Positions 1 through 64,000 of a stretch of 64,000 nucleotides of DNA are shown piece after piece. The notes under the pieces are model-generated. The model did no database searches and was not told the origin of the DNA. It saw only the letters and a program-made list of their open reading frames with translations. The stretch is from Dipetalonema caudispina (lineage: Eukaryota > Nematoda > Chromadorea > Rhabditida > Onchocercidae): the NCBI GenBank assembly GCA_013365325.1, contig JABVXV010000132.1:1-64000 (forward strand), written 5' to 3'. Position 1 is the stretch's first letter; each line of letters begins with the position of its first letter. The translations under genes were made by a program, and so were the position numbers.

Positions 1-1301
1 CCCCCCCTCGCATTCCTTACATCCTGTTTCCTAACGAAATTATCTATCCGGTTGAAAATAACATACTTTAACACATCACAATTTAATGCAGCCGATAAGA
101 GTTAAAATTTAGTAAACAAATTAAATACCCATTCAAGTGAGAGAGGGAGAGACGGAGAGACAGGGAGAGGGGGGAGAGAAAGAGATATTATTCCTTATGA
201 AGAGATTATACAAGATTGATAAGATTATGAGAATATTACAGGTGAGGAATTGAGAGTATTTGAGATAAATAATGCAATAATTTGAGATAGGATATAGAAC
301 ATTAGGAGAAATTTGTGAAATAAAGAAAAAAAAAACGATAAATAATTCATATGAAAGGATATGGAAGTACGTCACTAAAGTATAAAATAATTACTGAAAT
401 TATAAGGTATGTAAATTATTATTCCGTGATATGGAAAAGATTTCCTGCATTGATGAAATACGTGATATGTTTCATAAACTTAAGTAATATTACGTAATTT
501 TGATAAAGATATTATCATATTAATTAAGTATTATTTGAAATAACTCGTATTCCTAAAATTTACACCAAATATTATTTGAAATGTATCACTCAAATTCTTT
601 TTGACTAATTACTAAATAACATTAAAAAGTATTACTCAATTTCAATTCCATATGGAATATGCTTTAACACAATTACATCTTATTGCATGCATTAAAGCTT
701 TCTAATGTTTCTTTCTTTATTTCTTGCTAAATAAATGTATTATTGTTTATATTGTCTTAAATTTTAAATTATCTAATCCATATGTTAGACGTTTCTCACG
801 TGTATCATATTTATGCAACATCGGATCACATTAATCAATTCAATCAGATCAGAGAAATTATCTTATATACATATGATTTATTTTGGTCTTAGTGTACTTT
901 TCTTTTTTCTTTTCTTTTAGATTATGATCAATTTGAATTATACATTTATAGCTTATTTAGCTTTTCATTCATCATTAATTAATTAGCTAATCAATTAAAA
1001 TAGAAGAAATAGGATGGTTTTGTTCTTTCTTTTTTTTTTGTTTAATTTTTATACCGTAAAAGATATGTATCTAAAATTAACCTACAAATATAAAATGGAT
1101 TAAAATGGAAATAAAATAACCATAAAAACTTAATCGTTTCTTCCTCTTGCATATTTCTGTATTCATCCAATATTATGCAAACATTTTGCATGCATTACAT
1201 TGCATGCATTCATGCATTATTTCATTTTTTAAATATATACATTATATTTACAATGATTTATTTATTTATTTATTCATCTATTTATATCTCCTACAAATAT
1301 C

Positions 1302-1309
1302 CCTCTCTT

Positions 1310-1344
<35 letters not shown>
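1302..1344. repeat. (CT)n microsatellite
   Basis: Pyrimidine-rich tract beginning with mixed CTTT units and continuing as an essentially perfect CT dinucleotide run. Two open frames on the plus strand read through it as Ser-Leu repeats and are artefacts. Confidence 0.9.
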
Positions 1345-1345
<1 letters not shown>

Positions 1346-1652
1346 ACTCCCTTTTTCCATGTGTATATATTCAATTCTTTTTTATGATACACTTTGCAGT
1401 ATATTCTTTGCCTGAATAAGTTGGAAAAGCCTTTTAAGCAAGAAGCAGTGATGATGTCGAGAAAATAATGTCTCTTCTATTATCGAGAATAACTGTGACA
1501 CATACATACATACACACATACACACATACATAACACAGACACAGACACAGATACTAATATATAAGACATACACCGAATGGTAAACTATTCCAACATTTGT
1601 CAATAAAAATCGTTGAATGAATCAATTTATCAATCTTAATGGGGATGTGTCG

Positions 1653-1732
1653 GTGTGTATGTATGTATGTATGTATGTATATATGTGTATGTGTATGTGT
1701 GTATGTGTGTATGTGTGTATGTGTGTATGTAT
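1653..1732. repeat. TGTA/TGTG tetranucleotide microsatellite
   Basis: Alternating tgta and tgtg units over about 80 bp. A related ACAT/ACAC stretch lies at about 1498-1545 on the same strand, so the two tracts are roughly inverted relative to each other and could pair. Reading frames through either give Tyr/Val/Cys repeats only. Confidence 0.85.
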
Positions 1733-1868
1733 GCTGTAAACGTTCACTCTTACAGCTAAATTCTATACCCTTTAGTATTATCCTTCCGTTCACATTTGTG
1801 ATGTCAATCGAACGATGCCTCATTTTTTTTTTTTTTTTTTTTTTTGAGTACATTTTGGTGTCATCATT

Positions 1869-1872
<4 letters not shown>

Positions 1873-1899
<27 letters not shown>

Positions 1900-1919
1900 A
1901 CAACAACAACAACAACAAT

Positions 1920-1951
<32 letters not shown>

Positions 1952-1990
1952 TATTATTATTGTTATTGTTGCTATTGATGTTATTATTGT
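1873..1990. repeat. Compound trinucleotide repeat (TCA)n-(ACA)n-(TCA)n-(TTA)n
   Basis: Blocks of TCA, then ACA/CAA, then TCA again, grading into imperfect TTA/TTG units that continue as degenerate T/G/A triplets to about 2250. In-frame translations give Ser, Thr, Asp or Val homopolymers; no coding gene is inferred. Confidence 0.9.
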
Positions 1991-2453
1991 AACTGGTTGA
2001 CATTGTGGTTGTCGCTACTGTTGTTGTTGTTTGTTTGTTTGTTTGTTATTGTTGTTATTGTTAATGTTAATGTAATCACTATTACTATTAGTATTCATTA
2101 TTGCTATTAATATTGTTGTTGCTATCATTATTCATGATTATTGTTATTGTTGATAATATTTGCAATATTAGTATATATATTGCTGTTAATGTTGTTTTAT
2201 TGTTTATTGTTTATTGTTTATTGCAATTGTTATTGTTTATTGTTTCTTGTTATGACTTACTTCCTTTTCATTCCCTTGAATTTTTCCCTCTTTATATGAT
2301 ATAATAAGTGAAGAAAATTTGCATGTTGTTGAAATTAAACGAAGGGATGCAAATAGAGAAATATGTTTTGAATAGGGAAAGAGGAATTTTTTTTTTTTTT
2401 TTTTTTTTTTCTTCAAAGATGAAAAGGATAAAAATTTGAGAGATAGAGAGATA

Positions 2454-2592
2454 AAATAGAGAGAGAGAGAGAGAGAGAGAAGAGAGAAGAGTAGAAGTAA
2501 ATGAATGAGAAATTAATGGGAAAAGATGAATGTAATATCTTCAAAATTTTCTATATTCTTTTCTTTTTTCTTTCTTTCTTTCTTTCTTTCAC
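2454..2592. repeat. (GA)n tract followed by a TTTC-rich pyrimidine tract
   Basis: A GA dinucleotide run at about 2454-2482 is followed after some 80 bp by TTTC tetranucleotide units at about 2560-2592. A purine tract facing a pyrimidine tract could form an intramolecular duplex, but no function is implied. Confidence 0.75.
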
Positions 2593-4420
2593 TCTTTCAC
2601 ATTATACATTTCTCTCTTTCCTTTTTTTTTTTTCTTCCTTTCATTTGTTATTTCTTCAATGTACTGCAATAATGTTTATATTTACATATATCGTGCTATT
2701 TCTGATGTTGACGATAATAATAAATGTGTTTCTTCAGATTTCTCTTTCTTTCTCTTTTCACTCTTCTTATTTGCTATCTTATCCTTTTTTCTTTTTTCTT
2801 TTAAATTTTCTTTAAATATTTTATTTTCCATCAAAATTTATTTATTTATTTTTACATGATCTATTCCGATTGGAATTATTAGAGGGAATCATCATGTTCA
2901 ATTCAATCAAAATTTTTCCGATCGATCAGTAATTTCTAAATTTGTTTATTACTTTTTTTTTTTTTCGGATAACCGAATGTGTATGTATGGCTTATCACAT
3001 TAGCCCATTGGAATTTTTAGGAATCTTATTGTTTTATAAGGAGCTTATTGTATTACATATGTAAATTTATGTCGTATTTTCCGCATACTCAATCATTTAT
3101 GAATATTACCGCAGATTCTTTTGATATTGCGCTGTTGTTTGTGAGATTTCATGATATCTTTCAATATATTAATTATCAATTATTATGATAGATATTTTTA
3201 GTAGTTTTATTATTATATATACGAATTTATTATCGACTTATGCTCGTAAAATCTGAAATTATTTTCTTTAACTTCATTGTTCATTCCTTCAAAGCAATAT
3301 AGCATACATCAAATTTATAATTTGTTTGAATGATTTTTTGTTACATTCACTGGTGGTAAAATCATTATTATCACCAATTATTCCATGATATCTCTTATAA
3401 TACTAATATTAATTATAGATTGATTCATTAACTATAAATCAGATTTCATCAATCATTCATCAAGAAAAGAAATTGATAAAATGATATCAATGTTTTCTGA
3501 GTTTTTCTTTTTTTTAAGCTTATTTATCTTTTTTTTTTTTTTTTTTTCGTATTCATCATACATGCTTATCATTGTCTTTATATTTAATGCCATTAATTTC
3601 ATTCATTATCCTTCGAAATATTCGGGAATTGATGAATCGATTCTACTACAACTATTGGCATTATTTTGTAGATTCTTTTTTGAAAACAAAATTTTCCTCT
3701 CCTTTCTATCCTAAAAAAGGAAAAAAGAAAGAGGAGAATTCCCAAAAGAGTGTGAATTTTCCCCTTAAAGTTTTAGTTATGAAATGGAAGACTTAAAAAA
3801 AGGAAAAGAGAAGAAAAGAGAAAAAAAATGATCCTTATTGATTTTTGGAGAATGTTCAGGAATGGTTTACATAATTAAAGGCCTTTTAAGAGAAATGACA
3901 TTAGGAAGAAAAGAAGATGCATTTTTAAAGCAAATTCACTTATATAATATTGGGATCGGAACGGATCATTGAATCGTATAGATCAAAATAGGTTAACTAA
4001 AATCAAATGAATAATAAAAAAAAAAAATTATGACAAATATATTTTAGTTTATAATTTATATTACTTTATCGAATTATTTTTGGTGATATTTCAAATGTAA
4101 CATTGAACGGGATTTTTACTTACTTAATATTGCGACGATTCTACTAAATGATCATTAATCATTTAGTAATGTTTAATCAAATTTTTATAATATATTCATC
4201 GGATAATGGTACTTTTTCAATTTTTCAGCATTTGAACTGATGGTAAAATTCAAGGGGATGTCGTATTGCTGAAGGAGAAAAAGAAGAAGAAAAAAAAAAA
4301 AAACTGAACGAAATTCAACAATTTCGTTGCATATAATCAAAATAATCAATAAAGTCGATCACGACAATTTGATTTAATCACAATTTGTGTTATTGCAACG
4401 GAAATTTAATCCTTTTTTTT

Positions 4421-4455
4421 TTTCCTTCCAAAATCTGAATAATTTTGGAAGGAAA
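4421..4455 (+). repeat. 14-bp perfect inverted repeat just upstream of egl-10
   Basis: Positions 4421-4434 are the exact reverse complement of 4442-4455, with a seven-base spacer at 4435-4441. The hairpin lies 82 bp before the egl-10 ATG, immediately 5' of the GA-rich leader, so it would be in the proximal promoter or the 5' leader. The sequence shows the pairing; a regulatory role is inference. Confidence 0.75.
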
Positions 4456-4475
4456 GCAAAGACGGTGAGTGAGAA

Positions 4476-4477
<2 letters not shown>

Positions 4478-4506
<29 letters not shown>

Positions 4507-4533
4507 AAGAGAAAGAGAAAGAGTGGAAAGGAA
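4478..4533 (+). repeat. GA-rich tract in the egl-10 5' leader
   Basis: A GA-rich purine tract (GA and GAAA units) runs to within five bases of the egl-10 start codon at 4538. It is likely part of the 5' leader or core promoter. No clean pyrimidine-AG trans-splice acceptor is seen between it and the ATG. Confidence 0.8.
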
Positions 4534-4537
4534 ATAA

Positions 4538-7500
4538 ATGGCATTACCAAGATTACGACCTAATGCAAGTATCGAAGAAAGAATGGTTCATCCAAATCAT
4601 ATGATTTATCAGAAATTGGAAAATTTGGTGCAAACAATGTTAGATCCTGATAATGGTGTACCTATTAAAACTGTTAAAAGTTTCCTAACAAAAGTATGTT
4701 TTTTTCTCTTTTTCTTTTTTTTTTTTTTTTTTTTTTTAATTTTTGCTCCGTTGAATTTACAAAAAATACAAAATGTTCAGGTAATTAATTATTTGTATAC
4801 ACATAGGTATGATTTATATTATATTATGTTATAAAAGTCTTTCCTACTTTTATCAAAATATTTAAAAATAATCATTTCATAATGAAATTATTAATTTTTA
4901 CAATATTTTAGATTGTTATTCTTTAATAATTTTTTTCCTTAATAATATAAAATTTTATCATGGTCTTTATTATTTTTTCATTATTCTCTTTCTATGTCGA
5001 TGTATTTCTATGAGTATTCTTGCATGACAATAATTCTTTGAGAGCTTCGTTATCCTTTAATAATAATTTTACATCTATAAAATTACATTTGTTTTATTCT
5101 TATTATATAGTGAATAAAAGGAAGGAATTTAAATTTTAGTATTCAAATGGGACTTTTAGTAGTAATGATTGCTTTGCACTATTAATACCTTTTACATGAT
5201 TTCTTTTATCTCTATTTCAGATTCCTTCCGTTTTTACTGGTCAAGATCTCATCGCTTGGATTATGAAAAATATGAATGTGACAGATCTCGGTATATTTCC
5301 TTTAGATTCTTTCTTTTTTTTTCTTTTTTTTTTTTCTTCATTTTGCCATTTCCTTGAATTTGTATATTAATTGGCAAAATTCGTATACATTTATCACGCA
5401 GCTTAGTTTGGAGATATATCTCAGTAGATTAGTTGAAAGCTTCAAAAAATAAAAAAGAAAATAAAGAATTGGCTGAGTTTAATGATATACACTATATATT
5501 CAAACAAAACGATGACGTGATTCATAAATTAGTTGAATTGAAAAAAAAAAAAAAAAAAGAGAAAATGAGAGAATGTGCAGTAATCCATCTAAAAATTTTT
5601 AAAAAACTGCTTAAATCAATGTTAGGATGATAGCATTAATGGTTCAAGTTCATCCTTTCAATTTGTATTTCACATTATAGGGCTGCTATATATATTTACC
5701 CATTTAATTCTTACTTGTTTCAATTAATTATTAATTTATCTGGAAAAAATTTATTTCCTTTTCTAGCTTTTACTTTTTTTATAAAATAAAAATCTTTTTC
5801 AGCTGATGCACTTCATTTGTCCCATTTAATCGCATCTCATGGCTATTTATTTCAAATTGATGATCATGTTTTAACTGTGAAAAATGATGGCACTTTTTAT
5901 CGGTTTCAAACTCCTTACTTCTGGCCATCGAACTGTTGGGAACCTGAAAATATGGATTACGGTTGGTTATTTCTTCTGTTGATGTTTCCTTGGTTCCGGT
6001 AATATTAATATGATATTGTTTGTCCACTTTTGTCACTGATGACATATAGCTTAAAGATATATGTCATTAGTGACAAGAGTATCTTCGTATCATTTAACCA
6101 GTTTCACATATCATCACTATTTGAAACTATGACTCATTTCGATATAAGGATTGATGTAGCCCTTCCAAGATACATTTAGCTTCGATATTTCTAAGAGGAA
6201 CACAATCGATATGCCAAAAAAGCGGCTGCATATTGAACATGGTTGTTCAGGAAAACTTTGTTATTGACCGTGTTGAACGATCTTTGAAGTATTCGATTAT
6301 TGTGTATATCATAAGCAGCAATAAGTTTGTCTTATTAAGACGAAACTTCATAATTTTGAGATTTTCTCCAACTGTTTACAGCCGTGTATTTGTGTAAGCG
6401 TACTATGCAAAATAAAGCACATTTGGAACTGGAAGATTTCGAAGCGGAGAATTTAGCGAAGTTACAAAAAATGTTCAGCCGGAAGTGGGAATTTGTTTTT
6501 ATGCAAGCTGAAGCTCAGTACAGGTATTTACTTTTCACGCATTTCCTTCTTCTAGTACAACATCCCTTCTGCAACAATCAGTATTTTAAATTACATAGCT
6601 TCAATTCTCGGTTTTTCATTTTGATCGTCTGTTTGACCTTTGCAACGTTCAACTAAATAGTACTGAAAGAAACATTTATAGTAAAATGTAACATAGTTAT
6701 TATTGAGTGTCTGTATAAAAAAAGGTAAAATTGATATCATCCCATATCTTTGCCATGCTTCTGAATCCGGACGTCGTTGTTTCCCGCAAAAGTTTTTTCC
6801 TCCTACTTTCAGACATCAGCACAGCTTTTTCTTTTTTTATAATTTTGATTCAGCAAATATCGAGTTAATCTTGATAAGTCGATTTCACGCGTATTAATTT
6901 TAGGGTCGACAAAAAACGTGACCGTCAAGAGCGACAAATTTTGGACAGCCAAGAGCGTGCTTTTTGGGATGTTCATAGGCCTGTGCCAGGTTGTGTAAAC
7001 ACCACTGAAGTAGATTTCCGAAAACTATCAAGATCAGGTATGATGATAAGGTTATATCTTCTTTATTCAAATATTTTAGTGGGAATAAATAAGTATATTG
7101 AACATGGAAAGAGTTTTTCTCTATCATTCTGTGATTATGTAACCCAGTATTATAAAGTTATGCAAGGCAGATGAAAGATATTAACCACTGATTAATCCAC
7201 CTAATATTTTTATTTTAAAATGCACTGTTTTTTCAGGTTTGTCAATTAGAAGAGTACTTTTTTCACTTCCCCTCAAGGCGAAGTCTTGATTAATATTGCT
7301 ATAATTATAAACAACTTTTGAATATTTATAAAGGCTATGCAAATAATTAATTATAGGACGACCGAAGTATAGTTCATCTACTCATGCTGCTGTTGCATCG
7401 TGTTCGAATATTACTTTACCGTACTCGACTTCAGCTGCAGCTGCACATGCAGCTGCACAAGCGCCTTCTTGCTCAGGTTCCATTTTAAATGGTGCAGCTA

Positions 7501-10500
7501 ACAACGCGTCTTCCTCCGTGGCGAGTCAGCAAATATCACCTTATGTATCACCGTCATCATCAATGCGACATTATAGCCAAAGACCTGGTATTAGACGGTG
7601 TACTCGAGTGCAGGATACATTAAAACAGGAGGTATGTGATTTCTGTTTGATAAGAGATATTCCATGTTTAACGTGAATTTTTCTACAATCGAGTAGAGTA
7701 CTTCAGAATTGTCTTATCATAATGTTACAGGGTTTTTGTGGACGCCCTAGACTAGGCAAAAAACATTCTTCCAATTTTCTCAAAAGAATAAATCGAAGTT
7801 ATAATTAAATTTCATTCACTTTTTGCAAAAAGATCATATGACCAACTTTCTGCCGATCTTTCCTTTAAGTGGGAACTACGATTCGACCTCAGTTTAATTT
7901 CTTATTATGTGTAAAGTTGTTAGTATTTCGCTTTCACTGCAGTACATTTCATAGTTTAGAAGTGGTGGAGTATCAAAAAGGTCATTTGCATGTTGTTTTG
8001 TACTTTAAAAAAATTTCTTTGCGCTTTCAACATATTTTATTTTGCTTACAGATTAGTGCTTTGGAAGCACGGCTAACGAAGAACGTTCTCAAGACTTCCA
8101 AGGTTGTTGAAAAGTATGTTTTTTGTTTTGTTTTATTAGCATAAATTGAAAAACAGCAGATTGAATTTGAAATTTAAAGATTTAGAAGTTCTGCTTTGTT
8201 GATTTTTCACTCTATTTTCCATCTCAAATACATTCACTTTGTTGATGTCCAATATGGCTTAATTTATTCATTTATTTCGAAATTTGATTTGAGTGATAAC
8301 CTTAAGGAATAAGATTGAGTAGTAGGCGTTAAGTTTCTTTACCGCATTATCATATTTTGTCATCATTAGTTACTTGTCATATTTAATTATTATTAACATG
8401 GTAAAATACGGAAAAAATTACGGTGGAAGTAAATACTTGACTGATTTTTCCATTTGTAACTAAGATCATGCATGCTGTTGTTTTTCAGTTATTTACAATA
8501 TTTCGATCATCGTCGTGTTTTTGATCCGTTTCTAACTCAACCTGGCGCAGCGGCTGATCCTTTCCAAAGTCATTCAAATCCCTGGATTTCCGACACCGTT
8601 GATTATTGGCAACATGATAAAATGTACGAAAAATTTTGTAAGAAAATGGAATGGGATGAAAAAGAAATCATTGCATTACACTGTCATTGTTTCCATAGTG
8701 AAACGTTTTTGACAGATTTTTAAGCGAGAAATTGTATTAAATAATTGAATAAGTAATTCATACTTCTTCATGTAGTTGATGAAAATTTGTCATTTAAGCT
8801 TTGATTTCTTCTATTAATGTTACTTCACCATTTCAAAATGAAAAAGTTGTCTCTGATTAAAGGAAATGTTTATAGTACTGTGATACTAGTAAATTTTTCA
8901 TTCTCCAGAACTGGTGATGTATCAATGCGTCGTTTGAAATTATGGGAAGAAAGCTTTGAAGAATTATTATGCGATGAAATAGGTAGGGAAACGTTGCAGA
9001 AATTCTCCGACAAGGAATATTCTGGGGAAAATTTACGCTTTTGGTGGCAGGTGAATTATCGTTTTTAGAATTATTATTTCTTTTCTATTTTTCAGAAAAT
9101 ATATTCACCTTCATTTCATTTATGGTGTTTTTTTATTAACGTCCCATCGATTATCCTATGATGACAAATGATATAGTATGAGAGTTTTCAAGATAATTAA
9201 CATTCTCTAAGATTAACGAATATACTGCACATATTTCTAAACACGAGAAAAAACAAGAAATGGATAGGATAATGAACAGATAACCAGTTTCTTTACTTTG
9301 TAGTCAAGTAATGGAAAAAAGATTATTGGAAAATTATAAACTGGTAGTAATCAACGAATTCATTGAATTTTTCGAATTCGTTCAATTATTGTTTCTACTT
9401 ATTTTGTTGACAAATCAATTTTTTTTTTGTTTAGGTTCAAAAATTACGGAAATGTGCATGTCGTATGGTACCTGTACTAGTAACTGAAATATACAATGAA
9501 TTCATCGATAAAAATGCAACCTCACCGGTTAATATAGATTGTAAAGTGATGGATCAGACGGAAGAAAATTTGAAAAATCCAAACCGTTGGTCATTTGATG
9601 AGGCGGCGGTAAAAATTCAATCATTTTTTTCATTTAATTAAGTTGTTATGAAATTGAATAATTTCAAAAATGGTTGCTATCAGATGTTGATACAGCTCAT
9701 TAAGTTAAACTACATTCAAGTTAATTTGAATCTCCGTATACATCAGCGTCAAAGTATTGCTGCAAATTACATATGAAAATTTCAGCAATATTAAAGCTGA
9801 ACTAGGAAAAGCTTCTTTTTGTTCTTAAACATAACGTGATGAGATAGTTGAGCGAGAATTCCAGCAACACCAGTTGCTCGTGATACGAACATCGCTGAGT
9901 TTGCATGATGTATAGATCCCGTAGTTGCCGTAAAAGCGTATTAATACACAATACTTATCGAAGAGGTTCACATTGAAAGATGTCAAAAAGCAGTTTCGTT
10001 CACATAGAGATCATAAAAATTGCAGGATCATATCTTTTGTTTGATGAAAAATGACAGTTATCAACGGTTTTTGCGTTCCGAAAATTATAGAGAATTGCTC
10101 AATCAGTCGAAGAAAAAGGTTGGTTTTAGAATGCGAGTTGTAACGGTAATTTTACCAAAATGATCTTACTATATATCCTCTAGAAACGGTATTTAATGTA
10201 GAAGGCGAGAAGATTCCGAATTATTTTTCCCAAATCCTACCTTTCGTATGTGTTAATAAGGTAGAAATAAATGCAGTAGTTGGTTAGTTTGCTGATTCAG
10301 TTGTCAGTTGAGAATAATAAAATTCAAAAATTGGAGTTTTTGTTTCTGATCCTCTCTTATTTTTTCGTTTCTGTGTCTTCTTGTTCTTGCTTTTGTTCCC
10401 CAATAGTTTTTTCTCTATGGTTGACTTATTTCTTCGCTCCAGGTTTTCGGACAAGCTAGCTTTTATATGTTTTTTTGTATTGGAATGTCTATATCACAAA

Positions 10501-12871
10501 TTCGGATACATTACTACTTAACGTTTCCTTACAAATTTTGTCAAAAATGGGTTTCATTTTTTTTTTTCTCGATAAACTAAATTGATGTAAAACTGAGGAA
10601 AAGTTTGCTGTTGGGAAGAAGAGGAATATCATTCTATCCCTTTATCTTTCATTGTACATCATTTTAGTAGATGTCTTCTTAGTGTCACGCAGTATTTTCT
10701 TTTTCTCTAGTTAAAAGCATGTTTAGAATGTTACGCTATGCAGAATTCTTAGTATAATTTTGGATAAATCTTTTAACGTTGTTATAAATACCTCAATCAC
10801 ATGACTTTCGATTTTCCCCACTGATTATTTGTTTAACTTAAAGTTTGTTTAGATTATTTTTGCACTACTGTTAATGATTAACATGCAAAAACAGGCTTAT
10901 TTATTGTTAAATAGCACTCATAGCACTCATTGATTGGTTTCGTACTTAACTTCCTGTAACTTGCAAGCGAAGTATATTTGCTTTTAATGTTTTTCTTGCA
11001 TATATTCGTAGTTTGCTGATCTTATTTATAAACGCATATGCATCTTTATCTTTAAGTACAGTATGATAAAACCAATTTAATTAATAATTTCATTAAGATT
11101 TTTAAAGTAAGATCTATAAACCTGATGATATTTTGTGGTATTGAAAGGATGATCGATCGTGAATTGTGACGGAGGATGAAGGCCAACGATCAGCATGCAT
11201 CCAGATAGAAGGAAGGGCAATAAACTATTGGCTGATGTCGGATATCCTTTTCAACCAAAATAGTACACTAACGATATTTTGTTTCATTAACTGGATAAAT
11301 TTTAGATTCATCATTTCAATAATCATTCTTTGATTATCCTTAACTTTTCTTTTGTTACTTTGTTTTCATCTTGGTTCTTTGATTTTTGTTTTATTTTATT
11401 TTGTCTCACTTCTCTCTATGTCTTTTTCCATTTTATTTTTTTAGAGAACTGCACCGTTCTCAACGTTGATCGCACGTAAAGCGTCACGGAAGATTTCACG
11501 CAGCACACGTATTGCAAGTGGTACAGCCACAGGAACCATCGTACTGTTATAATTAATATTATCACTACCTCAGCAGCTACTACTACTTCCACTACTCCGA
11601 CGAATATTAGCACCAATTTCACTGTTATCATTATTATCGTCGTTATCACTACCATTAACACTACATCCTTCAACTGGAGCAGCACCTCATCGGGCAGTTA
11701 TCCGGTTGAATCCTCAATTTCCTTAGCTCCATTTCCCTGTCACCTTTGGTGGCTGAAAGGTTGATGATTTCACCGAAGCATGTACGTATTAATTATTAAC
11801 CTTCGCTTGCTTCATTTTACTTCTTATCCCATTTTCTCTTTTTTCTTTTTTTTTTTTCAAAATTAATCTACACCTTATATTTCTCATTTCTCTCTAAGAT
11901 CACTTAGCAAACTCCATAGTTTTAGTATAACTGAGGTGGTATTTTACACTTAGCTCTCCCATTCTTTTACACTTTAACTCTATTATAATTAGATAACTGA
12001 TATAACATACCTGTGTTAAATCTGTGCGTCATGCTATTCTGTTCTGCCTCCCTTTGATCATCTCTATATTTGGTGCATTTTTATGTGTATGTACATGTTA
12101 CACAGAATTGAGCATGATTTGATCATTCGAAATACTTGATGGATCAGATGAAATACTTGATGGATCAGGCGAAATATCAAATGGATCAATTGAAGTACTT
12201 GATGAATCAGTCGGAATATTTGATGGATTTTAAATGTTTGATGTTGATTAATGAACCTTTCCTATCGTTCTGTCTTTCATTTTTTCATGTTTTGTGCTTT
12301 ATTCTGGATTAATTTTTGGCAGCTTTCTTATTTTAATTATTCCGTGCTCGATTTCATGGTATTCCTTTCTCTAGCCGTGTTTGATTCGGATTTCTCAAAA
12401 GTTCAAAGGGAGGATAGAAAAGAAGTTTATGCATGTTTCGCTTCTTTGAGAGAGGAAGAGAGAGGGAGAGAGCTGATGAACATAAGATTGTTATAGTTCG
12501 GAATTTAATAAGCTTCGACAGAAGGATGGTGAGGCTATAATTTTCATTAGTCAGATAGAATTATATAGCCATTTCAGCAACCATAATATAATACGAACTA
12601 ACGGTGAAATGACCGATTGTTTATTAACTGATTACAGGAAAAAGGAATGGATAAAAATAATGAAAGATATGAATTCCAGGTACCGATGAAAGTAGCACGT
12701 GAAATAGGTATCCGTTTTCCGAATTTGCCGGGTTTCTCATCCAGCATGGTTCGTCGTGAAGCACAGATGACAGCATCAGTTAGTAATGCTACATCGGGAA
12801 CTGGGATGACATCATCCAGCACTACTTCCATCATTACATCATCGGCGACACCAGCTACTGAATTAATTTAA
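4538..12871 (+). CDS. egl-10: Regulator of G-protein signalling EGL-10 (R7 RGS family: DEP, GGL and RGS domains)
   Basis: Exons: 4538-4693, 5221-5290, 5803-5961, 6382-6523, 6904-7037, 7357-7631, 8052-8113, 8489-8623, 8909-9050, 9435-9608, 10026-10118, then one of two last exons (11445-11552 or 12638-12871). All phases agree, giving about 549 or 591 residues; C. elegans EGL-10 is about 555. Order: DEP domain at about residues 20-110 ([15 protein letters not shown]), a linker helix ([16 protein letters not shown]), an Ala/Ser-rich spacer in exon 6, a GGL domain ([18 protein letters not shown], then NPWISD), and an RGS domain at about 380-510 ([30 protein letters not shown]). Known for the family: R7 RGS proteins bind Gbeta5 (GPB-2 in worms) through GGL and speed GTP hydrolysis by Galpha-o. 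The ATG is the first methionine and matches the conserved MALPRLR start. Exon 8 could read through intron 8 for 33 more codons; the spliced form fits the family. Confidence 0.95.
6026..6080. repeat. Compact hairpin in egl-10 intron 3
   Basis: Positions 6026-6048 pair with 6058-6080 across 23 positions, with only two G-U-type wobbles and a nine-base loop. It lies in the intron between egl-10 exons 3 and 4. It resembles a small pre-miRNA-like stem or a mini foldback element. Only the pairing is seen; expression is unknown. Confidence 0.7.
11445..11552 (+). other. egl-10: egl-10 alternative last exon A (basic tail)
   Basis: A pyrimidine-rich acceptor (tttttttag) precedes an exon in phase 0 after the ...SRKK| donor at 10118. 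It encodes 35 residues beginning [19 protein letters not shown] and ends with TAA at 11550-11552. The tail is basic and Ser/Arg-rich, and gives a protein of 549 residues, close to the C. elegans length. Transcript support would be needed to rank it against exon B. Confidence 0.65.
12126..12230 (+). repeat. Five-copy 21-bp tandem repeat in the egl-10 3' region
   Basis: Five consecutive 21-bp units, diverging from the consensus gaaatacttgatggatcag plus two bases. Read on the plus strand from 12129 they encode heptads of the type EILDGS(D/G/I). The frame is closed by TGA at 12120-12122 and a TAA shortly after the last copy. It lies between the two alternative last exons. Confidence 0.75.
12638..12871 (+). 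other. egl-10: egl-10 alternative last exon B (Ser/Thr-rich tail)
   Basis: The acceptor tgattacag at 12637 opens an exon that is also in phase 0 after the 10118 donor. It encodes 77 residues: [16 protein letters not shown], then [13 protein letters not shown], then a tail of Ser/Thr/Ala ending TPATELI and a TAA at 12869-12871. The composition is coding-like and unlike flanking DNA. Using it skips exon A and gives a protein of about 591 residues. Confidence 0.65.
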
Positions 12872-15800
12872 CTATGTATTTTGATGCGCTTTCATCTTTA
12901 TGAGTTTTAGTTGCGATTTCGCCACATCTTCCAACGTTTTTGTGCGATAATTATTTCATATTATGTTTCAAGTAATTTATTAGAAGCATTAAATGGACTT
13001 GAGGGAAATGAGAAGCTGTAAAATATTTTGCTATAGTTTTCAGGAAAGTAAGAATTCTGATTTCTTGAAAAATTGTCAAAAATAAGAAATACTGATTTCG
13101 ACTGATGTTAAGGGATAGAGAATATTGATTTTTTAATCAGATATCATTAAAAAAATACAAAATGTTAATTTTTTTTTTCGAATAATCTCATTGGAAAATA
13201 TAGATAAAGATCTTTCTGAAGACTAACAATAATCATTGAATGTTGATAATTTTTTTTTTTTTTTTGTTTTGGTAGATAAGGAAAGAGTTGTTTAAGAATA
13301 AGGAATATTGTCTTTTTATTAGGAGAAAACGTTAAAAATATCATCTTTTCATTGTGATGAACCCTATTATTGCTTGCTGTATCATGTAGGATGTTGCTGA
13401 TTTTAATTAGGCAAATGGAAGCGTAATTTTATCATAGGAATTATACTCTTTGTAGTAATGAAAACAAAACCTAATTAATTATCCTTTTCCTTTCTTTTAA
13501 GTTTCCCATCTTAAGGTGCTCAATTTTCATACCCATCCTTTGCTTCATATTTTGGCACAATTATCACTGTCACTATCATCCTATATATATATTCACTGTA
13601 GACGGTGAATAATACTGTTAACAGTTCTTTTTTTTAAGTATAAATTATTTCCCAAAAATGTCAAATTATATGCGTGGTGATGTTATGACTATATATCAAC
13701 TGTATCGGTCGATAAGTGGTAAATAGCCCACAATGTCTTTACTTAAATTATGGTCAAGTTTTAATCGATCAATTTTACGGCAGAAATATGTTTTGCTATA
13801 GTTTAACATTGTTATCTGGTACTGATAAAAGATGGTTGGGTGCTAGAAAATCTGTAAATTTAGATGGTTTATACAAGATATCAAAAATTGTAAAAATTTG
13901 TAAATTCGGAAAACTTGATTAAATGTGATCGTCTTTCTCGTTTCTTTTTTTTTTTTTTTCCCAAAGATTCTCTCATTTTTTCATTGTTTGTTTTCTTTTT
14001 GGGTTTAAGATATTATTGCTTGCGGGTAATGAATGAGAGGATTTTGATGAAGTTATTTCGATATTACCAAAAATTGATGGTAACTCCGATGTTATTTGAT
14101 ACATATTTACATATATATATATATATACATATACATTTTTTTTTTTTTGTGGAGTAGGATCTCTTTTTATGCTATCTTGATCTCTTAATTCTTGAAAATT
14201 CGTCTTTTTTTCTTTCTTTTTTTTTTCGCTTAATGTTATTTTGCTTACTATTTAATAGAGAGTTAAGGAATTAGTTAAATTTAACATTGTCCTATTTCTA
14301 CGCATTCTTGATGCCTAATCTTTTGAATAGTTGTTCGAAAAAAATTGAAATTACTAGAAATTTATTCAAAAAAAGAAAATATCCCTAAAAATATAGGAAA
14401 AATAGATGAGAAGCTTGAAATATATGATGTCGAAGGGATGGATGCAACTATTAAAACATTCAATTTTTATGCGCTACTTTTTCTTTTTTTTTTTTTTATT
14501 TGTTTTATTAAAATTTTTAACATTTTCTAATGAATTATTAATAATATGTTATTACAATAGTACAAAAAGTTTCTGAAAATGAAATATATGCTATTCATAC
14601 ATGTTGATGCACTTAACACTGATCATAAAAAGTGAACAGTCCTTTTTTTATCGTTCAAATTTTCGAATTTCATTAAAAATTTCTGCACATAATTATCTGA
14701 ATCATATGAAGTGATAAAAAATAGATTTTTGATCGAAACATATACTGCTGTATTTCTTTTATTACGAAGAGAGAAAGAGAGAGAGAGAGAGAGAAAAAAA
14801 AAAAAGAGAAGGAAAAAACACTTGTGAAGTGTTTTGTAACTACTTTACTGGATAACTACTTTACTGGAAAAAATATTTCTAATCTTGCCAACATTCATAT
14901 AAGATGGCAATAATGATAAATGAATGAATGATTGATAGAATGACTTTTTAGTTAGTTATTGGAAAAAAATAAATAAAAAAAGTGAAAGAACTTTCATTTT
15001 ATCTATTATTTTTTTTTTTCCTTAACATTTTATGAGGGAGAGTATTTTTCACTTTTTTTTTTTTTTATACAATTAATATGAAATTTAAAGTAAATATTAG
15101 AATTGAAATGAATAAGAAGACAATTCAGTTCAATTAAATATTCAGTGCTTCTTAATTTAATCATTTTGCAATGTTTTTTTATGTAACATATATTTCAATT
15201 TTTTTTTTTTTTTTTTGAAAAAAAAAGAAATTATTTCTGAAGAAATAGGCAATATTGGATTCTTCAAAGGGATCAAATGGAAACGTAATGTTTTTTCTTA
15301 CATTTCATGAAGTTTATTGAATTTTCTTTTTTTTTCTTTTTACCTTGAACAATTTTATGAATCACAGTATAAAAATTCCAATAATTGATTACTCAGAAAA
15401 AGTTATTCGCTATTATTATTATTATTATTATTCAGATAAAAGTTATCGTTGTTAATTATGTCTGATTATTCACATAATAATTAGCAAAAAGCAACATATA
15501 ATAATTAACGCAAAAAGGTATAAAGCATTTGTTACAGCAAGAAATATGTTATAAGCATACAAAATATAAGCATTAAAATATCGATGTTTATTGTTTCAGC
15601 TGAACTTTACAACATTCCTCATTACTTTGTTACTTTTTAATTTTGAAAAATGCTTTTACTATCTATCATTTGATAATAGGTGAAAAAAAAAAAAAAAAAA
15701 AACGCCATAATATTATTGTAACAAATCTGGTTAGCTAATATAAATTAATATCTGATCCATTTTTCCTTACGAAAAATTCCGATAATGAAATAAGAAAATA

Positions 15801-16826
15801 TGAATTTGGATTATGATAAGATAGATATGTAATTCTTAACGTGAATGATTCGGAACTTTACCTTTTCATAAGTGGTAAATACAATTTCATATGCAATACA
15901 ATTAATCATATTTTCAATTGTATCAATTCTCCATATATATATGAGGTGATTGTAAAGGGATATGCAAATGAAGCAAAGAATAATTTTATAAAAAATTCAA
16001 TTTTAATCCTCATCGGTCTTTTCCATCAATTTTATTTGCTAAAATTTGGTAGTAAGATAACTAATAAAAGAATTTCTAGAATATGCATACTACAAAGATA
16101 TAAAAGGTTAATACTTGAAAATTAGAAAATTGAACAGAGGTAAAAAGGAACGATTATAAACTATCCCATTACAACGTAAAAAATAAAAAGTACAAATAAA
16201 TGGACGTAAAAGCAAAAGATATATAACAATGCTTCTTATGCGTAAAAAAATCGAAAACATTTTAAAAGAAATGCTTTGATTTTTTTTTTTTTTTTCAATT
16301 TCATTACAGAAGAAAGGAATATCAAATAATTAAATAAAATTTAAGGATCTAAACAGTTTTAAAAATTGATGCTTGCTCGATGTATAGTTTTGATCCTTCC
16401 TTATAATGATAATTTCTTGTTAATCTAATTAATAATCTCATTTTGAATCAAAATGATTATCCAATATCAATAATAGTTGCCGAACAATGTCATCCTAAAA
16501 AAGAGCTTGTAAATCTTTTCATTTAATCTCTCTCTCTCTCTCTCTCTCTCTTCCAATAATTCTCTTAATTGAGCTGCTAATCAAAAGGAAGATGGATTAT
16601 TTTGGTAATTTCCCTCCTGGAAAGGTGTGTATGATCTCAATCTGGCTACCTAATCTCTCGTAGTAATTTAAGTTGTAGCCTTAACTTATTTGTGGTGAAA
16701 GAAAAGCACAAAGATTAGCGTATATGATATTCAGGAGAAAATCATATAAATCGTTACGTTGCAGAAGCTAAAAATCCAATATAGTTTGTTTAAATAAGAA
16801 TTGACAGAAAATGAAATTCTATCGAT
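12872..16826. other. Intergenic stretch between egl-10 and the convergent TPM-domain gene
   Basis: Four kilobases of AT-rich sequence with no supported gene. It contains poly-T/poly-A tracts (about 13251-13265, 15198-15216, 15682-15701), GA and CT runs (14771-14790; 16526-16552) and a tandem duplication of a 16-bp unit near 14838-14868. Open frames at 13716-13922, 14345-14530 and 15841-16125 are dominated by Ile/Asn/Lys/Phe, have no recognisable motif and are not called. Confidence 0.6.
16526..16552. repeat. (CT)n microsatellite
   Basis: Clean CT dinucleotide run in the intergenic region, about 275 bp downstream of the stop codon of the minus-strand TPM-domain gene. Confidence 0.85.
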
Positions 16827-19300
16827 TTACCATCCACCTCCACCACCTTCATCATGCACAGGAGCTGTCGGATAAAGTCCTTTGCCACCCGTACCAGTAC
16901 CACGAGCACCACCTCTGTAACCTCCATCAGGTTGAAATGGTGCCGCGGGATATGCGCCACCACCCTGATAACCTGGAGAAGGGGGAACATTACGACGTTT
17001 ACTACCACCACCGAAAAGTTGACCAGCCAAATGACCCAAACCAACACCTCCAAGGCTGCCCAAGAAACTGTTGAAACCTCCACCTCTTCCATGTCCTGAT
17101 CTATTACCACCGTCATCTCTTGGACCTCTACCACCACCCTCAATATCGGAGTGCCCTTGTCTTCGTGGACTGCTGCTGATACCACCACCCTTCCGACAAC
17201 AACAGCAGTAGCATAAACAACAACAACAACAAAGGATAGGCACAATGACGAGGAAAAGTACAATCCAAAACCAAAATGGTATATGTGGCAGAAGACTTCC
17301 ACGCTTCTTGGTATCATCTGGTCCAGGGATAATATCACGGGGTGTTGGAGGAACAACTGGACCGAAACCACCCGCATCATCTGGTCGTTCAGCTCCCCCT
17401 TGTTTTGATATAGCTTTTTCCCATGTTTGCTGTATGATATTGCCCAGCGCTTGCAGATACTCTCCTTGTTGGAAAAATTGCTTCTGTAACATCATATTAT
17501 TTTTTATCAAAAATAAAAAATTCACCAAAAATATAATTAAATGATTGATCGACTTAATTAACCGATCAATCAGCTGATTGACTGCTCAATCAATCAATCA
17601 CCTGATTCATTAATTTCTTAGAAACTCCTTTCACTTTATTAGTGCCTGATGCACTGCCAAATGCTTCACTTATCGCTCTTGGCACTTTTTTTTTTTTTTT
17701 TTTTTAAAAAGGAAAAAACAGAAAAGAACTTGATGTGTTGTGAAATAAATTTTTTTCTTTGAAAGCAATGTGATATGATATGCAGAAAGCACATCATAAG
17801 ATACCATATTATACTAAAATCTATCATCCCTCAAATTTATATCATAATAATAATGATGAAAAATAGTTACAGTTTTATCACAACATTTCTGAACAATCCA
17901 ACGATAATCTACCATATGTAAAATTTGCTAACGATGATTTTTTTAAACATTTCATGAAAACATATGGTAAATCTTATAAAATGTAATCAGACGATCTTTA
18001 GTATCCCTACTTTTAAATCCCGATGGATTGATAAGTAATAAATTTTGAGTTCCTCACAATTACGAATAACTATCTCATAAAGTCAACCTCTGGAGCATAA
18101 CAACTCAAATAATCTATGCTGGATCCATTTTTTAGCCAAATAGATTATAAATCGAATAGAGGATAGATATTATGAATGAAGAATACAAAGTTATAATTTA
18201 CTTGAGAGTTGAATATTTGGGTAAATTCTTGTGCATACACAGGAACCCGTGCATCACGTGCTACCCAAAATCGACGATCTTCGGTTGCAATCACGAAAAC
18301 CACCGATTTCTGACACTGATTATCTAATGTCCATTTTCGAAGAATTTGATTTGCCATTTCTTTAACAGCCTTCAAAATTTTTTATTTTATATTTCCATTC
18401 TGACAATTTTATGCATAATTTTAATACCGAATCCTACTTTTCATCCTAATGTTATGACTAAAAAAAATCGAATGCTTTAGCCTTTACAGTTCAGAGTAAA
18501 GAAGCAGCAAAAGAACCAACAATATCATTCTTTATCAAAAGAATGGTTATGAAGTAAATAGAAGGAAAACAGCACCAACAAGGATGTAAACTACAAAATG
18601 TATTTGGGAAAGGATTGGACTAATTTCATTTTCAGATATTCAAAAACTAAATCTTTCTACGACTATCTTAATTTAAATATAAGGTCGAGAATTAACTTAC
18701 TTCGTCTGAATTTCCTCGAATATGTTTGACAACAGCCATTGCTGCTGTAATTCCCTTTTTTTGACAAAAATCGGGAGCATGATCCTATAAACGGATGTTA
18801 AAGAGTTAGACTTTTGAATACAAGGTGAAGAAAAAGTTTTTAATTATAATTGTTAGAAATTTCTCCTATTTATAGACTAAAATTTTATTAAAATTATACT
18901 TATAGGTTAACTGTAATGAGCGGAATGAATTTTATTGATAGCTTAACGATATGAATATTTCCGGAAAAAAAATGACCGCCAGCGGCGTACAATTACAGCA
19001 TTAATATTAAACATAACGATAACTGGAATTACTTTCATATCTTATGCTTAATAAAAAATATAATTATAAGCAAATGACCTGCCGGGTTCGAGATTCCAGC
19101 TGATGTAATTCATGATTCAATCGATAACGTTGCGATTCGGTTAATACTTCGTCTGGATCACATATATTCGATGTTGTTCGCATACGACATCGCTTGTAAT
19201 CACCGGCTGTTGGATTCGGAAAATTCGATGCATCCCATTCCAAACAATAACATTTGGAAAGGATCAGCAACAGTGCGATGCCAATCGATGATGAACCCAT
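16827..19300 (-). CDS. Secreted single-pass TPM-domain protein, MOLO-1-like
   Basis: Four exons on the minus strand (19079-19300, 18701-18784, 18202-18369, 16827-17483), all in phase 0, give 376 residues. The ATG at 19300 opens a clear signal peptide (MGSSSIGIALLLILSKCYC). Next comes a TPM domain (about residues 22-160), the extracellular fold shared by TLP18.3, Psb32 and MOLO-1, with CQKSVVFVIATEDRRFWVA and VPVYAQEFTQ. A membrane segment (IPFWFWIVLFLVIVPIL) follows, then a run with ten cysteines in about fourteen residues and a Gly/Arg/Pro-rich cytoplasmic tail ending in glycines and Trp. Known: C. elegans MOLO-1 is an auxiliary subunit that boosts levamisole-sensitive acetylcholine receptors. 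Whether this is the MOLO-1 orthologue or a paralogue cannot be settled here. The juxtamembrane cysteines suggest palmitoylation (inference). Confidence 0.85.
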
Positions 19301-21597
19301 TACTGAAAAATATTAGCATGAAAATAATAAGAAAAGGAAAAATTTTTAAAATTCGATTAAATGATCGAAAAATCAAACTATTTAAAACAAATACTCTTAG
19401 AATACAGTACAACTAATGAATACAATATGACATATTTGTTAAATACTTTAGATTTCAATACTCAATATCATCGATCATATATACATCAATAACATTAAAG
19501 TTATCGATTTGTAGGAAACTAAATTAAAATTTAATACGAAATCATTGATTTACTATTCTATTAATCGATTTAAATCTTTTGATATTGAATTTGATACAAC
19601 AGATGATAGACAACATCGAGTTGTACAATCGTTCAAAAAGCACATGTACATTAATAAATTATATTAAAATCTACTACTTGTGTATTTAAGTAAACAATAT
19701 ATTATAATTACTATCAATAAACCCTTTTTGTTATTGATACCTCGCATTGATAACAAATATTGCAAAATAGGTAAAAAAAAAAAGCACTTGAATATTATTA
19801 TAAGTAAATAGTAAATTTTAAGTAACAAGAATGATATCAAATAGTTGAGGTGAAGTTAATTAAACATTAATCCTAATGCTAAATATTACTGTTACTGATA
19901 ATCAAAAGAGTAATTAAAAGTTTCCTTATCATTCCGTTGCAAATATAAAATTCTGCTAATTTTTTTTAGCAAATTTAATAACTTTTAGAAGATACATTTA
20001 AAATAATCTTTTTGATTTTTGAATTTCAGAATCTGTTCTAGCAAATCACTGAAAAAGTTCACAGTAGAAATATCACAATCTTAAATTTTTCACCTTAATT
20101 TAAATTTTCATAAAAAACGATAGAGAAAACATTAAAAGCATGAAGAAATTTAAAAAAAAAAAAAAAAAAGATTTCCTTTAGAATAAATAGTAATATTTAA
20201 CATTTAACAATATTAAGTAAATAAGGTAAACAAATAAACTGTACTAATATTGGTGACTTCAAATATCATTTGTATTTTAGAAATCAAGTTCCATGTTGTT
20301 GCTTAGCAACTTTAGCAATGACTGAGTTACCTACAAATCAATCTTATCATTAACTTTTGTGAGTAATAAGTTAGAGAAGCATTATCGTTTACATTTATTG
20401 CTACGAATAATTAATAATTAGTAATTAACGACAGTAATAATAATATTAATATTAATACCAATAATTTTGAAGTGATAAGTATGGAATAAACAGACAATCT
20501 AGCTAAGCCGATAAGCAAGTACATAAACAACGAAATAAGTAAATGAATTTAAATATCTTAATTCATATTAAATATCCACTTAAATCAAATATAAATAAAG
20601 CAATAAAAAAAGGAAATAAATAAATAAAAAATCAAATAAGTTACATCCACAATTTTCATAATTTACTAAACATTACTTCTCCACTTATCCTGTTCTTCTT
20701 TCCCTAATGATTAGAGTTCAAATGCAGTATTCCGGATCCGGCCATACAAAATGAACATCTTCAAAGAACCAACTCGACGATTCAAACTCTTAAATATTCC
20801 AAAACATTCAATGTATCCATTTGAGCTGATGAGAGTTGTACCTTTTTTGAAATGTAATAAAGGTAACGAAAAGTAAATAAATAAAAATTATAATCGATTT
20901 TACTGCTATAAATGTATTTTAAAATAGAAAACGAGTTTTATATTGTTGCATGAATGAGCTAATTTGATAGAACAAATAAAAAAAAAAAAAAAAAAGAAAA
21001 AAATTTCAAAAATTGAACTAATAATGAGATTAATTTAACTCCTGAAATAATTTTCTCCTATACTTAATTGTTTAATTATATCATAGAAATAAATATATAA
21101 TAATTTAAACTATCTACGATACATACATACCTTCGAAATGCTTTCCACTTTTACCTATACGATGCCAAACGATACGAGTTATTTCATATCATAGTTGTAT
21201 CGATTTAGTACAATAACGACAAAACATTTGCATAGTAAACTGAAATTCGTTAAAAGAAATAAATAAAAAAGAGAATTTTAATTTTATTGAACAAATTTTT
21301 TGGTTAATTAAATCACTGAAAATGATATTATACAAAAGAAAAGATGAGAAAATGATCAATTAAATAATGCAAGCAATTAATGAGATAAAAATAATTTGAT
21401 TAAAGATTGGTTATTTAATAATTTGAAAATGAAAACGATTGTTAAGCAAGGAAAAAGAAAGAAGGAAATAAATAGTAATACTAATGCAATAATGTGGTAA
21501 AAATTTAATATATAATTAAATGAGAAAAATATTTTCTCAATCTATTATTTATTTTAAAATTTATATATTATGGGAAATCGAAAGTAAAGATGGACTA
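19301..21597. other. Upstream region of the TPM-domain gene, no gene seen
   Basis: AT-rich sequence with poly-A runs near 20154-20169 and 20980-20995. Short open frames at 19171-19416 (plus) and 19200-19412 (minus) overlap the first exon of the TPM-domain gene and look like shadows of it. The promoter of that minus-strand gene must lie here, but no motif was recognised. Confidence 0.55.
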
Positions 21598-21987
21598 ATG
21601 TTGTATTTCGAGAACGTGTGCATAACGAATATAGGGATGTTGTACTTCGAGAACGTGAACGTAAAGGATATGGGAATGCTGTATTTCGAGAACGTGTGCA
21701 TAACAAATATAGGGATGTTGTACTTCGAGAACGCGAACGTAACGAATACAGGAATGTTGTACTTCGAGAACGTGAACGTAAAGGATACAGGAATGTTGTA
21801 TTTCGAGAACGTGAACGTAAAGGATACAGGAATGTTGTATTTCGAGAACGCGAACGTAACGGATACAGGAATGTTGTACTTCGAGAACGCGAACGTAACG
21901 GATACAGGAATGTTGTACTTCGAGAACGCGAACGTAACGAATACAGGAATGTTGTACTTCGAGAACGTGAACGTAAGGGACATACGA
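21598..21987 (+). repeat. 39-bp minisatellite, ten copies
   Basis: Ten head-to-tail units of exactly 39 bp, each starting atgttgta(t/c)ttcgagaacg. Units come in at least three variants, one (copies 1 and 3) carrying gtgtgcataac. Since 39 is a multiple of three and the unit has no stop in several frames, long open frames exist on both strands; the plus-strand reading gives 13-residue units such as MLYFENVNVKDTG. No splice signals, signal peptide or family similarity mark it as a gene, so it is called a repeat. Confidence 0.9.
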
Positions 21988-22141
21988 AACAATCGATGTG
22001 AAGGTTCGTTCTTCTAATAAAGACCAAATTAAAAGAGTGCCATCTCTTTTGATATTTTCAAAATAATTGAAGAAGTCGATCCAAACACTCTTTGCAATAG
22101 CAGCATTTCGCCCTCAATGTTGTTCTTATTGATGTCGTTTG

Positions 22142-22142
<1 letters not shown>

Positions 22143-22179
<37 letters not shown>

Positions 22180-22281
22180 ACACATACACATACACACACA
22201 CAAGCACCTACACACATAGACATACACAAACACACATACATACATACACACACACACATGCAGACAGACAGACAGACAGAC
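22143..22281. repeat. (CA)n microsatellite ending in a (CAGA)n block
   Basis: A CA dinucleotide run with interruptions (cgta, cata, agcacc), followed at about 22261-22281 by CAGA tetranucleotides. It lies 155 bp after the 39-bp minisatellite. Reading frames through it are Cys/Val or Thr/His repeats, not genes. Confidence 0.9.
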
Positions 22282-25046
22282 GTTTGGAGAAGAATGTAAA
22301 ATTTTTCATGAAATGATCGAAATATACTGAGCAAATTGTGGGATGTAATGTAATTAAGCAAATAAAACAATGTATAGCATCAGGAAATCGCGGAATTATG
22401 ATCGGAAGAGTTAGAGTTCGAACGGGATAAGAAACTTATCATCATCATATATTCCTTCATAATCTGGTAGATCTGGAAGTTCATGAAATTTTATCATAAT
22501 AGGATCAATATTTCCATTTAAAAAAATAATCTAACATATTTTAAATGTCTTTTTTAATGAACCAAATGAATATTATTATGTATCAGAAAAAATCGATATT
22601 ATTAATAATTAATTCTGTGATATATGTATATCATTAATTCGTGATAATATTTGGTTAATCTTCTTAATTATCCAAAATAATCACTAAATAAGAATGGATA
22701 AATACTTTTTTTTATTACTTTATAAATATTTTATAAGTATTTTTAGTGTTTAAAATGTAACTAATCATTGATGCTAGCAGATTAAAAGTTATAACAATAA
22801 TCATATCTTTCGATTGAAAAGATCAATCTAAAGAGATTTATAGTTCAAATCATCATAATCATCATATTTTAGAGAAAATAATTTTAATATAGGTTAAAAT
22901 TTTTCCATGATAAGATTAAATTTTGGAAATTATTGTAATTATTGACTTGAGAAAATTACAACATGGTAAAGAGATGATTATAAGTTGCAAAACATTATAC
23001 CTATCATTCAAATAATTCGATCTTATTCTACGTTGTTGTAAATCTTTCACTCTTTTATACATTACTAATAAAACAAATTTTAATCCATCCTAATCAAAAG
23101 TATTTGAAATGAAAATTCACTTCTTGATGATTCAAAAATCATGCAAAATTCCTGTAAGTATTTTTGGGAAGAAGTTCAATTGTCAATGAAACAAATTATA
23201 GTTCAAAATTTTGCAATTAAAAGGTTAAACAACAAGAATGATATATATATATATTTCAAATTTTTAATGCTACAAATAAACAAACATTAATAAAGAAAGA
23301 AATAAAGCCAATTATACAAGGAAAACGATACGTAAGCAATAAAGGAATGAAAGGAAAACAAAACAAAAAAAGAAAAAAAAAAAAAGAAAAACATTCAGAT
23401 TAACAGAATATGCATCGTTTTAAAATTTTCAAATTGAAATTAATTGCATCCATAGGCGGCTGATCTATTATGGATAGAAGATAACAGCTGATGAATATAT
23501 AAGAGTTGAATGCATTCGAAGAGTTATCTTTTTTTTTTTTTTTGCAGATTTGTAACTTATGTTACTTAGAGTTTCAGATTTACAGAATTATCCATGCTTA
23601 CATTTTTGCGCCAAAAAATGTCGCTTCATTACGTTTACATTCTTAAGGCATTTAATTGAGCACATTTACGTCATTTACGTCAAAATCAACATGCATTCCA
23701 TTTCATTAATAACACGTTTCTTCTCATTCAATTGCATGGGTGGAAAAAATTCCCGTAAAAAAAAAAAAAAAGATGAGAAAAAGATGCAAATCAACTATGG
23801 TGCAAGCGACATTGTGCTACCATCACAACCATCATGAATTCTTAAAAATTTTCAGTAAAACTTTGAGCACTTATATACAGGGCAAAAAGATGGACATAAT
23901 TGAATGGAGCCGATAAAGCTAACGGATTACCGACCAAAGCGGTTCTTTATAGAAAACAAAAATGAACAAAAAGCACAGCAGAACCTAAAAATATTAACAC
24001 ATACTTTAGCTTGAACACTTCTATCTAAGCTTACGCTCCGGTAATGAAAATTTGTACCTAAGATTAATCGTTTTGTTAGTAGAATCTATTACCTGAACTA
24101 GTGTGGAAAATTGAAAAGTGCTGCAGGTGAGAAATTTTCCTTTGTACAAAGTTAAGCGACATTTACAGGAGAATGAAATACATCAATAGCGACAAGCTTC
24201 AAACAAGTTTTTTTTTCCGGTATTCCTGATATAATACACAGTTGTTTAACAATAAAACGAATAGTACGATGAACATGCCGCTCCATTATTGGTAAGGGAA
24301 AACAATAAATCAATTTCGAACATTGTACTGCAATATATCGGTATCAAAGAGGAGTTAACGAAGTTTGAAATGTACCCAACATAATGGACAATCGCAAAGC
24401 AATCAAAAGTATAAAAATATGTGAATCCAAAATGCACATTCTAAAACAACCCGTACAAAGCAAGCACTAAACATTTTTTCTCTTACAGAAAAAAAGTCCA
24501 ATTCCATGGCATTCAGCCACGAAACCGGAGGAATTCAGAACGTATTTTCTGGATAACTCTTAACACCGGAAACAAATTAGAAGCAATATTCAAAAAATTT
24601 TCAATTTTTTGAAAGCATTTTAATTCGATAAAACAGCAAGGATGTAATAAGTTTCCTTCGAAAAATATAAATGTAAAGGTACCCCTCAGAATATAGGTAT
24701 GGAAAATCATGTGGTAACCAAGACAACACTAAGATATTTTCAAATCATTCAAAAACTTCTTTTTACAAATTCCATTGAGCTCACTATAGCATTATGTTTA
24801 CAAATTGAAACATTAATCAATCAATAAAACAGCATAATCATTGGATATGAATATTTGAGAAGCAAAAATGTCACTAAAAATATCCACTGAAACAGCCGAT
24901 ACAAACGCATTATTGGTGCAAACATCAACTTCTCCATAACCACAAATAGATCAGCAACAATTCTCACTCCTTTTTCCCTATCGAGAAGCATAGCAGTGAT
25001 ATGAAAGTATGGCAAAGGTGCAGTGAAAATCGAAATTTCGAAATTA
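22282..25046. other. Region downstream of exportin-7; no confident gene
   Basis: From about 23.8 kb onward the sequence is less low-complexity than elsewhere and resembles the exportin-7 introns. Minus-strand open frames at 24246-24437, 24513-24710 and 24821-25015 have no recognisable motifs. The last lies just past the exportin-7 stop and would be 3' UTR. One small plus-strand candidate is listed separately. Short poly-A and AT runs are present (23367-23386, 23757-23772). Confidence 0.55.
23736..23837 (+). CDS. Possible 33-residue protein with a myristoylation-type, polybasic N-terminus
   Basis: The ATG at 23736 starts MGGKNSR, followed by a Lys-rich run and a short tail ending LPSQPS, with TGA at 23835-23837. 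Gly at position 2 with Ser at 6 and many following lysines is the pattern of N-myristoylated, membrane-bound peptides. A tttttgcag acceptor lies at about 23547, which would allow trans-splicing. The same frame is open back to 23559. Against it: the lysines come from a poly-A run, which can appear by chance in this AT-rich DNA, and no family is recognised. Confidence 0.2.
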   Translation: MGGKNSRKKKKKDEKKMQINYGASDIVLPSQPS

Positions 25047-28000
25047 CTACGACATCATATCAGCAACTGGAAGTGGTTGCACTGCTGACATAACATCACC
25101 TTTGATAATTTCCTGGATCTGAATTTATAATGGCGGATTTTACATGATACGAATGTGTTCATTTTGATTTGATGTGAAATAACGATAAAAATTAAGGATA
25201 GAAAACAGTCAAATTAAGTCAAAAAATTATACTAGATTGGTCTAAATGAATGGACAAAACTGCAAAATGATTAAAAGAAACTGATACCTAGTCATATTTA
25301 AAAACATATGTTAAAACAAACGTGCACGAGGCAAAAAAATCCTTTGACGGAAATCTTATTCGGTCGACTAATTCGAATCATTAAAAAATTCTCACAAACA
25401 CAGCTAGACTGGACGACTGCTTTAGCAAAACAGACGATATCGACATTGAAAGAATTCATATGGGTACTTACCGTCTTTCGAAACATATTCATATTTTGTG
25501 TGAATGTATCCTTGTTTCGAGTGCTTACATTTCTTTCTACACCGTCCATTAGAGATGCAAAAGCCTTAAAAGATGAAATCAGAAAACTTTGAAATGCCTA
25601 AAATAAGAGATAAAGTATCTCTGTTTAACGAGCATCGACATCTTAGTAGCAAGAGTTGAGATGGCAGGCTAAGGTGACAGTCATGATAAACGTTAAATGA
25701 TAACAAAGGCAACAAAACGTCTATAACTTGTATAAACAAAATATATCCTTGATGAAATGTAACTGGATATCACCCCATTATTCTACGGAATCATAATTCG
25801 ATGTATCTATTATATAAAAGCCTAAACGTTTCATGCTGATTCCATTCAATAACCCATGTGAACAGTTAAGTTTACTGGATATTATTGCAAGAAAAAAAAC
25901 CCAACCTCTTCAAATGCAGCACGTTTATCCTGCGGTTGATTCGCCAATAATTCCATTTTCCATTGCTGGAAGCATTCTTCTTGCAGTAAAATTAAACCAA
26001 GCAGTGGTCGTGACAATGACCATTGGCATTTAACATCCTCGAACAACGAAGCATTCAGTATCGTTGATAACATCTTAAATACGTAAGTTTATAAACATAA
26101 TTCTTGATGGAAATTGACCGGTCTTATCAGAGAGCTAACCACAAAATAACATAATTTGACTTGTTTCAATTCATCGAATATGTTACTATCATGAGAAATG
26201 GGAAGTACATATTTAGGATAATGTTGACACCGGAGGGAAAGTAAATTTGGTGAAGAAATACTCGCCATCCAAACACAACTAATTCAGTTAATTTTATTTT
26301 TCCAATTGATTTATCTACTAAATTAACGCTTTAACAAAAAAAGGTTAATTAACCTGAGGTAGCAAAGATGGTTGAGCCTCAAGTGCACGTATACAATTTT
26401 CTCCTTCTGCTTCAGCGCCAACATGAGCTCGAGGTGGAGCTGCGCGTGTTAACCGACGGTATAGATAATTTAATATTAGATCCAGGGTTGAGCATGATGC
26501 TGTCACCTGAGCCAAACAATTACGGGGAAGTACAACTTCAATTCCAAAGAAGTTTAAACGAAAACAATGAAATGATTATATCCAGTCACAAAATCGAATT
26601 CAACGATAGAAACTAGATCTATTAAATGGATTTCGATTTCTTTCGTTCATGTTTCAGTCTATTTCCAGACCATCAAACTTTTGCTCAAAAATCAAAAATA
26701 AAAACATTTGATTTACCACAAAATCAAATAGTTCTAAAGAAATAATTTGAAAAGAAACAATAAGTGTTATCTCGAAAAGAAGGAAAAACTTACAACAATG
26801 GCATCTAATGAAACAGTTGCTTGCTCGATATACCGCATCAGAACGGTAAATACTTCTGGTTTAATATTCGATAAAAAGCACATATTATCTTGCGCAATAG
26901 ATTCTAATAACGAATGGAAATTTTGAATTATTTTCGAATAAGACTGAAAAACAAGATCAAAGATTAAGAGAAAAATTCATTTAAAAAAATAAAACAAATA
27001 AGATGCCAGCAAGAAGTAAATGCAACGTATTAAAGGATTACGCCCTTAATGAATTAGCCCACAAACAGTTCTGAAGGACATTTTCAAAGACCGCATAACT
27101 TTTTGATGAATATTTCGTCGTAAATCTGTCTTCAGTTTAAGACTCTCATACACTGTATTACTTTCCATAAGCTTTTCAATCAAAACAAGACAATTCATAT
27201 CAGGCAGCCGTTGAAACTGATAAAAGATATTTACAGCTAACCACTCGATGCATAGACTAAGTTGAAGTACTTCAGCATTTCCCACAAGACTTACTTGAAA
27301 TTCTTCCTCTGGTATATACATGAGAAGCTTTACAAACATTGCTAAGGCATCTTGAAGGCATGTGTCACCATATAATCGAAATACACCAAATGGAATATAT
27401 GAACCGCTTAAAGCCATTTTCAGTATAGCAAAAACCGTACCAATATTTTTATACCTTTGCTTATAAGCATTTTCAGGGACTACTTTAGGCAGCGCTAACA
27501 TCCTTGTACCTGAAAAAATTATGAAAGATAGAAAGAGAATATATCATGAACATTTCTTTCAATTCAACGCGTGAAAAAAAAAAAAAAAGAAAAAATAGGA
27601 TATTGGAAGCATGAAAAATCCATGCAATTATCTATAATATTACCGAAGGGAAAAGATTTCTAGTTTGCATTGCGGATGTTATTGGAAACTTCGTGCACAG
27701 TAAAATATCTACTAACCGTATGTACAGATGATTTTTGATACTTCCCGAAACAACAATACAGCACTACATGATGACATCTCAAACTGCAATCGCTGTTGAC
27801 GATTTTGGCATAATTCTACCAATAATTTCAATATTGGACTGACCACCTCCGTGCAATCCGCCCAAACATCCACTGATCGAACCAGAATTGAAAATACATT
27901 CGGGTACCTGAAACTTTCAAATCAGTGCATCTCATATCTTCAATTTGCCTAAAAAAAATGAAAGTAGCAGACCAATCAAAGAAATTGATTCAGAGAATTT

Positions 28001-29270
28001 TAAATTGTTCTGTCAAAAGTGTGGTCCGCTTGCTCGAACTTTTGCATTGCTTGTATGTGAACACTGTATACCACACTCACTCAGGCTTAACCGCTTATTT
28101 TCGTTTAACTTTCAAGCCACTCAAATATAATTTTGATATATTATTTTTTCATTCATATCAATTAATTGTGCTAAAGACTGCTTTAAATTGATATTTAAAG
28201 TAAAAAAGTTCTGAAATTAAGAGGAATAAACTGCGCACAAAGTCAATAACACTCGAAAATACACATCATATAGACGATAATGTATTTATGGATAATATCT
28301 ACTGGGATGCTAAGTCTTATTTCAACTTTTTACAAGTTACAGTATATGTTTTGGAAAGAAAAAAAAAGATATTGGAAAATCAAAAAATCAATTTATCAAA
28401 ACACAGATCCATAAACGATGTAAGAATTATTTTAAAAAACATCTGACCTAAATTGTTTCAACTCTTTCCTCTTAATTTAAAATTATGAAGTACTGCACAA
28501 TAATGAGTACCTAGTCCAGACTAAAGGGCTAAAACAGAATTAACATGATTCCGCTTATTCGCTTCTAAAACATTTTATAAGATCAGTTCAAGCATTGAGC
28601 AATTGCTTCACATATTGCTTTACTCATAATTATTCTCCAAAGTACCATATCCCTGTGTCTCAGATATCATTGAGAAATTGCAAATTACATTCCGAAACTT
28701 ACATCCAGTCGAATAGCATTGAAAAAACATATTTCGTATGACATGCTGTCGAGATTCCTCGGAGATCTCGACAAAGACCAACAACAGCACGCTACAAAAT
28801 GAGTCGAAAAAGTCGTTATGAACAAGTCTATCCATAGTAATTACAGCTTAAGGTACTAAATTGCTTCGGGAAGTGTTCCAGGAATAATTTAACATTCTGA
28901 GATAAAGAATACATAAAAACTGCAGAATTAATCGATTCCTCACTTTGATTTCCATAGGGTTTGGACTTCACTGTATAGGATTCGCTGCCACAATATTAAG
29001 TAAGGGGAACGAAATTACTTAAAAACGTAGCTTCACCTTTCGCCAATAGGAAATTTATGTGCAACAAGTTAACGCAAACCTTAACACGTTCCTGATCAAC
29101 GGTTGGTGCACTCATCGCGAAAACATCATAAATTTCTCGCACAGCATCTAAAATTCAATTTAATTACTAGTAAGTAAGAACATCAGCCAATAAGGCTCAG
29201 CAACCAATTAATAATGCGAGAACTATGCCTATCATTGAAGATGTCAAACTAAATCATGAGTCTCGAAATT

Positions 29271-29302
<32 letters not shown>

Positions 29303-32300
29303 CCGATTAGATGTTAATTAAAGCCTCTCAAATTGCTTCATTATTATTCTGTTTTTCAAAAGTTAAGTAATCTGTGAACACCCTGTTATATAACATAGTA
29401 GAAATATCTGACGAAAATACTACGAGAAAACTGACTCACTTTGAGATGATTTTATTAGACTTTATTATCTTGCATTAAATAATAGTTATAAATGATACAG
29501 TAAATATAAGGTAGGATATGCAGTGCAATAACGAAAAGAGTTAATGTTTCAGGAAGACAAAAATACTACGTTACTTCAGGTTCAATAAATTTCAATTCCT
29601 AAATTCTGTCTAAAACTGTCAAACTGGAAGACCTCTGTACTTGCATAAAACTCTTTGCCATGAGATACGCACTAACAATTCCAATTACAATAACATCACA
29701 AATAAAACTTTGTTCCGGAAATGAATGATTTAGAAATAATTCTACTTTTTTTATAATTAAACAAAAAGGAGAGAAAGAAACCTGTCAAAGGTTGCATGAA
29801 TGAATAGAACGTGGCATCATTGTCATTTAAATCCAAACATAACAACCGCATCAACGACGCATAAAATGTTGTCCGTGATCGCATTGTCATCAAATCAGCT
29901 TCCGAAGACAAAAATGAGAAATGTTCACACTGTAAATTAAAACCGATTAAAAGCTGAGAAAAAGAGGAAAAATTTTTGAACAAAATTTGTATAGCAAATC
30001 AAAATGACTTGTCGGTTCAAAAACCAATCGAATACTTCAATTGCATTTCATCTGTATTACCACCAGTAAGTTCTGTACTATGCTAAACATTTGGATTGCT
30101 TAAGGATATTAACTACCCAGTTCAAGCTGCTTTCATCCTCTGTCACCAAGACTGCATCCCAATACTTGATGTATGAATGAGTGGCAACACGTTTGACTCA
30201 TTCATATTTCACCTAACTAGTAAATTGATTCAAAATTAACCGAACAAAAAACCTGCCTTTTGGCATCGTTTATTCGATGTCGTTAAATTATTTAATCATC
30301 AGTAGAAAACAACACATACCGAGTGATTATTCAGCAGTAATTGTATGTCAGGTAATCGCATCAAGCGACGACCAGCAGAAAAACCCAGTGAAAGTTCGTT
30401 AAGCAGCACTAAACTGTCATCCACCAGCTTCTCCTCTGCTCCCCAGTATTTCAGATTCGTGATACTGCAATGACTGTTATTTTATCACTTGTTCATCGGT
30501 GACAAATGTTGCTTGACATTTAAATACATTATTTAGCTGAAGTAAAATGGTGACAAATATGAAATGATAGCGTGGAGGGAAGGGACAACACAGGACTGTA
30601 TCGATAATGAAGTAAAATTAATGGCGATAAAGACGTTACAAAAAAAAAAACTAAAAATTACAGATTATCCATCCCTGCATCTAAGATAAAACGGCTAACT
30701 TCGATATAACAAATTATGCTATTAAGACTATTTAGTATACAAAAAACTTACATTTTGCGAGCATATATAGTAATTACAGCAGTTTCGTCCTGTAAACCAA
30801 GGTTCTTCTCGAGTTGATCATATACTTTACTAATTTTCTGGATCTGATCACTAACATAAATCTTTCGAAATTGATCTAACATATAAAGATAGGCCACTTC
30901 AAGCTTAAAGTTCCCTGGCACACCAGCCGAAAGTCGTGAATCCGACAATTCCATAAGTTTCAATACCCTGAAGATTTCATAAGAAAAAAGTCACCTGATC
31001 TATAACTTAATGATTAAGCACAAGATTTTGCTTAAATTAGTTCCTAAATGCTAGAACAAGGAAAACCTGTGCAAAGAAGATTAGGGATAAATGGAAGGTT
31101 AACACAGTTAAATCCTTTATTTCTTGTTTGTTTTATAGGGACAAAATAGCAATAGTCTGTGGCAACTTTCAAATTTCCGCAGCCAACTTACGGGGAATAT
31201 TTAGATATCCAAAGTTAAAAACCAAGAAAAAATAAAACGCAATGGTACTAACCGGCAAATCAGGTTTCCATCAACGACATCATGCTCTTCACAGTTACTA
31301 TATGATGCTCGACCCTGTATTGCTGCGCCAATTATCGTTACTAACCATGTCAAACAAGCTACTGACTCACGTGCTTCAGCCGACTATAATGAAAGATATT
31401 TTACACTTAAATACTATCTCACAGGTTTTATAACTTTCCGTAATGAACTCTCTAATATACCCATAGCACATGTCACAATCATATGATCATAATCAAAGTT
31501 AAATTTACTGGTTGCAATTTGAACTTTAACTAAAATTTATAAATTCAAATTTTCACGAACTCATAAAAGAGTAAATTTCGTGGTAGTTTTAAAAGTGAAT
31601 TTTAAGCAATTCATACCGGCGGATTACTGGCTGACCGCTCGTATATCGTATAGTCATGATCAAATAAGCGTACAATTAACTCCGCTGATTTTTCATATTC
31701 ACAGCGGCAAATGATAGCGATCTGCTCCATAACCTGTTGGATGGCACCTTGGTCGTCTAACGGATCGTCGCCTATATCACCCCTGTAAATGTTCAGGAAT
31801 ACGGAAGTTTCAAAATAATACAGCAATAAGAGGTGACTTAGAACAAGACCTTTTAAAAATAAAAACGAGATTTATTGAAAACTTAAGCATCAGAAACCGC
31901 ACCAAAATTTTCCTTGAAAAAAACTGAAATTACAAGAAGCAGGAAATAGTAAAGCAATAAAGATAAGCGATATGTGCACCATTCATGTTTTACGAACCTT
32001 GCTTGTACTTTTTTTGCCAAAAGTTTAATATGCTCTATGTACCGTTTCTTCCCTAAAAGTCAAAGCCATTGCAAGTGCTCCTCTTCCTACTAAGCCCCGT
32101 TTTTATCCAGTTTCAGAACCAACTGCTTTCTCCTCCCTGGTCCTCAGCGATCTTAATCCTTCTTTGAAAAATGAGTGTGATCAAATGAGAGTACCTTATT
32201 CAGTACTGTACTGTAGTACTGATCAAAATTGGACTCAACAAGCCCTTTGTATAAACACATTTTACGTACAGCAACAGTATAACCTGAATGAAAAAATATA

Positions 32301-35300
32301 TATCGTCATGAACAAGAAATCTACTTGCTAAAAATTTTCTGTTCGTAAAGATGTATGGACCTTGCAACGGCTCGTGCATATTGCAAACGACTTTCCACGT
32401 AAGTAGCAGTAATTTTAGGGCAGTATAAATTGAGTAGATGTGGATCTGCAGCTTTCACGTATGGTACCGATGAAACCATACGTTGCCAAAACGATAATAA
32501 GTAGTAAGTACTATTCGCCGAGAATTCATAAGCCTGAAATAAAAGTCTAACACAAACTTTTGAAGATTATAAAAGCTTCCCAAACATCCTGAGTTTTTCA
32601 TCAAAACAATAGATTTAGATTTTCACGACTTTCTGGCAGAGGAACAACGACTTATCTTAGATGATTGCAGATTGAGATTTCTGAAGAGACTTATAAAGCC
32701 CACTGTTTAAACATCCTTGTTTAATTTCTCTAATAAATCAAAGAGTGAGCAGTCAATGCATCCTGAAACTTAAATACAAAATACGAAATACGAAAACCTA
32801 CCCGCAAACTTTGCTCAGTGAAATCCGCCAAAAGGGCGATAACTGTAGAGTATTCTTCAACTTTCATCAACTCAATTAATTGATAATTCCCTTTCAAACG
32901 CGATACAATGCGACAAAATTCATGGAAACTTTCCTGAAAACACAAATCACTCAAACGGTCAAATTCTACGAAGTGAGAAAAACTGAAAGTATTACAATAA
33001 TGATCTAAAATTATAAATAAATAGTTACGACTTTGGACATTAATAACGGTACTTGACGCTTTCAATAATAAGAAAACTATGATATAGAAAATATGTTGCC
33101 CATATACGATCAAATTTTCACCACTGATATATTTTAATTGGGTATAGTTACAGTTAAAAAACGCAATATTTCCCGGTAATACCTGTTGCCGAAGCTTGTC
33201 CGGTTGTTCCATAATTCCTTTAACACCTTTGACAATATGTGCCAAATATGTCTGCCGTTCTGGATTTGAAAATAATGTTCGTCGAAGAGAGCACAACTGA
33301 ACAATATTTTGCAGCACACGTGTTGTTAGTTCAATAGGTAATTCGTTGTACAAACGAAAATACATCGTTATTAATTCCCCATCGGTAAATGCTAAAACAA
33401 TGAATGAGCAAAAAAACAAACCAAAGAAACCAATTAAAAATATTATCATTCGGCATATTTTTTACAAACAAACAGAGAAATTTTAAAAAAACGACGCCCG
33501 GTCACCTTCAGAATATGTTTAGCTGTTAAAATCAATATGGAGGCAGATAATAAGACAGTCAGGTGAGGTATGCATATGCTAAACGTAGTGTGTAGTATCA
33601 AAAGCGTTATCCAAAAAGGCTAAAGTAACCTCAGCAGTCTTAAATGGATAAAGATTAATAGTTCCCATAGAATATTTTTCTTTATGCCAAGAAATGCGAA
33701 AAATAACCTAGCCTCCATAGAGTCGGTACTTGAACGGTTGCATTATCATCATTCGTTTCATCCGCTAAACTGCCAATAAAATCGAAAGACAGGCAGTTTA
33801 AAGAAAGCTGTAACAAGCTGCTGACTGTTGAAAGCTAAAAAGGAAGAATTCGATTGAATTTGACTTGATAAGTCTAAAGTTCAATTTTTCCATAGTTTCG
33901 TGATAAATTACTTTGCTATAAGCAGGAAATGAAATGGGCTCATAAAAAACCATCAAATAAATTTGTCCATGCAAAATAATGCAAATGATCTATGTTTCGC
34001 TCTTATTTCTACCGATTCGCCTTTCGGGTTACTTAAAGTTTCCGAAAATACGTCCTTATGTAGTGTGACAATGTGCTACAAAAACCAAGCCATTTTCAAT
34101 CCGCTAAAAATTAGATTTCGTGATATTTACTTTACTAATTACGTACCTCTCTTTCACCTATCCCACCACCAGTCATAGTTTTTCGCAGCATTGATGTCGA
34201 CAATTCAAATATGTCAAATAAATATCCATCACGGAAACTTGATGCAGTTTTCCGTTGTTTTGTAACAGTTTCAAAACCAATGGCCTGAAAATGAGTGTTT
34301 CGAAAGATTACTTCCTACCATATTATCCATTTAAAAGATTATATCAAGATTTAAATGATAGTTTGCTAAATTTATGCCAAACACTGTTTCAAAGAGATTT
34401 CGTGCAATAATTCGATTGAAAACCTCTAGGACTATTTAGGCATCAAGGGCAGAGTAGCATGACAGCTAAAATACAATCGCATGGTAGCAACTACACTACA
34501 TGCTCCACGGATAGGGCATTGCAATATAAAAGATCGATAGGGTGAAGGATGAACATATATTTTAAAAACTCCATATTATGTAATCCGCTTCACAAATAAG
34601 TTTAGTGAAATCATTAGAGTTTCCAGAATGTTATGAAACATATAGACAAGTAGAGATCAATAAGATTTCGTGATTAAATGAAAACAAGAAAAAAAACAAA
34701 AACTTCTTAAAAAAGTTGGGATCATAAAAATCCATCCTTTTAAATTCTATAGGGAAATGATTTATATCAACATTTGTACAACTTAAGAAACTCTATAGAA
34801 GAGGAACTATTTCCCGTAAAATATCATTTACAACATATACCATATAAACTTTTAGCATATTTTTGATGTTATTAGCCAGTATTCGGTATATGAAATAAGT
34901 CGTCAACGACACTACAACACATTTTTTGTGGAAGGTTATTTCGAATACACAAAGTTTTAAAATACTTGAATACATAATTCCATAGTACGATCCTTTCAAA
35001 AAGCATATAGTCATACCATCACATTTGAAAATTCCAGCATCTCGCATCTTTTCCCTCCTCTCTCATTATCCCAATAATTTAAAATTACGACATCCCTCAC
35101 AAAAAACAGTCCCATATAAACGCATTATCTTTAATAATAAAAATGTTGGTTAAAAAAACACAAAAATTACTCTAACACTGAGTCGCGAAGTTTCCTGAAA
35201 CAATGGGTAATGATACATACATCGAAACTCCGTGAAAACTCACCGAATTAATGTCTGATACTAACACTGCCAGTAACTGTACAGCCAACGGACCTTTATC

Positions 35301-37107
35301 TGAATTCTTCTGAAAAAGAGAGCACGTTTAACAACCATTTCTTGAACAGAATATGTTTAAAAAGTAAAGTAGCTTGTCAACTTAAATCATGCTTTCGAAC
35401 AGTAATTCCACTGATGTCCTTCTCAACTACAAGTAGTCAGATTTTCTTTAAAAAAGAGAGAACTGAGAAAATCAATTATCACGGAGAAAAAATGAGCTTG
35501 CACTTACTTCTGCAAGTTTGATGATTGTGGAAACTGGTTCACGGAACGGAAAAGTTTGACTCTCCATGTCATAATCATGCCATCCGAGCTTTGTTATTCT
35601 GGCAAACAACTGATACAGCGAGGACAGTACAAATGGTGGCAATGCTGCTGATCGTTCATCCAAATAATGAAGTAAATACGTATCTGAAATCACAAATTAT
35701 TCAAAATATTTAGCAGACTTAGAAGTGTAATGGATTTTCTTCGGTTTGCTAATTAAATTTTACATGAAACCCAGCCTGATCCATAATTGCAGTATGGTAA
35801 AAGTGAAATTAGTGATAAATATATAAAGCCAAAAGAGATTTGCTGCGAGTTTAAGGAAGTTGAGAGATATTTAGAGTAAATCTCGTTCTATTTGCGATGC
35901 ATCATCTGGGATCTTCCGGCACTTTTTATTCCATTCATTTGCTGGCTAGTTGGAGTAATGCCTAGATTAGATCAGTTAAACCCTCAGAGCAAAATATCAC
36001 AGAATAGTATTGCCTCATCCCTGAAGGTCAAACAATTCATTCATCTTATCTCCGTTCATCATAAACACTGCTATCCTTATTTTGACCCAATAAAACCTTC
36101 TTCAAAATCATTTGATTACATACTCAATTCTAATCGCTGCTGTAAAGATACGCCAATCTTTGAGCTAAGTAATTTCATCAGTGTATTGCTAGCAACCATA
36201 TGAGCAAACGGTGCCTGAAATGATGGATTTCAAATTCAAAAACCTTTACTTAAGTTAATAACAAATCAGTAAAACTAAGAAACAAGTAAATGGCACACTA
36301 ACACGGCAATACGTGGAGTTACCGTCCTTATTCACATCTAATGAATACATAAATTAGGGAACCTAATATAAGAAAGAATTCGTTCAAAACATTAAAATTC
36401 GTGAAAAGTGAAAAATTTAAAAGAAGGAAATGTCCAAAAGACTAGGAATTATATCTTCAAAGGAACTTTCTGTTTTACCAAAATACCTTCCCGAAAAAAA
36501 GGAAACCGTTTTGTCTTTAAGAAAACATAGAAGTTCAACTTACACTTTCAACCTCATCAAGTTACTTTAAAATTAGTATAAATATAACGTACAGTTCCGC
36601 TTTGAAGGAGTAACATACATCGCCTTAAGCAATCGGGCGATGATGTCAGTTCGGCTAGATTTTGTTCTGCTTGAAGTCTTCTCGTACCGTCAATACTTTC
36701 ATACAGTACCTTACATAAATTGTCAAGTGCCTATAAATATCTATTTTGATCTATAAAATGAATATTTAAATGAGTGAAATCTTCGTTTTTCTTGAAAGCA
36801 TTTAAATACAGACAATTCCTAGGCATGTATAATTTTAAGTAAATGGAATGTGTGTATATTCTTTCATAAATAGCTAAAAGCAAATATTCTAACAAAATCC
36901 AACTCTCTGAGAATTGTGCTCCACAGAGAGCTGTTCTTTTTCCAACTATACTTTTGTTAAAACGTAACCTTAAGTAAATTATCACATATAAATGTTTCAA
37001 CAAACTAAAAATAAAATATCTCATAATAAAAAATGGATTTCATCAGATTTCACATTTACTTAAGAAATTTAAAAAATAATATAAGATACCCGTATTTCAG
37101 TATCCAT
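25047..37107 (-). CDS. xpo-7: Exportin-7 (RanBP16/17 family importin-beta nuclear export receptor)
   Basis: Minus-strand exons, 5' to 3': 37107-37090, 36730-36593, 36214-36124, 35683-35508, 35309-35244, 34284-34147, 33834-33708, 33391-33183, 32933-32802, 32533-32361, 31782-31617, 31383-31253, 30967-30752, 30464-30320, 29929-29782, 29147-29080, 28791-28703, 27907-27717, 27509-27295, 26943-26794, 26506-26354, 26073-25906, 25564-25472, 25118-25047. Every junction keeps phase; the sum is 3273 nt, 1090 residues, against 1087 in human XPO7. Landmarks: [10 protein letters not shown] (N-terminus), [21 protein letters not shown]-like [74 protein letters not shown], and the C-terminal DMMS. Known: exportin-7 binds RanGTP and carries cargo out of the nucleus through the pore. 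No break is seen. Confidence 0.95.
29276..29302. repeat. Poly-A tract in an exportin-7 intron
   Basis: An uninterrupted run of about 26 A residues on the plus strand (poly-T on the coding strand), inside the intron between exons at 29782 and 29147. It is too far from the acceptor to be its pyrimidine tract. Confidence 0.85.
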
Positions 37108-39394
37108 CGTGCCGTGTTGTGGCAAATGTACTTCTGACACTTTCCTGATGTGCGATCCTTGTGAAAATTGTTCGGTGACGGTTAAAAAACACTACCTAGT
37201 AAGAAAAAAAAAAAATCAATAACCTTTAAAACTGATTCACAAACAACATTAGTAAATCATTTTTTCCAAGCAGATACTTAAACAAAAAAAAAAACATGAA
37301 AATGTTGAAAATCTATGTCCTATTTCCTGTTCTCATACAAAGATTCATAGCTTTTTCCTTTCTATTTCATGTAATAGAATCAATTTTACCTATATTCAAT
37401 ACATAATTTTCTCTTTTACATATATCTACGGTCATTTTTTCCTATTCAAGTCTATAATATTTTCCTATTTTACATATTTGAATCTAACATCTTTTTTGCT
37501 TTACGTATACTTAAATTATAATCTTCATCTCTTTTATACACATCTATGATCGTCCTTTTATTCTATGAATATTCAAGTCCATGATGATATTTTTCTATTT
37601 CATCTATTTGAATATGTGATTCTTATTGTTCCATCTATAGTTAAGTCCTGTATTGTTCCACTTTAAGACTACTTTCATTACTTTATATGCAAATAATCTA
37701 AGTTCCACAGTAACCTGAATATGTGGTTTCACAACTGTGAATTACAAAAAAAAAAAAAAAAAAAAAAAGAAAGAAGTCTAAAAAAGAAACCATGGATAAC
37801 TTTCCAATTCTATAATGAAAAAAATTTAAAATATTCACAAAATCAGAGATGATAATAGAGAAAAAGAATCTCCTAAAAAGAAAAAGCTACTTCTTCTCTT
37901 AGGCTACGAATAATCCTTTTTTACTAATATCAGTACCACTAACAATTTCTCCTACATAGAATCGATATTATCTATTTTATCAATTCCTACCATACCTATT
38001 TTCACTGCTTTTTAGGAATGGAATTTGATAAGTTACATGAATGGGTGAAAGTTTATAATAGATAATTTACGGGTAAAAAAAAAAAAAAAAAAAAAATGAG
38101 ACTTTCAGACAGATCGAACATTAATATATTTCTAGCTTAGTACATGAAATCTAAAACTACTCCATCTATTCTAACTCAATCTTTTACCTAACCTAACCTT
38201 ACCCATTCCCTCATCCTCTCTTGCAACATTTGCTTTCAATAGTAGCTGAAATTCGCACAAAACCAAACAAACCACGCCGCCTAAACTCAGACGCGATATG
38301 AAATAAGCTTATATCTTTAGATACGGTATTTATGAAATACCGTATCCATGAAAAAAAAAGAAGAATACCAAATTGTTCTTTTGTAAGGATAAATTATTCT
38401 TTTATTCTCTTATTATACATTTATAATTTTGTAAACTTAAGGAATCATTCTTTTGTTCTCTCATCTTGTATAGCAATAGGATTAATTTATACCGTAATTC
38501 AATAGATAACATTTAGATCGTAATCCTAAGGTAAATCTCATCAAATAGGTGTGATTTAGAGAATTTTTTCAGACATACAATAATAATTAATCTTTTATAA
38601 TCTTCTCATATTATAACGTATTTTTCTATCATTATGTAATACTGTAACTCGTATAGAAAACTTAATTACTTACATGAAATAAGAGATCATTTGCATTTCC
38701 GATTTTCTTCAGTTTTTCTTCGTCTTTACCTTTTTTTTTCATTCTTATTATTATCCATGAACTATTTCTTGCATTATTTTAGTTATTTATTATTAAAATT
38801 GTTAGCAGTTTAATCAATCATTTCCCAACTGATGAAAAATTATTTTCCATAAATAATAATAAAATTAAATTTTAGAATATTGCAAATTTAAATATGTATT
38901 TCTATTCGAATATAATATGCTATAATTTTTTGTTGTAATGCGATATCGAATGACTAATAAATGGGAAATATGTTGTTGCATGGAAGCAATGATATCACAG
39001 TTTACAAGAATCATTGAAAATCCATAGAATGTTAACTTTTTCTAAAACAAATAATGATTAATTATGACTCATTTCCTTTCATCATTATTTGTCCATCAAT
39101 ATAATTAAATTAAATTAGCAATTTTTAAATCGAATACCATGTACACACAAACTTTTACTGAAACTAAAAAGAAATGCAAAATGATAGAAAAAGCAAAACA
39201 GCAAAAAAAAAAAGGACATAAGTTGTTATTAGCAGATGGCAGTTTCAAACACAATGAATATAAGTATTTAATTCATTTCAAATTTTTCCTATACATTTTC
39301 TCGAACTTTTTCAAATGCTACATATATTGGATAATATATTAAGGCTAATTTGAGCAATTCATTTGCATACTTCAATTATTTTCATCTATTAGTA
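37108..39394. other. Spacer between the serpin and exportin-7 (both minus strand)
   Basis: AT-rich, with poly-A runs (37745-37768, 38077-38096), pyrimidine-rich stretches, and one palindrome listed separately. It must carry the exportin-7 promoter and the serpin 3' end. The open frame at 39139-39342 is Lys/Phe-rich and not called. No gene seen. Confidence 0.6.
38320..38346. repeat. 27-bp near-perfect palindrome
   Basis: Positions 38320-38331 (gatacggtattt) are the exact reverse complement of 38335-38346, separated by three bases. It lies about 1.2 kb upstream of the exportin-7 start. It could be a dimeric transcription-factor site or a chance hairpin; no family is recognised. Confidence 0.6.
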
Positions 39395-42300
39395 TCATTG
39401 TTGTTCTCTATCATACATATTTTCTGGTGGATTTATTTCCTGTATATTTGTCTGTAATTGTCAACATCAAGATATTTCAACATTTTAGTGAACAAATGAA
39501 GAGTTAAGAATTAAAACCAAATAAACTGAAGAGAGCCAAATGAACAAATATGAAAGATTATTAAATGAGCAGGTAATTAGATAATAGACATCCTTTTTTA
39601 ATAATAAATCAAAATGCTTGTTTTGCTTCTTAGCTATTTTCATTTTTTCATTTCCATTAAAATTCAAAAAAAAAAAAAACAAAAAAACAAATTGAGTAGA
39701 AAGATGAGGTAAAGAAAAACTAACAAATCGTCCCATGCTTACAACAAGAAATCGTCCAACTTCTGATTTGCTAACAATCATATAAAGAAACGGTGTATCA
39801 AAAATGATATCCGCTTGTATATCTGAAAGAAAATTCAGTTTGAAAGTATTTTCTCTTTTGTATTTGATTTATTAATTCAAAATTATTTGTTTAGTAGAAG
39901 AATTTGCGAAGAAATATCAAAAATTTGAATTTAAATGTGATAGCTATTCAATCGGTTAGATCTAGCCAACCGAACTACTTTAGTTAACGAAGTACTAATT
40001 TAAAAACTTATATTTGATTTCGAGATTACAATAAACTTCAATGTCACCTAATAATTTAATTGTATCACACCTTTGACTTGATCTTCCTTTACCATAAAAT
40101 ATGGATTGATAGCAGGTAATTCATCTTGCTCCACCATAATAGTATCTCCTTTATTAGTAAGTGCTATTTCAGGTTCTTTTATAAAACGAAATATAGGTAG
40201 TTTTTCTGTAAAAAAAAAAAAAATTCAGCAATATAAACAAAAAGTTAGGAGGATTTTAATGTGCCAAGAAAATAACAAAAAAAAAAAGTGGACGAAACGA
40301 TAAGAAGAAACTAGGTGAAAATGTTGGAGAGAATGATTGAAATGTTGAATAAATAATATGAAACGATCGATCTGAAACATTTAGCAAAAGTTTCAACTGA
40401 AATTCTACAAAATTATACTTTGTGAAGTTGTCTCTTTCAATTTTCCAGTTGTTTCTTCCTTTGAAATCTCGCCAACAGATGCCTATAAATCAAAATACAA
40501 ATTGCTAGAAATACTTATATATAATACCTTGAATATTACCACATAATTGGAATATTATTAAAATTTAAACGAAATTAAAGTGATGAACCCTATCAAGAGA
40601 GATGCGAAAATAACATCAGGACATCGAGAAATACCAGAATTTGAGATAATCGAATGTAACAGTTATGGTAAGAAGTGGAACAGGGAAGAAAGGGAAAAGT
40701 GATAGATTGAATATTCTGACCGAAATTGAAGTATTAAGTAATGACCAAGATATAGTAAGTGGATTTCCAAGGAACAAATAAGTGTCACAAAAGAAATTTC
40801 AATTTTAAGCTAATGTAATTCAACAATTATGATCGGATACACATTCAATAACTTTTAGCAGCTTACCGTACAAAAGGAGGAAACAAAATATATCATAATA
40901 TTGATGAAAGATAATGATAGTGATAAAAATAGAAATAATTGTTGCAAATTTTAAATTCAAAAATTTACTTTTGAAATTTGTTTTTTGATTTCTGTACCTG
41001 CCGCCAAACGTCGCTGAAATATGATTTATTTTCTTCATCAGTGAACAAAAAATTCCTTCTCTTTCTTCTTTTTTATCCCATTTTTCGTATTTGTATTCGG
41101 TTACAACTTAACCTTTACTAACTCTTTATTAGCTTAATTGACCTTTCACTGTTATTAACTTTTCCTCATCTTTAATAATTACTACTCTTCTTCCTTTTTT
41201 CATACTTTCATCAATTTTCACATAAAAACAAAGAATAAAAGCTTTAGCCAAAGTATAATATAATAGATCATCGTTACTTGCAAGACTGTTTGTTGATAAT
41301 TAATTAACCTAATATTAAAGTCAAAGTTATCATACTCCTTAATCATCATATTGATGGTAAAATTTACCGAATATTGATATGACACTGATGATTGTGTTTT
41401 GTTTTCATCATTATCGTTTTCCTTATTATCACGTTGCGTTTGATCATCTATTTTAGAAGATTGTTGATTACCTACACTTGATTTGCTTGTTGATGACTTA
41501 GTTGAATTTTTTTTTGTATCATCAAATATTTCATCGGTTATGGACTGCTTTCTAAATTTAATAATAGCTAAAAAATACGATAATAGAAAATAAGTTCTTT
41601 GAAAATAACTGCTATTAATTGATAATTATCGGGGATATTTTGTATATTCTGGAATTTACAACAAATTCAGTAATAAAAAAAAAAGAAACTTTTGTGAAAT
41701 CTTATATATAAATGCTTGAAATAAAGTAATTTTCGAAATGAGCAAATCGTTGTGGGAAGAAAAGGCAAAAAAAGAAATTAAAACGAACTATGAGGAAATT
41801 GAAATAAAATATTTCGAAATTTTGAATAAAATGAAGAAAAAGAATAGAACAAAATAAATATGATAGTGTAAAATAGTATAGTATAGGGTAGAATAGAGTG
41901 GAACATAGTATTTGAGAACAATTTCATATCACTCAATCAAATATTTGTCAACTTATAGGTAAATAAATGAAAAATTTTGGAAGTAATGCTTAATTAATTA
42001 GTACAAAAATTCGTGTTAGTGCTATTTACCTCTTTGAACTTTTTTGCTGTGATAATTCTTTTTTCCGACTAGCATCCAATTGAATTCCCATTTGCTCCAT
42101 TGTATTTTCCAAGAAATGCTGTAGCAGTTTCTTTGGTTGTGAGATTCTACGATTTACCACATTCCGCCTGTTTTCCTTTACTGCATTATTGATATCATCT
42201 ACGGTTGACCTATATCGTTGAAGGTAAATAGATGAATATGCAGCATATGTGTACATCTTAGATTTTTTCAGTAATTTCCAATTCTTTTTTTTTACAGTAA

Positions 42301-45300
42301 TTGTCAATGTATCCCGGTTATACGATACAACTAATCGCTTAACCGTATACCATAACGAATTGTACATCCGATGGCTTTCCAAAAAACGAGATATCTGATA
42401 TCATCATCTTGAATTTATATGTTGATAGGTTAAAAATACTTGTTTGGACTTTCACGTTTGGTCTTCTTTAACTTTTTCGGCTTAGAAAATGAACTGAATA
42501 TTCGTCTACCATCAAAATTTTCGTCATTTCCGTTCTGTAAATTGATTTCTTTTTTTTTTTTTTTTTTTGTAAAAAGCAAAATGGAAATTCAACGATCCAT
42601 TAATATTTGGGAATTTATTATAACCCACGTTGTGAGAGATAAAAAGAAAAGTGAATATGGCTACTAGACGGATAAATGTATTATCTTCACGATTATATGC
42701 AAGAAGAATGTAAAACAATGAAAGGAACAAACTCCAAGAATTCCAATTATATAATGCTTTCGATCAATTCCAACTTGACCTTCTATAATCATCATTTTTC
42801 CGGTTACAGCTACCACTTCCTGATGTTTTTTTTCCATCGTTTCATCTTTCATTGCTGTAACAAAAAATATTTCCTTAAAAAAGAAAAAAAAAAAAAAAAA
42901 TCAATAAAGTGTATCTTTTACCATTCTGGCCAATATTTTGTTAAAAAGTTGAAAATTAATTTTACGAAAAAGTGATTACTTTTCTGAGTGAAAGTTACAG
43001 CTCGCATTTCATCATCATTTCCTTTCTTCAATTCCGGCTGTCCAATTTTTAACTACAACACAAATTATGAATTATGTTAAATTTAATTTTCGATAGTTTG
43101 CTAAATTCAATTTACAATAATAACTTAAAATAATATAAGCTGCGTAATCATAACAGCTAAATTGGGACGATGAAAAAAAATTATTCGCTTAATATTTGAA
43201 TGAAAAAGCAAATAAAATCCAAAAAAGGACAATTAAGATTAGCTTGATATTTACGTTTTTGTTAGCAAAATTTTTACGGAAAAATTATTGCCATAATCAT
43301 GAAAATGATTTGAAAGTTTTTAATTTTAATTTAAATTATAATTTAAACATACAGCCATCTTAGTCTTGTGATAATAGTCCCAAAGTGGATATATTTGAGA
43401 TGGACCATAAATTTCCTGTGAATTTTTTCCATATATCATTCCAAATTCGGCCTTATCCGGTGAAAATATTCGAGCAATACAAGGATATGGAAATTGTGGA
43501 TGTTTCTTTTTGAATATAAAATGATAGAGCGGATTGCATGGAGCAAATACCGATCGTAAACCAACAGGTGAAATTATTGAAAAGCATGGAATTATAATCT
43601 GAAATTGAATATTTTTTACTGCCATATATCGATTTGACATACGGAATTAGAAATATTTGGAATGTGCTTCAATTAAAGCAATTAAGCATTTAATTCGTAA
43701 TAATGTAAGGATTTCTCATATTAACTTTTGGCTATAAATTTTTAAAATAATAGTTAAAATTGAACTGGATAATTTTTAAAAGTTCATAGTAGACTTATCG
43801 ATTTTCTCGTCGGTGCTAGATCAATTTGATTGATATAATGTTGTAGTTGTTTAGCGTTAAGTGATTTCAAGAAATGTTTTGAAAATAGCATTTTTGGTTG
43901 AAAAAGATACCTAAATTTGAAAAATATGCCTAAAATAAAAATTTTATCAATCAATTTGTTTGCAAAGAAATTTCAAAATTTTCCATTCTCCTCTAGTATC
44001 ATCATCCATATCAGTACTTTTAAATTTCATCAAAACATTACATTTTAAGATTAACAGTTTCCGAATCTAATTCCACGACATTTATATCATCGTTGGTAAG
44101 ACATGTACGAAACAAACCATCACATCGATATGCTTTTATCTAAATTTAATTTTAGATTTAATTATAATTTTAAATTTAAATCTTTTCTAATAAATTTAAT
44201 TTTAGCTTAAAACATAAACATTTTACTTTTCTATGCTAAAATAGTAAGTTTAAATTTACCACGCTACGTGTATGCAAAATTTTCTCATATGTTTCATAGA
44301 AAAATGTTTCCACTTCCATTATTTGACCAGATGGCTTCCAATAAAATGTTGAATTGTATGAAGTTATCAAAACTAAACGTGTCCCTTGTTTTGGTGATAA
44401 ATCTTGCCGTACCACATATTCCGTAGTTCCTTGTGTTGCTTCCTAAATAATAGCAACAATTATTATTCCACAATGAAATCTTCCCGAAAGATTGAAAAAT
44501 CGATAATTCGTATCATTTAATATGAGAAAGAATAAGTTGATATGATAAAATGATAGGAAATAAATTTCCATTTAATTTTGTCAAATTAAATTACTTTAAT
44601 ATTTTTGTTCATTTCATTTACAAGCGTTTGTCCATTTGGATTCATTTGGAAGCATATTGTTTGCACCACTTCTTTTTTCATCCTTTCTTCCGGATCAAAC
44701 ATTGTCATTTCTGCTTCATGAAACTGCAAAAAGAATGAAAGCGAATAGAATGGATAAATTAATCTGAATTTGAATTAACTAACCTCTGTACCGTAATACT
44801 TTTCAATATATTCAATTAATTCATCATTAAGTTTTAATAAATGGTTTTCTTCAAAGTATATTTGTATTGCTCCTTTTGATAATGATTTCAAGTGATTGAT
44901 ACAAAGATCGTTCAAATCTTCATGTATGGTTTTCCCGAGAGGTTCAATTGCTCCAAAGAGAGCTATAGAAAGAAGACAAAATTATTTTAAGAAATTTAAT
45001 GATAATCATCTATAACTCAATTTCAACAAGTTTTTCCGAATATGAAAGGATATCCTAGTTTGTTGACATTTTGCTTTTATCGATACAATTCTTACAATTT
45101 TGATCAATGTTACTAATAATACTCTTGTAATCTTATATAAGTTATTCAATTATTTGATCAAACGTTTCTTTCGATCAACTACTTTGCAATACATGTCGAC
45201 TGATTAATTTATCGCAAATCTTCGTTTTATATTTCATACCTTTTGAAATCAAATTTGCAAGTTTAATTTTACATTTGCCATCAGCTAATATATACAAAGC

Positions 45301-46014
45301 TGTAAGTCCACGAACAATTTGCAACGGTGAAATGGCTAAGTTCCATTCTTCATTGGTAATACGCAAATTTTGCTGAAATTCGAAATACGATATTGAAATA
45401 ATCCATAACAAGTGAAATTCGATATACTATCCATCATCCGAAAGACATTGGTCAAAAACATATCACCCAGTATTAAAATAATTCAACCGGTTAATTCCAC
45501 TAGTCATTTATTCATACATGATGAATTCATCCGGTTAATCCTAACAATAACTGATCCGGACAATTATAGTCATAATTTAATGGGAAAAGAATTTTTAAAT
45601 ATAAATTTGATAATTGTTAAGATAAAAAAAAAAAGCAACTTCACATTAACAAAATAACAATAAACATTTAAGATTTGCAAAACGATCATTTCGATGTTTT
45701 TTTTTTTTTTTTTTTTTGATGCTACAACTAAACGGTAAATTGAAATCTTCGTTTTTTTTTTTTTTTTTTCCATTTCTAATGCATAACGTGTATCACATAC
45801 GTACGTCTTTACGTCTATTCTTCAAAATATAAATCCATGTATTATGAGTGGAATCTAACAGAAAAAAAAAAAAAACAATGAGTAAAAACAAAATAATTTG
45901 AAATGATACAAACCAATTCTTCCGCTGGTAAATATTCTAAATTAAGACGTTTCGATGGAATTTTGTTCAATAGTCGAATACCAAAATCGATTAATGGGAA
46001 ACAATCCCAGTCGT
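39395..46014 (-). CDS. Highly divergent serpin with a large internal insertion (5' end not found)
   Basis: Exons (minus): 46014-45914, 45372-45240, 44962-44784, 44723-44595, 44442-44260, 44139-44042, 43910-43795, 43618-43353, 43052-42980, 42854-42733, 42534-42440, 42374-42030, 41551-41368, 40482-40419, 40205-40071, 39822-39725, 39439-39395; about 788 codons, phases consistent. Serpin landmarks in order: WNLAISPLQIVRGLTALYIL (helix B region), QGTRLVLITSYNSTFYWKP (usually NAIYFKGxW), VNLKMYLFQPK (usually LSMLIVLP), LRSVFAPCNPLYHF, then IIFDTPFLYMIV and VVSMGRF, the C-terminal serpin signature. About 350 Lys/Glu/Ser/Asn-rich residues are inserted before the reactive loop. The hinge lacks the small-residue run of inhibitory serpins, so a non-inhibitory role is likely (inference). 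The acceptor at 42374 and the exon at 40482 were chosen by phase and are the weakest points. No start codon or signal peptide was identified upstream of 46014. Confidence 0.75.
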
Positions 46015-47154
46015 CTATGATAATTTCTGATTTTTACTCAAATTTCAATTGAAATTTATAAACAAGTCAAAATAAGTAAATCAGTACTTTTGTATTAATT
46101 TACCTTCAACTTATTGAAATGGAATATTTCTCGACGAAATTTTAACTTAGTTATTCTTACCATAACTTAACTACTCTAATTTAATTATACTTAATTAAAT
46201 TTAATCATTTATTTAAACCAAGAAGAAAGTGTGAAATTGTCGTAAGATAATGATAATAAATAATTGTTCATAAATAAACGAATTTTTATTTCATAATATA
46301 GAAAAGTAAATTTTCTTTTCTCTCACTCTCTCTCTCTCTCGTTTTTAAGTAAATTTAAAAAAAAAAAAAAAGACAATAATAGTACTAATTTTCGGATGAG
46401 CAAATGGAGTGACCATAATGCTAAAGTTATTGAGTAAAATAATCGATCTCAAATTTGTAACTTAAACAACAGTTCTCGAATATCGAGACAAATAATACTA
46501 ACTAATAGCAAGAAGGAATTCAGCTATTTATAATTGTATTCAAAAATATGCAAATTACAAAAAAAAAAAAAAAAAAGGTCAACGAATATTTTTTTGTTGT
46601 GTTCAAAAAAATGAAAAAAGATGGATAATATGTAGCAAAAAATTTCAAATATATCAGTGTTAGACTTTTGAATATTCTTCATAAATATCAGCTTTACATC
46701 GCTTTATTTCCAATTGGATATAAAATTCGTTTAATAATAATTTCAACTTAGTGACAAATTTTTTTGCACCAAATCATTTTATCAATTCATTTTATCATCG
46801 TATAACAATTTATTGAACATAAAAGATATTTTTATACGACAACTTCTATTATTATCATTGCATAAGCAATTAAACTTTTGCTTCGCCGTAACATATCATA
46901 TTTTTTTTGGACAAATTTATTTTTCTCAATTTCCGGAAATGCTGATTGGAATATCTGAAATATTTTTTACAAAAATATGAAATCATTTCTAACTATTCAA
47001 TTTCTATGATTATTTTGCAATTTTTATTGCTAAACCTATCAAAAGTATTTTTAACACGATAAAATCAATCTTTCAATTTTAAAATATTAAAAGTACTAAG
47101 TTTCATCATACCTTTAATGTATTTCAGATGAATAGATTATTTATCTTTAAATGT
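46015..47154. other. Spacer between the serpin and the PP1-like pseudogene, with one orphan exon-like segment
   Basis: AT-rich sequence with a CT run (46320-46341) and poly-A tracts (46347-46371, 46559-46576). On the minus strand 46954-46832 looks like an exon: acceptor atttcag, 40 open codons starting IFQSAFPEIEKNKFVQKKYD, then TAA. It could be a last exon of the PP1-like gene (phase 0 fits a donor at 47213) or an unlinked remnant. It does not fit the phase needed for the serpin 5' end. Confidence 0.45.
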
Positions 47155-50110
47155 TTAATTTGATATATATTTGAACAAACTTTGAATGAGCATTGATTGC
47201 ATCTGCTCATCAACTAACATCACGGCCAGCAGCATTGTCAAATATACCACAATAATGAGTTGCCGAAAAGATTGTTACTAATTTATGATTAGCAAAAAAT
47301 TTATACCCATCTTGAACAACCTAAAATTATTAGTGTAATGAAATATATCAATTATTGATTTATTTTAGTTATTTTTGTACTTTATTACTATTTCTGCAAT
47401 AAAATTTACAGTTTCTTGTTATCCTTTTCTAATTTTTGTAATAATGAAGCATAAAAATTAAATGATTATAACTTCTTTTTAAAATATAACATAAAATGAT
47501 ACAGAAATGTACAGAATGATACGTTTTTCATTCCTTTATTTCCAATATATCGAAATATATATTAAATTTTCTTACTTGATATGTACGACAGATCAAATCT
47601 AAGTTGAATTTTTCGCATATTCTATTGACCATTTTAGCAACAAAAGTAAAGGATATGCCACGATCGTTAAATTTAAATTCATCTGTGTATGAATTTTGAT
47701 CAGCCCATAGTAAATCCAATGGTAGTGATGAATTCGGTGGATCTTAATGCTATAGAATTGGATGAAAAGAAAGAGGTAAATAAATTTGCATAACTACTGT
47801 AATCATCTCAATGAGATTAAAAAGTATTGAATTTCGTCAATCAATTAAATGTCTATTGAAAGATCCCAGTGGTTACAGTAAAAATTATTTTATTTAAAAA
47901 CTATTTATTCACTCTTGAGAGCTTTGACAAAGAGAATTAATGAAGTCTAATTTCAACGAGACTATTTAGAAATCAATATTACTCAGATCATGAGGTAATT
48001 AATTATCAGTTAATCAGCATTAACATTATCTGAAAGTTGGTGCCATCAATCAACCACAACTTCGTTTAAACGTTAATTAGAAAAGTCATCAACAACAAAA
48101 GAAAAAAAGAGTGAATTTTATAAAAATCAAAAAATACGCTAACTTATGCTTAAAAATAAAGTCAATCTTGATTATATCATTTTGATCTAATTAATAAGAA
48201 TAATGGATGAGAAAATTTGCATAAGTTAAAATGTTTTGATTTATCTCATATAGATTATTCAAAGAATAACAAATCAAATTTACGGTTAATGGTCGATAGA
48301 TTGTTTGGAGAATGTTAAGATTATCAGCTTTAAGCAAATCTGGCGATAAGCTATCATGCATGCAAAGTATTTAGATCACCAATGATTGCACTTACAGGCA
48401 TTACGTTGAAAACACTCTGTAAATTACGAATATCTCTGTCTCGAACATTTTCATTTCTAACGTTTAAGCATTAAACTTGAAAATCGGAAATTCCGAAATA
48501 TTAATCGTTTACTAAATGAATTAAGATAAACTAATAAACAAGATAATTTAACATAGGTAAATATTTCATAATTTTGAGTTATCGTTAAACATTGAATTTT
48601 GCTTATTTTAATAATTGTAGCTCATAATCAGATGGAATTATTTTATAATTCAGATGACATTTTTTTTTTCCAACTTGTCTTCTTATAAAAATTTCAAAAT
48701 CTTCGCAAAATTTTCCACCAAGGAAATTGCATATTTTTGAGAATTTTTATTGTGCATTAAAATTTACATATCTTACATTATTCAAAAAGATTTCACAATT
48801 AAACAAAAGTTTTTCTCTCTTTTTTTGCATCCTATTCATATTTTCTAGATTCGAAAATATTTGAAGTAAAAATTAGGGTTAAAAAAAATAGAAACTTAAA
48901 GTGGTAGAAAAAGACATCGTTGCATTATTTCGTCGTAAAAGCCATAAATTCGATTTACTAGCTGTGTTTCATGATTTCCACGGAGTAGAAACAAATTTCT
49001 CGGGTATCGTAACTACAAAAAAAAAAAAAAAAAAAAAGAAAGAATTATATATAAATTATTCTTCATAAAAAAAATTTGAATAAATTTGGGATTACTTTAA
49101 GGATCGTTAAGAATATCAATCAATTTCTGTAATAAAAAAAAAAAAAAAAAACATTGAATATTTTTCAATGCTTTTTATGATCGCGCTATTCGAAATTTCA
49201 CATAATCCTTCTGCAGGATTACGAGAAAACTTATGGCATCAAAGATAAAATTAGAAGGATTTATGTAAACTTAAAAAATTCAACATATGAAAACGAACGA
49301 CAAGCCGTCCGATATGTCTTTCTGAACAGATTTACCAAAGATAATGTAATAGTATAAATTCTTATTTCTACAGATATACACATTTGTTAACTTATACCTT
49401 TCGTTATTCCCAATGACCTATGACATATTGACAAATTTAGACAATAAATTCGAACTTATTAGTCAGAATTACTTTGCATGCAAACAAAAAAATGATTACT
49501 TCCAGGTTCATCTTTCCACGATCGACATAATCTCCAAGGAAAAGATAATTTGTCTTATGCTAGAAACCATTCTGAGAGTTACACAATGTTTACTTTTATA
49601 TTATTGATTTGTATGTATGTAATTTCTTATTTATGAATTTAATTTCAAAATTTTAATTTTCAGAATTGAGCAACAAATAATTGTCAGACAAAACAAATGA
49701 AATATTTCCCACACTTTATTGAAAATATGCATTAAATCGCCGAATTGTCCATGAATATCCCCACAAACTGTCACTGGTGGTTTTAATTTTAACATAACCG
49801 GTTGTTCCATAAATAATACCATTACATTTAGCAATAGATCTGTGATATCCTAAACATATGAAATAATAAATTGATCATGATAATGATCGATTTTATAATT
49901 ACATGATGTAAAAATTTTATTTTGCATTTACGTAGCTTAGTTATATTATGTCATAAATTCACAAATATAAAATTTTTTAACTTCTCAGATGAAAAAGAAA
50001 AACTCAAACTTGTTCAGTGATAGAAATGCTAATTCCCGTTTTAGGTCTTCCAATTGACATTATATGAGCAAAGATATAATTAAGGTCAAATTGGTGGTAC
50101 TTGAACTTCG
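47155..50110 (-). pseudogene. Decayed PP1-type Ser/Thr protein phosphatase
   Basis: Segments on the minus strand align in order with PP1: about 50110-50010 (GRPKTGISISITEQ), 49849-49715 (EQPVMLKLKPPVTVCGDIHG), 49571-49500 ([12 protein letters not shown]), 49012 to about 48905 ([20 protein letters not shown]), 48416-48284 (SLSPDLL), about 47743-47576 (LDLLWADQ, NDRGISFTF), 47320-47155 ([16 protein letters not shown]). GDIHG, GDYVDRG and GNHE survive. Breaks: in-frame TAG at 49560-49562 in the loop before NYLF; a one-base shift near 48368 between AIIGDLN and LCMHDSLSP; another near 47226 between DNAA and AVMLVDEQ; a likely TAA at 47744-47746. The metal-binding His of RAHQ is Tyr (RTYQ, codon at 47579-47581), and two ten-residue stretches are missing. 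No start codon was found. A divergent but spliced live gene is less likely. Confidence 0.75.
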
Positions 50111-50135
50111 CTTGCTGTTGATGGTAACGATAATG

Positions 50136-52108
50136 TTGCAAAATTTAATTTTCATATCAATCTAAACATTTTGAAAGTGATAATTTATCACTCACTTGGG
50201 AATATATTTATTAAATTGATTAAATCTTTAATATGATTTAAAAGATTTATCATACAATATACTTCACATTAAAGTAAATTCAATTCAATTATGTCAAATA
50301 TATGTAATAATTATTTTTCACATTTTATTGATAATACTTTTGCAATCGTTTTTTTTTTTTTTGCAGCGAACAATGGGAATTTAAAATATTTAGTAATTTA
50401 AATGAATGCAAAAAAGATTTTCACTTTTTTCTTTTTCCAGAAAAATGGGTAATTGGTAAAAAGTATTTCATTATCGATTAATTATCGATGAATTAAAACA
50501 AAAAAAAAAAAAAAAAGTGAATGGTTAATTTCGAAAAGAAAACTCTTTAAAAGAATTTCTGAGATAAATACATTCATTCTCAGATAATAATACTAAATTT
50601 CGATTGCAAAATATTGCAAATTTTTCATCTCTATTCAAAAATTGAAATTTAGAAAATACCCTTAGACAATATGCTATCGCCTGATGTTGTCATTTGTATT
50701 ATTTATAAAACAATAAGCATATTAGCTATAAAAATTACATCTAAATAAAATTACATTTATATCAAAAATTTACATTTTTGAAAATATTAAAATTAAAATT
50801 AAAAATATCACTAGCAAATAACCTTTAAAAGTAAAAAAACTATCCTCCCTCCTGATTAACTTCTAAAAAAAATTTCATATCCAATTTAAGAAGATTCGTC
50901 TACTTAAGATAAATTATATTTCTCAGACAAGTAGCTAGTAGAGCATTCAACATCTAACCTCTTACCTGTTACCTGTTTTAGAATATCAAAAAAATTACAT
51001 TTGATACTATATATATTATGGAAAGAAAATTATTGCAATTTTTAAAATGTTCAAGTTTAATTTTTTTTTTTTTTTTATATTTGATAACGAATTTTGTCGC
51101 ATATTAAGAGATTTTGCTAATTTTTCAATTATTTTTATTGCATTGAATTGTGGAATTTTTCGCTTACTTACCGCCAACAATATTTTTTATCGATCATTGC
51201 ATTGTTAGGAATGAAATAAAAAAAATAAATGAATAAATCAAATATCCATCTATAACAAATATAATGATCATTGGAAAAAGTTTCTCAATTCCCGGCAAGT
51301 TTACAACAATATATCCATTTTTGTTCTACATTAATCATTCCATGGATTACATACCTCATTTGCTGTTAACTTTCTTTTCCTGATCGTTTTTTTTTTTTTT
51401 TTCAACTTTCGCCTTCTTATTTTGTTTATTTATGCATTTCATATTTAACTTTTCATTATATAATATTCAATAGAAAATCATAATGAAATCAATCAATAAT
51501 TTCATCTTTAAGTTTGAAATTTTTACAGAAATATTAAATGCTAATATTAAAGATGAATATATTACATCGATTTATACTTGCTATTTCAATTTTCTCCAAT
51601 CAAATGATCATTTCTGGTTAGTTTTGTTGAAAATAATCTCTCTTTTTTTTTTGTTTTTTTTGACTTTAATATGATCTAATAAATGAAGCCAATAATTAAT
51701 AAGCGTGAAAATGATTAATATATATAAAATATCAATGAATAGGAATATGAATTTTGCATACTATTTTCAATTTAGAATCATTTAAATGAAATTATGCACT
51801 TCATAACATACATTAACAGCTATGGTGCTATCAAAGGATGACGTAGAGGAACACGTGTTATACCAAATGATCAAACGTGAAATGAAAATTCAGTATTCTT
51901 AGAAAGCTATTAAATTTTTTCAGCAAATTTGTTTTTTTTTTTTTTTTTTTATCTGATTTAATCAGTTAATTAGTTCGTAGTGCGTATCACAGAAAATTTT
52001 CCGATAATTTGCTGCCTGATACTAAAAAAAGCTTTTCATATGAAGTTTGAGAAAATATTTGAAATAATTAAATTTTACGTACGTTAACACGGATACTTTT
52101 TACATCAG
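50136..52108. other. Region between the PP1-like pseudogene and the CPG4-like gene (divergent)
   Basis: AT-rich, with poly-T tracts at about 50348-50363, 51061-51076, 51387-51402 and 51930-51950. No supported gene. A small plus-strand open segment at 51822-51902 (26 residues beginning MVLSKDDVEEHVLYQ) follows an acag acceptor and might be an upstream exon or leader of the gene at 52.1 kb, but its phase does not join cleanly. The open frame at 51483-51674 is low in information and not called. Confidence 0.5.
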
Positions 52109-54642
52109 ATATGAAAGAATTACGTTTGGATGACATTTCCTTCCAACTTCAACGTTCACCAACATTGACAACAATAGGTGCACCAACAAAAGGTTGGCTA
52201 AATCAACAAATGGAACAATTAAAGCGAGCTTTAAACATCACGACAATAGCGCCCAAATCGATAATGTCGGAAATTGTACGCTGCTTACGTAAGTTATCGT
52301 TAAATTTTGAATTTTATTCATTTTAACGAGAATATTTATCAATTTACGGGAATTTCAGGATGCACAAAGCCAATCTTTCTAGCGATTCGAGCAGCATTAG
52401 TATCGGGAAATCATTTCGAGCGATTTATCAACATTTGCGAGTACGCTTTGTTTCAGCGTAAATCACGTAGCATAAATATGCTATCTATCATTTTCCAAAT
52501 CGTATACAATTTTACCAGTTTTTTTTTTTTTTCTGATAAAAGCTGACTTTAATGAAATGCAAATTTTACAAACAATAACGTAATTATCACGTTTGTGATT
52601 ATTTCAGCAGACTACGTGGAGTATTGCAATGTACCAGTCACATACCCGGAAAATGTTCAAAAGAAACAGGAATTGAATCATTGCTAAATAGTTTCCGGTA
52701 TTTTTGCATGGATCAATTTTCAGGTAATTTCAACTGTTACTTTTTGTAATATTTTATTTCACAATAATGATAGTGCAGATAATATTATAAGTTAGTAATC
52801 AAACTTCCTAAAGAATTATTTAATTAAGAGATACTTGAAATTAGTATATCAAAATTATTTCTTTTATCCTTTTTTTTTTTTCTTCTCACAAAGTAATTTT
52901 AATTAACTTTACCTATTATATTGAATTTATCTTTTTATTATAGCATATAAGTATATTTTCGAATGTTTGGATCTTCATTCAGCAGCAGTTTTACGTGGTA
53001 AGACGTATAAGTTATATAAGTTAAATTTGAAATCAATTAATAATTTAATCTATGTTTATATATTACTCCAACTCTTTGATGAAAAGTAATAACAGAGTAA
53101 AATGAAAAGATATACAAATATGTCAAAATCAGTCAGAATAAATAATATGCAAATTTTTTCTTTTTTTTTTTTTTTTTTTTTGCAGAATGTCAACAAAGAT
53201 GTCAAACAACTCGTCGAGTACTTGGATGGTTCATATACAGTTATATCCATTCCACTTTACCGTTTTCATTACCGGAACCTGATGTACCGGTTAAAATAAA
53301 TGTGAAATATTTTAATAAAATGAGCGGTGATGCTTGTAGGTATGTTTATACCTTCTTTTTATTATTATTATTTTTTTTGAGATTAATTATAAAGAAATGA
53401 AATATAATTTAGCTACCATATGAAAGTAAATAATCTGACAAATTAAGAAATTAACTAACCAGTCAGCAAAATAAACGAATTTGACTAATTTAACCTTTGA
53501 CTTCCAACTTTATCATTAACAAAAATTTATCAAATAAAAAGCCGAGTAGTTTGATCATTCTATAGATTAGATTAAAAAAAAAGAAAAAAAAAAAAAAAAC
53601 GAAATACTAAATTAATCGTTTTGTATTTTCCCTGCAAATATTTTTTTAGCGCATTATCATGTTACACACAATGCTTACGAGAAAAATACAACAAACGTTG
53701 TAGTGATATTGGTGGTGATATGTTTTTGGTTAGAATTTAAAAATTATTTATTATGCAAAAAATGACCATTTAAGAAACTCTCAAATAAGTATTAATCCAA
53801 TATTCTAGAAGGTATGAAATGATCAGGAATAGGTTATAATACATTGTTTTATATATATTATGTAGTATATTTCCGGTGAAATTCCGTTATAGATATTTTT
53901 TACAGGATAAAGCTTAGTGTAATTTTCTATTTAGCTTTAATAGCTATCAATTATGCTTTATTTACTACTTACAGGAAATACTATTCAGACCGTTGATATC
54001 ATTGCACAAATCTTGGGTATACAGTCCAATAGCTACATCGATGATGCTTATTATGCCACAAACATGTGATTTTCTTACAACATTAGATCAATTAAATGAT
54101 TACAAGTAATTCGTTTTATTCGTTAGTGAAGTCAAAGGTTACATTTGAAATTGTAAATTACTCGAAATTCACTCATTAATAGCATTTCATATTGAAGATT
54201 AGACGAAAAGGCACTTATCAAAATCAAAAATGCATTCCCAACCGGCGCCAAAAATCAGCATGCCAATCATTTGCAAGTATATTTTTCAATTTTTTAATCT
54301 TTTAAATATATTTATGAGCTTCTACAAACTTTCCTGATTTACTTTCCGAAATATAATTATTTTCAGGGTCGTAACTTGTCTGCTAATTCATGGATATCAC
54401 TTTTGAAAAGTCTACCATTACCGCAAGATCAGAAAGAATTTTCGAGTAATAATCCAATAATAGATTCAGGTAAGCATATAAAGTTTCGTTTCACTTTTTT
54501 CCGAATTTAAATTTGTTAGTTTGCTTGAACAAATTCTGTAGTGGCAAATTACTTTCCAGCACCACCAATACATATCGCAGAAATTGAAGAAGCAATTGAA
54601 GAATTCAAAGCGATCGATAAATTGCAACAGTTAAAATTATAA
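52109..54642 (+). CDS. Cysteine-rich protein resembling CPG4-domain (chondroitin proteoglycan 4) proteins
   Basis: Exons: 52109-52288 (first ATG 52111), 52359-52457, about 52608-52723, 52944-52997, 53186-53339, 53650-53728, 53975-54105, 54198-54276, 54367-54469, 54560-54642; about 358 residues, TAA at 54640-54642. Spaced cysteines occur in CLRCTKPIF, INICEYA, LQCTSHIPGKC, FRYFCMDQF, IFECLDLH, ECQQRCQTT, LSCYTQCLREKYNKRC and MPQTCDF. The pattern suggests the nematode CPG4-type extracellular domain, from memory only. A secreted protein should have a signal peptide; none starts at 52111, so an upstream exon is probably missing. The junction after 52457 does not keep phase with the next coding exon unless the weak donor at 52450 (gtttca) is used. 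An AATAAA at 54733-54738 may be its polyadenylation signal. Confidence 0.55.
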
Positions 54643-57600
54643 TCATTTTCCATTTTTATTTTTCCATTTTACTTGTTCTTAAATAGCTTGAATATCATCC
54701 ATTCTGAATTTTGTAATAATTTTTATTTTAATAATAAAAATTTTCTGATTTTCGTACCCTTCTTTTTGCGAAGGACAACAATTCTGTATCATTTTAAAGA
54801 TACATATTCCATATTTTATTATTTCAATTCATATAAATCAATTACTAGTACCATTTGCATATTTTGAATCACATCTTCACATTCTGTTATTACCTTACTC
54901 CAGTGGCATGAAATAAGCGTATAATTTGCAAGCGATAATGATAAGTACCGAAATTTCTTTTGAATCCATGTATCAACAACCGGAATGCCAAATATTCGCA
55001 ATTTACTCCTCTTTGACTATAAACTATTTTATTTTAATTGTTCACAAATATTTCTAATATAAAATTCTTTTTCATTTACGTCAATGATACATACATATCA
55101 ATTAGTTAGATTTTTACCTTATTTCATTCGATGCTATAGCAATATTTTGATATATTATACAATATCGTTTGTTTCTTCTTTTTTTTTTTTTTTTTTTTTT
55201 TTTCTAAATAATTTTTTTGCTAAACATGAAGATAAATGAAAAATCAATAGTGCTATTTTAAAACATTATGCATCTTCTAACAGTTATTTAGAATTGTGCA
55301 TTTGTTAATTTTGTTAATTTCTTCATTTCAATCTGAAAATATCACTTTACTCTTAGTGATACTGTAGATATACAAAATGTTTTGGTAGAAGTTTGTATTA
55401 GGTTTGATATAACTCGGGTGAATTTATGTGCTATTTAAACAATATCGCTATATTGTGGAAGAGTAAAGATTTAGATTAAGATAAAAAAAATCAACAAACT
55501 ATGTTATACAATTCTCGAATAATTGTTAGAAGATGTTTAGTGTTTTAAAATAGCACTATCGATTTTTCATATTTGAACACTTTAAGTTTAGATAAGAATG
55601 ACATATGAAGTTGGTATAAATTCGAGTTTTATCAAATCTAGAGTTCAAATCATATATTGATCCGGTATTGATTATTTATTCATAAAACATAAAAATTTAA
55701 TGGAGGCCATAGTTCTTCAAAAAATCATACTATAGTTTAATTTAAATTTTTATGATGCAAATTTTTTGCGTCCATCAAAAGATATTGGATAAGAATGATT
55801 TTTCAGAAAATTTTGATAGTTACTTATTTTTTCATCTGTTTCTATTATATTATTAATACTGATATGATATATTCAGAAGGCTTAAATTTGAATCATCCAA
55901 ATTAAACAACGAAAAATATCATAATTATCTTATGGCCATGAATGATATTGAGCCAAAAATGTTACCAATGAGATGAATTGAAGCGAACGTGTGATTTTAG
56001 CTAAAGTTATATTTAAATTTAACGAATTTTCAATCTATTCATTGCAATATCTCAACTCAATAAATGATAAATGAATTAATTTTCATGCGAAAAACTTGTG
56101 AATTTGAAAATTACGATCGACTTAATTAATAAATATGCCATGGATTTCAAAGTTTTAGCAAATATACTAAGAAATATTTCAATCTCTAAACTTTATTTTT
56201 TGAAATTTCAACATTTTTACTCCCATACATGTAAATTGCCTCCCTTAAAGATTGTCTAAAACATATATCGTACAAAATACTTCTATCGTCTGCACGGGTA
56301 TTAATTCTTGATAAGTAAATTTAAATTTTCATCCTAGGTCTTTGAAATTTTAGAAATTTTTCTAGGATAACAATTTGTACTCTGCCATTAATAACCGCTG
56401 TCACTTCATTATGATTTAATCAACGATCATTTCGAAAAGATCAAATGATAGTTTACTTGCACAATTTAAAGTTTCATTAGGTGGATTCTATTTCTAATAA
56501 TTCTTGATGATGAACAAATTTGTAAACCTTAAATTGCTGCTAACAACAATCATCTGAAATCATTTCACTCAACCGGCGATATTCTCAGTGATAAATAGAT
56601 CCAATGATAATTCCCAGTGATAATTAGATTCAATAACAAATTTGATGTGATCGTCTATAGACTTGAAATTATTGCCAAAAGTAAAATACATTTAAAAATA
56701 ATTTGAATAAGTATTAAAGATGACTAATAGTTGTAATAGTTTTTGCAATAACACTTCATTTGATAATCATTTTGTCTTAATTTTTTTTAGATTAATTAAG
56801 TAACAATTTACAGAGAAGACAGATTAAAGTGTATTTTGAAATAGTGGACTAATTAATTAAATTGACTAATTACTCGTTGTAATACAAGAAAAAAAATACG
56901 TAACGGAGGATAAAATGCTGTTTTTTTTAAGTTATTTTAAGAAAAAAAAAAAAAAAAAAAATGTTATCATCATGGAATATCTCTGTGCACGCACTAATTA
57001 ATTAATTATTTTTGGACTTTTCAAATTTATAGTTAAATCTAACATTAAGGAAGGAATTTCCGAATAAAATAAATGATATTTTTATTACTTCTGTCTATTT
57101 TTGTTGCTTTAATTTTTGAATTACTAATTGTACTTTTGATAATTATGATTTTTCTATGAATCCATAAAGATTCCATCGGTTTTTTTGATATTACAATTAG
57201 CATAAACTTATCTTTTTCACAAATTTGCATTTTTTTTTTGAATTTAACACTAAACTGTAAAATTTTAAATGGTTAAACTACAAGTTAAGGAATAGCATCT
57301 CAATTATTAATTCCTTAATTTTCATTGATTAAAACATTAAGTTATTTGATACTGCCTGCAAAAGTTTGGTCATATAATCAAAATGGCAGATGTGTTATGA
57401 ACAGGAAAGGTAGTAGAAAAAAGAAATTTAATTTTTAAATCTAGCAATTTATCGTCAATACTTTTAAAATTTCACACTTCAATTTATTTACTTTTAAAAG
57501 AACAATGCAATCTTTTAAAATTGCATTACTTTCGCATCAATTACAATTTCAAAACATTTCAAATTTTGTATTTTTATTATATTTGAATAAGAAATATGCA

Positions 57601-57868
57601 AATTATATAAAGCCAAAAAGGTTGCATTCCTAATTTCTGCTAAAGACAAAGTGTATGATATTGAAATAAATATTATTTGTGCAAACAATATTGCGATTAA
57701 AACATGAATTTTTGATTGTTGTAAAAGAAATATTTAATTTATTTGAAATCAAATCAATAGAGTTAATTTTAAGTGGTTAAAATGCAAAAGATATCCGCAT
57801 TGAACAATTAAATGTATTATGAATTTTATTAGAAGAAATTAAATCATCAATTTATTATTTCTTAATTC
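54643..57868. other. Intergenic region between convergent genes, with a large foldback
   Basis: About 3.2 kb with no supported gene. It has poly-T near 55181-55203 and poly-A near 56941-56960. A minus-strand open frame at 54819-55001 (FRYLSLSLANYTLISCHW region) has no flanking splice logic and is not called. AATAAA on the minus strand at 57825-57830, about 39 nt past the kinase stop, may be that gene's polyadenylation signal. Confidence 0.6.
55219..55590. repeat. Long imperfect inverted repeat (foldback element)
   Basis: The left arm from about 55226 to 55300 matches the reverse complement of about 55505-55575 at roughly 80% identity or better. The core tagtgctattttaaaaca is exact. Similarity continues more weakly inward (ctttactctt in both arms) and outward (ctaaac). 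The whole could fold as one hairpin with its centre near 55400. It resembles a MITE or foldback element; no terminal target duplication was identified. Confidence 0.75.
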
Positions 57869-60426
57869 TTAAGAGGTTTCATTAGACTTCTGTGGAAATG
57901 GTTCTGAGCGAATTTCGTATTTTGTATCAGCAAGCCATGAAGATTTGATAACTTCATGATATGGTCGTCGTTTCAATGGTTCAGGATGTACCATAGCATA
58001 GATAAGTTCTTTAACTTCAACACTTAATGAACGACGACGTGGAAATGCAATCCTAAGTTTCAGATTACTTTAGAATTTACACCAAAAAAAGGAAAAAAAA
58101 AAAAAAAAAAAGCAAATGGAAATTATATTCCCTCAATCATTGATAAATTAATAAATCTAAATGATAGTTTAAATGTATAAATTATTAATTAATTATTAAA
58201 TTAAAGCATTTACGACGGTTATTTATATATATATATATGTATATCATAGCTTATTTAAGCAAAAATTACCGATGGTTTAATTGCTTCTCAAGCATTTTAT
58301 TGATATTTCGATCATCATATGGCATAAATCCAGTTACCATGACATAAAGCAATATACCTGTACTCCAAATATCTGCCAGAAAACCATTATATGGATATGA
58401 TCTAAACATACAATTCTAATTTTTGTATTAATCGAAAGAAAACTTTTGCAAAATTAAAATTTTGTATAAATTTTTTGTTTCTATCACAAAAAAAAAAAAA
58501 AAAAAGATCCAGCTTCTCATAATTAATTTTTTTTACCGCAATAGTTCAGGTGCAACATAAGCACGTGATCCACAAAATGTATGGGATACTTCGTCAGCTT
58601 TCATAAATCGAGCAAAGCCAAAATCGCCAAGTTTAACATTATCACAATCATCCAATAATACATTCTCACATTTTATGTCACGATGTGCTACATTGATTGA
58701 TTTCAGATACTGAATCATTTTAAAAATTTGATTAAAATTTTTGACAAATTAACAATATATGATAATAATATCCATTATACAATTCTTCTGCAATAATGAA
58801 ACTTTACTAAAGATTAATTAATTAAATATTTCACAAAATGAAAGTTCAAAAAATTTGGACATATATAAATTTTTTTGATTTATACGAAATTTCATAAATT
58901 TATTCTAATAAGAATATCACGCTGTAGAAGATTAAACTATCATAGGTGTACTTATACGATAAACTAAAAGATAAACTTATGCTATTAGCTAATCCATTAT
59001 AATCTAAGCTTAATTGCTAATCTGAATACATCTAATTCAATTTGTAATCTAATTTAATAAAAATTCTGCTTATTCTGCTTTTGAACAATTAATCAGTGCA
59101 ATAATCATTTGGATAATAAAATACCTCAAGTGCTTCAATAAGTTGTCGAAAATAGAATCGACTCTCATCTTCATCAATTCGATCATTTTTTTTAATTTTT
59201 TGTAATAAATCACCATGCATAGCATATTCTTGAACGAAGCATACAAATGGGTCCTCATTTATGATCTAATATTAATTAAAAATAGAATAAAAGTTAACTT
59301 TTATGATTACTAATATATCACTCATTTCCTATTCCCTTAATTACTTTAATTATTTGTAGAATTATTTTAACTGTTATAAATTTCATCCTTTTTTTTCTTT
59401 CTGGTAAGCTTCTATTACTAACTTTACCTTTAATGATTAAGATTAAACTTAAATTATTAAAAATTAAGATGTATATTCATATTGTTGGTTAATTGCACCA
59501 GTTGTTGTAATACATATAATTAATCCAACATTTAATTGGCATTTTATTATTGCTATTAATTAAAATTGTTAATAATATTAGTGTTATCGTTTATTATCAC
59601 TATCATAATCACTATTATTTGTTATAAAATTCTCCGAAGGAAATTTCACTAATGACTAACTTCAAAATTTTTTATAATATTTGCATGATTAAGTTGTTGG
59701 ACGATAACTTTTTCGCGTGGTAAAAAACGTACAATAAAATCAGAATTTGAGCTGAAAGTAACAATAATTGTTGATAACTTTATTATGATATTTGAAAAAA
59801 GAAAAAAAAAATGTTTTTCTTAAAAAAAAAAAACGATTCAATTAATTAATTAATGAGTTAATTACAGCATACCTTGTATCGATAATTTTAAGTGCGACAT
59901 CTTTTTTCATTCCATCATGCCATGCACATCTAACCGATGAAAATGTTCCCTTACCTGAAAAAATATTCTAAATGTTTAATCATACTATCTTACAATATTT
60001 AATCATTTGTAATAATTTCCTAAATTATGAAATTTCTTCAAATATTTCAATTGTATAATTTTTTTCAACTTCTTCATATTTCCAAAAAAAAAAAAAACAA
60101 TTTTGCCAATAATTACTAATTCTAGAATTTAAAAAAAAATGTTGCGAAATATTTTTAAATCTTGTATTCATATTAATACGATATATTATTAAGTTTAAGT
60201 TTGAATTTAAGTTAGTTATTTAAAATTTATTCAATGACAAATCATTGAATTTTTAAACAATGAAGAAGGAACTTTTTTTAATAATATCTTCCAAAATTTC
60301 AAATGTATGCAAACCTATAATTTGCTTGTAATGAATTCCTTTTTCTTGCAAACGTTTCAAAATTACCACATTTGATGTGATAGTTTCAGAATTATCAGAC
60401 TCTGATTCGATCGCCATTTCCTTCAT
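57869..60426 (-). CDS. TSSK-like serine/threonine protein kinase
   Basis: Seven minus-strand exons (60426-60315, 59954-59873, 59751-59661, 59265-59125, 58709-58537, 58401-58270, 58052-57869) keep phase and give 304 residues, the size of testis-specific serine kinases. Kinase parts: glycine loop GKGTFSSV (about 38-45), VALK with Lys60, helix C PREKVIVQQL, catalytic HRDIKCEN with Asp153, DFG at 171-173, and the activation segment TFCGSRAYVAPELL, very close to the TSSK form TFCGSAAYAAPE. The C-lobe (DIWSTGILLYVMVTGFMPYD, then RRPYHEVIKSSWL) is complete. All catalytic residues are present, so it should be active. Known: TSSKs act in sperm formation in animals; a male germline role here is inference. 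The ATG at 60426 is the first in frame with this exon; a second Met lies three codons on. Confidence 0.88.
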
Positions 60427-61317
60427 GCATCGCTCTTTTCATATAGCTTTAACAATTTTATTTTGTTTTAGATTTCCTTTTGTTAATTCTCAACAAAATT
60501 AAAAAAAGAAATTGCAAAATCAAAAAAAAAAAAAAAAATTGGAAGAAGTAAAACTATAAATCTAAAAAGTTTAATATATTTTTAAAATGACAAAACAATC
60601 ATTATGTAATTTTCTTTTTTAATTCACTTCAAAAAAATTTTAATTAACCGACCATTAGTGTAGCAACAGAAAATTCGAATCAACAACCTTTCACACAGAT
60701 GTACAATTACTAAAATGATCATTTATCAAATTCATATTGCATTTTTATTGTGATTTAATCATTGCGTAAAATTGCAAATTATGCTTATAATTTTGAAATT
60801 TGATAAGAAATATTATTTGCAAAATTTTAAGCTTTTGAAAAATGATATTAGTGCTTGACTTGATGTCAATGCTATTCAAAGATTTCAGCTTCAAAAAAGC
60901 GTTAGATTCATTTTAACATGGAATTTGACGATATTTCAGAATTCTAAATTAGCGATCATCACGATGCAAAAAACAAATAACTTTTTGTGTTTTCTTTTTT
61001 TTTTTTTGTTGTTTATTTTTGTTTCATATCAATTTTTTAAAATATTTTCTGCCGGTTGTTATTTCGAAAAAATTCGAAGTAAAATTCACATCAAAAAAAA
61101 TTTTAACTAAAATATTAAAGAAAGCATCATTTTTTTTTGAATCAATAAGTCTATGTATGTTATACATTACTGTTAATCTCTCATAGTGATGCATTGAATT
61201 TATGCAATACTTTTAAAAGTAATTATTATGTTTGGCCCAGATTGGTTACCCTTAGCAACAAAACATTTCCAATCGTCTTGGCTCAATTTTGTTTGTTGTT
61301 AGTAATCTTGTTATTTG
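60427..61317. promoter_or_regulatory. Shared upstream region of the divergent TSSK-like and bbs-2 genes
   Basis: The two genes face away from each other, with about 890 bp between their start codons. The interval is AT-rich, has poly-A/T runs (60519-60537, 60989-61006) and holds the X-box listed separately near the bbs-2 side. A plus-strand open frame at 60925-61110 is low complexity and not called. Confidence 0.6.
61245..61259 (+). promoter_or_regulatory. X-box (RFX/DAF-19 type) upstream of bbs-2
   Basis: The sequence gttacccttagcaac fits RYYNYY-N(1-3)-RRNRAC exactly: half-sites GTTACC and AGCAAC with a three-base spacer. It ends 58 bp before the bbs-2 ATG. In C. elegans, ciliary genes including bbs genes are switched on by the RFX factor DAF-19 through X-boxes typically within about 150 bp of the start. 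The match and position are seen; function in this species is inferred. Confidence 0.75.
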
Positions 61318-64000
61318 ATGTTAAGTCTTCGATCAGAATTTGCCTATCGAATATCTCATCATATCATTCCTGGATGTGCACGATTTGGTATAATTGATGA
61401 TACAGGACAGCTACAACTTATTGTTGCAACAACAACAAATAAGGTTGGTAAAATTTATTCAGCTATAAAAAATTACAATCATTCATTACTTTCTATATTA
61501 AATAACGAATTTTTTTTTTTTTTTTTTTTTTGTAAATACAATTCTGATAATTTATATGAAAATTCAATATCATTTATATATTACTATCAATTTTTGCATT
61601 AATTTCATATCCGAAAATTATTATTTTATTGTTAACATTAAATTTTCCTGTCAAAATTTTGAAATTTTAAAATATTTTCATATTTTAGATTATAATTCAT
61701 GACAATGAAATAGTTCTTAATATAAATGAAAAAATTCGAGCTTTGGAAGTTACAACATTGAATACGACATATGATGTAATTATTGTTGGTACAGCAAGCG
61801 GTATATTAATTTATGATGCATACAATAATACGACATTAATTCAACGTGAACTTGTTGATGGTATCAATTGTATACAGGTAATTAATTTAGGTATTTTTTT
61901 TTTGGTATTTTCATTTAAGAAGGAAAAGTTTTGGATGATATTAAATGATTTTTAAAATAAAAGATGAAATAATTATCTTTCAAATTTGACAAATTAACCT
62001 AAATTATAATTTCTTGATACTACCATTTTCAAATCAAAACTAATCTTGCTAAAATTCATAAAAGCTTTATATCTTGACAAGAGATGCTATAGTTTTGACC
62101 TTTCATATATTTATACTTTACCTTTTTTTTTTTTTTATAATTATGACACTAACTTATTGCTACACAAATTTTTTTATCATAATAAATAGTTGTGAATTTA
62201 AATTTCAGGTGGGAAAATTTAACACCTATGAAAAGCTTATCTTTTGTGGTGGTAATTGTGCTGTTTGGGGTTTAGATGTTGAAGGAAAAGATGCTTTTTG
62301 GACTGTAACTGGTGATAATATCTTATCACTTTGTTTATCAGATGTCGATAATGATGGCAACAATGAGGTACGAGTTTTTTTGTTCTCATTCAAATGATTT
62401 TTTTTTTTTTTCCTAAATTAGCATATCGTGATCTTTTCTTCTCTTCATTAATTAAATTTTATTCAGATAAGAGTAATTAATTAACCAATAGTGAATAAAA
62501 TTTATCACAATGGATAAATGAAATTGAATGAAAAGATTTAATGAATTTTAATTGAAAATTATTGTATGATAAAAGGAAAAACGTTCCTCTATTAATTGTT
62601 TGATACGCATATATTTCTTTTTTTGCAGCTTATCATTGGTTCAGAAAGTTTTGATATTCGTATTTTCAAGAATGATTTACTACTTTACGAAATGACCGAA
62701 ACGGATGCGATAACCGGTTTATGTGATTTGGGTGATGGTATTTTTGCATATACCCTTATGAATGGTACATTAGGAGCCTATAATGGGAATAAACGTTTGT
62801 GGAGGATAAAAAGTAAGAGTCAAGCTATAGCATTAATACAATTTCCGGATCCTAGAATTTTGGTATGCGCATGGATTCATGGTAAGGTAAGTAATTAGCT
62901 TAATTAATCAAAGATATAATTAAAAATTGAATCTATGCAATTGTATGAAAGCTATTTATGTAGTAATATTCATTCAGAAAATTTTAAAACAAACAGAACA
63001 AAAATGGAAACAAATCTTTTGCAACTTTTTTGAGAGTGTAATTTATGAAAAAGTAATGTGATCATTGTTTACAGATCGATATGAGAGATCCAACAACAGG
63101 TGAAGTAAAATTGAAAGAAACAGTTAATAATAATCAAATTGCTACCACTTTTATTACCGATGATCAATTAGTTGTTGTTTCTATAGATGGAAATGGTTTG
63201 TTTATTTGATAATTTTTGTATGATACAGCAGAAGGATCATTCACGTCTTAACTTAACTTCAAATACCTTACGTATACGTGTAACTTATCTTACCATCTTT
63301 CATAACGATATTATTTAATCAACGCTAAATCACTGAAACTCACAAATTTTGTATCAAAAAAAATCTTTCATTTATTCAAATCATTTATTTCATATTGAAA
63401 TTTAACAACTTTTTCCAGTTTATGGTTTTATAATTAATAAGAAGCAAGATGAAACTAATGCTGGACAAAATTTACTACATGAACTTAATTTAAAAAAATA
63501 CGACTTATTGGTAAGTGTATGTTTTTAAATTAAACATTTAAAATTTCCTAATGCTTCTTTTTCCTAAATCATTTTTGTTTTGGTTGATCTTAAAAGACGT
63601 GAAATACGTGTCACTAATTGTGTTTAAAAATTAATTTCAATTACGAAATATGTCTTATTTTTATTATTACTATACTTGTTACACTATACCTATTCTTAGT
63701 TTTATTTACTTTACATGAAAATAGAAAAATAAGTAACTATTATGGAAAAATATTAGATGTTTACATACCTAACTAACAAATTTTCACTTATTTAGGTATT
63801 AATTTTACTATGAGTAAATATCAGACCTTCTTACAATCTTACAAAGGTTTAGCATATTTTTCTTTCACCTCAAAAGTTTCATTTTTTATTAAAATATTGG
63901 ATAAGTTCATTTAAAATTTCAATTGTTATTACTCATTCTTTTATATTTCTTCAATTTCAGGCAGAATTACAAAATTACGAACAATGTAAAAATGATGCAA
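61318..64000 (+). CDS. bbs-2: Bardet-Biedl syndrome 2 protein, N-terminal beta-propeller part (cut by window end)
   Basis: Exons: 61318-61443, 61689-61877, 62209-62367, 62629-62886, 63075-63195, 63419-63510, 63961-64000 and onward; phases agree, about 328 residues visible. It follows BBS2 throughout: ILIYDAYNNT (human LLAYDVYNNS), IFCGGNCAVWG, DAFWTVTGDNILSLCLSDVD, IIGSESFDIRIFKND, LYEMTETDAITGL, LMNGTLGAY, RLWRIKSKSQA, then ELQNYEQCKNDA at the start of the coiled-coil linker. Known: BBS2 is a subunit of the BBSome, which moves membrane proteins in cilia; its N-terminal part is a beta-propeller. The ATG at 61318 aligns with the human start region. The rest of the protein lies outside the window. 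Confidence 0.92.

What the first reader, a model, noticed from the sequence alone, without database searches (positions are those of the whole stretch)
39395..46014. Insertion-bearing, apparently non-inhibitory serpin
The N-terminal, central and C-terminal serpin blocks are recognisable and in order. About 350 residues rich in Lys, Glu, Ser, Asn and Thr separate the LRSVFAPC block from the reactive-loop region, making the protein about twice normal serpin length. I know of no described serpin with an insertion of this size at this place. Serpins of parasitic nematodes are usually short, secreted and host-directed, so this could be an intracellular or structural offshoot.
Basis: partly seen in the sequence, partly recalled or inferred. 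Interest (0 to 1): 0.85.

Follow-up and report, generated by a model that had tools for sequence, protein, structure and literature searches.

The report
Serpin with a giant reactive loop
Filarial worms and related roundworms carry a protein built like a protease-trapping serpin, but the trapping loop appears to have been replaced by about 300 mostly unstructured residues, so it is probably not an inhibitor; what it does is unknown.

The parts
   Evidence: N-termini of relatives
45914..46014 (-). exon 2, helix A region
   Evidence: relatives
45240..45372 (-). exon 3, ISPLQI...LADGK, helix B region of serpin
44784..44962 (-). exon 4
44595..44723 (-). exon 5
44260..44442 (-). exon 6, contains the block TFYWKP with the Trp invariant in A4
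44042..44139 (-). exon 7
43799..43910 (-). exon 8 with the junction of relatives; the donor here reads ATAAGT, not GT (the alternative model ends at 43795 on a GT)
43353..43598 (-). exon 9, IIIPCFS...LRSVFAPC...PLWDYYHKTKMA; most of strand s5A with the invariant His, ends at the s5A intron position of ordinary serpins (starts at 43618 in the alternative model)
42980..43052 (-). exon 10, LKIG completes s5A in the model of a relative, then the insert
42733..42854 (-). exon 11, insert; holds the segment TGKMMIIEGQVGIDRKHYIIGILG, 66-95% identical to other filariae (predicted hairpin, low confidence)
42440..42534 (-). exon 12, insert, Lys-rich
42030..42209 (-). exon 13, insert
41368..41551 (-). exon 14, insert, Ser/Lys/Asn/Asp-rich
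40969..41013 (-). exon 15, insert (RRLAAGTEIKKQISK), found from relatives
40419..40482 (-). exon 16, insert
40071..40205 (-). exon 17, IMVEQDELPAINPYF, possible remnant of the ancestral hinge (inferred)
39725..39822 (-). exon 18, C-terminal serpin hairpin s4B/s5B (DTPFLYMIV...MGRF)
39395..39451 (-). exon 19, C-terminal tail; stop comes earlier than in relatives

Best explanation
A conserved non-inhibitory serpin of ascarid and filarial nematodes, single copy in this assembly, whose reactive centre loop has grown to about 305 residues. Shown by sequence: one chain of exons in phase; both serpin ends; conservation of the architecture; no inhibitory hinge; the insert begins at the position and phase of an intron in strand s5A that ordinary serpins of the same genome have. 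Predicted: both ends form one native-like serpin body, s5A is completed by the first residues of exon 10, and the insert hangs out where the reactive loop should be, held at both ends. Inferred: new exons were recruited in the ancestral s5A intron; the loop no longer works as a trap; the protein acts, probably in the cytosol, as a rigid scaffold that presents a long, basic, disordered loop with one better conserved segment to partner molecules.
Against: The window protein gives no Pfam serpin match and, in its first model, no PDB serpin by phmmer; membership rests on relatives, profile and fold. The alignment behind the better model held 59 ordinary serpins, so homology helped to impose the fold; with relatives alone the model was poor (pLDDT 37, pTM 0.34), though its listed Foldseek matches are serpins. 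Even in the better model only about half of the ten-residue blocks of the N-terminal core reach pLDDT 80, and overall it is 62. Seven of 13 relatives are predictions that stop before the C-terminal end. Four relatives carry longer N-ends. In 4 of the 10 rows the rest of the protein is basic too (+12 to +15). The scaffold role has no direct evidence. A donor and the stop are irregular in this assembly.
Confidence: 0.65

Rival explanations
1. Two neighbouring genes, or a truncated serpin plus a separate C-terminal piece, wrongly joined by gene models.
For: Seven of 13 relatives are annotated as shorter proteins that stop in or before the insert; no RNA from this species.
Against: Six relatives span both ends, one as 748 residues (2,244 bases) on a 2,378-base contig, which leaves almost no room for introns; the exons chain in phase; the C-end completes the predicted body.
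Confidence: 0.07
2. The insert splits strand s5A itself: HKTKMA is the first half and DTIMVEQDE (exon 17) the second, so the reactive loop keeps nearly normal length and the insert bulges out of sheet A.
For: 26 residues from the DE/YE Glu to PF in 6 of 7 sequences and 28 in the seventh, against 28-32 in 57 of 59 ordinary serpins; the insert starts at the s5A intron position.
Against: The predicted model completes s5A directly after HKTKM (residues 398-411) and gives pLDDT 28-44 around the exon-17 segment; an insert inside a central strand is physically unlikely (established knowledge). Alignment alone cannot place the hinge.
Confidence: 0.2
3. Inhibitory serpin with an unrecognised hinge and reactive loop inside the insert, for instance around TGKMMII.
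For: MAFFT set the hinge of ordinary serpins near this segment in some runs; the segment is better conserved than the insert as a whole.
Against: Profile comparison of this segment with serpins (E 0.23 and 0.35) is within the range of its shuffles (0.20-0.58); no ExGTEAAAA-like stretch seen.
Confidence: 0.05
4. Nuclear or nucleic-acid-binding serpin comparable with MENT, the basic loop being the binding part.
For: Insert is basic in 10 of 10 rows examined; Parascaris has an Arg/Ser repeat there.
Against: NLS-like motifs K[KR]x[KR] number 8 in the ten inserts against 12.9 expected from shuffles (summed means) and are absent in 4 of 10.
Confidence: 0.15
5. In this species the gene is decaying.
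For: Non-GT donor at exon 8 and an early stop in the last exon.
Against: No internal stop in either spliced model; 200 of 211 columns invariant in the other filariae are kept, within the range of the other species.
Confidence: 0.1

Closest known systems
Serpin superfamily (PF00079); nematode serpins
   Same: Predicted fold, order of blocks, the Trp and His invariant in A4, C-terminal hairpin, and two intron positions shared with ordinary serpins of this genome
   Different: About 305 residues between s5A and the C-terminal PFLY instead of about 30; some 25 further residues after LRSVFAPC; no inhibitory hinge
Iripin-8, a tick serpin with an 'unusually long' reactive loop (PMC8431025, passages read)
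   Same: Extension in the reactive centre loop
   Different: Its extension is 11 residues and it inhibits proteases
PAI-2 and MENT, serpins with an insertion between helices C and D (recalled; a PAI-2 loop-deletion structure, 1by7, is listed)
   Same: Serpin body carrying a flexible insertion
   Different: Different place and far shorter (recalled)
HSP47 and other non-inhibitory serpins (structures listed)
   Same: Serpin fold used without protease trapping (recalled)
   Different: No insert of this size; known ligands (recalled)

Membership tests
Serpin superfamily | Match to PF00079 above the gathering score | tested here: inconclusive
   Window protein: no match. Relatives: 7 of the 11 rows of A1 at E<=0.01; of six scanned again, P0001, P0003, P0008, P0009, P0013 lie above the cut-off and P0002 has no match
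Serpin superfamily | Serpin fold formed by one chain | tested here: met
Serpin superfamily | Profile similarity of both ends | tested here: met
   hhalign E 1.1e-11 and 1.3e-4, shuffles 0.16-0.58
Serpin superfamily | Conserved breach Trp and shutter His (roles recalled) | tested here: met
   W231, P330 and H403 of P0008 are the invariant columns that the tool lists for the 72 sequences of A4; the window has W and H in these columns of A1
Inhibitory serpins | Hinge P17-P9 ExGTEAAAA | tested here: not met
   Window reads LKIGQPELK after s5A and DELPAINPYF before the C-end; consensus from passages of PMC8233489
Inhibitory serpins | Stressed-to-relaxed transition and covalent complex | not testable with these tools
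   needs protein
Intracellular serpins | No signal peptide | tested here: inconclusive
   N-termini read and hydropathy computed; no predictor; four relatives have longer N-ends
MENT-like nuclear serpins | Conserved nuclear localisation motif in the insertion | tested here: not met
   K[KR]x[KR] 8 in ten inserts against 12.9 in shuffles, absent in 4 of 10; three of the ten inserts are incomplete

The most novel reading that the evidence does not exclude
New exons recruited into the ancestral s5A intron rebuilt the end of strand s5A and pushed the old hinge to the far end of a 305-residue loop, turning the protease trap of a serpin into a clamped, disordered functional domain on a permanently native serpin body, kept since the split of ascarids and filariae.
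Probability: 0.4. Interest if true: 0.65.

Novelty: new variant of a known kind. Interest (0 to 1): 0.52.

Why it matters
The length of the reactive loop is thought to be held by the serpin mechanism (established knowledge). A loop about ten times longer, kept in filariae and an ascarid, would show that the scaffold can be reused with the loop as a domain. It offers a natural test of what sheet A and the hinge need for metastability, in a parasite gene that the sources name only as a serpin.

Tried and rejected
The first exon model lacked exons 1 and 15, began exon 2 too early, cut exon 11 short and used a weak exon 8/9 junction; corrected from relatives. Searches used that first 715-residue model; Pfam was repeated with the 754-residue one, the others were not. 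Model B had a boundary set one base off and read out of frame; redone. The window sequence used carries one extra isoleucine at that junction.

My first idea that the stretch from the exon-17 Glu to PF has exactly the ordinary length was not borne out: 28-32 residues in 57 of 59 ordinary serpins, 26-28 here. Placing the hinge by multiple alignment failed: its place on P0008 moved between about residues 410 and 590 over 16 runs. The NLS idea was not supported. A second copy of the exon 8/9 region was not found. Pfam gave only matches below cut-off for the insert. The structure libraries show what Foldseek ranked; no claim is made that other folds are absent. One of the 50 rows is titled as a virus capsid (9c2t chain S), which I did not identify. 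The species was not determined; from identities of 61-73% it is taken to be none of the named species.

Full report
Observation. The window is contig C36 of an unnamed 78-Mb assembly of what looks like a filarial nematode. The minus strand from 46416 to 39395 holds 19 exons that chain in phase. All 18 introns can be written GT-AG; at exon 8/9 this needs a GT three bases beyond the boundary used by relatives and a weak acceptor (762 residues), while the junction of relatives gives 754 residues with a donor reading ATAAGT. The gap between LRSVFAPC and VEQDE is 339 residues. No second copy was found in the assembly: all nine matches of P0008 lie in this gene, and the exon 8/9 region matches only itself.

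Relatives. Six of 13 contain both sides of the insert (P0001, P0002, P0003, P0004, which lacks its N-terminal part, P0008, P0013); seven are shorter predictions. P0008 is 748 residues on a 2,378-base contig; since the window gene spans 7 kb with 18 introns, that contig is most likely a transcript (inferred). In the six, identity to the window is 42-79% in the N-terminal core, 16-58% in the insert and 32-76% in the C-terminal core. The insert is 222-376 residues in those six and 254 in the window; K, E, S, N, T, Q, D and R make up 60-68% of it. The window keeps 200 of 211 columns invariant in the other filariae, in the range of the other species.

Where the insert sits. In the second model strand s5A is complete at 398-411, directly before the insert, and residues 490-668 are below pLDDT 50. 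The insert therefore occupies the reactive centre loop: 305 residues from the end of s5A (ALKIG) to PFLY in the window, against 28-32 between the P17 Glu and PF in 57 of 59 ordinary serpins. I read five other serpin loci of this genome (two on C184, one each on C329, C429, C555; the search gives lower bounds). All five have a phase-0 intron, judged from GT/AG and frame, directly before [VI][ND]E[KG]G. The sixth residue before that intron, the shutter His position, is His in two of them, Gln in one and Asn in two. The window gene has a phase-0 intron at the same place, HKTKMA|LKIG. A second phase-0 intron, three residues before the Pro of strand s2C, is found in the four ordinary genes looked at for it and at the junction of relatives here; that is where the window donor is irregular. 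The simplest history is recruitment of new exons in the s5A intron (inferred).

Not an inhibitor. The inhibitory hinge is ExGTEAAAA (passages of PMC8233489). Directly after s5A the window reads LKIGQPELK; near the C-end it reads DELPAINPYF. Neither fits, nor do the relatives listed. Alignment programs do not agree on where the hinge belongs. This is not exceptional in this worm: by eye only one of the five ordinary loci (EKGTESAAAT on C184) keeps the consensus.

Mechanism. Best supported: a serpin body, probably cytosolic, that holds a long, basic, disordered loop at both ends and offers it, with one better conserved segment (TGKMMII...RKHYIIGILG), to partners. Basic charge and low hydrophobicity hold in the 10 rows examined of 14, though in four of these ten the rest of the protein is basic too. 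Nuclear targeting is not supported. No signal-peptide predictor was at hand; six of the ten relatives with an N-terminus start close to the first helix, four are annotated with longer N-ends.

Irregularities. The exon 8 donor and an early stop in the last exon may be sequence errors, alleles or real changes; relatives without them exist. They are reported, not resolved.

Literature. Nine full-text searches listed no description of this family by title or abstract; subscription papers are mostly not held. Of these papers I saw search listings only, except passages of PMC8233489, PMC8431025 and PMC2746811. The longest reactive-loop extension met in those passages is Iripin-8, 11 residues.

Noticed in passing
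window 30751-31871, minus strand: Exons of an exportin-7-like gene (PF25795, E 3.4e-22 and 5.8e-15).
   Followed up: partly
window 19067-19312, minus strand: Exon of a MOLO1 (modulator of levamisole receptor) family gene, E 7.3e-14.
   Followed up: no
window 8460-8720, plus strand: Weak GGL / G-gamma domain match just below the curated cut-off.
   Followed up: no
window 21597-21980: Tandem array of a 39-bp unit, 9.8 copies, open in several frames on both strands.
   Followed up: no
L014, L015, L016, L017: Five ordinary serpin loci of the same genome; by eye only one keeps an inhibitory-type hinge, so non-inhibitory-looking serpins may be common in this worm.
   Followed up: partly
window 43790-43799 and 39395-39451: Non-GT splice donor at exon 8 and a stop earlier than in relatives in the last exon.
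   Followed up: partly
P0013 (Parascaris univalens), no window coordinates: The insert there contains a long Arg/Ser repeat not seen in the filarial inserts.
   Followed up: no
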